Translations under genes and position numbers: made by a program
Assembly: GCA_947470575.1 (NCBI GenBank)
Contig: CANITX010000006.1
Span: 1 to 41,733 of the forward strand
Length of the DNA stretch: 41,733 nt
Source of the DNA: Rhodospirillales bacterium
Lineage (GTDB): Bacteria; Pseudomonadota; Alphaproteobacteria; Rhodospirillales; CAMCUA01
Direction of reading: 5' to 3'
Notes under the pieces: model-generated
The model's input: only the letters and a program-made list of their open reading frames with translations
What the model was told of the DNA's origin: nothing
Database searches by the model: none
Shown: positions 1 through 41,733 of the stretch, piece by piece
Layout of the letters: every line of letters starts with the position of its first letter
Numbering within the stretch: the stretch's first letter is position 1

Positions 1-614
1 CCGGGGAAACCCTGGGCGGCGCCACCCGGCGTACCCGCGAGAGCATCGCCGTCTGCGAAGCCGCCGGCTTCGACCTGGTGATCGTCGAGACCGTCGGCAT
101 CGGCCAATCCGAAACCGCCGTCGCCGACATGGTCGACATCTTCATGCTGCTGCTGGCTCCCGGCGGCGGCGACGAATTGCAAGGCATCAAGCGCGGCGTT
201 GTCGAGTGCGCCGATATCGTCGTCGTCAACAAGGCCGACGGCGAGCTTGCCGCAGAGGCCGCGCGGATGCAGCAGGCCTATGCCGGCGCATTGCACCTGA
301 TGGGTCCACGCGAAGACCGGGCGGAACCGCCGGTATTGACCTGTTCGGCGCTGACAGGCCAGGGCATCGCTAACGTATGGCAAGCGGTTGAGCGACGCCG
401 GCAGGCATTAGGTAGCCCCGGATTGGCCGCCCGCCGCGCCGCCCAGTCCAAAGCATGGATGTGGGCCGAAACCACCGAAACTTTAATGGACCGCTTGCGG
501 TCCGATCCCACAGTGCGCAAAGCCGCCGCCGACCTCGAGACGGCCGTCGAAGCCGGCGCGCTGACGCCGGCCGAAGCGGCACGGCGGATCATTCGATTGT
601 TTCTCGGCCGCTGA
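1..614 (+). CDS. meaB: Methylmalonyl-CoA mutase-associated GTPase MeaB (C-terminal part)
   Basis: G3E-family GTPase that protects and reloads the B12-dependent methylmalonyl-CoA mutase. The reading frame is already open at base 3, so the N-terminus and Walker A motif lie outside the window; about 203 residues are visible. They start with [14 protein letters not shown], then the switch region [11 protein letters not shown], the base-specificity motif VVNKAD and the G5-like SALTGQGI. An alpha-helical C-terminal tail ends IIRLFLGR, as in the MeaB/ArgK dimerisation arm. The mutase genes would be expected upstream but are not in view. HypB or other G3E GTPases are less likely given the ETVGIGQSE signature. 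Confidence 0.92.
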
Positions 615-726
615 ACAACTCTTCGATATTTCACCCCTTGAGAAACCATTCCCCTATTGATGTCGCCGTCTGCTGCGGCTAGATCAGCGTTGCATTTAGA
701 TGAGGGGGAGGCTCGAAGGAGGTGAC

Positions 727-1311
727 ATGCATCAACTTAAGTCCTTGGTTCGGTTTCTGCGCGGCCCGGCCCTGGTTGCCTTGCTGGCCGGTGTCCTGAT
801 GGCGGTCGCGGGTAGCGGCGCGCCGGCTGTGGCAGCCGACCCTGAAAACACCCTGTTCATGGACCTCAAGGATGGCCGGGTGGTCATCGACCTGCGCCCC
901 GATCTGGCGCCCAAACATGTGGCGCGGATCAAGGAACTGGTGCGCAAGGGGTTCTACGACGGTCTGACCTTCCATCGCGTCATCCGCGACTTCATGGCCC
1001 AGGGCGGCGATCCCAGCGGAAATGGCACCGGCGGGTCCGGCCAGAACATCCCGGCCGAGTTCTCCAAGGAGCCGCATGTGCGCGGCACATTGTCCATGGC
1101 CCGTTCGAGCAGCCCCAACAGCGCCGATTCGCAGTTCTTTATCTGCTTCAAGGAAACGCCATTCCTCGACGGGCAATATACCGTCTGGGGCAAGGTGTCC
1201 CAGGGCATGGAATTCGTCGACCGTATCAAGAAGGGCGACGAGGCGCGCAACGGCGAAGTGCGCAACCCCGACAAGATCGTCAAGATGCAGGTGGCAGCCG
1301 ACGTCAAATAG
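727..1311 (+). CDS. Exported cyclophilin-type peptidyl-prolyl cis-trans isomerase
   Basis: Catalyses proline cis-trans isomerisation, here probably in the periplasm. The ATG at 727 is chosen because AAGGAGGTGAC lies directly before it; an in-frame ATG at 700 has no such site. The 194-residue product starts with a signal peptide: basic start, hydrophobic stretch ALVALLAGVLMAVAG, probable cleavage after AVAA near residue 37. The cyclophilin core follows with FHRVIRDFMAQGGDP, GTGGSGQNIPAEF, SMARSSSPNSADSQFFI and a final LDGQYTVWGKV. Those segments include the Arg of FHRVI and the Gln of AQGGD that line the active site. It is followed by a GC-rich hairpin and a convergent gene. Confidence 0.93.
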   Translation: MHQLKSLVRFLRGPALVALLAGVLMAVAGSGAPAVAADPENTLFMDLKDGRVVIDLRPDLAPKHVARIKELVRKGFYDGLTFHRVIRDFMAQGGDPSGNGTGGSGQNIPAEFSKEPHVRGTLSMARSSSPNSADSQFFICFKETPFLDGQYTVWGKVSQGMEFVDRIKKGDEARNGEVRNPDKIVKMQVAADVK

Positions 1312-1330
1312 CCCCCGTCGCGTTGTCGGT

Positions 1331-1361
1331 CTGCGGCGGCTTTTCTCATGAGCCGCCGCAG
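1331..1361. terminator. GC-rich hairpin between convergent genes
   Basis: A perfect 11-bp inverted repeat (CTGCGGCGGCT / AGCCGCCGCAG) with a 9-base loop lies between the cyclophilin stop at 1311 and the stop of the opposing VWA gene at 1390. On the + strand there is no T-run after the stem, although TTTT sits in the loop. It could serve as a two-way transcription barrier or a 3' mRNA stabiliser; termination is inferred. Confidence 0.55.
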
Positions 1362-1389
1362 GCGGGTCACGCAAGGACGAACCCGCAGC

Positions 1390-2562
1390 CTAGCGGGTCA
1401 ACTCTCGCATTGCCTTGTCCAGGCCTTCCAGGGTCAGCGGATACATCCGCCCACCCATGATGTCCTGTAGAATGCGGATCGAGGGTGTGTGGTCCCACCA
1501 CTTCTCCTCGGTGGGGTTAAGCCATACGGCGCGTGGATAGACCGTCAACACGCGTTGCATCCAGGTGGCGCCGGCTTCGTCGTTCATATGTTCGACGCTG
1601 GCCCCTGGCACGGTGATTTCGTAAGGGCTCATCGAGGCATCGCCGACGAAAACCACGCGGTAATCGTTGCCGTAGGTGTGCAGCACCTCCCACGTCGGCG
1701 TCACCTCGTCGTAGCGCCGCCGGTTGTCGCGCCAGACACCCTCGTACAGGCAGTTGTGGAAATAGAACTGCTCCAGGTGCTTGAACTCGCTGCGCGCCGC
1801 CGAGAACAGCTCTTCGCACAGCCGCACGAAAGGTTCCATCGAGCCGCCGGCATCGAGGAACAACAACACTTTCACTGCGTTGTGCCGTTCCGGCATCATC
1901 CGCAGGTCGAGGTAGCCCTTGCGTGCCGTGTCGCGGATGGTGTTCGGCAAGTCGAGTTCGACCGGCGCGCCGCTGCGCGCGAAGCGGCGCAGCTGGCGCA
2001 ACGCCATCTTGATGTTGCGGGTGCCGAGTTCGACGGTGTCGTCGAGGTTCTTGAACTCGCGCTTGTCCCAGACCTTGACCGCCCGGTTATGACGGTTCTT
2101 TTCCTGGCCGATGCGCACGCCTTCGGGATTGTAGCCATGCGCACCGTAGGGCGAGGTGCCGGCAGTGCCGATCCACTTGTTGCCACCCTCGTGCCGCTTG
2201 TTCTGTTCGGCGAGACGTTGGCGCAGGGTTTCCATCAGCTTGTCCCAGCCGCCCATGGCCTCGATGCGGTCTTTTTCCTCTTGGGTCAACAGCCGCTCGG
2301 CCATCAGGCGCAGCCATTCTTCGGGGATCTCGACAGCGACATCCTCGGCCGGCTCCAGGCCCTTGAAGACCTGGCCGAACACCCGGTCGAACTTGTCCAG
2401 ATTGCGTTCGTCCTTGACCAAGCATGTGCGGCTCAGGTGATAGAAATCCTCGACGCTGGTGCCGGCAACGTGCTTCTCCATACCTTCGATCAGGGTCAGG
2501 TACTCGCGCAGCGAGACCGGGACGCGCGCCTTGCGCAGTTCCATGAAGAAGCCGATGAACAT
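1390..2562 (-). CDS. VWA domain protein, CoxE-like family
   Basis: A 390-residue protein starting MFIGFFMELRKARVPVS, typical of CoxE-like/YehP-like VWA proteins that work with MoxR AAA ATPases. The VWA domain lies in the C-terminal half: the metal-ion-dependent adhesion motif appears as FLDAGGSM (DAGGS at residues 237-241), followed by a long helix and FYFHNCLYEGVW, with FVGDASMSP later. The N-terminal half is helical and charged. It starts 22 bases after the stop of the MoxR ATPase gene, so the two are surely cotranscribed. In carboxydotrophs CoxD/CoxE act in CO dehydrogenase maturation, but no cox genes are nearby, so the client here is unknown. Confidence 0.88.
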   Translation of the reverse strand: MFIGFFMELRKARVPVSLREYLTLIEGMEKHVAGTSVEDFYHLSRTCLVKDERNLDKFDRVFGQVFKGLEPAEDVAVEIPEEWLRLMAERLLTQEEKDRIEAMGGWDKLMETLRQRLAEQNKRHEGGNKWIGTAGTSPYGAHGYNPEGVRIGQEKNRHNRAVKVWDKREFKNLDDTVELGTRNIKMALRQLRRFARSGAPVELDLPNTIRDTARKGYLDLRMMPERHNAVKVLLFLDAGGSMEPFVRLCEELFSAARSEFKHLEQFYFHNCLYEGVWRDNRRRYDEVTPTWEVLHTYGNDYRVVFVGDASMSPYEITVPGASVEHMNDEAGATWMQRVLTVYPRAVWLNPTEEKWWDHTPSIRILQDIMGGRMYPLTLEGLDKAMRELTR

Positions 2563-2584
2563 GGACCCGGCTCCTCCCCTCGCC

Positions 2585-3436
2585 TCAGCCGCCTTCGCGG
2601 CGGTGCAGGAAGGCCAGACGCTCGAACAGCTGCACGTCCTGCTCGCTTTTCAAGAGCGCACCGTAGAGCGGCGGGATCAGGTCTTTCTTATCGGCGCTGC
2701 GCAGCGCCTCGGGCGGCACCTCTTCGACCATCAACAGCTTGATCCAGTCGAGGAATTCCGAGGTCGAGGGCTTCTTCTTCAGGCCCGGCACCTCGCGGAT
2801 CTCGAAGAAGCGGGTCAGCGCCTCGGCCACCAGGCGGCGCTGCACGTCGGGGAAGTGGACATCGACGATACGCTCCATGGTCTTGCGGTCGGGAAAGCGG
2901 ATGTAGTGGAAGAAGCAGCGGCGCAGGAAGGCGTCGGGCAGCTCTTTTTCATTATTCGAGGTGATCAGCACAATCGGCCGGCGCACGGCGCGCACCGTCT
3001 GCTGCGTTTCGTAAACGTAGAACTCCATGCGATCGAGTTCGAGCAGCAGGTCGTTGGGGAATTCGATGTCGGCCTTGTCGATTTCGTCGATCAGCAGCAC
3101 CGGCCGTTCATCGGAGGTGAAAGCTTCCCACAGCTTGCCGCGCACGATGTAGTTGGCGATGTCGTGGACCCGCGCGTCGCCCAGCTGCGAGTCGCGCAGG
3201 CGGGCGACCGCGTCGTATTCGTAAAGGCCATGCTGCGCCTTGGTGGTCGACTTGATGTGCCAGGAGATCAGCGGCCGGCCGAGCGCGCGCGCCACCTCGT
3301 GGGCGAGCACCGTCTTGCCCGTTCCCGGCTCGCCCTTGACCAGCAACGGCCGCTCCAGCGCCACCGAAGCATTGACGGCAATCATCAGGTCGTCGGTGGC
3401 AATGTAGCTATCGGTGCCCTGGAAACGCTCGGCCAT
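2585..3436 (-). CDS. MoxR-family AAA+ ATPase (CoxD-like), partner of the VWA protein
   Basis: A 283-residue AAA+ ATPase. The start MAERFQGTDSYIA at 3436 is preferred: the frame stays open upstream, but that extension runs into the end of alaS, and AAGGAC lies just before this ATG. Walker A is GEPGTGKT (35-42), Walker B VLLIDEID (113-120), sensor 1 the ITSNNEKELPDAFLRR segment. The pattern WHIKSTTKAQHGLYEYDAV is characteristic of the MoxR subgroup paired with CoxE-like VWA proteins. MoxR proteins are thought to be chaperones that insert cofactors or assemble complexes. The gene lies 40 bases after alaS on the same strand, so it may be read through from alaS. Confidence 0.92.
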   Translation of the reverse strand: MAERFQGTDSYIATDDLMIAVNASVALERPLLVKGEPGTGKTVLAHEVARALGRPLISWHIKSTTKAQHGLYEYDAVARLRDSQLGDARVHDIANYIVRGKLWEAFTSDERPVLLIDEIDKADIEFPNDLLLELDRMEFYVYETQQTVRAVRRPIVLITSNNEKELPDAFLRRCFFHYIRFPDRKTMERIVDVHFPDVQRRLVAEALTRFFEIREVPGLKKKPSTSEFLDWIKLLMVEEVPPEALRSADKKDLIPPLYGALLKSEQDVQLFERLAFLHRREGG

Positions 3437-3476
3437 CGCGACGGTCCTTGTTGTTGGGATCAGGTGGGTCGAAACG

Positions 3477-6125
3477 TCAGGCGCCAGTACCGATCGCCGC
3501 CTCGATGGCGGCCAAGGCATCCTGGGCGTTCTTGCCGTCGGGGCCACCGGCCTGGGCCATGTCGGGCCGCCCGCCGCCCCCCTTGCCGCCCAGCGCCGCC
3601 GAGCCAGCCTGCACCAGCCGGACCGCATCGTTGGTGGCGGTCAGATCGGCAGTAACACCGACGACCAGGGATGCTTTGCCATCGTTGACAGCGATCAGCG
3701 CGACGACGCCGGAGCCGACCTGTTTCTTCAGGTCGTCGACCATCGTCTTCAGGTCTTTCGCCGGTACGCCGTCGAGCACGCGGGGCACATACTTGATGCC
3801 GCGCACCTCCTTGACCTCCGTCGCCGCACCGTTGCCGTCACCCGTCGCCATACGCCTGCGGACATCCGCCAGTTCGCGTTCCAGCTTGCGCCGCTCTTCG
3901 ACCAGCGCAGCCAAGCGTGCCGGCACGTCACCGGGCGTCGAACGCAGGATATCGGCAGCCTCGCGCAACGTCTTTTCTTCAGCGGCGATATAAACTTCGG
4001 CAGTAACCGCCGTCAGCGCCTCGATGCGCCGTACGCCGGCCGATACAGCGCTTTCGCCGAGGATCTTGATCAGACCGATATCGCCGGTACGGCGTGCATG
4101 GGTACCGCCGCAAAGTTCGACGGAGAAGCCCGCATCGTCCTCGTCGCCCATGGCGACGACGCGGACCTCGTCGCCGTACTTCTCGCCGAACAGCGCCATG
4201 GCGCCGGCCTCGATGGCGGCTTCCGGCGCCATCAGACGGGTGACGACCTCGGTATTGCGGCGAACCTGACGGTTGACCCGCGCCTCGACCCGGGCCAACT
4301 CGTCGGCCGTCATCGGCTTCGGATGGCTGAAATCGAAGCGCAGCCGGTCGGGGGCGACCAGCGAGCCTTTTTGCGTGACGTGATTGCCGAGTTCGCGGCG
4401 CAGCGCCTCGTGCAGGATGTGAGTCGCCGAATGGTTGGCACGTAGGGCCGTGCGTCGCTCGCCATCGGCCGTCAGCACCACATCGTCGCCGACCTTGAGC
4501 GTTCCCTTGTCGACCGTGCCGAGATGAACATGCAGATCGCCCAGGCGCTTCACCGTATCGCTGAGTACGATGCGGGCTCCCGCCGCCGTGGCAATCGTGC
4601 CGGTATCGCCCATCTGACCGCCGGACTCGGCATAGAACGGGGTTTGGTTGGTGACCACCGCAACCGACGTGCCCGCCGGCGCGCTTTGCACCCGCTTGCC
4701 ATCGACAACCAGCGCCCGGACCTGTCCTTCGGCGGATTCTGTCGCATAGCCGAGAAATTCGGTCGCACCGACTTCCTCGCGGATGGCGAACCAGACGCCT
4801 TCCGTCGCCGCGTCGCCCGAACCGGCCCAGGCACGCCGCGCTTCCTCGCGCTGGCGCTGCATCGCCGCCTCGAAACCGGCATTATCCACCGTGATGCCGC
4901 GCAGGCGCAGCGCGTCCTGGGTCAGGTCGAGCGGAAAGCCAAAAGTGTCGTAGAGACGGAACGCCGTCTCACCGGGCAGCACGCCACCCTTCGAGAGGTT
5001 GCCCGTTGCCTCGTCGAGCAGTTTCAGACCGCGATCCAGCGTCTGCTTGAAGCGGGTCTCTTCCAGCTTCAAGGTTTCCGCGATCAGCGGCTCGGCGCGA
5101 CCCAACTGCGGATAGGCCTGTCCCATCTGCGCCACCAGCGCCGGCACCAGCCTCCATAGCAGCGGCTCGACGCAGCCGATCAGGTGGGCATGGCGCATGG
5201 CCCGGCGCATGATCCGGCGCAGCACGTAACCGCGACCTTCGTTCGAGGGCAGCACGCCATCGGCGATCAGGAAACTGGTCGCCCGCAGATGGTCGGCGAT
5301 CACCCGGTGCGAGACCCGGTGCGGCCCGGAAGCATCGACGCCGGTCGCCTCGGCCGAGGCGCGGATCAGCGCCTTGAACTGGTCGGTCTCGTAATTGTCG
5401 TGGGTGCCCTGCATCACGGCCGAAATGCGTTCCAGGCCCATGCCGGTGTCGATGGAGGGACGCGGCAGGTTCAGCCGCTGTTCCGGCGACACCTGTTCGT
5501 ACTGCATGAACACGAGATTCCAGATCTCGATGAAGCGATCGCCATCCGCCTCGGGACTACCTGGAGGACCGCCCGGGATGTGCGGCCCGTGATCGTAGAA
5601 AATTTCCGAACAGGGTCCGCACGGCCCGGTATCGCCCATCGCCCAGAAATTGTCCGACGTGGGAATACGGATGATGCGGGAATCGGGCAGACCGGCGATC
5701 TTCTTCCACAGGTCGAAAGCCTGGTCGTCATCGGCATAGACCGTCGTCGTCAGCCGGTCCTTGGGCAGGCCGAATTCCTTGGTGATCAGGTTCCAGGCCA
5801 ACTCGATGGCGCGTTCCTTGAAGTAGTCGCCGAACGAGAAATTACCCAGCATCTCGAAGAACGTGTGGTGGCGCGCCGTATGGCCGACGTTCTCCAGGTC
5901 GTTGTGCTTGCCACCGGCGCGCACGCATTTCTGCGACGTGGTGGCGCGCTTGTAGGGCCGCTCCTCGAGCCCGGTGAAAACGTTCTTGAACTGCACCATG
6001 CCGGCGTTGACGAACATCAGAGTCGGATCGTTGCGCGGAACCAGCGGACTGGAGTCCACGACCTGATGGCCGTTCTTGGCGAAGTAGTCGAGGAAGGCGC
6101 GACGGATGTCGTTGGTGCTTTGCAT
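3477..6125 (-). CDS. alaS: Alanyl-tRNA synthetase
   Basis: Class II aminoacyl-tRNA synthetase charging tRNA-Ala, 882 residues from the ATG at 6125 ([15 protein letters not shown]). An in-frame TTG three codons upstream at 6134 is a weaker alternative, and neither has a clear ribosome site. The N-terminal catalytic core shows [12 protein letters not shown] and [19 protein letters not shown]. The editing domain has [12 protein letters not shown], and its zinc motif CGGTH is at residues 672-676. The C-terminal C-Ala domain ends in the usual [12 protein letters not shown]. Its length is normal for the family. It is followed at 40 bases by the MoxR/VWA pair; in many alphaproteobacteria recA precedes alaS, which is not the case here. 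Confidence 0.98.
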
Positions 6126-6209
6126 GCCGGTCAATATAGGAAGGAAATGTTGGGAACGGAACAGGTCAGACGGAACGGATTATTCTATACCGGAAATCGG
6201 CAGACCCGC

Positions 6210-6247
6210 CAGTTGCCGGACCCAAGCTGGAGCCGGAGCGGCAACTG
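6210..6247. repeat. 9-bp inverted repeat upstream of alaS
   Basis: CAGTTGCCG (6210-6218) and CGGCAACTG (6239-6247) are perfect inverted copies separated by 20 bases. They sit in the 137-base gap between the stop of the DLH-like gene and the alaS start, both on the minus strand. It could be a terminator stem for the upstream gene (no T-run seen), a leader structure of alaS or an operator. No function can be assigned from sequence alone. Confidence 0.4.
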
Positions 6248-6262
6248 AGGGAACGGAGACGG

Positions 6263-6982
6263 CTACTTCAACGTCCTGTCGAAAAAGCCGATCACCTTCG
6301 TCCAGGCATCGTCGGAGGCGGCCTTGCGGTAACGTTCCGGGTTGTGGAAGTCCTGGAAGCCATGGCCGGCGCCGTCGTAGCTGTGGAATTCGTGCGGGAT
6401 GCCAGCCTTGGTCAATGCCGCATCCAAGTCCTTGACGTCGTCGGGCGAGGGATTGGCGTCGTCCTTGCCAAAAATCCCCAGCATCGAACAGCGCATGCGC
6501 GGCGCCAGATCGATAGTGGGCGGACTGCCGGACCCCATGCCGGTCTTGATTCGACCGCCGTAGAGCATAGCGGCGGCCTTGAATTCCGGCATGTGGCAGG
6601 CGCCCAGCCAGGACATCCGCCCTCCCCAGCAGTGGCCGAGGATGCCAAGACGGTTGTTGTCCACCTTCTTATTGCCGACGAGTTGGGCCGTCGCCGCCCG
6701 CATATCGGCCACCGCCCAGTCGTCGCGAAAACCTTCGCGCTTGACCGCCGGGTCGGCCTTGCGCGGCCACCAATGGAACATGTGCGGAATGGCCACGGCA
6801 TAGCCGGCGGCGGCCAGCCGGTCGCCGACATCGATGGTGAAGGGATCGATCTCCAGATCTTCGTGGGAAATCGGCAAGTGCTGGGCGGCCATGATGCCCG
6901 GAAAGGGACCATTGACCTTCGGCTCGAACAGCAGGACATCCATCGGGCTGCCCTGCACGTCGACGATTTTCTTGGTGTACAC
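6263..6982 (-). CDS. Dienelactone hydrolase family protein
   Basis: An alpha/beta hydrolase of 239 residues using a cysteine nucleophile. The GTG at 6982 is chosen because GGGGAGGA lies 7 bases before it and the protein then begins like family members (VYTKKIVDVQGSPMDVLLF); the frame remains open further upstream but without homology. The triad is C118 in GHCWGG, D174 or D175 in FGKDDANP and H207 in GAGHGF. True dienelactone hydrolases open the lactone ring in chlorocatechol breakdown, but most family members have other or unknown ester substrates. It follows the two HpcH/HpaI aldolase genes on the same strand, 101 bases downstream, suggesting a shared catabolic role. Confidence 0.9.
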   Translation of the reverse strand: MYTKKIVDVQGSPMDVLLFEPKVNGPFPGIMAAQHLPISHEDLEIDPFTIDVGDRLAAAGYAVAIPHMFHWWPRKADPAVKREGFRDDWAVADMRAATAQLVGNKKVDNNRLGILGHCWGGRMSWLGACHMPEFKAAAMLYGGRIKTGMGSGSPPTIDLAPRMRCSMLGIFGKDDANPSPDDVKDLDAALTKAGIPHEFHSYDGAGHGFQDFHNPERYRKAASDDAWTKVIGFFDRTLK

Positions 6983-7083
6983 GATGCTGTCCTCCCCGTG
7001 CGGATGCGGCAAAGACGAGCGGCTTGTAGCGAAGGCGTCCGGGGCGGATTTCGCATCCGCCCTGGATTCCCCATCGCCGCCGT

Positions 7084-7872
7084 TTACTTGCCGTTGACCT
7101 TGCGCAGGAACGAGGTGCGCGCCCGACCGCCGGACTGGATGAAGGAATGATCGCCACCGGCCAGCAAGAGCTGGGCGCCCATCTCGACGTACATCTGCAT
7201 GATGCCCTGATCGCCGATGCCGGCCATGCCCGGGAACTTCTTGTGCTTGTGGCAGGCGTCGACGACCCGCTTGTAGGCTTCCTTGGTCTTCTTGTGGTCG
7301 TACTGGCCGTGGATACCGGCTTCGGCGCAGAAGTCGTTGGTGCCGATCAACAGACAATCGATGCCTTTGACCGCGGCGATCTTCTCGGCATTCTTCACCG
7401 CGTTCGGGCTTTCGATCATTACCGTGACCAGTGTCGCTTCGTTGACGGCGTCGACGAACTCGCGCACCGGCATATCCCTGAAGGCGATCAGGGCGCTGGC
7501 CCGAGAGATCGAGCGCTTGCCAATCGGCGGAAACTTGCAGTGCGCGGCGACGGACTTGGCTTCCTCGGCATCCTCGACATGCGGCACGACGACACCCTGG
7601 GCGCCGTTGTCGAGCACGCGCGAGGCATGGAAATGCTGCTTGCCCGGCACGCGCACGATCGGCGTAATCCCCTGGCCAAGCGCGGCGGTGGCGATCTCGC
7701 ACGTCATGGTCATGTCCATCGAGGTGTGTTCGTTATCGATGAACAGCCAATCAAATCCCGAGGTAGCGCCGAGCAGGCCGATATCGACCGTGCGCGCGAC
7801 GCGTACACCAAGACCGATGGCGATGCCGCCCTTCTGCATGCGCTCTTTGGCCAGATTGCGAATCTTCGTCAT
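7084..7872 (-). CDS. HpcH/HpaI-type class II aldolase, copy A2
   Basis: A 262-residue metal-dependent pyruvate (oxo-acid) aldolase of the HpcH/HpaI family, a TIM barrel that cleaves or forms 4-hydroxy-2-oxo acids. Residues expected from E. coli HpaI are visible: H49 in FIDNEHTS, R74 in IVRVPGK, and metal ligands E154 in VMIESPNAV and D180 in LLIGTNDFCAE. The usual GPxDLS around the metal Asp is here GTNDFC, so the substrate pocket differs from HpaI. The C-terminus (SFIQSGGRARTSFLRK) is an extension shared with the neighbouring copy at 7942-8730. By eye about three quarters of residues match that copy, so this is a tandem duplication. The natural substrate cannot be told. Confidence 0.92.
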   Translation of the reverse strand: MTKIRNLAKERMQKGGIAIGLGVRVARTVDIGLLGATSGFDWLFIDNEHTSMDMTMTCEIATAALGQGITPIVRVPGKQHFHASRVLDNGAQGVVVPHVEDAEEAKSVAAHCKFPPIGKRSISRASALIAFRDMPVREFVDAVNEATLVTVMIESPNAVKNAEKIAAVKGIDCLLIGTNDFCAEAGIHGQYDHKKTKEAYKRVVDACHKHKKFPGMAGIGDQGIMQMYVEMGAQLLLAGGDHSFIQSGGRARTSFLRKVNGK

Positions 7873-7941
7873 GGAACGTGCCTCCCTTTTCGCAAATGTT
7901 GCTTGTTGATGTGGTGCGTGCCTTCCCGCGACAACGGGTAT

Positions 7942-8730
7942 CTATTTTCCGTTCACGCCGCGCAGGAACGCCGTGCGCGACTTGCCGCCGCTTTGGATGA
8001 ACGACTGGTCCGACCCGCCGAGCACGAACTGGGCGCCCATCTCGACGTACCTTTGCATCAGGTCGTGGGTATAGACGCCGCCCATGCCGGCGAACTTGCC
8101 ATGTTTCTGGCAGGCATCGACCACCCGCTTGTAAGCTTCGACCACCTTGGGATGATCGTATTTGCCATGGATGCCGGCCTCAGCGCAAAAATCGTTGGTA
8201 CCAATCATCAGCGAGTCGACGCCGGGAACCGCAGCAATCTTCGCGGCGTTCTTGATGGCATTCGGGCTTTCCAGCATGACGCAAACCAGCGTCGCATCGT
8301 TGACCGCCTCGACGAAATCGCGCACCGGCATTTCCTTGAAGGCGATGAGCGCGCTGGCTCGCGAGATCGAACGGTGGCCGATCGGCGGGAATTTGCAGTT
8401 CGACGCGATCTGTTTGGCCTCGTCAGCGTCCTCGACATGCGGCACGACGACGCCCTGGGCGCCGTTGTCGAGCACGCGCGAGGCATGAAAGTGCTCCTTG
8501 CCCGGCACCCGGACAACCGGTGTGATGTTTTGGCCGAGGGCTGCGGTGGCAATCTCGCAGGTCATGGTCATGTCGAGCGAGGTGTGCTCGCAGTCGATGA
8601 ACAACCAGTCGAAGCCACTGGTGGCACCGAGCAGGCCGATATCGACCGTGCGCGCGACGCGCACGCTGAGCCCGATGGCGACGCCGCCCTTCTGCATACG
8701 CTCTTTGGCCAAATTGCGGATTTTCGTCAT
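7942..8730 (-). CDS. HpcH/HpaI-type class II aldolase, copy A1
   Basis: Upstream member of the tandem aldolase pair, 262 residues, starting MTKIRNLAKERMQKGG exactly like copy A2. The ATG at 8730 is chosen by this match; the open frame reaches back to 8889 without homology. Catalytic and metal residues are conserved at the same positions: H49 in FIDCEHTS, R74 in VVRVPGK, E154 in VMLESPNAI, D180 in MIGTNDFCAE. It ends 69 bases before copy A2 and lies 139 bases after an SDR gene. Differences from A2 cluster in the last 60 residues and in conservative exchanges, so both copies look functional. The substrate is unknown. Confidence 0.92.
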   Translation of the reverse strand: MTKIRNLAKERMQKGGVAIGLSVRVARTVDIGLLGATSGFDWLFIDCEHTSLDMTMTCEIATAALGQNITPVVRVPGKEHFHASRVLDNGAQGVVVPHVEDADEAKQIASNCKFPPIGHRSISRASALIAFKEMPVRDFVEAVNDATLVCVMLESPNAIKNAAKIAAVPGVDSLMIGTNDFCAEAGIHGKYDHPKVVEAYKRVVDACQKHGKFAGMGGVYTHDLMQRYVEMGAQFVLGGSDQSFIQSGGKSRTAFLRGVNGK

Positions 8731-8869
8731 GGAACGCTCCCCTTCAGTACGTTGCCGGCAGCTTGTTGCGCGCCGTGCCCCCGTTATCCGCCGATGCCTA
8801 GCGGCAGCAGCATGAGGCATCAATAGAGCAAAGCGTGCAAGGCGTCCACGGCCGCCCGATGTCCCCGAC

Positions 8870-9592
8870 TCAGATAACGCTGAGGCCAACCGTCAAGCCG
8901 CCATCGACGAACAGCGTTTGACCCGTGATGAAACCGGCCCGGTCGGAGACCAGGAAGGAAGCGGCCCCGGCGATATCCTCGGGCTCACCCATGCGGCCGA
9001 CCAGGATGCCGTTGACGATGGCCTTGGTACGCGGGCTTTCCGGCGGATTGTTCTTGCGAAAAAGGTCGGTGGCGATCGGCCCCGGGGCAATGCTGTTGAC
9101 CGTGATGCCATGCTTGCCGAGTTCCAGCGCCCAGGTACGCGTCAGTCCGTGGACGTTCGACTTGGACCCCCCGTAGACGCTCTGACCCGCCTTGCCGAGC
9201 GCCGCACGGCTGCCGATGTTGACGATCCGCCCGCGACCCTTCGCCTTCATCGCCGGCAGGCAGGCCTGCGTGCACTGAATGAGTTGCCCCAGGTTCAACG
9301 CCACCGTCTTATCGAGCTGATCGAGTGTGATCTCTTCGATCGGAGCGTGATAACCGCCGCCGGCGTTATTGACCAAATTATCCACTTGGTGCTCTGCCGT
9401 GACTTTGGCCAGCATGCTGGCCGCCGCCGCCCGATCCGTCAGGTCCACCCGATGGAAAATACCGCGATAGGTATTGTCCGGCGGCGTACGTGACAGGCCA
9501 ATGACCTGGTGTCCTTCGGCGATCAAGGCGTCGGCGATGGCCCGGCCGATACCCCGGCTGACGCCGGTGACCAGGGTTGTGTATTGCGTCAT
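8870..9592 (-). CDS. SDR-family NAD(P)-dependent oxidoreductase
   Basis: A 240-residue classical short-chain dehydrogenase/reductase. The Rossmann motif TGVSRGIG is at 9-16, the NNAG motif follows VDNLV near residue 76, and the catalytic residues are S129 (NIGSRAAL), Y141 and K145 (YGGSK). It ends in the usual GQTLFVDGG segment. It resembles FabG-like 3-oxoacyl reductases, but the setting among aldolases and a PLP enzyme suggests an alcohol or hydroxy-acid dehydrogenase. The ribosome site AAGGAA is upstream of the ATG at 9592, and the gene begins 30 bases after the DSD1-family gene, in one operon. Confidence 0.92.
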   Translation of the reverse strand: MTQYTTLVTGVSRGIGRAIADALIAEGHQVIGLSRTPPDNTYRGIFHRVDLTDRAAAASMLAKVTAEHQVDNLVNNAGGGYHAPIEEITLDQLDKTVALNLGQLIQCTQACLPAMKAKGRGRIVNIGSRAALGKAGQSVYGGSKSNVHGLTRTWALELGKHGITVNSIAPGPIATDLFRKNNPPESPRTKAIVNGILVGRMGEPEDIAGAASFLVSDRAGFITGQTLFVDGGLTVGLSVI

Positions 9593-9622
9593 ATGAACGG
9601 TTCCTTTTTTGGCTACCGCAGA

Positions 9623-10750
9623 CTAGCGGCCCGGTCCCCGGCCAGTGATCGGCCATACGGCTTCAACCCATCCATCGCGCACGCCGACGAAATGATCGTA
9701 CATGTTGACGGTCGGATCGCAATGTCCGGGGACCAGCAGCAGCTTGCTGCCCACATGCAGGCTGTGACCCGTGTCCGGCAGACGAATTTGGCCGTGCTCA
9801 TCGCCCTTGAAGATGTACTCCAGATCGGGCTGATCGTGGATCAAGGGCGGACCGCTGTCGATGGAGATCGCCTTCAATCCGGCATCGACGATGGCCCGAT
9901 CCCGCGCCGGTCGGCTCATCACCGTGGTATAGACGAACAGGCTTTGGGCGAAGCGCCGGAAGGGTTCCCCCGCTTCGTCGCGATTGCGCCCATAGTCGGC
10001 GTCCATGAAAATATAGGAACCGCATTGCAGCTCGGTATAGACGCCGCTTTCCATCTCCAGCCGATAGGTGCCGGTACCGCCGCCGGTGACGTCGGGACAG
10101 GGAAGCCCGGCGCGCTGCAGAGCGGCACGGGTTTGATTGACCTTGTCGACGATGCCGGCGATAGCGGCCTTGCGTTCCGCCGACGCGCGCAAATGCTGTG
10201 CGCCACCGTGATAGGCTTGTAAACCGCCGAAGTTCAGACCCGGCAACTCATCGATCAGCTTGGCCAGCTGTGCCGCGGGCTCTCCCGGCTCGATGCCGCA
10301 GCGGCCTACCCCGGCATCGATTTCGACCAGCACGCGCAACTCGACTCCGAAGCTCTGGGCCTCGATGCTCAGTTCTTCGATATTGGCCACATTGTCGACG
10401 CAGACGCCGATTCGCGCCCGTCGGGCCAGGGAAGCCAACCGGCGCAGCTTGGTCTGGCCGACGATTTCATTGCACACCAAAACATCAGCGATGCCGCCGT
10501 CGACCAGGGCCTCGGCCTCGCTGACCTTCTGCACGCACTGCCCGACGGCGCCCTGGGCGATTTGCTGCTGGGCGATAATGGCGCACTTATGCGTTTTACC
10601 GTGCGGGCGCAGCCGGATACCGCCGCGCCGCGCTTCATCGGCCATGCGCGCCATATTGGCCTCGAAAATGTCGAGATCGACGATCAGCGCCGGCGTATCG
10701 ACGTCTTCGATCGGCATGCCGGGTTCGGCCGGCGGACGTAGGGCGTACAT
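9623..10750 (-). CDS. DSD1 / D-threonine aldolase family PLP enzyme
   Basis: A fold-type III (alanine-racemase-like) PLP enzyme of 375 residues. The cofactor lysine is K52 in RLRPHGKTHKC. The C-terminal metal site typical of D-threonine aldolase and D-serine dehydratase appears as PGHCDPTVN, with H343 and D345 as likely ligands. GGGTGTYRLE is the phosphate-binding loop. Family members cleave beta-hydroxy-D-amino acids (D-threonine, D-3-hydroxyaspartate as in BhcC) or dehydrate D-serine; sequence alone does not decide which. The start at 10750 has GGGGGAG upstream. It is the first gene of the minus-strand catabolic cluster, divergent from the DUF4129 operon. The partner enzymes of the beta-hydroxyaspartate cycle are not seen. 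Confidence 0.88.
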   Translation of the reverse strand: MYALRPPAEPGMPIEDVDTPALIVDLDIFEANMARMADEARRGGIRLRPHGKTHKCAIIAQQQIAQGAVGQCVQKVSEAEALVDGGIADVLVCNEIVGQTKLRRLASLARRARIGVCVDNVANIEELSIEAQSFGVELRVLVEIDAGVGRCGIEPGEPAAQLAKLIDELPGLNFGGLQAYHGGAQHLRASAERKAAIAGIVDKVNQTRAALQRAGLPCPDVTGGGTGTYRLEMESGVYTELQCGSYIFMDADYGRNRDEAGEPFRRFAQSLFVYTTVMSRPARDRAIVDAGLKAISIDSGPPLIHDQPDLEYIFKGDEHGQIRLPDTGHSLHVGSKLLLVPGHCDPTVNMYDHFVGVRDGWVEAVWPITGRGPGR

Positions 10751-11034
10751 AGCTTAAACTCTCCCCCTGAGTACTCACCCGGAGGGCAACATGCCCGGGC
10801 TCCCCTGCTAGCCCCAGATGTCGCCCCCTCCGGCGCGGGCCCGTCCTAGCCTGCATCGCAGGCCGACCATTCGACGGAAGCACGCATGGTTATCTTGGGA
10901 GAAGCCAAGTACGAAGGCAAGGGCGCCGGGCAGGTTCTGCGGCAGCCCGATGACGGCTGGTTGACGAAATGACGTGCCGGCACCCATGATTCATCGGCCG
11001 GAAGGGACCGCTCACCCGGCAAGGAACCACCGTC

Positions 11035-11800
11035 ATGATCCGGCCTAAGACCCTCTGCCGACGAGAATGCCTTCATGCGGTGCTCGGCATAGCCCTACTC
11101 TGCGCCTTTGTGGCGCCGTACAATCAGGCTTATGCCGATCATCGCCCTGAAGCCGTACAGGCGACCGCCCGTCAAGTGCTGACCGACGGCTATTTTCAGT
11201 CCCGCCCCCCCCGGTCAACGGGAGTCCGCAACCCACGCCGCCGACATCGAACTGGCAGGACCAGTGGAACGCCCCGCCGGCAACGATGCTCATGGCCCGG
11301 AACCCTTGGATCTCAGGACACCTTCGGCGGCTGCACAGATCGGGACGGCATTTTTGTGGGTATTAACGGGCGTTGCCGGATTGCTGTTGGCCTTACAGTC
11401 CTTCCGGCTGCTGCGTTCGCACGTCCACCGCAGGCAACGAGCCAACAACGACCCCAAAATGGTGGGCGTCGGTACCGCCGCGCCCGACGAATCGCCGCTA
11501 ACCGCTGCCGACCGCCTGGCCGGCACGGAGCAAGCCGCCGACGCCGTACGCCGGCTTCTGCTGGATACCCTGGATCAACTACGTTTTCGGGCGGATAGAG
11601 CGACCGTCGCACCGTCGCGGACCGCCCGCGAGATCATGCGCACACCGATGCCCGCCCGTGCCCGGGCAGCTCTATCCATCTTGGTCGAATCGGAGGAACG
11701 CGGCCGATTCGGCGGCCGCATTGTCGGCCTTGCCACTTATCGCGCCTGTCGCGCCTGTTACGTGCGCTTTACCGCCTGGCTGGGAGCGCCGACGGCATGA
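11035..11800 (+). pseudogene. DUF4129-like membrane protein, apparent frameshift at a C8 tract
   Basis: The reading frame from ATG 11035 (AAGGAA upstream) gives a signal peptide (LHAVLGIALLCAFVAP, ending AYADH) and a short mature part to GYFQSR. At a run of eight C (11205-11212) the coding signal jumps by one base to another frame, open until TGA 11800. The second part has a membrane helix (FLWVLTGVAGLLLAL), a basic linker, then AADRLAGTEQAADAVRR and a helical C-terminus like DUF4129 proteins. Seven C would restore one 254-residue protein reading SRPPGQRESATH. It may be a pseudogene, a sequencing error or a slippage switch. The downstream DUF4350 gene starts on the ATGA overlap at 11797, so translation looks coupled. 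Confidence 0.7.
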
Positions 11801-13092
11801 CGGGAAGCCGTCATTCGGCGGACCTACCGGCCGGCGGCCCGGTCTTTCGCCGCCAGACGGCCATTTGGTTGATGGCCTTCGGCCTTTTCGCCTTCCTTGC
11901 TGCCATCGCACTGCGCGATGCGGCACCGGAGTTGGAAAGCCTGCGCAGCACGGGCGCTGACGCCTTTTCACATTCGGCCATCGGTCACGGCGCTTTCGTG
12001 GAAACGTTGGAGCGATTGGGATTTGCCGTCGACATCAGCAGGTTTCGCACCGCGCGCTCGAGCCGACCCGCCGACCTTCTGGTCATCGCCGCGCCTCCGG
12101 ATGCAGACAGCCTTAGCAACATCCTCGATTCGCTCGACCGCTACCGGCAATCCGCCGGCAATGTGTTGCTGGTCCTTCCCAAGTGGCAGGGGCGGCGCGA
12201 CCGCAACCAGCCGCGCTGGCTGGCCACCATAGAATTGGTGCCCGAACCGAGGATCGTCGCCATCTTGCGGCGCGCCCTGCAGAGCACCATCGGTCCGCGC
12301 GATGGCCGCATCGTCCGCCCCGGTTCGACAACATGGACCGACTCCAGCCTTGGGGACCTTCTTCCCGATATCGATCAACCGCAATTGCTAAGCTACATCG
12401 GCCTGCAGGCCGTGATTGGCACCCCGGATGGCGCCTTGATCGCCAGCATGCAACGCGGTGGCCGCACACTATGGGTGTTGTCAGACCCCGACCTGATCGA
12501 CAATCAGGGGCTTGGCCGCGGCGATAACGCCGCCTTGGCCCTGCGCCTGATCGAGGCGGCACTGCCCACCGGCGGACGCGTGATCTTCGACGAGACCATT
12601 CATGGCTTCGAGCGGCCGCCGAGCCTGTGGCGCGCGCTGCTCAATCCGCCGTTCCTGCCTGCAACCTTGGCCGGCATTGTCGCCATCGCGGCCGTTGGGT
12701 GGGCCGCCAACCGGCGCTTTGGCACGCCCCTACCGGCGCCGCAGGTGAAATCCGGCGGCAAGACCGGCCTGATCGCCAGCAGCGGCGACCTGTTGCTACG
12801 CGGGGGACACCGCAACGCCGTCCTGGCGGCCTTTGCGGCAACCCTGGCCCGTGACGTCGAGCGACGCCTCCATATACCCTCGGGATTGAACGATTCGGAT
12901 CGCACCGCTTGGCTCCGCCGATTGGGCATCGTCCGAAAAGCCACCATCGACGGCCCGGCCTTGCTGCGCCAAGCGGCGGATTCGGATACGGGCCGTCCGA
13001 GCGAAGCCGACATGACGAGAATGGCGCGCGAACTGCTACAATGGAGACGGGAGATGACCAATGGATCTGGACGCCGTTCGGACCCTGTGTGA
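11797..13092 (+). CDS. DUF4350-like membrane protein of the MoxR operon
   Basis: A 431-residue protein with a membrane helix near residues 25-48 ([17 protein letters not shown]), a soluble domain with Rossmann-like flavour ([40 protein letters not shown]), and a second helix near 290 ([19 protein letters not shown]). A cytoplasmic helical tail ends in [12 protein letters not shown]. This order matches DUF4350 proteins of MoxR/DUF58 operons, whose function is not known. The phrase [16 protein letters not shown] with an acidic-His motif is typical of the family. The ATG overlaps the previous stop (ATGA), and the end overlaps the MoxR gene by 32 bases, giving strong translational coupling. Confidence 0.78.
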
Positions 13093-14017
13093 CGGATTGC
13101 GGGCCGAGGTCCGCAAAGCCGTCGTCGGCCAGGAAGCAGCCGTCGACCTTCTCCTGGTCGCGTTGCTATCCGACGGCCACATCCTGCTGGAAGGCGTTCC
13201 CGGCACGGCAAAGACCCTGCTTGCCCGCACCTTTGCCCGGGCGCTCGACCTGCGCTTCGGACGCATCCAGTTCACGCCCGACCTGATGCCCGGCGACGTC
13301 ATCGGCACCAACCTGTTCGATTTCAACGCCAACCGCTTCAACCTGACCAAGGGACCGATTTTCACTCAAATCCTGCTCGCCGACGAAATCAATCGCACGC
13401 CGCCGAAAACCCAGGCGGCTTTATTGGAGGCCATGCAGGAACGTGCGGTTACCATCGACGGCGCAACCCATCCCCTTGGCGACAGCTTCATGGTAATCGC
13501 CACCCAGAATCCCATCGAACATCACGGCACCTATCCACTGCCAGAAGCCCAACTCGACCGCTTTCTGTTCAAGTACACGCTCGGCTATCCCAGTCGCGAC
13601 GAGGAACGCGATGTGGTGCGCCGCCACGGCAACCGGACCGTCATGCCCGATCTGGACGCCTTGGGCATTCACCCTGTCGTCGGGTCCGCCGGTTTGGCCG
13701 AAGCGCGCCAGGCCGTTTCCGCCATTCGGCTGGCCGACGATGTGCTTGACTATGTCGTCGACCTGATTCGCGCCACCCGCGAGCACCCCGCCCTGCAATT
13801 CGGCGCTTCGCCAAGGGCCGCCAACATGCTGGCCAGCGGCGCCCGCGCTTTGGCTGCGCTGCGGGGCCGCGACTACGTTATCCCCGACGACGTCAAGGAA
13901 TTGGCGTCGCCCGCCCTGCGTCACCGCGTCATCCCGTTACCAGGCGCCGAAATCGAGGGTACCGACGCCGATTCGGTCGTCGCCGAGATCCTCGAGCGGG
14001 TCGCGGCACCGCGCTGA
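13061..14017 (+). CDS. MoxR-family AAA+ ATPase (DUF58-operon type)
   Basis: A 318-residue AAA+ ATPase of the classical MoxR subgroup. Walker A is GVPGTAKT (45-52), Walker B ILLADEIN (104-111), sensor 1 VIATQNP (145-151), with the hallmark [16 protein letters not shown] and the lid segment [16 protein letters not shown]. The start overlaps the DUF4350 frame by 32 bases and has GGGAG upstream. MoxR proteins of this type are proposed to act as chaperones with a VWA-like partner, here the DUF58 protein encoded 11 bases downstream. It is not closely similar to the MoxR protein at 2585-3436, which belongs to the CoxD-like branch. Confidence 0.95.
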
Positions 14018-14028
14018 ACGGCAAGCGC

Positions 14029-15339
14029 ATGTATCCCACCCGTCGCGGATTGCTGCTGATCGGCGCCAACGTCCCGGCAGCGCTCGCCATGGGCATCCTG
14101 TGGCCAAGTGCGTGGCCGCTGTCCCTGGCACTGCTGGCGGCCAGCCTGTTAGCTGTGGGCATCGACGCGCTATGGGCGCTGCGGCCAACGGATGTCGGGA
14201 TCAATGTCATATGTCCGCCGGTCATTTACGTGGGCCGCCCGGAGACGGCGCAAATTACCGTTACCGTGCCGGCCGGAACGCCAAGGGTAGCTGCGGAATT
14301 GCTCGTCGACGTCGGCCGGCTGCTGGCGCCGCCCACGGCCGTGAGGCTGATGTTGATCGCCGATGCGCCGAACGACATCGGCGTCGCCCTGGCACCGCTT
14401 CGCCGCGGCATGGCCGAGATTCTATGCGTCTGGTTGCGCTGGGCCGGCCCCTGGGGGCTCACCTATCGGCAACGGATGCAGCCGGTAGCCGCTCAGATGC
14501 CGGTGCTTCCCGATATCCGTTCGGTGCGCGACGCGGCGCTTCGCTTCGCCGCGCGCGAAGGCATGCCCGGTGCTCGCCCGGACAGCGGCTCCGGCGAAGG
14601 TTCGTCCTTTCACGCGCTGCGCGATTACGTATTGGGGCGGGATCCGCGCGCCATCGACTGGAAACACTCAGCCCGCCACCGTTCCCTTCTGGTCAAGGAG
14701 TTCCAGGCCGAGCGCGATCATCAGATCGTGCTGGCTTTCGACACCGGACACCTGATGTCCGAACCACTGGACGGCATGGCCCGTCTCGATCGTGCCGTGA
14801 ACGCCGGGCTGCTGCTGGCTTATATGAGCTTACGCGGCGGCGACCGGGTCGGCCTGTTCGGATTCGATTCCCAGGTTCGCACGACGTTGGAGCCGGTGAC
14901 CGGAACTGCTGCCTTCGGCCGCCTGCAAAGGGCCGCAGCCACCTTGGAGTACGGTACGGAGGAGACCAATTTCACGCTTGGCCTGACATCGCTGACGGCC
15001 CGGCTTAACCGCCGTTCGCTGATCGTCGTCGTCACCGAATTCGTCGATACGGTGACGGCCGAGATGATGATCGATAACCTGGGCCGCGCCGCCCGCCGAC
15101 ACCTTGTGCTGTTCGTCACCTTGCGCGACAGCGATGTCGAGACGCTGGCGGAAGCCGAGCCCCGTTCCGCCGAGGATGTCGCTCGCGCGACCATCGCGCA
15201 CGATTTCCTGCGCGACCGTCAAGTGGTGTTCGAGCGTCTGCGGCGACTTGGCGTTCTCTGCCTGGAAGCACCCGGCCAGCTCATCGGACCGGAACTGCTC
15301 AATCGCTATCTCGACATCAAACGCCGCGAACTGATCTGA
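14029..15339 (+). CDS. DUF58 domain protein (VWA-like, membrane-anchored)
   Basis: A 436-residue protein. Two hydrophobic stretches at the N-terminus (about 8-45) anchor it in the membrane. The DUF58 signature is FHALRDYVLGRDPRAIDW, then SARHRSLLVKEFQAE, followed by a VWA-type Rossmann fold with FDTGHLMS in place of the first metal motif, and later GDRVGLFGFDS. The middle part contains a beta-sandwich-like region. It follows its MoxR partner by 11 bases and precedes the SpoIIM-like gene by 6. MoxR-DUF58 pairs are widespread and poorly understood; complex assembly or envelope functions have been suggested. The degenerate metal motif DTGHLMS may not bind metal. Confidence 0.93.
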   Translation: MYPTRRGLLLIGANVPAALAMGILWPSAWPLSLALLAASLLAVGIDALWALRPTDVGINVICPPVIYVGRPETAQITVTVPAGTPRVAAELLVDVGRLLAPPTAVRLMLIADAPNDIGVALAPLRRGMAEILCVWLRWAGPWGLTYRQRMQPVAAQMPVLPDIRSVRDAALRFAAREGMPGARPDSGSGEGSSFHALRDYVLGRDPRAIDWKHSARHRSLLVKEFQAERDHQIVLAFDTGHLMSEPLDGMARLDRAVNAGLLLAYMSLRGGDRVGLFGFDSQVRTTLEPVTGTAAFGRLQRAAATLEYGTEETNFTLGLTSLTARLNRRSLIVVVTEFVDTVTAEMMIDNLGRAARRHLVLFVTLRDSDVETLAEAEPRSAEDVARATIAHDFLRDRQVVFERLRRLGVLCLEAPGQLIGPELLNRYLDIKRRELI

Positions 15340-15345
15340 ATCGCC

Positions 15346-16383
15346 ATGGCCGACGATTTCCGACTGAAAAGTACCGTCTTTCGCCAGGAACGCGAGCCGT
15401 CCTGGCGCGAGTTGGAGGCGCTGGTCCAACGCTGGGAATCGCGGGGGCTGCGGGGCCTTTCCGCCACCCAGGCGCTGCGCCTGCCGTTGCTTTATCGCGC
15501 CGCGCTGTCTTCGCTGTCCGTGGCGCGCTCGATTTCGTTGGACCGCAACCTGTCGGACTATCTGGAGAGCCTGTCAGCGCGCGCCTATTTTTGCGTTCAT
15601 GGCGTTCACACGGCGCCGCTGGCGGCCGTCCGGACATTTTTCTTCCGCCAGTTTCCCGACGCCATACGCCAATCCGCCTGGGCCATCGGGCTCGCAATCC
15701 TGATCTTTACCGCGGGCATCGCCACCGGCCTGATCCTGACCCTGATCAACGACGATTGGTTCTTCGCTTTCGTCAGCAGCGCCATGGCCGGCGACCGCAC
15801 GCCGGACAGCACGACAGCCAATCTGCGCGCCGCACTCTATAACTTCGACATCAAACTGACGGACATGCTGAAATTGTTCGCCGCCGAGTTATTTTCCCAC
15901 AATGCCGGCATCGGCCTGCTCTGCTTCGCCTTCGGGTTTGCCTTTGGGGTGCCGGTGGTTCTGTTGCTGTTTTCCAACGGCGCCACGCTGGGCGCCTTTG
16001 TCGCGCTTTATGCCAGCCACGGCCTGACCTACGAACTTCTTGGCTGGATGCTGATCCATGGGATCACCGAGATTCTGGCGCTGCTGCTGTGCGCCGCGGC
16101 CGGTTTGATGCTGGGCAGGGCGATGGCTTTTCCCGGCCGTCGCCAACGACTCGACGCCCTGGCGGATGCGGGACGAACGGCGGGTCGCCTGGCCGTCGGC
16201 GCCATTTTCCTGTTTTTTATCGCCGCCGTCCTGGAGGCCTTTCCCCGCCAGTTGATAACCCAAGACCATATCCGCTGGCTGATCGCCGTCAGCAGTTTGT
16301 TCATTTGGGGTTTGTACATCACCGCCACCTGGCGCGGCCGAAAGGTCGATAGCACGGACGCCGTTCATGACGGTATCAGCTGA
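15346..16383 (+). CDS. Stage II sporulation protein M-like membrane protein
   Basis: A 345-residue polytopic membrane protein of the SpoIIM/DUF95 family. A basic N-terminal soluble part of about 100 residues is followed by hydrophobic segments: one near 110-133 (WAIGLAILIFTAGIATGLIL), several between about 185 and 255, and two near the C-terminus. The conserved LIHGITEILALLL motif contains the family His-Gly...Glu. In Bacillus SpoIIM works with SpoIID/SpoIIP in peptidoglycan hydrolysis during engulfment; in non-sporulating proteobacteria the homologue sits, as here, in MoxR-DUF58 operons with unknown role. Spacing of 6 bases to DUF58 and a 17-base overlap with the RDD gene mark one operon. 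Confidence 0.88.
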   Translation: MADDFRLKSTVFRQEREPSWRELEALVQRWESRGLRGLSATQALRLPLLYRAALSSLSVARSISLDRNLSDYLESLSARAYFCVHGVHTAPLAAVRTFFFRQFPDAIRQSAWAIGLAILIFTAGIATGLILTLINDDWFFAFVSSAMAGDRTPDSTTANLRAALYNFDIKLTDMLKLFAAELFSHNAGIGLLCFAFGFAFGVPVVLLLFSNGATLGAFVALYASHGLTYELLGWMLIHGITEILALLLCAAAGLMLGRAMAFPGRRQRLDALADAGRTAGRLAVGAIFLFFIAAVLEAFPRQLITQDHIRWLIAVSSLFIWGLYITATWRGRKVDSTDAVHDGIS

Positions 16384-17350
16384 CCGAGTTGCCCATTCGC
16401 GGGTTGCTCCCTTGCAACAGCATGCCGGCGATGGGCGCGATACCCGTCGCCGCTCGGTGCTGACCCCCGAAGGCGTCGCTTTGTCATTGCAGCGGGCCAG
16501 TACCGGCAGCCGTTTCATCGCCTTGCTCGTCGATCTGCTCATCGTCCTCATGCTGTTGATCATTCCCGGCATCGCCATTGTCGTTGCCATCCAGGCATTC
16601 GATATGCCTCGGATAGCCGCCGGATGGGTCTTCACCGCCCTTCTGGTTGCCAGTTTCCTGCTGCGTACGTTCTACTTCGCCGCCTTCGAGTTGCGCTGGC
16701 AGGGACGTACGCCGGGCAAGCGCTGGCTGCGCATCCGGGTCATCGAGCGCCACGGCCGGCCTTTGACCGCGGGCGCCATCTTTGCCCGAAACCTGGCCCG
16801 CGAAGCCGAATTGTTTGTGCCGCTGAGTCTGCTGGCGGCCGGCGGCAGTGCCGGAGTCGACGGCTGGATCCGCCTGGCCACACTGGCCTGGCTCGGCCTG
16901 TTCCTCGCCATGCCGCTGTTCAACCGCGACCGGCTCAGGGTCGGCGATCTCATCGGCGGCACCATGGTGATCGCCAATCCGAAGGCCATCCTGCTCGACG
17001 ACATGGCTGGCATCGCCGGCGTCGGCGGACCGGCCGAACGCTTCCGCTTCACTCCGGCCCAGCTACAAACCTACGGCATCTACGAGCTACAGGTTCTCGA
17101 AGAAGTGCTGCGACTGCCGGAAGGCCCGGTCGCCTTGGACACGCGCCGAGCCGTGGCCGGAAAAATCAGGCAGCGCATCGGCTGGAGCGCCAGCGATTCA
17201 CAGGCGCCGCAAAACGATACGGAAGCCGATCCCCGGCCCTTCCTGGAAGCCTATTACGCCGCGCTGCGCGGCAATCTGGAAACCGGCCTGCTGTTCGGCC
17301 GGCGGCGGTTGCGCCAAGCCGCCAAGGGCTCAATGCCGCCGTCGCTGTGA
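16367..17350 (+). CDS. RDD family membrane protein
   Basis: A 327-residue protein. A cytosolic start is followed by the RDD domain from about residue 45: the Arg-Asp pair lies in GSRFIALLVDLLIVLML, and hydrophobic segments follow at VFTALLVASFLLRTFYF and WLGLFLAMPLF. The typical GRTPGKRWLRIRVI and DLIGGTMVI motifs are present. The last 110 residues are soluble, with LQTYGIYELQVLEEVLR, an extension seen in RDD proteins of MoxR operons. RDD proteins are proposed transporters or membrane scaffolds. Its start overlaps the SpoIIM-like gene by 17 bases. It ends only 6 bases from the convergent gene at 17357. Confidence 0.9.
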   Translation: MTVSADRVAHSRVAPLQQHAGDGRDTRRRSVLTPEGVALSLQRASTGSRFIALLVDLLIVLMLLIIPGIAIVVAIQAFDMPRIAAGWVFTALLVASFLLRTFYFAAFELRWQGRTPGKRWLRIRVIERHGRPLTAGAIFARNLAREAELFVPLSLLAAGGSAGVDGWIRLATLAWLGLFLAMPLFNRDRLRVGDLIGGTMVIANPKAILLDDMAGIAGVGGPAERFRFTPAQLQTYGIYELQVLEEVLRLPEGPVALDTRRAVAGKIRQRIGWSASDSQAPQNDTEADPRPFLEAYYAALRGNLETGLLFGRRRLRQAAKGSMPPSL

Positions 17351-17356
17351 GAGTGG

Positions 17357-18136
17357 TCAGTCGAAGACCGCGGTGACGCGGCCGATGTCGATCCCGTCCT
17401 TGGCCATCCGAAGGTCGTAGTAGGTGACGCCCAAGACCACGAGCCAATATATGCCGAGCACCGCCGAGATGGCGTTGTAAATGGCGCTTCCCAGCCCGCC
17501 AAACGGCAGGGCAAAAGATATGGTCCACATAACTGCACCCATGATCGCCCCCATCAGCACGGCCATCCCCAGCAGCCGCCAACGGTTGCCTTGGGTCAGG
17601 AAGGCGCTGCGGCGCAAGCTGGCGATAATGCCAGGGCGTTCCATGACCATCACAGGAAACACCACCCACAGCATCAGAAGGAAGATCACCCCGGGAACAA
17701 CAAGGAGAATGCTTCCCAGCACAATGATGACGTACCACACCAGCATCAGAACGATGGCCGGCAGCAACACGTTCAGGCCATAGCGCAGCCATTGACCCAG
17801 GCCCTCCGGCCGCCCTCTCAGATCCTGGACCGTACCGTAGGTGACGATGGCCATGAGAAAGGCGCTGAAGACAACGGCCAATAACCAATAAGCCGCGATA
17901 CCGCCGCCATCGGGGAACCCGGACGCCTCGCCCGCCGCCTCCCCCATGGCCATGTTCGTCAGGTCGCCCAGAAACAGGTGGAACATGACTCCCTGGAAGA
18001 TGACGTTCAGCAAGGTAACCGCACCCAGAGATATCAGGTTGCGGCGAATCACGCCAAAGCTGCGGCTGAGGACCGAACCGATCTCCAGCTTCGCGACCGG
18101 CGCCAATGCCTGGCCCGCGCTGTCCTGTTCGCCCAT
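17357..18136 (-). CDS. Polytopic membrane protein, GDPD-membrane-domain/DUF-type
   Basis: A 259-residue membrane protein. A cytosolic start (AKLEIGSVLSRSFGVIRRN) leads into about six hydrophobic segments: LISLGAVTLLNVIFQGV, YWLLAVVFSAFLMAI, VLLPAIVLMLVWYVIIV, a following VVPGVIFLLMLWVVFPV, and two near the C-terminus. The pattern VVPGVIFLLMLWVVFPVMVME plus a helix with SLRRSAFLTQGNRW resembles the membrane domain of glycerophosphodiester phosphodiesterases and related YciC/DUF975 proteins; no catalytic domain is present. The ATG at 18136 is supported by an AGGA site directly after a G9 run. It converges on the MoxR operon with 6 bases between the stops. Confidence 0.72.
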   Translation of the reverse strand: MGEQDSAGQALAPVAKLEIGSVLSRSFGVIRRNLISLGAVTLLNVIFQGVMFHLFLGDLTNMAMGEAAGEASGFPDGGGIAAYWLLAVVFSAFLMAIVTYGTVQDLRGRPEGLGQWLRYGLNVLLPAIVLMLVWYVIIVLGSILLVVPGVIFLLMLWVVFPVMVMERPGIIASLRRSAFLTQGNRWRLLGMAVLMGAIMGAVMWTISFALPFGGLGSAIYNAISAVLGIYWLVVLGVTYYDLRMAKDGIDIGRVTAVFD

Positions 18137-18142
18137 ATTCCT

Positions 18143-18151
18143 CCCCCCCCC
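18143..18151 (-). repeat. C9/G9 homopolymer at a ribosome binding site
   Basis: Nine consecutive C on the + strand, G9 in the mRNA of the membrane-protein gene starting at 18136. The order in the mRNA is G9, then AGGAAT, then ATG, so the tract merges with the Shine-Dalgarno sequence. Length change by slippage would alter the leader but not the distance from AGGA to the start codon. Confidence 0.6.
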
Positions 18152-18303
18152 TTCATTAATTACCACCCTACCACTTATGGTAGACTTGATGACATGCAAT
18201 AATCCACAACGCTTCGTAATCCGTCCAAGGTCTGACCCTTGACCCACCTACGCGCTTCGTGGGAAGGGAAGCGAACGTCACCGCAGCCGACAGGCCATCG
18301 TTC

Positions 18304-18639
18304 ATGATCGACAACCCAGTCTTCACCCGTATCCGGGCCGAGATCGAGACGACGCCGGTCGTCGCCTTTCTCAACGGCACGCCGATGTGGCCGACGTGTT
18401 CGGGTTCGGCAGCGGTGGCCCATCACTTGGCCGGGCTGGGTATCGCCTTCAAAGGTATCGACGTCACCCCCGATCCGGAGCTGCGAGACGGCTTGAAGGC
18501 CTTCGCCAATCTGGCGGAAATCCCCCAGGTCTACGTCAAGGGTGAGCTGCTCGGCGGCGGCGAGACGGTCCGCGACTTGGCCGAGAGCAGCGCCTTGGCC
18601 GAGGTTTTCAAGAAAAAGGGCATCGCCATCGCCGACTGA
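18304..18639 (+). CDS. Grx4-type monothiol glutaredoxin homologue with atypical CSGS site
   Basis: A 111-residue protein starting MIDNPVFTRIRAEIE, like alphaproteobacterial GrxD, a [2Fe-2S] cluster carrier working with BolA. The ATG at 18304 is chosen by this N-terminus although no clear ribosome site precedes it; an in-frame GTG at 18259 adds 15 unrelated residues. The thioredoxin fold is evident (GTPMWP, IPQVYVKGELLGG). Three GrxD hallmarks are changed: CGFS is CSGS (32-35), the WPTIPQ tryptophan is replaced (LAEIPQ), and the glutathione-binding GGCD is GGGE (84-87). The cysteine is kept. Cluster or glutathione binding may therefore differ. A bolA gene lies about 1 kb away on the other strand. 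Confidence 0.85.
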   Translation: MIDNPVFTRIRAEIETTPVVAFLNGTPMWPTCSGSAAVAHHLAGLGIAFKGIDVTPDPELRDGLKAFANLAEIPQVYVKGELLGGGETVRDLAESSALAEVFKKKGIAIAD

Positions 18640-18642
18640 CGG

Positions 18643-19581
18643 TCAGACGAAGCGGCCGAGCCGCACGGCCGTGTCGCCGATCCGTCGGCGTGGGTTGGGC
18701 ATGATCAGCACACAGTTGTCGTAGGGCGTGCGCAATGTACGCCGTCCATCGCGGGCAAACGGGGTGCCGGCGCGGGGGATCACCTCCATGCCGATGAAGG
18801 GTTCGACAAAGTCGAAGTCCGGCGATGCCACCGTCACCGTCTCGGTGACCACGATGACGTTTTGCGGCGGCGGTAGTTCAGGCGGCAACCAGCCCGTTAC
18901 CGCATCGAGTGCGACCACGCCGGTCTGGACGAGGAACCGCAGGGTCGCCTGGCGAGCGACAGCTATGCCCGCCGGGTCTTCATTCTGGCCGCATTCGACC
19001 AGCAAGGCGTTGCGCGGGCTGGCGGGATCGGCGAACGCCCCGTAATCGCGCAAACGGCGTCCCGCCGAGTGGCCGGCGTCGCAGATGACGTGGGCCGGAT
19101 AGCCAATGGCTTCGGCGAAGTGCCGGCCTTTGGCCAAAGGCCCCGCCAGGGCCAGAGGCGCCGTCGGATGCTGCATGGAGTGGATGTCGAGCAGGGCGTC
19201 GACGGTATCGATCAGTGGCCGGAGTTCGCGCGCCCGCCGCAGCTCCGTCGATGTCCGAGGACCGTCGAGCACGGCGGCATTCCAGAGACGATTGAGGTCT
19301 TCCTCGATAAAGCGCGACGCCCGCGGCAAGGCCGGATCGAAGCTGTCATAGGCGTCGATGTTCATGAAGCCGAGCGTCAGTCGTCCCCGCGACGGCCGAA
19401 TATCGCTGCGGAACAGGAAATCGAGGACATAGGCGCCGCACAGTTCGTTGCCATGGGTGACGGCGGCGACCATGACGTGCGGACCGGCCCGACGGGAGTC
19501 GAAGGTCGTTACGGCGGCGATGCCGGTGTTGCCCGTCCGATAGGCACCGATGTCGACGGGGAGCAGGCCAGCCTCCGCCAC
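18643..19581 (-). CDS. Succinylglutamate desuccinylase/aspartoacylase-like zinc hydrolase
   Basis: A 312-residue M14-type zinc carboxypeptidase-fold hydrolase that removes acyl groups from N-acyl amino acids. Zinc ligands are H43 and E46 in VTHGNELCG and H134 in LLDIHSMQH; DLNRLW (about 95-100) is the substrate Arg/Asn motif and E196 in LLVECGQNED is the likely catalytic Glu. A C-terminal beta domain follows. The start is GTG at 19581, ten bases beyond the bolA stop, with GAGGA somewhat far upstream. AstE itself belongs to arginine succinyltransferase operons, not seen here, so the amino-acid substrate is open. It lies downstream of bolA in one operon and ends 4 bases from the glutaredoxin stop. 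Confidence 0.88.
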   Translation of the reverse strand: MAEAGLLPVDIGAYRTGNTGIAAVTTFDSRRAGPHVMVAAVTHGNELCGAYVLDFLFRSDIRPSRGRLTLGFMNIDAYDSFDPALPRASRFIEEDLNRLWNAAVLDGPRTSTELRRARELRPLIDTVDALLDIHSMQHPTAPLALAGPLAKGRHFAEAIGYPAHVICDAGHSAGRRLRDYGAFADPASPRNALLVECGQNEDPAGIAVARQATLRFLVQTGVVALDAVTGWLPPELPPPQNVIVVTETVTVASPDFDFVEPFIGMEVIPRAGTPFARDGRRTLRTPYDNCVLIMPNPRRRIGDTAVRLGRFV

Positions 19582-19590
19582 CGGATCGGC

Positions 19591-19827
19591 CTAATCCTCG
19601 GGCGGGCTGGTCTGCAAGGCCAACGCATGCAGTTCGCCGCCCATCCGGCCTTGCAGCGCCTTATAGACCATCTGGTGCTGCTGCACGCGGTTCTTGCCCT
19701 TGAAAGCGGCGGATACCACCATGGCCGAGTAATGATCGCCATCGCCGGCAAGATCCTCGATGGTAACCCGAGCGTCAGGCAGCGCCTCTTTGATCAAAGC
19801 CTCGATCGCCGCCGCCGTCATCGCCAT
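19591..19827 (-). CDS. BolA family protein
   Basis: A 78-residue BolA/YrbA-like protein. The ATG at 19827 is chosen (AAGGGG upstream; an ATG two codons in is possible); the open frame runs further up but the extension overlaps the start region of the divergent aldo/keto reductase. The fold signature is seen as [19 protein letters not shown], then [30 protein letters not shown], and the family-invariant ELHALALQT. Proteins of this subgroup pair with CGFS glutaredoxins to hold and move [2Fe-2S] clusters and affect iron or envelope regulation. Here it heads a two-gene operon with a zinc hydrolase and is not adjacent to a canonical grxD. Confidence 0.93.
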
Positions 19828-19981
19828 GAGATAGCCCCTTCGCCACGCCGCCCCGGCCAGCCGGGCCAACGATATAAAAGTAGGACCGCCCTCCGGAAGC
19901 GTCAATGGGGCCGCATGCAGAAGATGTACGTCGGGCAATCCGCCTTCTAGGATAGGCACAATAGTGGCGAGGGGAGGTCGC

Positions 19982-20806
19982 GTGGAATACATCGCGCTGA
20001 GGGGCGCCAAAATACCGGCGTTGGGATTCGGCACTTGGCCGATTCACGGATCCGAATGCACGCGCGCCGTCGCCTCGGCCCTGGCCATCGGCTATCGCCA
20101 TATCGATACCGCACAGATGTATGGCAACGAGGCGGAAATCGGACGCGCCATCCGGCAAAGCGGCGTTGCCCGCGGCGAACTTTGGCTGACCACCAAGCTT
20201 TGGCGCGACTCGCTCAACGCCCGCGACGTGCGCCGGAGCATCGAAGAACGGCTGACTCTGCTCGGCACCGACTACCTCGACCTGCTGCTCATCCACTGGC
20301 CCGACCCGGCGACTCCGCTTCGCGAAACGCTGGATGCCATGGCCGCGGCCCGCGCCGCGGGCAAGGTTCGCCACATCGGCGTCAGCAATTTTCCGGTCAA
20401 GCTGATGCGCGAGGCTATCGAGACCATCGGCGCCGATATCCTGTGTAACCAGGTCGAATATCATCCGCTGCTGTCGCAAAAGCGGGTGATCGAATATGCC
20501 CGGGCCCACGACATGGTGATCACCGCCTACTGTCCCTTGGCCCGCGGCCGCCTACGCGAGCATCCGCTGCTGCCCGCCATCGGCCGCCGATACGGCAAGA
20601 CCGTCGAGCAGGTGGCGCTGCGCTGGTTGATCCAGCAGGAAGGCGTCGCCGCCATCCCCAAGTCGACCCACGCGAGCTACCAGCAAAGCAACTTCGATAT
20701 TTTCGATTTTCGCCTGTCTGCCGAGGACATGGCATCGATCCATGCCGCCGCTGGACAGCAGCGCCTTATCAACATGTCATCGGGAACGGCCTGGGACCCG
20801 GAATAA
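19982..20806 (+). CDS. Aldo/keto reductase, 2,5-diketo-D-gluconate reductase-like
   Basis: A 274-residue NADPH-dependent aldo/keto reductase. GTG at 19982 is chosen because GGGGAGG stands 5 bases before it; another in-frame GTG at 19964 lacks this. The tetrad is visible: Asp and Tyr in [11 protein letters not shown], Lys in LTTKLW, His in [20 protein letters not shown] and [13 protein letters not shown] form the cofactor-binding C-terminal part. The length and motifs fit the AKR5/DkgB group, which reduces small oxo-acids, methylglyoxal and diketogluconate. It is divergent from bolA and 77 bases upstream of two aldolase genes, so its product might feed them, which is inference. Confidence 0.92.
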
Positions 20807-20883
20807 ACGCCGCATGCGCGAAGCGGTCAACCCGTGCTACCAGGGGCCGCCGACGGTTAACAACAAAGCGAGGAGGGAAGTCC

Positions 20884-21609
20884 ATGTTCAAACGCACCCC
20901 ACACACCATGCGCCGGGCCTTGCAGGAAAAGCGCAAGATTTTCGGCGTCTTCCTGTCCGGAGCCAGCCCGGAGATCATCGAGATCGCCAGCACGCTGAAG
21001 GAAATCGAGTATTTCTACGTCGACGGCGAACACGGCATGTTCGACCTGAACGAGGTCGAGGCTTGCGTGCGCGCCGCCGAGGCGGTGGACCTGCCGATCA
21101 TCGCCCGGGTGCCGGACCATATGAACGAGACCATCCAGCGCTACCTGGACCGCGGCGTGCGCGCCATCGTCGCCTCCCACATGTCCGATGTCATCACCGC
21201 CGAGCGGGTAGCCAAGGCCTGCCGCTATTTCCCTCGTGGCACCCGTTCCTTCGGCTCGGCGCGTGCCAACCGCTTCGGCTTCTACGAAGGCGATCGGGCG
21301 ATGCACATGAAGGCGGTGAACGACGACCTGCTAGTATGCGCCACCATCGAGGACGTCGAGGGCGTGAAGAACCTGGACGCCTTGCTGAAGGTCGACGGCA
21401 TCGATGCCTGGAGCATCGGGCCCAGCGATCTTTCGATGTCGCTCGGTTATCCGGGTCAGTTCGACCATCCGGCGGTCAAGAAGGTCTTCGACGAGGTCTA
21501 CGGAAAGATCGACGCCTCCGGTAAGTTTAATCGCGACAAATATATGGTTTCGATCCGCGATAAGATCGCCCTGCGCAACGGCCTAAAGCAGGCCATCGCT
21601 GCCGGCTGA
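20884..21609 (+). CDS. HpcH/HpaI-type class II aldolase, copy B1
   Basis: A 241-residue metal-dependent aldolase of the HpcH/HpaI (citrate lyase beta-like) family. H50 lies in YVDGEHGMF, R75 in IIARVPDHM, metal ligands E156 in CATIEDVEG and D182 in SIGPSDLSMSLGYPG, the classical GPxDLS form. A strong GAGGAGGGAAG site precedes the ATG. It is shorter than and clearly distinct from the pair at 7084-8730, which has GTNDFC at the metal Asp. The immediate neighbour 21687-22412 is a paralogue with the same start pattern. Substrates of such enzymes are 4-hydroxy-2-oxo acids; this one cannot be specified. Confidence 0.92.
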   Translation: MFKRTPHTMRRALQEKRKIFGVFLSGASPEIIEIASTLKEIEYFYVDGEHGMFDLNEVEACVRAAEAVDLPIIARVPDHMNETIQRYLDRGVRAIVASHMSDVITAERVAKACRYFPRGTRSFGSARANRFGFYEGDRAMHMKAVNDDLLVCATIEDVEGVKNLDALLKVDGIDAWSIGPSDLSMSLGYPGQFDHPAVKKVFDEVYGKIDASGKFNRDKYMVSIRDKIALRNGLKQAIAAG

Positions 21610-21621
21610 TTCTTCACGGGA

Positions 21622-21659
21622 GTCGGGGACGAAACGGAGCCGTCCGAATTGTCCCCGAC
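21622..21659. repeat. Inverted repeat between aldolase genes B1 and B2
   Basis: GTCGGGGAC (21622-21630) and GTCCCCGAC (21651-21659) form a perfect 9-bp stem; the enclosed 20 bases contain a smaller ACGG/CCGT pairing. It lies 13 bases after the stop of copy B1 and 28 before the start of copy B2. There is no T-run, so it may be an mRNA processing or stability element or a partial terminator that sets different levels of the two copies. Confidence 0.5.
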
Positions 21660-21686
21660 ACGATCCATGACCGAAGGAGCACCGGG

Positions 21687-22412
21687 ATGTTCGTGCACAC
21701 GCCCAATACCATAAGGGCCGCATTGCAGGAGCGGCGCATCATCTACGGCCTCTACCTGTCGTTTCCAAGCCCCGAACTCATCGAATTCGCCGCCACCGTA
21801 AACGGCATCGCCTACATCCACCTGGATGGCGAGCATGGCGTTTTCGATCTTAGGGATGTCGAAAACTGCGTTCGCGCCGCCGACCTGATGGGCCTGCCGA
21901 CAATGGCGCGAACACCCGATTCGGCGGCAGAAACCATTCACCGCTACCTGGACCGCGGCGTGCGCGCCATCGTCGCACCGCATATTTCGACGGTTGCCGA
22001 TGCCCAACGGGTTGCCGATGCCTGCCGCTATGCGCCCGAGGGTACGCGTTCCTTCGGTGGCGCGCGCGGCAATCGCTATGGCTATTTCGATGGCGACCAG
22101 GCCGCGCATATGAAGGCATTGAACGACGACCGGGTGGTTTCCGCCCTGATCGAGGATGTGGAAGCGGTGAATAACCTCGATGCCATGCTCAAGGTGCCCG
22201 GTATCGACACCTGGACCATCGGCCCTAACGACCTTGCCCAATCCCTGGGCTATCCCGGCCAAACCGGTCACCCCACCGTCAAGCAAGCCATCGAGGACAT
22301 CAATCGCCGGATCGAGGCGGCCGGCAAACCGGTGCGCGACAAATACCTGGTTTCGATCCGCGACAAGGCCGCCGTGCGCGACGGTCTCCAAAAGGCCATG
22401 CTCCGCGCTTGA
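21687..22412 (+). CDS. HpcH/HpaI-type class II aldolase, copy B2
   Basis: A 241-residue paralogue of copy B1, same length without visible gaps. It starts MFVHTPNTIRAALQERR after AAGGAG. Catalytic residues are conserved at the same numbers: H50 (HLDGEHGVF), R75 (TMARTPDSA), E156 (ALIEDVEAV), D182 (TIGPNDLAQSLGYPG). Differences from B1 fall in the loop after R75 (DHMNET versus DSAAET), after the GGARGNRYGYFDG segment and in surface helices. The two ends (DKYLVSIRDKAAVRDGL versus DKYMVSIRDKIALRNGL) are nearly alike. This is an older duplication than pair A, judged by eye. Confidence 0.92.
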   Translation: MFVHTPNTIRAALQERRIIYGLYLSFPSPELIEFAATVNGIAYIHLDGEHGVFDLRDVENCVRAADLMGLPTMARTPDSAAETIHRYLDRGVRAIVAPHISTVADAQRVADACRYAPEGTRSFGGARGNRYGYFDGDQAAHMKALNDDRVVSALIEDVEAVNNLDAMLKVPGIDTWTIGPNDLAQSLGYPGQTGHPTVKQAIEDINRRIEAAGKPVRDKYLVSIRDKAAVRDGLQKAMLRA

Positions 22413-22532
22413 GACGATACGCGGAATTTTTATGACCTTCCCGGTGGAGCCATCCGTTGTCGTTGCGCCGGCCGCGCGTCCTCCCTACATTGCGGTTACC
22501 AGAACGACCACTGCTGACAAGGGACTAAGGGA

Positions 22533-22874
22533 ATGGCCGATACCTTCCGCGACCGTGAAAAAGGCTATGAAGCCAAGTTCAAGATGGACGAAGAGCGCCG
22601 CTTCAAGGCGGAGGTCCGGCGCAACAAGCTGGTCGGCCTGTGGGCGGCTGAACGCATGGGGCTGGCGGGCAAGGACAAGGACGCCTATGCCAAGGAAGTC
22701 ATTGCCTCTGACTTCGAAGAAGCCGGCCCCGACGACGTGGTGCGCAAGCTGCTGGCAGACTTTCAGCAGCGCAAGGTGAACGTTACCGAAGCCGAAATCC
22801 GCACCGAGATGTCCCGACTTTATGGCGCCGCTCTGGAAGAGATCGCCAAAGAATACCCGAGCGCGCTCGGCTAG
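22533..22874 (+). CDS. DUF1476 protein, F1-ATPase inhibitor zeta subunit family
   Basis: A 113-residue, highly charged, helical cytosolic protein. In Paracoccus denitrificans the DUF1476 protein is the zeta subunit that blocks ATP hydrolysis by F1F0-ATP synthase. Family features are the start TFRDREKGYEAKFKMDEE, then RRNKLVGLWAAERMGL, EVIASDFEEAGPDDVVRK and the C-terminal EIRTEMSRLYGAALEEI. AAGGGA precedes the ATG. The family is almost restricted to alphaproteobacteria, which makes it the best taxonomic marker in the window. It stands convergent to purB, a common alphaproteobacterial neighbour. Confidence 0.93.
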   Translation: MADTFRDREKGYEAKFKMDEERRFKAEVRRNKLVGLWAAERMGLAGKDKDAYAKEVIASDFEEAGPDDVVRKLLADFQQRKVNVTEAEIRTEMSRLYGAALEEIAKEYPSALG

Positions 22875-22875
22875 G

Positions 22876-22907
22876 GCATTTACCGATCATCTGTGATTGG
22901 TAAGTGC
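22876..22907. terminator. Hairpin between the convergent DUF1476 and purB genes
   Basis: A 14-bp stem with two G-U pairs (GCATTTACCGATCA / TGATTGGTAAGTGC) and a TCTG loop starts one base after the DUF1476 stop. No long T-run follows. The position between two convergent genes suggests a bidirectional transcription end. Confidence 0.6.
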
Positions 22908-22951
22908 TCATACCTTCTTGAAATTAGAGCAGAGTCGGGCGTGGCGAAGGA

Positions 22952-24256
22952 TTACGCCGCGCCGAACACCCGCCGGAAGATCGTATCGACATGGCGCGTA
23001 TGGTGCGCCATGTCGAAAAGCGCTTCCAAGGCTGGCAAGCCTAGCCGCGCGGTAACGTCGCCATCTGCCTTGAGCAGGTCGAGGAAGCTGTCCTTCGTCG
23101 TTCCCTCCCAGACCTTCATGGCGTGGCGTTGAACGGCACGATAGGCGTCTTCGCGACTCATCCCGGCCTGGGTCAATGCCAACATCACCTGCTGTGAAAA
23201 GATCAGGCCGCGAAAGCGGTTCAGATTGGCATCCATGTTTTGCGGATAGACCACCAACTTCTCGACAACCCCGGCCAACCGCGACAGGGCAAAGTCGAGG
23301 ATGATCGTGGCGTCCGGTGCGATCACCCGTTCCACCGACGAATGCGAGATATCGCGTTCATGCCACAGGGTCACGTTTTCAAGGGCCGGCACCACGTGAG
23401 AGCGGACCAGCCGGGCCAAGCCGGTCAGGTTTTCGGTCAATACTGGGTTGCGTTTATGCGGCATCGCCGATGAGCCTTTCTGACCCGGCGCGAAATATTC
23501 CTCCGCCTCGCGCACCTCGGTGCGTTGCAAATGCCGTATTTCCGTAGCCAGCCGCTCGACGCCGCTGGCGATCACGGCCAGGGTCGCGAAAAAAACGGCA
23601 TGGCGGTCGCGCGGGATGATCTGTGTCGAAACGGGTTCGGGCGTGAGACTCATTTTGGCGGCGACATGCGCTTCGACCCTGGGATCGATGTTGGCAAAGG
23701 TTCCAACCGCACCGGAGATGGCACAGACGGCGATCTCGCGACGGGCCAGCACCAAGCGTTCGCGGTTGCGCACAAATTCGGCGTAGTGACCCGCAAGCTT
23801 GAGTCCGAAAGTCGTCGGCTCGGCATGGATGCCATGGCTACGCCCCATGCAGGGCGTATCCTTGAATTCGAAGGCCCGTTTCTTCAGCGCCGCCAGCAGG
23901 CGATCGATATCGGCGAGCAGGATATCGGCGGCCCGTGCCAATTGTACCGACAGGCAGGTGTCGAGCACGTCGGACGACGTCATGCCCTGATGGACAAAGC
24001 GCGCCTCAGGCCCGACGTGCTCGGCCAAACTGGTCAGGAAGGCGATGACGTCGTGGTGCACCTCGCGCTCGATCTCATCGATGCGCGCCACGTCGAAGCC
24101 GCCTCTCGCCCATACCGCCGCCGCCGCTTCCTTGGGGATGACGCCCAATTCGGCCTGGGCATCGCAGGCATGCGCCTCGATCTCGAACCAGATGCGGAAA
24201 CGGGCTTCGGGTTCCCAAAGGGCGACCATTTCAGGGCGGCTATAACGCGGTATCAA
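22952..24256 (-). CDS. purB: Adenylosuccinate lyase
   Basis: Fumarase/aspartase-superfamily enzyme acting twice in purine synthesis: SAICAR to AICAR plus fumarate, and adenylosuccinate to AMP plus fumarate. The 434-residue protein begins [17 protein letters not shown] as in alphaproteobacterial PurB. The start codon is TTG (24254-24256), supported by GGAGAG about 8 bases upstream. Signature segments are [34 protein letters not shown] with the catalytic His, and the flexible loop [11 protein letters not shown]. Length is normal. The gene is convergent to DUF1476 and follows the vapC gene by 27 bases on the same strand. Confidence 0.97.
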
Positions 24257-24283
24257 GCTGTCTCTCCGGCGGATGGGGGTTGT

Positions 24284-24706
24284 TCAGGCGGTTAATACGG
24301 AAAGGTACCCGGCCCGCCCATAGGCGAGAATACCGGCATCCCGCGTCACCAGGGTCGCGCCCTCGACGCGGGCGGTGGCGACGATCAATCGATCAGCCGG
24401 GTCACCGTGGAAGTCACCGGGAAGATAGCAGGCTTCGACGGCGATGTCCGGGGTCATGGGGGCCAGCTGCAGGCCGGGCAAGTCGAGCGCGCGGCGCACC
24501 CAATCGCGCACGGGCGAGTACAACTCCAATCGCCTTATGGAAGTCAGCAAGGCCACTTCCCAGGGACAAATGGCTGGTAGCCTTAGGTCACCTCGACCTG
24601 CGGCCTCGTCGATAAGCCGCAGGGCCTGTGGTTTAAGGCCCGGCATCCCGAAATTCAGCCAAATCCAGACATGCGTATCGAGGACGAGTTGCTCCGATTC
24701 GCTCAT
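24284..24706 (-). CDS. PIN-domain ribonuclease toxin, VapC family
   Basis: A 140-residue PIN-domain toxin, expected to cleave RNA with Mg2+. The acidic site is complete: D10 in LVLDTHVWIWL, E50 in CPWEVALL, D102/D105 in FHGDPADRLIVATA and D123 in LVTRDAGIL. The HGDPADR motif marks the subgroup usually paired with Phd/YefM-type antitoxins. Its ATG overlaps the antitoxin stop (ATGA, 24703-24706), giving a coupled toxin-antitoxin operon. It ends 27 bases before the purB start, so purB may receive read-through. A type II toxin-antitoxin pair inside housekeeping DNA is compatible with local acquisition, but I see no flanking repeats. Confidence 0.92.
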   Translation of the reverse strand: MSESEQLVLDTHVWIWLNFGMPGLKPQALRLIDEAAGRGDLRLPAICPWEVALLTSIRRLELYSPVRDWVRRALDLPGLQLAPMTPDIAVEACYLPGDFHGDPADRLIVATARVEGATLVTRDAGILAYGRAGYLSVLTA

Positions 24707-24975
24707 TCCTGGTAGAGCTTTGCGTCCGTTTGGTCCGCGAACCAGACTTCTCCGGTCGGGCCCACGATATCGCCAATGATCCGTCCCGTACCGCGCATAT
24801 GGCCGAAGACGCTCTGGCTCGGCTTGTCGTCGACCGGCACCAGTTTAGCCACCGGCTTGCCGCGCTTGGTGATGATTACCGGCTTGCGGTCCACCGCCAC
24901 CTGATCCATTAGGCCCAGGCACTTGGCCTTGAATTCTCCGGCTGGAACGGTTTTCTCGGGCATCGCATTCACCAT
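24703..24975 (-). CDS. Phd/YefM-type antitoxin
   Basis: Short antitoxin of about 90 residues (86 if started at the ATG at 24963). Starts at 24981, 24975 and 24963 are all in frame; the last has GGTGA upstream and gives MPEKTVPAGEFKAKC, a normal Phd start. The N-terminal DNA-binding part is EFKAKCLGLMDQVAV, then PVIITKRGKPVAKLVP, the typical Phd strand pair. The C-terminal tail VWFADQTDAKLYQE would wrap the VapC toxin. It is divergent from the S9 peptidase gene, and a 10-bp direct repeat at the start region is a possible operator for self-repression. Confidence 0.88.
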   Translation of the reverse strand: MVNAMPEKTVPAGEFKAKCLGLMDQVAVDRKPVIITKRGKPVAKLVPVDDKPSQSVFGHMRGTGRIIGDIVGPTGEVWFADQTDAKLYQE

Positions 24976-24996
24976 GGTCATGAGATCATGGTCATG
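24973..24996. promoter_or_regulatory. 10-bp direct repeat at the antitoxin start, possible operator
   Basis: CATGGTCATG occurs at 24973-24982 and 24987-24996, a 14-base period, overlapping the possible antitoxin starts; ACCATGGT at 24971-24978 is also palindromic. TATATA follows at 24997-25002. Phd-type antitoxins bind short repeats at their own promoter, so this is a reasonable operator candidate. The repeat could equally be partly coding, depending on the true start. Confidence 0.4.
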
Positions 24997-25020
24997 TATA
25001 TAAGGCCGACGGGCGGGACT

Positions 25021-25047
25021 CTCAACCTCAACCTCAACCTCAGCCTC
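25021..25047 (+). repeat. Hexanucleotide tandem repeat (CTCAAC, four units)
   Basis: Three perfect CTCAAC units (25021-25038), a fourth CTCAGC and a partial CTC. It lies in the leader between the divergent antitoxin and S9 peptidase genes, 47 bases before the peptidase start. The copy number is low, so it may be chance, but such repeats in leaders can vary by slippage. Confidence 0.6.
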
Positions 25048-25093
25048 TTGGTATCCCGCCCCGCTTGGGCAACTCAACAAAGAGGAGCCAGCC

Positions 25094-27025
25094 ATGACCG
25101 CAACCAAGATCGCCCCCTACGGCACCTGGAAAAGCCCGATCACCGCCGATCTCATTACCGGCGCCACGATCGGCCTGGGTTCGCCCGTGGCCGACGGCGA
25201 TACGCTCTACTGGCTGGAATCACGCCCTTTGGAAGGCGGGCGCAATGTGCTGGTCCGGCGCACCGTCGATGGGTCCATTGCCGATGTCACGCCGCCGCCG
25301 CTCAACGTCCGTTCACGTGTCCACGAATACGGCGGCGGCGCCTTCGCGGTGAAGGGAGGGTGCATCGCCTTCGTCGATTTTCCTGGCCAGCGGGTCTACC
25401 GCATCGATGCCGGCGGAGCGCCAAGACCGGTTACAGAGGAAATGAATGGTGCTCTGCGCTATGCCGATTTCGATCTGGACCTAAGCCGTCACCGCGCCAT
25501 CTGCGTGCGCGAGGATCATCGCGGCATTGGCGAGCCGATCAACGCCCTGGTGTCGCTCGACCTGAATGGCGACGCGGCTGGCGGAGCCGTCATGACATCG
25601 GGACACGACTTCTATGCCTGTCCCCGTCTGTCGCCCGACGGCCGGCAGCTTGCCTGGCTGAGCTGGGACCATCCCAATATGCCTTGGGACGGCACCGACC
25701 TTTGGATCGCCGACATCGCCGCCGACGGCAGCTTGGGCGAACCGCGCCACATCGCCGGCAGCCGCGAGACAGCTGTCTTCCAACCTGACTGGGCTCCGGA
25801 CGGTACCCTGCATTTCGTCGCCGACCCGACCGGCTGGTGGAACCTTTATGCTTGGCGCGATGGCCGCGCGGCCAACCTCTGCCCACGCGAAGCGGAATTC
25901 GGCCTGCCGCTCTGGCAATTCGGCGCGGCGACCTATGCCTTTCTGCCCGACGGCCGCATCGTCTGCCGACGCAGCGAAGCGGGCCAATCGCGCCTGGCCC
26001 TGCTGTACGGTGGCCACCTCCACGACATGAGCACGCCATTCGTTTCCATCGGCAGCCCCTGCCCCGTCGCCGGACGCATTGCCCTGACCGGCACCGGGGC
26101 TGGCGAGCCGACCCGGTTGGTGCTGTTCGATCCCGCGAGCGGCGGCATCGAGACCCTGCGCCGTTCGGCCAGCGTCGACATCGATCCGGGCTACATCTCG
26201 CCAGCACAGCCCATCACCTTCCCAACAGAGAGCGGACTTTTTGCACATGCCTACTATTATCCGCCTGCCAATAAGGATTTCCGAGTGCCCGACGGCGAGA
26301 GACCGCCGCTGATCGTGCGTTCCCATGGCGGCCCGACGGGCGCCGCCGACCCCGGCTTCTCGCCGGCCATTCAGTACTGGACCAGCCGCGGCTTCGCCAT
26401 CGTCGACGTCAACTACGGCGGCAGCACCGGTTACGGCCGCGCTTATCGCCAACGGCTCGATGGGCAATGGGGCGTCGTCGACGTCGACGACTGCGCCAAC
26501 GCCGCCCGTTTCCTGGTCGAGCGCGGCCTTGCCGACGTCAAGCGCCTGATCATTCGGGGTGGCAGCGCCGGCGGGTACACCACCCTCGCCGCGCTGGCCT
26601 TCCGCGACGTTTTCCGGGCCGGGGCCAGTCTCTACGGCATCGGCGACCTGACGGCGCTGGCCCACGACACCCACAAATTCGAGAGCCGCTACCTCGACCG
26701 CCTGATCGGCCCCCTGCCAGCAGCCGCGGAGACCTATGCGGAACGGTCGCCCCTCGCCCATGCCGATGGGCTCGACTGCCCCGTGATTTTCTTCCAGGGC
26801 CTGGACGACAAGGTGGTACCGCCCAACCAGGCGGAGGCCATGGTCGCGGCGCTCGACGCCAAGGGCATCCCCGTCGCCTATGTCCCCTTCGATGGCGAAG
26901 GCCACGGCTTTCGCAAAGCCGCGAACATCAAGCGCGCCATCGAGGGCGAGCTGAGCTTCTACGCCCGCATCTTCGGCTTCAGCCCTGCCGATCCGCTCGA
27001 ACCGGTGCCGATCCGCAATCTGTGA
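25094..27025 (+). CDS. S9 family serine peptidase (acylaminoacyl/dipeptidyl peptidase-like)
   Basis: A 643-residue prolyl-oligopeptidase-family enzyme: N-terminal beta-propeller (about 1-370) followed by an alpha/beta-hydrolase domain. The triad is S491 in GGSAGGYT, D571 or D572 in GLDDKVVPP and H604 in GEGHGFRK. Propeller-like repeats are seen as LSPDGRQLAWLSWDHP and WAPDGTLHFVADP. No signal peptide is visible, so it is probably cytosolic, removing N-terminal residues from short or acylated peptides. AGAGGAG precedes the ATG. The haloacetate dehalogenase-like gene starts 61 bases downstream on the same strand; a functional link is not evident. Confidence 0.93.
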   Translation: MTATKIAPYGTWKSPITADLITGATIGLGSPVADGDTLYWLESRPLEGGRNVLVRRTVDGSIADVTPPPLNVRSRVHEYGGGAFAVKGGCIAFVDFPGQRVYRIDAGGAPRPVTEEMNGALRYADFDLDLSRHRAICVREDHRGIGEPINALVSLDLNGDAAGGAVMTSGHDFYACPRLSPDGRQLAWLSWDHPNMPWDGTDLWIADIAADGSLGEPRHIAGSRETAVFQPDWAPDGTLHFVADPTGWWNLYAWRDGRAANLCPREAEFGLPLWQFGAATYAFLPDGRIVCRRSEAGQSRLALLYGGHLHDMSTPFVSIGSPCPVAGRIALTGTGAGEPTRLVLFDPASGGIETLRRSASVDIDPGYISPAQPITFPTESGLFAHAYYYPPANKDFRVPDGERPPLIVRSHGGPTGAADPGFSPAIQYWTSRGFAIVDVNYGGSTGYGRAYRQRLDGQWGVVDVDDCANAARFLVERGLADVKRLIIRGGSAGGYTTLAALAFRDVFRAGASLYGIGDLTALAHDTHKFESRYLDRLIGPLPAAAETYAERSPLAHADGLDCPVIFFQGLDDKVVPPNQAEAMVAALDAKGIPVAYVPFDGEGHGFRKAANIKRAIEGELSFYARIFGFSPADPLEPVPIRNL

Positions 27026-27086
27026 TACAGTTGGTGCCATTGGCGTCAGGCGAACCCTTCATCAACAATCAGAGGAAGCAGCCATC

Positions 27087-27974
27087 ATGGCGTTGCTCGA
27101 AGGCTTCAAGTCCCTGGACATCGATACTTCGGGCGCGCGCATCCACCTGCGCCATGCCGGCAAGGGGCCGCCCCTGCTGCTGCTGCACGGCAATCCGATG
27201 ACTCACGTTTCCTGGCACAAAGTAGCGCCCAAGTTGGCCGAACGCTTTCATGTCGTGGCGGCCGACCTGCGCGGCTACGGCGATTCGTCGGCACCGGATG
27301 AAGGCCCGAACAGCATCAACTATTCGTTCCGCGCCATGGCCCAGGACCAGATCGAAGTGATGAAAAGGCTCGGCTATCGCGAGTTCATGGTCGCCGGCCA
27401 CGACCGCGGCGCCCGCACCGGATACCGCATGGCGCTCGACTATCCCGAGCGGGTCAAGAAACTCGCCGTCGTCGACGGCCTGCCCAGCCACTATGTCTGG
27501 AAGCACACCACCAAGGAATCGATAAGCAAGTCTTGGCACTGGGTGTTCATGATCCAACCGGCGCCATTTCCCGAGACGATGCTGGGCGCGGTGCCGGCCC
27601 GCTGGTTCCTGGAGAACAAACTATCCAAACCGGGCCTGGGCCTCGGCTTCTTCGATCCGGAGGCTTTCGAGGAATACATCCGCTGTTTCAACGAAAAGAC
27701 CATTCGCGGTTCCTGCGCCGACTACCGCGCCACGGCGACCTGCGACTACGAGATGGACACCGCCGACTTCGAAGCCGGCCGTAAAGTCACTCAGCCGCTG
27801 CTGGTCCTCTGGGGCCGACGCAGTCATACCGGCGTCGTCTACGGCGACGTGCTGTCGGTCTGGAAGGACTATGCCGAGCGGCCGGTCGGCGGCTCCATCG
27901 ACAGCGGCCACTACGTCATCGAACAGTGTCCGCATGAAACCCTGGATTGGTTCCTGAAGTTTTTCCCCGATTAA
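27087..27974 (+). CDS. Haloacetate (fluoroacetate) dehalogenase-like alpha/beta hydrolase
   Basis: A 295-residue alpha/beta hydrolase with the full residue set known from fluoroacetate dehalogenases such as Rhodopseudomonas RPA1163: nucleophile D106 with carboxylate-binding R107 and R110 (GHDRGAR), acid D130 (AVVDGLP), halide pocket H151-W152 (SWHWVF) and Y213 (CADYRA), and base H275 (SGHYVIEQ). The numbering differs from RPA1163 by only four to six. These enzymes split the C-F or C-Cl bond of haloacetates to glycolate. Real substrate preference cannot be read from sequence, since close relatives act poorly on fluoroacetate. The start has AGAGGAAG upstream. Confidence 0.9.
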   Translation: MALLEGFKSLDIDTSGARIHLRHAGKGPPLLLLHGNPMTHVSWHKVAPKLAERFHVVAADLRGYGDSSAPDEGPNSINYSFRAMAQDQIEVMKRLGYREFMVAGHDRGARTGYRMALDYPERVKKLAVVDGLPSHYVWKHTTKESISKSWHWVFMIQPAPFPETMLGAVPARWFLENKLSKPGLGLGFFDPEAFEEYIRCFNEKTIRGSCADYRATATCDYEMDTADFEAGRKVTQPLLVLWGRRSHTGVVYGDVLSVWKDYAERPVGGSIDSGHYVIEQCPHETLDWFLKFFPD

Positions 27975-27976
27975 GG

Positions 27977-27998
27977 TAACCCATCCAGGGAGGGGTTA
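27977..27998 (+). terminator. Short hairpin after the dehalogenase-like gene
   Basis: TAACCCATCC (27977-27986) pairs with GGAGGGGTTA (27989-27998) with one mismatch, beginning 3 bases after the stop codon. The stem is short, the loop tight and no T-run follows, so this is only a weak terminator candidate. Confidence 0.3.
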
Positions 27999-28256
27999 GG
28001 CGCTGGGAATCGATAGTTCCGGACGGCCAGCCGCCATGGAACAACGCCGCAACGCTGCCACCGACGGATTCGCCTGGGTAAACTCACCCATTCTGAATGG
28101 CACGACGCGCGCCGCCGTGGTTGCCGACGCGGCCCGCAATCTGCTCCAAGTCCGGAGTTAAGAAGCCCGCTACCCAGCAACAGCGGATTTCCATTTGCGA
28201 GAACACGCGGTATGTCTCATCGATTGCGAACCGGGTCATACCCCAAAGGAATCACC

Positions 28257-28871
28257 ATGCGCCTCGCTGGCAGTTCGAATCAGCTATCGATCCTGATCAC
28301 AACTCTTTTCGGCCTGTTGCAGACCGCATGCCTCGGCAGTAGTCCGCCCACCTGGGAAGCCGCCGACCTAAAAGCACCCGATGGGATCGTCGGCCGCTTC
28401 GAGGTTGTGGAAACCCTTGGCACGGAAACGAACAACATTCAGGTCGAGGTTTATCTTGATGACGATACCTATGTCGCGGCCCACTATGAAAAGGTCGAAG
28501 GTGCCTGGTCGAAGGACTCGGAGGACGTTTTCCGCGTCGTTCACATGAACAACAATCGCTACCTGGCCATCGACTATGCCGAAGAAGACGTCTTCTACAG
28601 CTTTTTATACAGCGACCAACCGGCTCCAGGACAGTTCACGCTACGCCAACTCGAAATGAGTCCGGAAGCGGACGATGACGCCGCGTACCTGGCATACGTC
28701 AAGCAGAAGTACGGCCTAAATATCGAACGCGATCATGAGATCAACACCGTCGTGATGAACGGCACTCTCGATATCCCAAAATTGAAGGCCCTGTTCTCCG
28801 ATCCGCAATTTATGAAGCGCGTCAAGGAAACCAATTCCTGGGTGTTAAAAACCCGAATCCCAAACCCCTAG
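28257..28871 (+). CDS. Hypothetical exported protein, possible lipoprotein
   Basis: A 204-residue protein that I do not recognise. The ATG at 28257 is supported by AAAGGA about 8 bases upstream; the frame stays open back to 28212. The N-terminus looks like a signal sequence: MRLAGSSNQLSILITTLFGL then LQTAC, with C25 as a possible lipidation site, although Q at -3 departs from the usual Leu of a lipobox. The mature part is acidic and without repeats, with strands such as GRFEVVETLG and NNIQVEVYLDDDTYVAAHY and a helical C-terminus (IPKLKALFSDPQFMKRV). It stands alone between a dehalogenase-like gene and convergent tgt, with AT content slightly higher than its neighbours. Confidence 0.7.
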   Translation: MRLAGSSNQLSILITTLFGLLQTACLGSSPPTWEAADLKAPDGIVGRFEVVETLGTETNNIQVEVYLDDDTYVAAHYEKVEGAWSKDSEDVFRVVHMNNNRYLAIDYAEEDVFYSFLYSDQPAPGQFTLRQLEMSPEADDDAAYLAYVKQKYGLNIERDHEINTVVMNGTLDIPKLKALFSDPQFMKRVKETNSWVLKTRIPNP

Positions 28872-28878
28872 GATCCTG

Positions 28879-30006
28879 TCACGGCAATTCGATATCGCCG
28901 CGGGCCTGTTCGGCTTGAAAGCCGGCGACGAAGTCAGGCAACCGACCCTCGGCGATAGCTGACCGCAGGCCAGCCATCAGATCCTGGTAGTGCACCAGGT
29001 TGTGCCAGGTCAGCAGCATGGCGCCGAGGATTTCCCCCGCCCGAATCAGGTGGTGCAGATAGGCCCGCGAATAGGAACAGCAAGCCGGGCAGCGGCAGCC
29101 TTCCTCTAGCGGTCGCGGATCGGCGGCGTGTCGGGCGTTCTTCACGTTGACCACGGCGCGGCGCGTGAAAGCCTGCCCGGTGCGACCGGAACGCGTCGGC
29201 AGCACGCAGTCGAACATGTCGATGCCCCGCGCCACCGCGCCGACGATATCGGCCGGCTTGCCCACCCCCATCAGGTAGCGTGGCCGGTCCGCCGGCAGGC
29301 GCGGCACAACGCCGTCGAGGGCTTGGAACATCGCTTCCTGCCCCTCGCCGACCGCCAGGCCGCCGACGGCATAACCGTCGAAACCGATCGCCGCTAACCG
29401 CTCCGCCGATTCGGCGCGCAGGTCGCCGTAGACGCTACCCTGATTGATGCCGAACAGACCGTAGCCCGGCCGTTCGACGAAAGCGGCGCGCGAGCGTTCC
29501 GCCCAGCGCATCGACAACCGCATCGAGGTAGCGGCATCCGCCTCGCTCACCGGCCAAGGCGTGCATTCGTCGAAGGCCATGGTAACGTCGGCATCGAGCA
29601 ACCGCTGAATATCCATGGAGCGTTCCGGCGTCAGCTCATGCTTGCTACCGTCGATGTGCGACTGAAAGGTGACCCCCCGCTCGGTCATCTTGCGCAGGCC
29701 GGACAGCGACATCACCTGGAAGCCGCCCGAGTCGGTAAGGATCGGCCCCGGCCAGTTCATGAAGCGGTGCAGGCCGCCGAGTTCTGCCACCCGCTCGGCG
29801 CCCGGACGCAGCATCAGGTGATAGGTATTGCCGAGGATGATCTCCGCCCCGGTTTCCGCCACCGATTCCGGGCGCATGGCCTTGACGGTAGCCGCTGTAC
29901 CGACCGGCATGAAGGCCGGCGTCTCCACCGTGCCGTGAGCCGTGTGAAGCCGGCCGCGCCGCGCCGCGCCGTCGGTGGCTAAGACATCGAACGTCAGGCC
30001 GCTCAT
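28879..30006 (-). CDS. tgt: tRNA-guanine transglycosylase (queuine tRNA-ribosyltransferase)
   Basis: Exchanges guanine-34 for preQ1 in tRNAs with GUN anticodons. The 375-residue protein starts [13 protein letters not shown] at the ATG overlapping the queA stop (ATGA). Visible motifs are [12 protein letters not shown] (first catalytic Asp), [29 protein letters not shown] and [15 protein letters not shown] with the nucleophilic Asp. The zinc site is C304, C306, C309 and H335 (CRCPACC, TWHNL). Length and motifs are standard. GGGAG inside the end of queA serves as ribosome site. It ends 7 bases from the convergent orphan gene. Confidence 0.98.
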
Positions 30007-31037
30007 CAGGCAGTCTCCCGCTCCAACAGACACGCGTCGCCGTAGGAATAGAAGCGATAGCCCGCCGCGATGGCGTGCGCATAGGCCGCCCGCATCCGCG
30101 CCGTGCCCGCGAAGGCCGAGACCAGCATGAACAGGGTCGATTTCGGCAGATGGAAATTGGTCAGCAGCACGTCGACCGCGTTAAAGGGATAGCCGGGCAG
30201 GATGAACAGATCGGTCTCGCCGGCGAAGGGCCGCACCGTGCCGTCACCCCGCGTCGCCGTCTCCAGCAGCCTCAGCGCCGTCGTGCCGACGGCGACGATG
30301 CGGCCGCCCCCGGCCCGCGTCCGCTGGACCGCCTCGGCTGCTTTCATGCCGAACTCACCCCATTCGGCATGCATCTTGTGATCCTCGACCCGTTCGGTTC
30401 GCACCGGCAGGAAAGTACCGGCGCCGACATGCAGCGTCACCTTCGCAAGCTTAACCCCACGCGCCTCGATAGCCATCAACAGTTCGGGCGTAAAATGCAG
30501 CCCCGCCGTCGGCGCCGCCACCGCTCCCGGGCGGGCGGCAAAAAGGGTCTGGTAGTCGGAACGGTCGCTAGCTGCCGGCGCGGCACGGCGGATGTAGGGT
30601 GGCAGCGGCATGGTGCCCTCCGCCTCCAGCGCCTCGGCCAGAGCCTCGCCCTGCCGATCGAAAGCCAGCGTCACCTCGCCACCTTCGCCCTTAGCTGCCA
30701 CCTCGGCAGTCAGCGTACCGAAGACCAGGCGGTCGCCTGGCGCCAGGCGTTTGGCCGGCCGAGCAAACGCGCGCCACTTGCCTGGCCCCTCGGCCTTGTG
30801 CAGGGTGATCTCGACTTTGCCCTCGCCGCGCCAGCCGGTCAGGCGCACCGGGATGACGCGGGTGTCGTTGACCACCAGCAGATCGCCCGGCCGCAGGAAT
30901 TCGGGCAGGTCACGGACAATCCGGTCGAGGACGCCATCCCGCTGCACCACCAACAGACGGGCCGAATCGCGAGGCCGCGCCGGCTGCTGGGCGATGCGGT
31001 CGGTCGGCAGGTCAAAATCGAAATCGTCGAGGCGCAT
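30006..31037 (-). CDS. queA: S-adenosylmethionine:tRNA ribosyltransferase-isomerase
   Basis: Transfers the ribosyl part of S-adenosylmethionine to preQ1 in tRNA, forming epoxyqueuosine, the step after Tgt. The 343 residues match the family: [16 protein letters not shown] start, [15 protein letters not shown], then [34 protein letters not shown], and the C-terminal [20 protein letters not shown]. It overlaps tgt by three bases, a standard arrangement that keeps the pathway genes coupled. The gene diverges from the tartrate dehydrogenase-like gene with 136 bases between starts. Other queuosine genes are not in the window. Confidence 0.98.
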
Positions 31038-31173
31038 GGCGCCCGGTCATACGGCATCGGCACCGTCGGGGAAAGAGCGACGATCCGCAGAGGCGGCCCC
31101 TTGGCCTGAGCAACGGGGCGCGCTATGACAGGCTCCCTCGCCACCGACCCCCTCCACCGTCAGGAAACCCACC

Positions 31174-32250
31174 ATGGCCAAGCATCGCATCGCCGTCGTC
31201 CCCGGGGACGGCATCGGACCCGAAGTCATCGACGCCGGCGTGCGGGTCCTGGAAACCTTGCGCGAGCGCGAGCCGGACCTAGCGTTCGAGTTCCAGCGAT
31301 TCGATTGGGGCACCGACTACTACAAGCGCACCGGCCGGATGATGCCGGAGGACGGCTGCGAGCAGTTGCGCCGCTTCGACGCCATCTATTTCGGCGCCGT
31401 CGGCGCGCCGGACGTGCCCGACCACATCACGCTGTGGGGTCTGCGTCTGGCCATCTGCCAGGGCTTCGACCAATACGCCAACGTCCGCCCCTCCCGCCTG
31501 CTGCCGGGCATCCGGGGACCGTTGCGCGACTGTCCGCCCGACAAGCTCGACTGGGTCATCGTGCGGGAGAATTCCGAAGGCGAGTATGCCGGGGCCGGCG
31601 GCCGGGTGCATCGCGGCCTGCCCGAGGAAGTCGGCTTGGACATTTCCGTTTTCACCCGTTCGGGGGTCAAGCGAATCATGCGATTTGCCTTCGGACTCGC
31701 CCGTTCGCGGCCGCGCAAGCTGTTGACCATGGTCACCAAGTCGAATGCCCAACGCCACGGCATGGTGATGTGGGACGACATTTTCGCCGAGGTGAAGCCC
31801 GAATTCCCCGACGTGACCACCGACAAGATGCTGGTCGACGCCATGACCACCCGCATGGTGCTGAAGCCCGAGACCATCGACGTGGTGGTCGCCACCAATC
31901 TGCATGCCGACGTGCTGAGCGACCTGGCCGCCGCGCTGTCGGGCAGCATGGGCATCGCGCCGACCTCCAATCTCAACCCGGAAGGCGTCTTCCCGTCGAT
32001 GTTTGAGCCGATCCACGGTTCGGCCTTCGACATCACCGGCAAGGGTATCGCCAACCCTATCGGCGCCTTCTGGACCGCGTCGATGATGCTGGAGCACCGC
32101 GGCGAGACGGCAGCGGCCAAGCGCCTGATGGCAGCCATCGAGCGGGTCACCGGCGACGCCAAGGTGGTGCCCCCCGATCTCGGCGGCAAGGCGACCACCA
32201 AACAGGTGACGGATGCCGTGTGCGATGCCATCCGCGGTGCCAATGACTGA
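31174..32250 (+). CDS. Tartrate / D-malate dehydrogenase-like isopropylmalate-family enzyme
   Basis: A 358-residue NAD-dependent beta-decarboxylating dehydrogenase of the isocitrate/isopropylmalate family. VVPGDGIGPEVIDAGVRVL is the start; TLWGLRLAICQGFDQYANV is characteristic of the tartrate dehydrogenase/D-malate dehydrogenase branch (TtuC, DmlA), where isopropylmalate dehydrogenases have a different substrate helix. Metal ligands lie in NLHADVLSDLAAAL and the cofactor site in EPIHGSAFDITGKGIANP. TtuC enzymes oxidise tartrate, D-malate and related 2-hydroxy acids. AGGAAA precedes the ATG. It is 88 bases upstream of an FAH-family hydrolase, probably the same operon. Confidence 0.88.
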   Translation: MAKHRIAVVPGDGIGPEVIDAGVRVLETLREREPDLAFEFQRFDWGTDYYKRTGRMMPEDGCEQLRRFDAIYFGAVGAPDVPDHITLWGLRLAICQGFDQYANVRPSRLLPGIRGPLRDCPPDKLDWVIVRENSEGEYAGAGGRVHRGLPEEVGLDISVFTRSGVKRIMRFAFGLARSRPRKLLTMVTKSNAQRHGMVMWDDIFAEVKPEFPDVTTDKMLVDAMTTRMVLKPETIDVVVATNLHADVLSDLAAALSGSMGIAPTSNLNPEGVFPSMFEPIHGSAFDITGKGIANPIGAFWTASMMLEHRGETAAAKRLMAAIERVTGDAKVVPPDLGGKATTKQVTDAVCDAIRGAND

Positions 32251-32338
32251 TCAAGGGATTTGCCCGTCCGCCCCCGCTTCGGCTAAGAAGGGCGGCTTTC
32301 ATTTCCGTCTTTTCCGCAACCGGAGCAACGAGCCGACC

Positions 32339-33025
32339 ATGGTCTATCTGTTCGAGCCCGAGGTGACCTCCCTGCCGATCGATGGCGACAGCCGTCGCTT
32401 TCCGGTTCGCCGCATCTATTGCGTCGGCCGCAACTACGCTGCGCACGCCCGCGAGATGGGGCACGACCCCGATCGCGAGCCGCCGTTCTTCTTCATGAAG
32501 CCGGCAGGTTCCATCGTGCAGAACGGTTCGACCATTCCCTTCCCGCCAGCTACCAAGGACCTGCACCACGAGATCGAACTGGTCGTCGCCATCGGCAAGG
32601 GCGGCGCCAACATCCCGGTGGACAAGGCGTTGGATCACGTCTTCGGCTATGGCGTCGGAATCGACCTGACACGGCGCGACGTGCAGCAGGTGGCCAAGGA
32701 CTTGCGCCGACCCTGGGACATGGGCAAGGGCTTCGACAACGCCGGCCCCTGCACCGCCATCCGTCCGGTGGCCATGACCGGTCATCCGGAGAAGGGCGCC
32801 ATCTGGATCAAGGTCAACGGCGAGGCACGCCAGTCCGGCGACCTCAACATGCAGATTTGGCGGGTGCCCGAGACCATCGCCTATATCTCGACCTTTGTCA
32901 CCCTGCAACCCGGCGACCTGATCTTCAATGGTACGCCGGAGGGCGTCAGCAAGGTCCAACCCGGCGACACGCTGGAAGGCCATGTCGACGGTGTCGGCGA
33001 TTTGAAGATCGCTATCGCGCGCTGA
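32339..33025 (+). CDS. Fumarylacetoacetate hydrolase family protein
   Basis: A 229-residue FAH-superfamily enzyme, the short form without the N-terminal SH3-like domain. Metal ligands are E78 and E80 in HHEIELVVAIGKG and D109 in YGVGIDLTRRD; RIYCVGRNYAAHAREMG and FFFMKPAGSIVQNG are family motifs, and FNGTPEGVSKVQPGD ends the fold. Such enzymes hydrolyse fumarylpyruvate or related 2,4-dioxo acids or decarboxylate oxaloacetate. The ATG at 32339 is chosen by the family start; the open frame extends upstream without homology, and the ribosome site is weak. It follows the tartrate dehydrogenase-like gene and is followed by a good terminator. Confidence 0.9.
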   Translation: MVYLFEPEVTSLPIDGDSRRFPVRRIYCVGRNYAAHAREMGHDPDREPPFFFMKPAGSIVQNGSTIPFPPATKDLHHEIELVVAIGKGGANIPVDKALDHVFGYGVGIDLTRRDVQQVAKDLRRPWDMGKGFDNAGPCTAIRPVAMTGHPEKGAIWIKVNGEARQSGDLNMQIWRVPETIAYISTFVTLQPGDLIFNGTPEGVSKVQPGDTLEGHVDGVGDLKIAIAR

Positions 33026-33359
33026 TCGGCAAGGCGGGACGGGCCGTAGGGAACCTGTCCCGATGGGGCAGGCCCTTTTTGTGGTGGGGTGCTACGCTGC
33101 CGGCGTTTCCGCTGCCCCTAGGTAGCCTTGCGGGCACCGCCCGCCATCCGGTCGGCAACGGCGGCGAGGACCGCGGCGCACTCACCCGGGGCGATGCCCG
33201 GTCGATTAGCCGCGGAACCGGATACCGTCGTGACGACCGCCGTATTACTATAGGCTTGCGCCGATGTAACGACGGCGCGGCCACGACGTTACCCTCGCCG
33301 CTGCGGCAGGGAAAAGAAATTGGCAACCCTCAAGGTCGCCGAAGGGGAGTGGAAATGCC
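33026..33359. other. 334-base intergenic region
   Basis: Lies between the FAH-family gene and the first of two aldo/keto reductases. It holds the terminator at 33049-33080 near its left end and GGGGAG about 10 bases before the ATG at 33360. I see no convincing gene, RNA gene or longer repeat in the middle; a promoter for the reductase pair must lie here but no clear -35/-10 pair is visible. Confidence 0.6.
33049..33080 (+). terminator. Rho-independent terminator after the FAH-family gene
   Basis: CCTGTCCC (33054-33061) pairs with GGGGCAGG (33065-33072) with one G-U pair and a GAT loop; GGG at 33049-33051 may extend the stem to CCC 33073-33075 across an AA bulge. TTTTT (33076-33080) follows directly. 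Strong stem plus T-run, 24 bases after the stop codon, is the clearest terminator in the window. Confidence 0.8.
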
Positions 33360-34343
33360 ATGAAGACACGCATATTAGGCCGCAACGGTCCGAAGATTTC
33401 CGCCATCGGGTTGGGCTGTATGGTGATGTCGGGCGATTACGGCCCGGCGGCCGAGGCAGAATCCATCGCCACCATTCACCGCGCGCTCGATATCGGCGTC
33501 AACTTCCTCGACACCGCCGACGTTTACGGCGAAGGCGGCAATGAGCGGATCGTCGGTAAAGCCCTGTGCGGCCGGCGCGACCAGGCGGTGCTCGCCACCA
33601 AGTTCGGCAACATCGTGAAGGCCGACGGTTCGCGCGGGCTCAACGGCCGGCCCGACTACGTACCCCAGGCCTGCGACGCCAGTCTGAAGCGGCTCGGCGT
33701 CGAGGCCATCGACCTCTATTACCTGCACCGGCCAGACCCCAACGTTCCGATCGAAGAAACCTATGGCGCCATGGCCCGACTGGTGGCGCAAGGCAAGGTC
33801 CGCCACCTCGGCCTTTCGGAAGTGGCAGCGGAAAGCTTACGCAAGTGCCACGCCATTCATCCCGTCGCCGCCCTTCAATCCGAATACTCGCTGTTCACCC
33901 GTGACCACGAGGCCGGACCGATTCCGACCTGCAAGGAATTGGGTATCACCTTCGTTCCTTATGCCCCCCTCGGAAGGGCACTGCTTGCCGATGCGGTGAG
34001 CGGCCGCGACAATCTGGTCGACGGCGACAAGCGTCACCAATTCCCGCGCTTTAACGCCGGCAACCTGGAGCGCAATCGCGTGCTGATGGAACCGCTGCGC
34101 CAGGCGGCCGAACGGGCAGGCTGCACGGTATCTCAGGTGGCGCTGGCCTGGCTGCTATCGCGCGGCGACAGCATCGTGCCGATCCCCGGCACCCGCCGCC
34201 AATCCCATCTTGAATCCAATGCCGCCGCCGCCGACGTACGGCTTTCGCCGGCCGATCTCGTCCACCTGGACAAAGCCTTCGCACCGGGAACAGCCGCCGG
34301 CGAACGGATGGACACCTCCCGGCTTGCACGGGCCGGCCGCTAG
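33360..34343 (+). CDS. Aldo/keto reductase, tandem copy 1
   Basis: A 327-residue (beta/alpha)8 NADPH-dependent reductase. Tetrad residues are Asp and Tyr in FLDTADVYGEGG, Lys in VLATKFGN and His in YYLHRPDP. Motifs LGLSEVAAESLRK, LQSEYSLFTRDHE and PIPGTRRQSHLESN belong to the AKR12/13 (YajO/Tas-like) group. GGGGAG precedes the ATG. The next gene, 15 bases downstream, is a paralogue with the same layout. Substrates in this group are broad (aldehydes, 2-oxo compounds, sugar derivatives), so the job is not deducible. Confidence 0.93.
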   Translation: MKTRILGRNGPKISAIGLGCMVMSGDYGPAAEAESIATIHRALDIGVNFLDTADVYGEGGNERIVGKALCGRRDQAVLATKFGNIVKADGSRGLNGRPDYVPQACDASLKRLGVEAIDLYYLHRPDPNVPIEETYGAMARLVAQGKVRHLGLSEVAAESLRKCHAIHPVAALQSEYSLFTRDHEAGPIPTCKELGITFVPYAPLGRALLADAVSGRDNLVDGDKRHQFPRFNAGNLERNRVLMEPLRQAAERAGCTVSQVALAWLLSRGDSIVPIPGTRRQSHLESNAAAADVRLSPADLVHLDKAFAPGTAAGERMDTSRLARAGR

Positions 34344-34358
34344 ACGGAGGTCGCCGCC

Positions 34359-35339
34359 ATGAAATACCGCTGTTTGGGACACAGCGGCCTGACCGTGTCC
34401 GCCATCGGGCTCGGTTGCATGAGCATGTCCGGGATGTATGGTGAGATTGACGAGGCCGAGGCCATCGCCGTCATTCATCGCGCACCGGAACTCGGCCTCA
34501 ACCTGCTCGACACCTCAGACTTCTATGGCTTCGGCAGGAACGAGGAACTGGTGGGCCGGGCGCTGAAGGGACGGCGCGACCGCTATGTTCTCTGCAGCAA
34601 GTTTGGCAACCTGCGCCGAGCCGACGGCAGTGCCGATGTCAACGGTCGGCCGGACTACGTCGTCGAAGCCTGCAACAAGAGCCTGAAGCGGCTGGGCGTT
34701 GAGGTCATCGACCTCTATTACCAGCACCGGGTGGACGATAAGGTACCCATCGAGGACACGGTCGGCGCCATGGCCTGCTTGGTCGAACAGGGCAAGGTTC
34801 GCTATCTCGGCCTGTCGGAAGCTGCCGCCGGCACCATCCGCCGGGCGCATGCGGTACATCCGATCGCCGCCGTGCAAACCGAATATTCCCTGTGGAGCCG
34901 CGACGCGGAGACCGCATGGCTGCCGACCTGCCGCGAATTGGGCATCGCCTACGTCGCCTATTCCCCCCTTGGCCGTGGCTTCCTGACCGGAACCGTCACC
35001 GAGGCGACCCTGCCCTTCAATGACCGCCGGCGCAGCCAGCCTCGGTTCATGTCCGCCAATCTCGTTCAGAATGAAAGGTTGCTGATTGCACTGCGCGCGG
35101 CAGCTAAGGCCACCGACGCCACGCCGGCACAAGTCGCTTTGGCTTGGCTGTTGACCAGGGGCGAAGACATTGTGTCCCTGCCCAGTTCCGACCGGATCGC
35201 CTATTTGGAAGCCAATTCCGCAGCCGCCGACATCACCCTAGATAGAGCCACCGTGGAATCCCTTGAAGCCGCATTCTCCCCGGGCGCGGCCACCGGCACC
35301 CGCTTGCCCGTGGAAAGTCTGGAACGGGTGAACCTCTAA
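34359..35339 (+). CDS. Aldo/keto reductase, tandem copy 2
   Basis: A 326-residue paralogue of the preceding reductase, starting [20 protein letters not shown] after ACGGAGG. The tetrad is kept: Asp and Tyr in [12 protein letters not shown], Lys in VLCSKFGN, His in [13 protein letters not shown]-binding segments [12 protein letters not shown] and [14 protein letters not shown] are in place. Compared with copy 1 the Ala of the DTAD motif is Ser and the loop after the His is RVDDKV rather than RPDPNV, likely changing the substrate. It ends 109 bases before the type I secretion genes. Confidence 0.93.
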
Positions 35340-35350
35340 CGGTCCTCTGT

Positions 35351-35356
35351 TATACT
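35351..35356 (+). promoter_or_regulatory. Possible -10 element upstream of the secretion operon
   Basis: TATACT at 35351-35356 matches a sigma-70 -10 box, 93 bases before the outer-membrane-factor start. A matching -35 is poor (TGAACC at 35329-35334 with a 16-base spacer, overlapping the end of the reductase gene). It is the best promoter-like string in this gap but is weak evidence. Confidence 0.25.
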
Positions 35357-35448
35357 TAAAGCCGAATTTCTTCCTTTTGAACGATGGCGCTCCGTCCGTC
35401 GACAGATAGGACGATATACGGAAAGGTCGGCTATAGGAGTGGGAGAGA

Positions 35449-36843
35449 ATGCTCCGGAACGTGAATCGCCGAGCCACATGTGGGCGAGTACTGGCAATTG
35501 CCATGGGAGCCGTCGCGGCGCAATTGACGGGGGAGGCCAGCGCGCAAACCTTGGAAGACGCTGTGCGCATTGCCATCGGGGAACACCCTACGGTGAAGGT
35601 CGCCGAAGCCAATGCGCGCGCCGCCAACGAAACGGTGAACGAGAAATTCTCGGGCTGGCTGCCACGGCTCGACCTACGTGCAGCCACCGCTCAAGAGCAC
35701 GTCAACAACCCGGCCACCCGCGCCCGCAATGCGCGGTCCACGGGCGATAACCTGTCCGGCAATGCTGCCGGCAATACTGGCGGTCAGGCCGGCGTCAACA
35801 TTTGGTCGAATACAGGTACGGTGGCGCTGACCCACAACCTATTCAACGGCTTTGCAACGATCCACAGCGTCGATGCCGCACGCCAGCGTGCAGCCGTCAG
35901 CCGCCATCTGGTGCTCGACGCCCGGGACGTGATCGGCCTGCGTGTGGTCGAAGCCTATTTTTCCGTGCTCCGTGCCCGCGCCGTCGTTCAGCTCTCCGAA
36001 GCCAATGTGCGCGACCACGTATCGGTCTATGACGACATCCGGGCCAAATCCGACGCGGGAGGCGGCGATCTGGCTGACGCCAATCAAGCGCTCAGCCGCC
36101 TGGAATTGGCACGCGAGCGGGCCGCAGCTCTACAGGGCGAATTGCGTGCGGCCGAGATCGATTTCCGCGAAGCCGTGGGCAGCATGCCGCAGGAACTGAG
36201 CGAACCGCGCGTGCCCACGCATATGATTCCGCTCGATATGCAGGCGGCCGTCGACGCGGCCATGGTCGGCAACCCCGCCATACGCGCCGCCATCGGCAAT
36301 GTTGCCGCTTCCCAGGCCGACATCAAGGAAGCCCGGGCACCCTACTTGCCCATCCTCGATCTGGAACTGGCCGCCACCCGCGAGCACGGTACGGGCGGCG
36401 TACGAGGCACCAGCATCGATGAGTCAGCGGCTTTGGTCATGCGTTACAACTTCTTCAACGGCTTCGCCGATCGCGCCCGCCGCATGCGCGCCATCGAACG
36501 GGCCGATGGCGCGACGCAAAGCGAAGCGGAAACCCGCCGCCTGGTCGAAGAACAGATGCGTACCGATTACAACAGTATGCTGACGGAGACCGAACGGGTA
36601 CCTATCCTGCTTCGCCGCGTGCGTGCCGCCGAAGATGTGGTTAGCGCTTACCGCCAGCAATTCGAATTGGGCTCACGTACGCTACTCGATGTTCTCGACG
36701 TGGTGAACGAGCTATTCCAGGCAAAGGTCGCCTTCGTCGATGGCGATACACGACAGAAAATCGCTCAATACCAAGTCATGGCCACCATGGGGGTCTTGTT
36801 ACCGCCCATGGGTATCGCTCCGCCGCCGGACAAGGAAGGCTGA
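35449..36843 (+). CDS. TolC-family outer membrane efflux/secretion protein
   Basis: A 464-residue outer membrane factor. The signal peptide covers about residues 1-33 (LAIAMGAVAAQLTGEASAQ), then the classical TLEDAVRIAIGEHPTVKVAEAN. Two repeats of helices typical of the TolC barrel-tunnel are seen (FNGFATIHSVDAARQRAAV and FNGFADRARRMRAIERADG), each preceded by strand motifs VALTHNLFNG and LVMRYNFFNG, and QFELGSRTLLDVLDVVNEL at the end. It serves as the exit pore for the ABC transporter and adaptor encoded next. AGGAGTGGGAGAG precedes the ATG. This is the LapE/AggA-like TolC used in type I adhesin secretion rather than drug efflux, by context. Confidence 0.92.
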   Translation: MLRNVNRRATCGRVLAIAMGAVAAQLTGEASAQTLEDAVRIAIGEHPTVKVAEANARAANETVNEKFSGWLPRLDLRAATAQEHVNNPATRARNARSTGDNLSGNAAGNTGGQAGVNIWSNTGTVALTHNLFNGFATIHSVDAARQRAAVSRHLVLDARDVIGLRVVEAYFSVLRARAVVQLSEANVRDHVSVYDDIRAKSDAGGGDLADANQALSRLELARERAAALQGELRAAEIDFREAVGSMPQELSEPRVPTHMIPLDMQAAVDAAMVGNPAIRAAIGNVAASQADIKEARAPYLPILDLELAATREHGTGGVRGTSIDESAALVMRYNFFNGFADRARRMRAIERADGATQSEAETRRLVEEQMRTDYNSMLTETERVPILLRRVRAAEDVVSAYRQQFELGSRTLLDVLDVVNELFQAKVAFVDGDTRQKIAQYQVMATMGVLLPPMGIAPPPDKEG

Positions 36844-36880
36844 CCGCGGCCTCCAGGCCGGCGGCCATGCCCCATCATCC

Positions 36881-39112
36881 ATGAAACCGTCACACCCGGG
36901 CAGGATCGAGCTGAACGGCAGCGGGAGTAATTCCGACGCGACCGCCGCCGAACCAACCGCGACAGTAGAATCTATATTCGCCACCGCTGCCGGATGCGAA
37001 GACCCGCTGCTCGAATGCCTCGCTTTGATCGTTGGCCTGCACGGCCGGCCGCTATCGCCTGAAGCTCTCAAGGCCGGACTGCCGGTAACCGATGCCCCGA
37101 TCACGCCCGCCCTGTTCATTCGCGCCGCGGAACGGGCAGGTTTCCGCGCGCGCGTGGTAAAGCGCCACCTCGCCGCACTCACACGCCATGTGCTGCCCTG
37201 CATCGTCACGTTTCATGACGGTACTGCCGCCATTCTGCTCACCGTAGGCACAGATGGCTCTATCCGCCTGCAACGCCCAGAAGCCGGCGGCGGCATCGAG
37301 GAAACGACACTGAACGACATCGCCGACCTCTATACCGGCTATGCCATATTCGTCCGTCAGTCCTCGCGCCTCGACCTCGATCGGCTGGAGGAGACTGCAC
37401 CCCGACCGCGCGCTTGGTTTTGGAGCGCGCTAAGGGCCAACTGGTGGACCTATACACAAGTCGTCATCGCCGCTGTAGTCATCAACCTCATCGCCCTGAT
37501 CAGCCCGCTCTTCGTGATGACCGTCTATGATCGTGTCGTCCCCAACAATGCGGTAGAAACGCTGTGGGTTCTGGCTACGGGCTTTGCCATCGTGATCGGT
37601 TTCGATCTGGTGCTGAAGACGTTGCGCGCCTATTTCATCGACGCTGCCGGCAAACGCGCCGATGTGATTGTCGCCTGCCGCCTGTTCGATCAGGTATTGG
37701 ACATGCGCCTCGATTCCCGCCCGGCATCGACTGGCGGCTTTGCCAATATCCTGCGCGAGTTCGAGTCAGTTCGTGACTTCTTCACCTCGGCGACTCTGGT
37801 AGCCCTTATCGATCTGCCCTTCGTTATATTGTTCCTTGTCATCCTTTGGCTGATCGCCGGCCCCCTGACCTTGGTGCTGTTCACCGCCATTCCCGTCGTC
37901 GTGATCTATGGCCTCATACTTCAGTGGCCGCTAGCCCATACGGTACGGCAGCATTTCCGTGAAGCGGAGCAGAAGCACGGGGTGCTGGTCGAGACGATCT
38001 ATGGCCTGGAGACCTTGAAGGCCATCGGCGCCGAGGCACGCATGCGCAAGTTGTGGGAAAGCGTGGTAGGCCTGACGGCCGTCTCCAGCCAGCGTTCGCG
38101 CGCTCTGTCGCAGTCGGGCATCAACGTGGCTGGGTGGGTACAGCAAATGACGGCCATCGCCGTCGTCGTCTTCGGAGTCTACCGGATTGCCGACGGCGAC
38201 CTCACGGTTGGTGGTCTGATTGCCTGCGTCATGTTGGGTGGGCGTGCCTTGCACCCATTGAGTCAGGTTGCCCACCTGATGACCCGCATGCATCAGTCAA
38301 TGACGTCGCTGAAGGCGCTCGACCGCATCATGCAATCGCCCGTCGAACGTCCTATCGACGCCCGTTTCCTGCAGAGACCACGGATCGATGGGGCCCTTGC
38401 CTTCGAAGGCGTCTCTTTCACTTACTCGAACGCCACCCAACCGAGCCTGCGCGAGGTTTCCTTCGCCATCCGCCCCGGCGAACACGTCGGCATCATCGGC
38501 CGCGTCGGTTCGGGCAAGACCACCATCGCCAAACTGATCCTCGGCCTCTACCGTCCCAACGATGGCAAAATTCTGATCGATGGCACCGATATCGCCCAGA
38601 TCGACCCCGTCGATCTGCGCCGTAACATGGGTTACGTCGCCCAGGATCCAGTGCTGTTCCGCGGCACGGTGCGCGACAATATCACTGCCGCCGAGCCCGC
38701 TGCCGAAGACGCGGCCATCCTGGCCGCCGCCCGGCTGGCCGGCATCGACGAATTCCTCAGCCAGTCGCCGGTCGGCTACGATCTACCCGTCGGCGAGCGC
38801 GGCGAAGGGCTGTCCGGCGGCCAGCGCCAGGCCATCACCATCGCCCGCGCGCTCCTGCGCCAGCCGAGCATGCTGATTCTCGACGAACCCACCAGTTCCA
38901 TGGATTCGCGCTCGGAGGCGGCGCTGAAGTCTTGCCTGCGCGACTATCTTGTGGGCCGTACCCTGGTACTGGTCACCCATCGCGCCTCGTTGCTGTCTTT
39001 TGTCGACCGCGTCATCATTCTGGACCGTGGCCGGGTGGTCGCCGATGGACCGCGCGAGGACATCCTTAGAGCGTTGGCGGGTGGTACCATCGCCACCCCA
39101 CGCGAAGGCTGA
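36881..39112 (+). CDS. Type I secretion ABC transporter (LapB/HlyB-like, degenerate C39 domain)
   Basis: A 743-residue inner-membrane ABC transporter. The ATG at 36881 fits homology, though no clear ribosome site is seen. The N-terminal C39-like domain (about 30-165, EDPLLECLALIVGLHG) appears to lack the catalytic Cys at the usual position, so it probably docks the substrate rather than cutting it. Five or six membrane helices follow (VVIAAVVINLIALISPLFVM onward). The nucleotide-binding domain has Walker A GRVGSGKT (540-547), signature LSGGQRQ (644-650) and Walker B MLILDEPTSSMD from 664. It sits between the outer membrane factor and the adaptor, with a 3-base gap to the latter. The substrate is likely a large RTX-type protein encoded elsewhere. 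Confidence 0.93.
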   Translation: MKPSHPGRIELNGSGSNSDATAAEPTATVESIFATAAGCEDPLLECLALIVGLHGRPLSPEALKAGLPVTDAPITPALFIRAAERAGFRARVVKRHLAALTRHVLPCIVTFHDGTAAILLTVGTDGSIRLQRPEAGGGIEETTLNDIADLYTGYAIFVRQSSRLDLDRLEETAPRPRAWFWSALRANWWTYTQVVIAAVVINLIALISPLFVMTVYDRVVPNNAVETLWVLATGFAIVIGFDLVLKTLRAYFIDAAGKRADVIVACRLFDQVLDMRLDSRPASTGGFANILREFESVRDFFTSATLVALIDLPFVILFLVILWLIAGPLTLVLFTAIPVVVIYGLILQWPLAHTVRQHFREAEQKHGVLVETIYGLETLKAIGAEARMRKLWESVVGLTAVSSQRSRALSQSGINVAGWVQQMTAIAVVVFGVYRIADGDLTVGGLIACVMLGGRALHPLSQVAHLMTRMHQSMTSLKALDRIMQSPVERPIDARFLQRPRIDGALAFEGVSFTYSNATQPSLREVSFAIRPGEHVGIIGRVGSGKTTIAKLILGLYRPNDGKILIDGTDIAQIDPVDLRRNMGYVAQDPVLFRGTVRDNITAAEPAAEDAAILAAARLAGIDEFLSQSPVGYDLPVGERGEGLSGGQRQAITIARALLRQPSMLILDEPTSSMDSRSEAALKSCLRDYLVGRTLVLVTHRASLLSFVDRVIILDRGRVVADGPREDILRALAGGTIATPREG

Positions 39113-39115
39113 GCC

Positions 39116-40432
39116 ATGACGGGTACCACCGACGCCGATTTCATGCGCGACTTACAGGCTGCCATGGTGCGGCCGCCGCGCCTGTCGGCCAACCTGCTGC
39201 TATTGGCCATCGTCGCGCTTTTCGCCTGGGCCGTCTGGTGGGCGTCCCAGGCCCGACTCGATGTGGTGACCACTGGACTTGGCAAAGTGATTCCCTCCAG
39301 CGACATCCAGGTGGTGCAGAATTTGGAAGGCGGCATCGTGCGCGCCATATTGGTGCGCGAGGGGCAGGCCGTAGAAAAAGGCCAGCCGCTGATGCAGATC
39401 GACGATACCCAATTCCGTTCGACCTATCAGGAGGACCGCACGCAATACCTTGGTCGGCTGGCGGTTGCCGCCCGCCTGCGCGCCGAGGTGTCCGATGCGG
39501 CGCTCATCTTCCCAGCCGCGGTGCTGGCCGAGCGGCCACAATTGGTCGCCAGCGAAACATCGTTGATGCAGGCTCGCTCTCGCGAACTGGAATCGGGTCT
39601 TGCCGTGCTTGCCCGCCAACGCGATCAGAAGCGCCAGGAGCTGGTCGAACTCGACTCCCGCATCACCCAGTTGCGCGAAAGTCTGAACCTTGCCCGCGAA
39701 GAGGTTTCGATCATGGAGCCGCTGGTTCAGCGCGGTGTCGTTTCGCGGGTCGAACTGCTGCGCATCCGGCGCCAAATCAGCGATATCGAAGGCGGTCTCA
39801 AAGGCGCTGAACAGGCGGTTCCACGTGCCCAATCTGCCCTACGCGAGGTCGATCAGCGCATGGATGAAGCCCGCGCCCAGTTCCGCGCTAAGGCGATTGC
39901 CGAACTCAACGAGACCGAGCTCAAGCTGTCCGGCCTGGAAGAGACCATGGCCGCCAAGCAGGACCGACTGACCCGTACCGACGTGCTGTCGCCCGTTGCC
40001 GGAGTCATTAAACAGGTTTCCGTCAAAACCGTCGGTGGCGTCGTCAAACCGGGCATGGACTTGGTCGAAATCGTACCGCGTGACGACACGTTGCTGATCG
40101 AAGCTCGGGTCGCACCGCGCGACATCGCCTTCCTGGTTCCTGGCCAAGCCGCCAAGGTCAAACTGACGGCATATGACTATGCCATCTACGGCTCCCTCGA
40201 CGGCCGCCTGGAGCAGATCAGCGCCGACACCATTATCGATCCCCAGGGCAACAGCTTTTATGAAATCCGCGTACGCACCGACGAAAACGCGCTCGGCACC
40301 GAAGCCACGCCGCTACCCATCCTGCCCGGCATGGTCGCCGAAGTGGATGTACTGACTGGGCAACGGACGGTCCTCGAATATCTGTTAAAGCCCATCCTGC
40401 GCGCCCGTCAGAAGGCATTGCGCGAACGGTGA
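39116..40432 (+). CDS. HlyD-family type I secretion adaptor (membrane fusion protein)
   Basis: A 438-residue periplasmic adaptor. A short cytosolic start is followed by one membrane helix (about 23-42, LSANLLLLAIVALFAWAVWW), a lipoyl half (VVQNLEGGIVRAILVREGQ), a long coiled coil of roughly 190 residues (from YQEDRTQYLG to EETMAAKQDRL) and the second lipoyl half (VLSPVAGVIKQVSVKTVGG). The conserved C-terminal beta domain has MVAEVDVLTGQRTVLEYLL with the PILRA end typical of the family. It links the ABC transporter to TolC in the type I secretion complex. It starts 3 bases after the transporter stop and is followed by a hairpin. Confidence 0.94.
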   Translation: MTGTTDADFMRDLQAAMVRPPRLSANLLLLAIVALFAWAVWWASQARLDVVTTGLGKVIPSSDIQVVQNLEGGIVRAILVREGQAVEKGQPLMQIDDTQFRSTYQEDRTQYLGRLAVAARLRAEVSDAALIFPAAVLAERPQLVASETSLMQARSRELESGLAVLARQRDQKRQELVELDSRITQLRESLNLAREEVSIMEPLVQRGVVSRVELLRIRRQISDIEGGLKGAEQAVPRAQSALREVDQRMDEARAQFRAKAIAELNETELKLSGLEETMAAKQDRLTRTDVLSPVAGVIKQVSVKTVGGVVKPGMDLVEIVPRDDTLLIEARVAPRDIAFLVPGQAAKVKLTAYDYAIYGSLDGRLEQISADTIIDPQGNSFYEIRVRTDENALGTEATPLPILPGMVAEVDVLTGQRTVLEYLLKPILRARQKALRER

Positions 40433-40450
40433 CCCCGCAGATTTCTGCTC

Positions 40451-40479
40451 AGGGAAAGACGCACGATACCGTCTTCCCT
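40451..40479 (+). terminator. Hairpin after the type I secretion operon
   Basis: AGGGAAAGACG (40451-40461) pairs with CGTCTTCCCT (40470-40479) with one bulged A and an 8-base loop, 18 bases after the adaptor stop. No T-run follows, so strength as an intrinsic terminator is uncertain, but its place at the operon end is suggestive. Confidence 0.5.
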
Positions 40480-40592
40480 CAGGTGACGGTGACGTTCTAT
40501 CGTGCCTTCCCCTGGCGAGCCGGCGTCATCGGACCGCCGCTTCGACCCTGCCATCGCATCCAATCAACCAAAGATATGTGGAGGAAGTCCCT

Positions 40593-41733
40593 ATGAAAAT
40601 CACCGGTGTCGAAACCCTTTATGCCAGCGCGGGCTGGCGCAATCTGTCGTTTCTCAAGATCACCACCGACACCGGCCTCAAGGGCTGGGCGGAATTTCCC
40701 GAGAACAACATCGGCGGCACCATCACGCCGTTGGTGCGTCACTTGGGTCAGCGCCTCATCGGCCAGGATCCGCGCAACGTCAACAAGGTGATCGATGGCC
40801 TGCGCCGCGCCACCTGGGGCGTTTCCGCCGGCGCCGTTTCGCGCGCCATCGGCGCCATCGAAAACGCTCTGGTCGACATCCAGGCCAAGGCGCTGGGCAT
40901 TCCCGTCTACGAACTGCTGGGCGGCGCATTGCGCGATAAGTTGCGCATGTATTGGTCGCACTGCGGCTCCTACCACGTCACCAACGCGAAGGATTTGGGC
41001 GTCGAGCCGATCACCTCACTCGACGACGTCAAGAAGCTGGGTAAGAAGGTCAAGGAGTCAGGGTTCCACGCCCTGAAGACCAACCTGATGATGTTCGAGG
41101 GCGGCAAGGCCTATATGTACCGTCCCGGCTTCGCCGATGGCGCCGGCGATCCCGACCGCAATCCGGTGCGCGCCGCCATCAGTGCCGCCGTCGATCAGCT
41201 CTCCGCTTTCCGCGAGGGCGCCGGCCCGGGTATCGGCCTCAAGCTCGATATCAACTTCAACTTCCGTACCGAGGGATTCCTGCGCATGGCCCGCGCTCTC
41301 GAACCCCTCGACATGGACTGGCTGGAGATCGACAACTTCGACGCCTCGGCCTTAGCCCAGGTGCGACGCGGCACTTCGACGCCGATCGCCTCGTGCGAGA
41401 CTCTGACCCATCGCCGCCAACTTCGCCCCTTCCTGGAGCAGCAGGCGGTCGACGTGGTCATCATCGACGTGCCGTGGTGCGGCATCCTCGAGGGCATGCG
41501 CATGGCAGCACTGTGCGACGCCTTCGAGGTCAACGTCGCATGCCACAACTTCTGCGGCCCCATCGCCACCATGATCAGCGCCAACTTCTGCGCCGCGGTG
41601 CCCAATTTCCGGGTCATGGAGATGGACGTGGTGCAAGTACCATGGACCTATGATCTGATCACCACGAAGCCGGTGGTCGAAAAGGGCCATATGCTGATCC
41701 CGACCGGCGCCGGCTGGGGCGCCGAGCTTAACG
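40593..41733 (+). CDS. Enolase-superfamily enzyme, mandelate racemase/muconate cycloisomerase-like (partial)
   Basis: At least 380 residues, running off the window; no stop is seen. GGAGG precedes the ATG. The N-terminal capping domain (KITGVETLYASAGW) leads to the barrel, where metal ligands D219 (LKLDINFNF), E245 (WLEIDNFD) and E269 (ASCETL) are visible. General acid/base candidates are K162 (LKTNL, lacking the second Lys of a KxK motif) and the H318-D292 dyad (ACHNFCGP, IIDVPW); E343 completes the site. A single-base His-Asp type fits acid-sugar dehydratases or racemases of the mandelate racemase group. The substrate is unknown; the hydroxy-acid enzymes upstream fit sugar-acid use. Confidence 0.9.
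   Translation, partial: MKITGVETLYASAGWRNLSFLKITTDTGLKGWAEFPENNIGGTITPLVRHLGQRLIGQDPRNVNKVIDGLRRATWGVSAGAVSRAIGAIENALVDIQAKALGIPVYELLGGALRDKLRMYWSHCGSYHVTNAKDLGVEPITSLDDVKKLGKKVKESGFHALKTNLMMFEGGKAYMYRPGFADGAGDPDRNPVRAAISAAVDQLSAFREGAGPGIGLKLDINFNFRTEGFLRMARALEPLDMDWLEIDNFDASALAQVRRGTSTPIASCETLTHRRQLRPFLEQQAVDVVIIDVPWCGILEGMRMAALCDAFEVNVACHNFCGPIATMISANFCAAVPNFRVMEMDVVQVPWTYDLITTKPVVEKGHMLIPTGAGWGAELN

Follow-up and report, generated by a model that had tools for sequence, protein, structure and literature searches.

A retained GrxD paralog with a degenerate active site near bolA in a Rhodospirillales bacterium

The window analyzed here is a stretch of 41,733 nucleotides from a Rhodospirillales bacterium (contig CANITX010000006.1). 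At 18304-18639 of its forward strand it contains a 111-aa open reading frame with an ATG start, as called and translated from the DNA, whose product is related to the glutaredoxin GrxD (Grx4). The features of the locus are listed below; the sister species is the other species of the same genus that was compared.

17357..18136, reverse strand: small membrane protein, with the start taken at MGEQD and a DUF7847 match below the cut-off; the sister species keeps this neighbor
18197..18211, forward strand: upstream block of 15 nt, identical in the sister species, a possible control element (two-species comparison)
18234..18248, forward strand: second upstream block of 15 nt, identical in the sister species and containing TTGACC (two-species comparison)
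18304..18639, forward strand: GrxD-related protein of 111 aa with the motifs NGTPMWPTCSGS, LAEIPQ, and GGGE (open reading frame, family and structure matches, alignment)
18373..18375, forward strand: codon of Asn24, where the Lys of KGTP is expected (alignment; importance of the Lys from passages of PMC7351949)
18397..18408, forward strand: CSGS (residues 32-35) in place of CGFS, with the Cys and the last Ser retained (translation, alignment)
18511..18519, forward strand: Leu-Ala-Glu (residues 70-72) in place of Trp-Pro-Thr (alignment; link of WP to the cluster from passages of PMC7138851)
18553..18564, forward strand: GGGE (residues 84-87) in place of GGCD; GSGK in the sister species (alignment)
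18643..19581, reverse strand: AstE/AspA-like gene (PF24827) between the degenerate glutaredoxin gene and bolA, in a place conserved in the sister species
19591..19821, reverse strand: bolA (PF01722), the exact start codon being uncertain

A possible in-frame start codon further upstream, GTG here and ATG in the sister species, could lengthen the protein by 15 residues (18259-18303), 9 of which are alike between the two species; this region contains the GGGAAGGGAAGCG block. Beyond the membrane protein gene, the region 13061-17350 encodes a MoxR-like ATPase and a DUF58-like protein (both recognized by eye) and membrane proteins of the SpoIIM and RDD families (Pfam). On the other side, tandem HpcH/HpaI-aldolase-like genes occupy 20884-22412, of which 20884-21609 was assigned by Pfam and 21687-22412 by eye.

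The window protein matches the GrxD family TIGR00365 over nearly its full length (E 5.5e-23, profile search) and scores 80.9 bits, below the curated cut-off of 117.1. By this cut-off, it is classed as a relative of GrxD and not as GrxD. The GrxD-like length and N-terminus ascribed to it by a first-pass annotation agree with its 111 residues and this near-full-length match. Solved class II glutaredoxins are also matched, down to E 7.3e-17 (3gx8, the mitochondrial Grx5), and together the two matches exclude a chance similarity to GrxD. The GRX_bact model gives 22.4 bits against a cut-off of 90. As for the glutaredoxin classes, the class II loop is present as GTPMWPT, without a single indel relative to the canonical proteins, whereas the CGFS site of that class is replaced by CSGS with its Cys and last Ser kept. 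The short loop and the CPYC/CSYC-like site of class I are missing, the class II loop being found instead, and the protein does not have the CC-type site of class III (ROXY), carrying CSGS and the class II loop. An AlphaFold run on the two-sequence alignment reached a pLDDT of 45, and the model was not used.

The substitutions were evaluated against 126 distinct collected proteins of 95-150 residues, from which one CPYC protein (L004) was removed. The remaining 125 comprise 115 with the Lys and CGFS, nine degenerate proteins, and one with RGTP and CGYS; removal of the nine and of the aberrant rows L110_1, L112, and L113 left a canonical set of 113. Ten positions are 100% conserved in this set (K24, Q31, C32, G33, F34, S35, W70, P71, T72, and D87), and the window protein retains C32 and S35 alone. 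Thus the replacement of CGFS by CSGS and the loss of WP before TIPQ, both pointed out in the first-pass annotation, are borne out: LAEIPQ is present, and C32/G33/F34/S35, W70, and P71 are without exception in the 113 canonical relatives. Its third hallmark, the change from GGCD to GGGE, stands for the Asp87 and not for the Cys, since the latter is merely 83% conserved in the canonical set, where Ala and Ser also occur. A fourth change, absent from that annotation, may be the most telling, namely Lys24 of KGTP to Asn. The Lys before the loop is described, in the passages of PMC7351949 that concern it, as strictly conserved in all glutaredoxins and very rarely Arg, and its mutants in human Grx5 and Arabidopsis GrxS15 had lower Fe-S protein activities. 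Replacing WP by RR in human Grx5 gave a colorless protein, unlike the wild type, according to the corresponding part of PMC7138851.

Among the rows set aside from the canonical set, L110 (genome G184) is an additional GrxD-like gene, carrying RGTP and CGYS, that lies near a canonical CGFS copy. L112 and L113 (G089 and G053, family f17) are second CGFS proteins of very high divergence, with identities to the window protein of 33% and 31%, respectively, and lie far from the other proteins in the tree of 125 proteins.

The source genome (3.43 Mb in 277 contigs, 91.7% complete) was searched for a canonical CGFS GrxD, as the first-pass annotation had proposed, and one was found on another contig (C165). 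It has the CGFS site, scores 152.8 bits with TIGR00365, above the cut-off, is 45% identical to the window protein, and ends a sufB-sufC-sufD-sufS-sufE-sufT run on one strand, the next gene being in the opposite direction. SufB, SufC, SufD, SufS, and SufT exceed their curated cut-offs in the family scan, and SufE is below its own. Being the only GrxD of a viable genome, which that annotation had named as evidence against its reading, is not the situation here: the canonical copy in the suf operon led us to reject the window gene as the sole GrxD. BolA is matched twice in the genome, once in the window and once on contig C93.

The single other genome of the family that was compared, G023, makes the comparison within the genus one of two species. 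It has an ortholog of the degenerate gene, 82-83% identical and at the same locus, with the membrane protein gene, the AstE/AspA-like gene, and bolA as neighbors common to both. The ortholog carries the motif CSDS and the GG turn GSGK and scores 77.2 bits with TIGR00365; G023 also has a canonical CGFS copy (L040), adjoined by sufE and sufT. Since an intact ortholog lies at the same locus in another metagenome-assembled genome of the genus, a sequencing or assembly artefact or a frameshift was rejected as the source of the changes in the window. Between the two species, the degenerate gene shows 24.5 nonsynonymous differences over 247 sites (0.099) and 33.5 synonymous differences over 83 sites (0.405; Fisher p 1.4e-9), and is under purifying selection. 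At a similar dS, its dN of 0.106 exceeds the 0.032 of the suf-linked pair about threefold. Among the changed residues, N24, S33, L70, and A71 are identical in both species, and Cys32, Ser35, Arg61, Lys65, cis-Pro74, and the GTPxxP loop are kept in both. The degenerate gene is thus a retained paralog, neither an error nor the only GrxD.

In the order as a whole, a GrxD-family member was found at E 1e-10 in 184 of the 199 sampled genomes; G001, a 96% complete genome of family f2, gave no GrxD-family match at either E 1e-10 or 1e-12. Gene order was read at 30 loci, two in the genus of the window and the 28 best-scoring ones outside it, which are not a random draw. Each of these 28 best-scoring loci has bolA on the strand of the canonical grxD and no more than about 1.5 kb away from it, and the end of purL lies near as well in 20. 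The window gene therefore sits near the usual neighbor of grxD, about 1 kb from bolA in both species, but inverted and with the AstE-like gene intervening. Three genomes of family f11 (G010, G035, and G065) possess two CGFS copies, one linked to bolA and the other to sufT, so the two-copy state occurs elsewhere in the order.

A profile built from five degenerate proteins separated exactly ten degenerate-form genomes among 317 of the order, with at least 159 bits, from all other matches at E 1e-38, which reached at most 144.1; no further degenerate group was found among these 317 genomes, a search by which forms with other residues could be missed. In a class-wide search of 385 genomes, a sample that contains neither g48 (the genus described below) nor G023, nothing ranked near the window protein, and the 29 loci read besides that of the window all have CGFS. 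Scans of viral sequences yielded no relative with the two-protein alignment, none with the suf-linked copy as a query, and a single relative at 46% (L178) with a wider alignment; the 30 matching plasmid records are all below 60% identity. A phage or plasmid origin is unsupported by these scans. Glutathione synthase was matched in all 15 genomes checked (14 above the cut-off and one split), so glutathione has not been lost and its loss was rejected as the cause of the degenerate sites.

The second group of degenerate proteins belongs to the genus g48 of family f19, three genomes of which were matched better by the window protein than by the canonical query (E ~1e-27 versus 1e-21). Each of the eight g48 genomes has one GrxD-family member at E 1e-15 and no second match. 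These proteins (L114-L121, from G122, G148, G591, G592, G067, G593, G590, and G594) are without the active-site Cys, reading EGTPMFPLTNRG and variants at this place; in three of the eight (L118, L120, and L121) a Cys occupies the Trp position, and the other five have no Cys at all. Two of the g48 gene pairs tested show purifying selection; the substitution rates used for g48 pairs are NG86 estimates. The gene is adjoined by rarD in all eight loci, with purL beyond in seven and bolA in none, and BolA (PF01722) was found genome-wide in none of the eight, five of which have a completeness of 90% or more and a contamination of 5% or less. As a control, the same search found BolA in four of 14 named genomes, including E. 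coli and Caulobacter. A member of the same family, G136, has the order purL-bolA-rarD-grxD with a normal CGFS site, likely the earlier arrangement of the g48 locus. Distance from bolA does not by itself go with loss of the site, because five of 22 other f19 loci (L122, L126, L127, L129, and L139) have no bolA within 1.5 kb and keep CGFS.

The two degenerate lineages have much in common. In both, the Lys before the loop is lost (Glu in g48), as are Gly-Phe, Trp, and Thr, while the class II loop and purifying selection are maintained; GGG and an RDL-type start of the following helix are further likenesses. They differ in that g48 has also lost the Cys and Ser (LTNRG and similar), contains no other family gene that could be found, and has its gene beside rarD without a BolA match. 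Of the 38 columns at least 97% invariant in the 113 canonical proteins, both species of the window pair have lost 16 and the seven distinct g48 proteins have all lost 15. Eleven losses are common to both (Lys24, Gln31, Gly33, Phe34, Leu55, Trp70, Thr72, Ile88, Glu91, Met92, and Glu97), an overlap with a hypergeometric P of 0.002 when positions are treated as exchangeable, which is a simplification. Residues retained in the two lineages alike are G25, P27, and P30 in the class II loop, together with cis-Pro74, Tyr77, and Gly84; Cys32 and Ser35 are kept by the window pair alone.

A starred node (98/88) unites both degenerate groups in the 125-protein tree, with a warning of long branches meeting, and in a smaller quick tree of 92 rows, with other orders mostly dropped, all degenerate proteins form one clade with support 71. 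When one group at a time was left out, with eight long or distant rows dropped, the window pair without g48 falls beside the bolA-linked f11 copies in a node that is not starred. Without the window pair, g48 enters a starred set (96) with four proteins from other orders (L082, L087, L096, and L099), a grouping against which gene order speaks. Three constraints on the window pair, which joined it to the bolA-linked f11 copies, to every suf-linked copy, or to just its own suf-linked copies, all beat the free tree, with p-AU from 0.81 to 0.89; the constrained trees being likelier than the free one, that tree search was poor and decides nothing. Gene order favors a separate loss in each lineage, and the GGG and the RDL..A after the GG turn that they share make a common source a possibility too. 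The window gene is probably the copy of the bolA locus, although the trees do not separate descent from a bolA-linked copy and descent from a suf-linked one.

From the substitutions, we infer that normal glutathione-ligated [2Fe-2S] cluster binding would have been lost from the window protein. The first-pass annotation had suggested that the protein may have lost cluster transfer or gained another role. For the former, the loss of WP, the Lys, Gly-Phe, and the Asp supports a loss of normal cluster handling, and the retained ligand Cys32 tempers it: because this Cys is kept in both orthologs, residual or altered cluster binding is possible. The latter would fit purifying selection. In our main reading, to which we give about even odds (roughly 0.5), this is a GrxD-fold protein kept after losing its normal glutathione and cluster handling, which probably acts by binding a partner. 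The gene would be a diverged GrxD paralog, probably the bolA-locus copy, and the job of cluster carrier would most likely be done by the CGFS GrxD of the suf operon, a division of labor suggested by the presence of both. Much of the glutathione/[2Fe-2S] pocket is lost from the window copy, with GTPxxP, cis-Pro, and Cys32 kept under purifying selection, and the protein would most likely work through a protein partner without a normal glutathione-ligated cluster. Our best guess for this partner is the neighboring BolA, since apo-glutaredoxins and apo-BolA proteins are able to bind each other without a cluster in other organisms. For instance, apo SmYrbA of S. meliloti binds apo SmGrx2 with a Kd of 6.8 uM (in the part of PMC7538681 that reports it), and sections of the review PMC10051749 report apo complexes of E. 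coli Grx4 and IbaG, and a plant apo-glutaredoxin that uses the DNA-binding face of BolA. A cluster-disabled glutaredoxin could, as we guess, keep BolA cluster-free, either off DNA or off the working GrxD. Against the main reading, bolA lies on the other strand from the degenerate gene and is separated from it by a further gene, unlike in the 28 best-scoring canonical loci; the conserved Cys32 and Ser35 make weak cluster or thiol chemistry possible; and an approximately threefold dN is what partial decay would also give.

Decay of a redundant paralog, under way since the suf-linked copy took over and short of a pseudogene, would explain this excess of dN over the canonical copy together with the concentration of losses at functional sites and the restriction of degenerate forms to ten of the 317 order genomes. 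We consider it unlikely, if worth serious thought, in view of the strong purifying selection on a frame intact in two species, the identity of N24, S33, L70, and A71 between them, and the g48 form with its Cys-less site, which is the sole family member found there and is conserved across eight genomes. Improbable too, in our opinion, but likewise to be taken seriously, is a class II carrier still at work with altered affinity, where Cys32 ligates and the other changes tune binding. The residues kept in both species, from Cys32, Ser35, Arg61, and Lys65 to cis-Pro74 and GTPxxP, fit such a carrier, as does the bolA gene nearby. It is hard to reconcile with the loss of the Lys, Gly-Phe, Trp-Pro-Thr, and the Asp altogether, and with the variation of pocket residues between species (CSGS or CSDS, GGGE or GSGK); the colorless WP-to-RR form of human Grx5 and the lowered Fe-S protein activities of the Lys mutants, taken from the parts of PMC7138851 and PMC7351949 cited above, point the same way.

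The remaining alternative is a redox-active monothiol glutaredoxin of class I type, which appears very improbable: the window protein keeps the class II loop and is missing the conserved Lys and the Tyr of CPYC/CSYC. CSYS sites occur in some class I proteins. The Cys-Ser-x-Ser of the window protein resembles these and CSYC, which passages of PMC7351949 and PMC11724882 give as the site of some class I proteins; the class II loop is reported to switch off redox activity in passages of PMC7351949 and PMC7138851.

To return to the window protein itself, its likenesses to GrxD/Grx4 (TIGR00365, EcGrx4, HsGrx5) are the full-length homology, the length, the N-terminus, the GTPxxP loop, the position of the Cys, the cis-Pro, the GG turn, and the nearby bolA. 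In contrast to that family, it has Asn for Lys, CSGS for CGFS, LAE for WPT, Glu for D87, RDL for REM in the helix after GG, and a score below the cut-off. The class III glutaredoxins of plants, such as ROXY9, provide a comparable case of a glutaredoxin fold without ordinary glutathione chemistry, and this class regulates TGA transcription factors (as described in passages of PMC11724882). Unlike the window protein, they have a CC-type site and no class II loop and most keep the Lys (again from passages of PMC11724882); they are confined to land plants and are not family-level relatives of it. Among the open-licence papers listed by literature searches, no title or opening abstract describes such bacterial proteins.

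A broader proposal, which we put forward tentatively and with more doubt than conviction, is that the GrxD fold does work which needs no cluster and which can continue after the [2Fe-2S] cluster and the BolA partner are both gone. The pocket would have been taken apart twice within the order, at mostly the same sites (or once, followed by spread), while selection held the loop and the fold, giving a "pseudo-glutaredoxin" that acts by protein binding and here perhaps holds BolA cluster-free and blocked from DNA. In g48, where no BolA was found, the fold must be preserved by something other than BolA binding, and another partner would be needed. Glutaredoxins and BolA proteins usually occur together, and the roles of their shared cluster and of the apo-proteins are hard to separate. 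GrxD relatives that naturally carry a disabled cluster site would be ready-made separation-of-function proteins with which cluster-independent roles could be probed: one stands near bolA in a genome that has a normal GrxD at another place, the other in a genus that gave no BolA match. They also carry a warning for annotation, as homology alone assigns such proteins to the Grx4 family though they are without its working parts. Finally, the window protein may show how a GrxD-type carrier outlives its cofactor.
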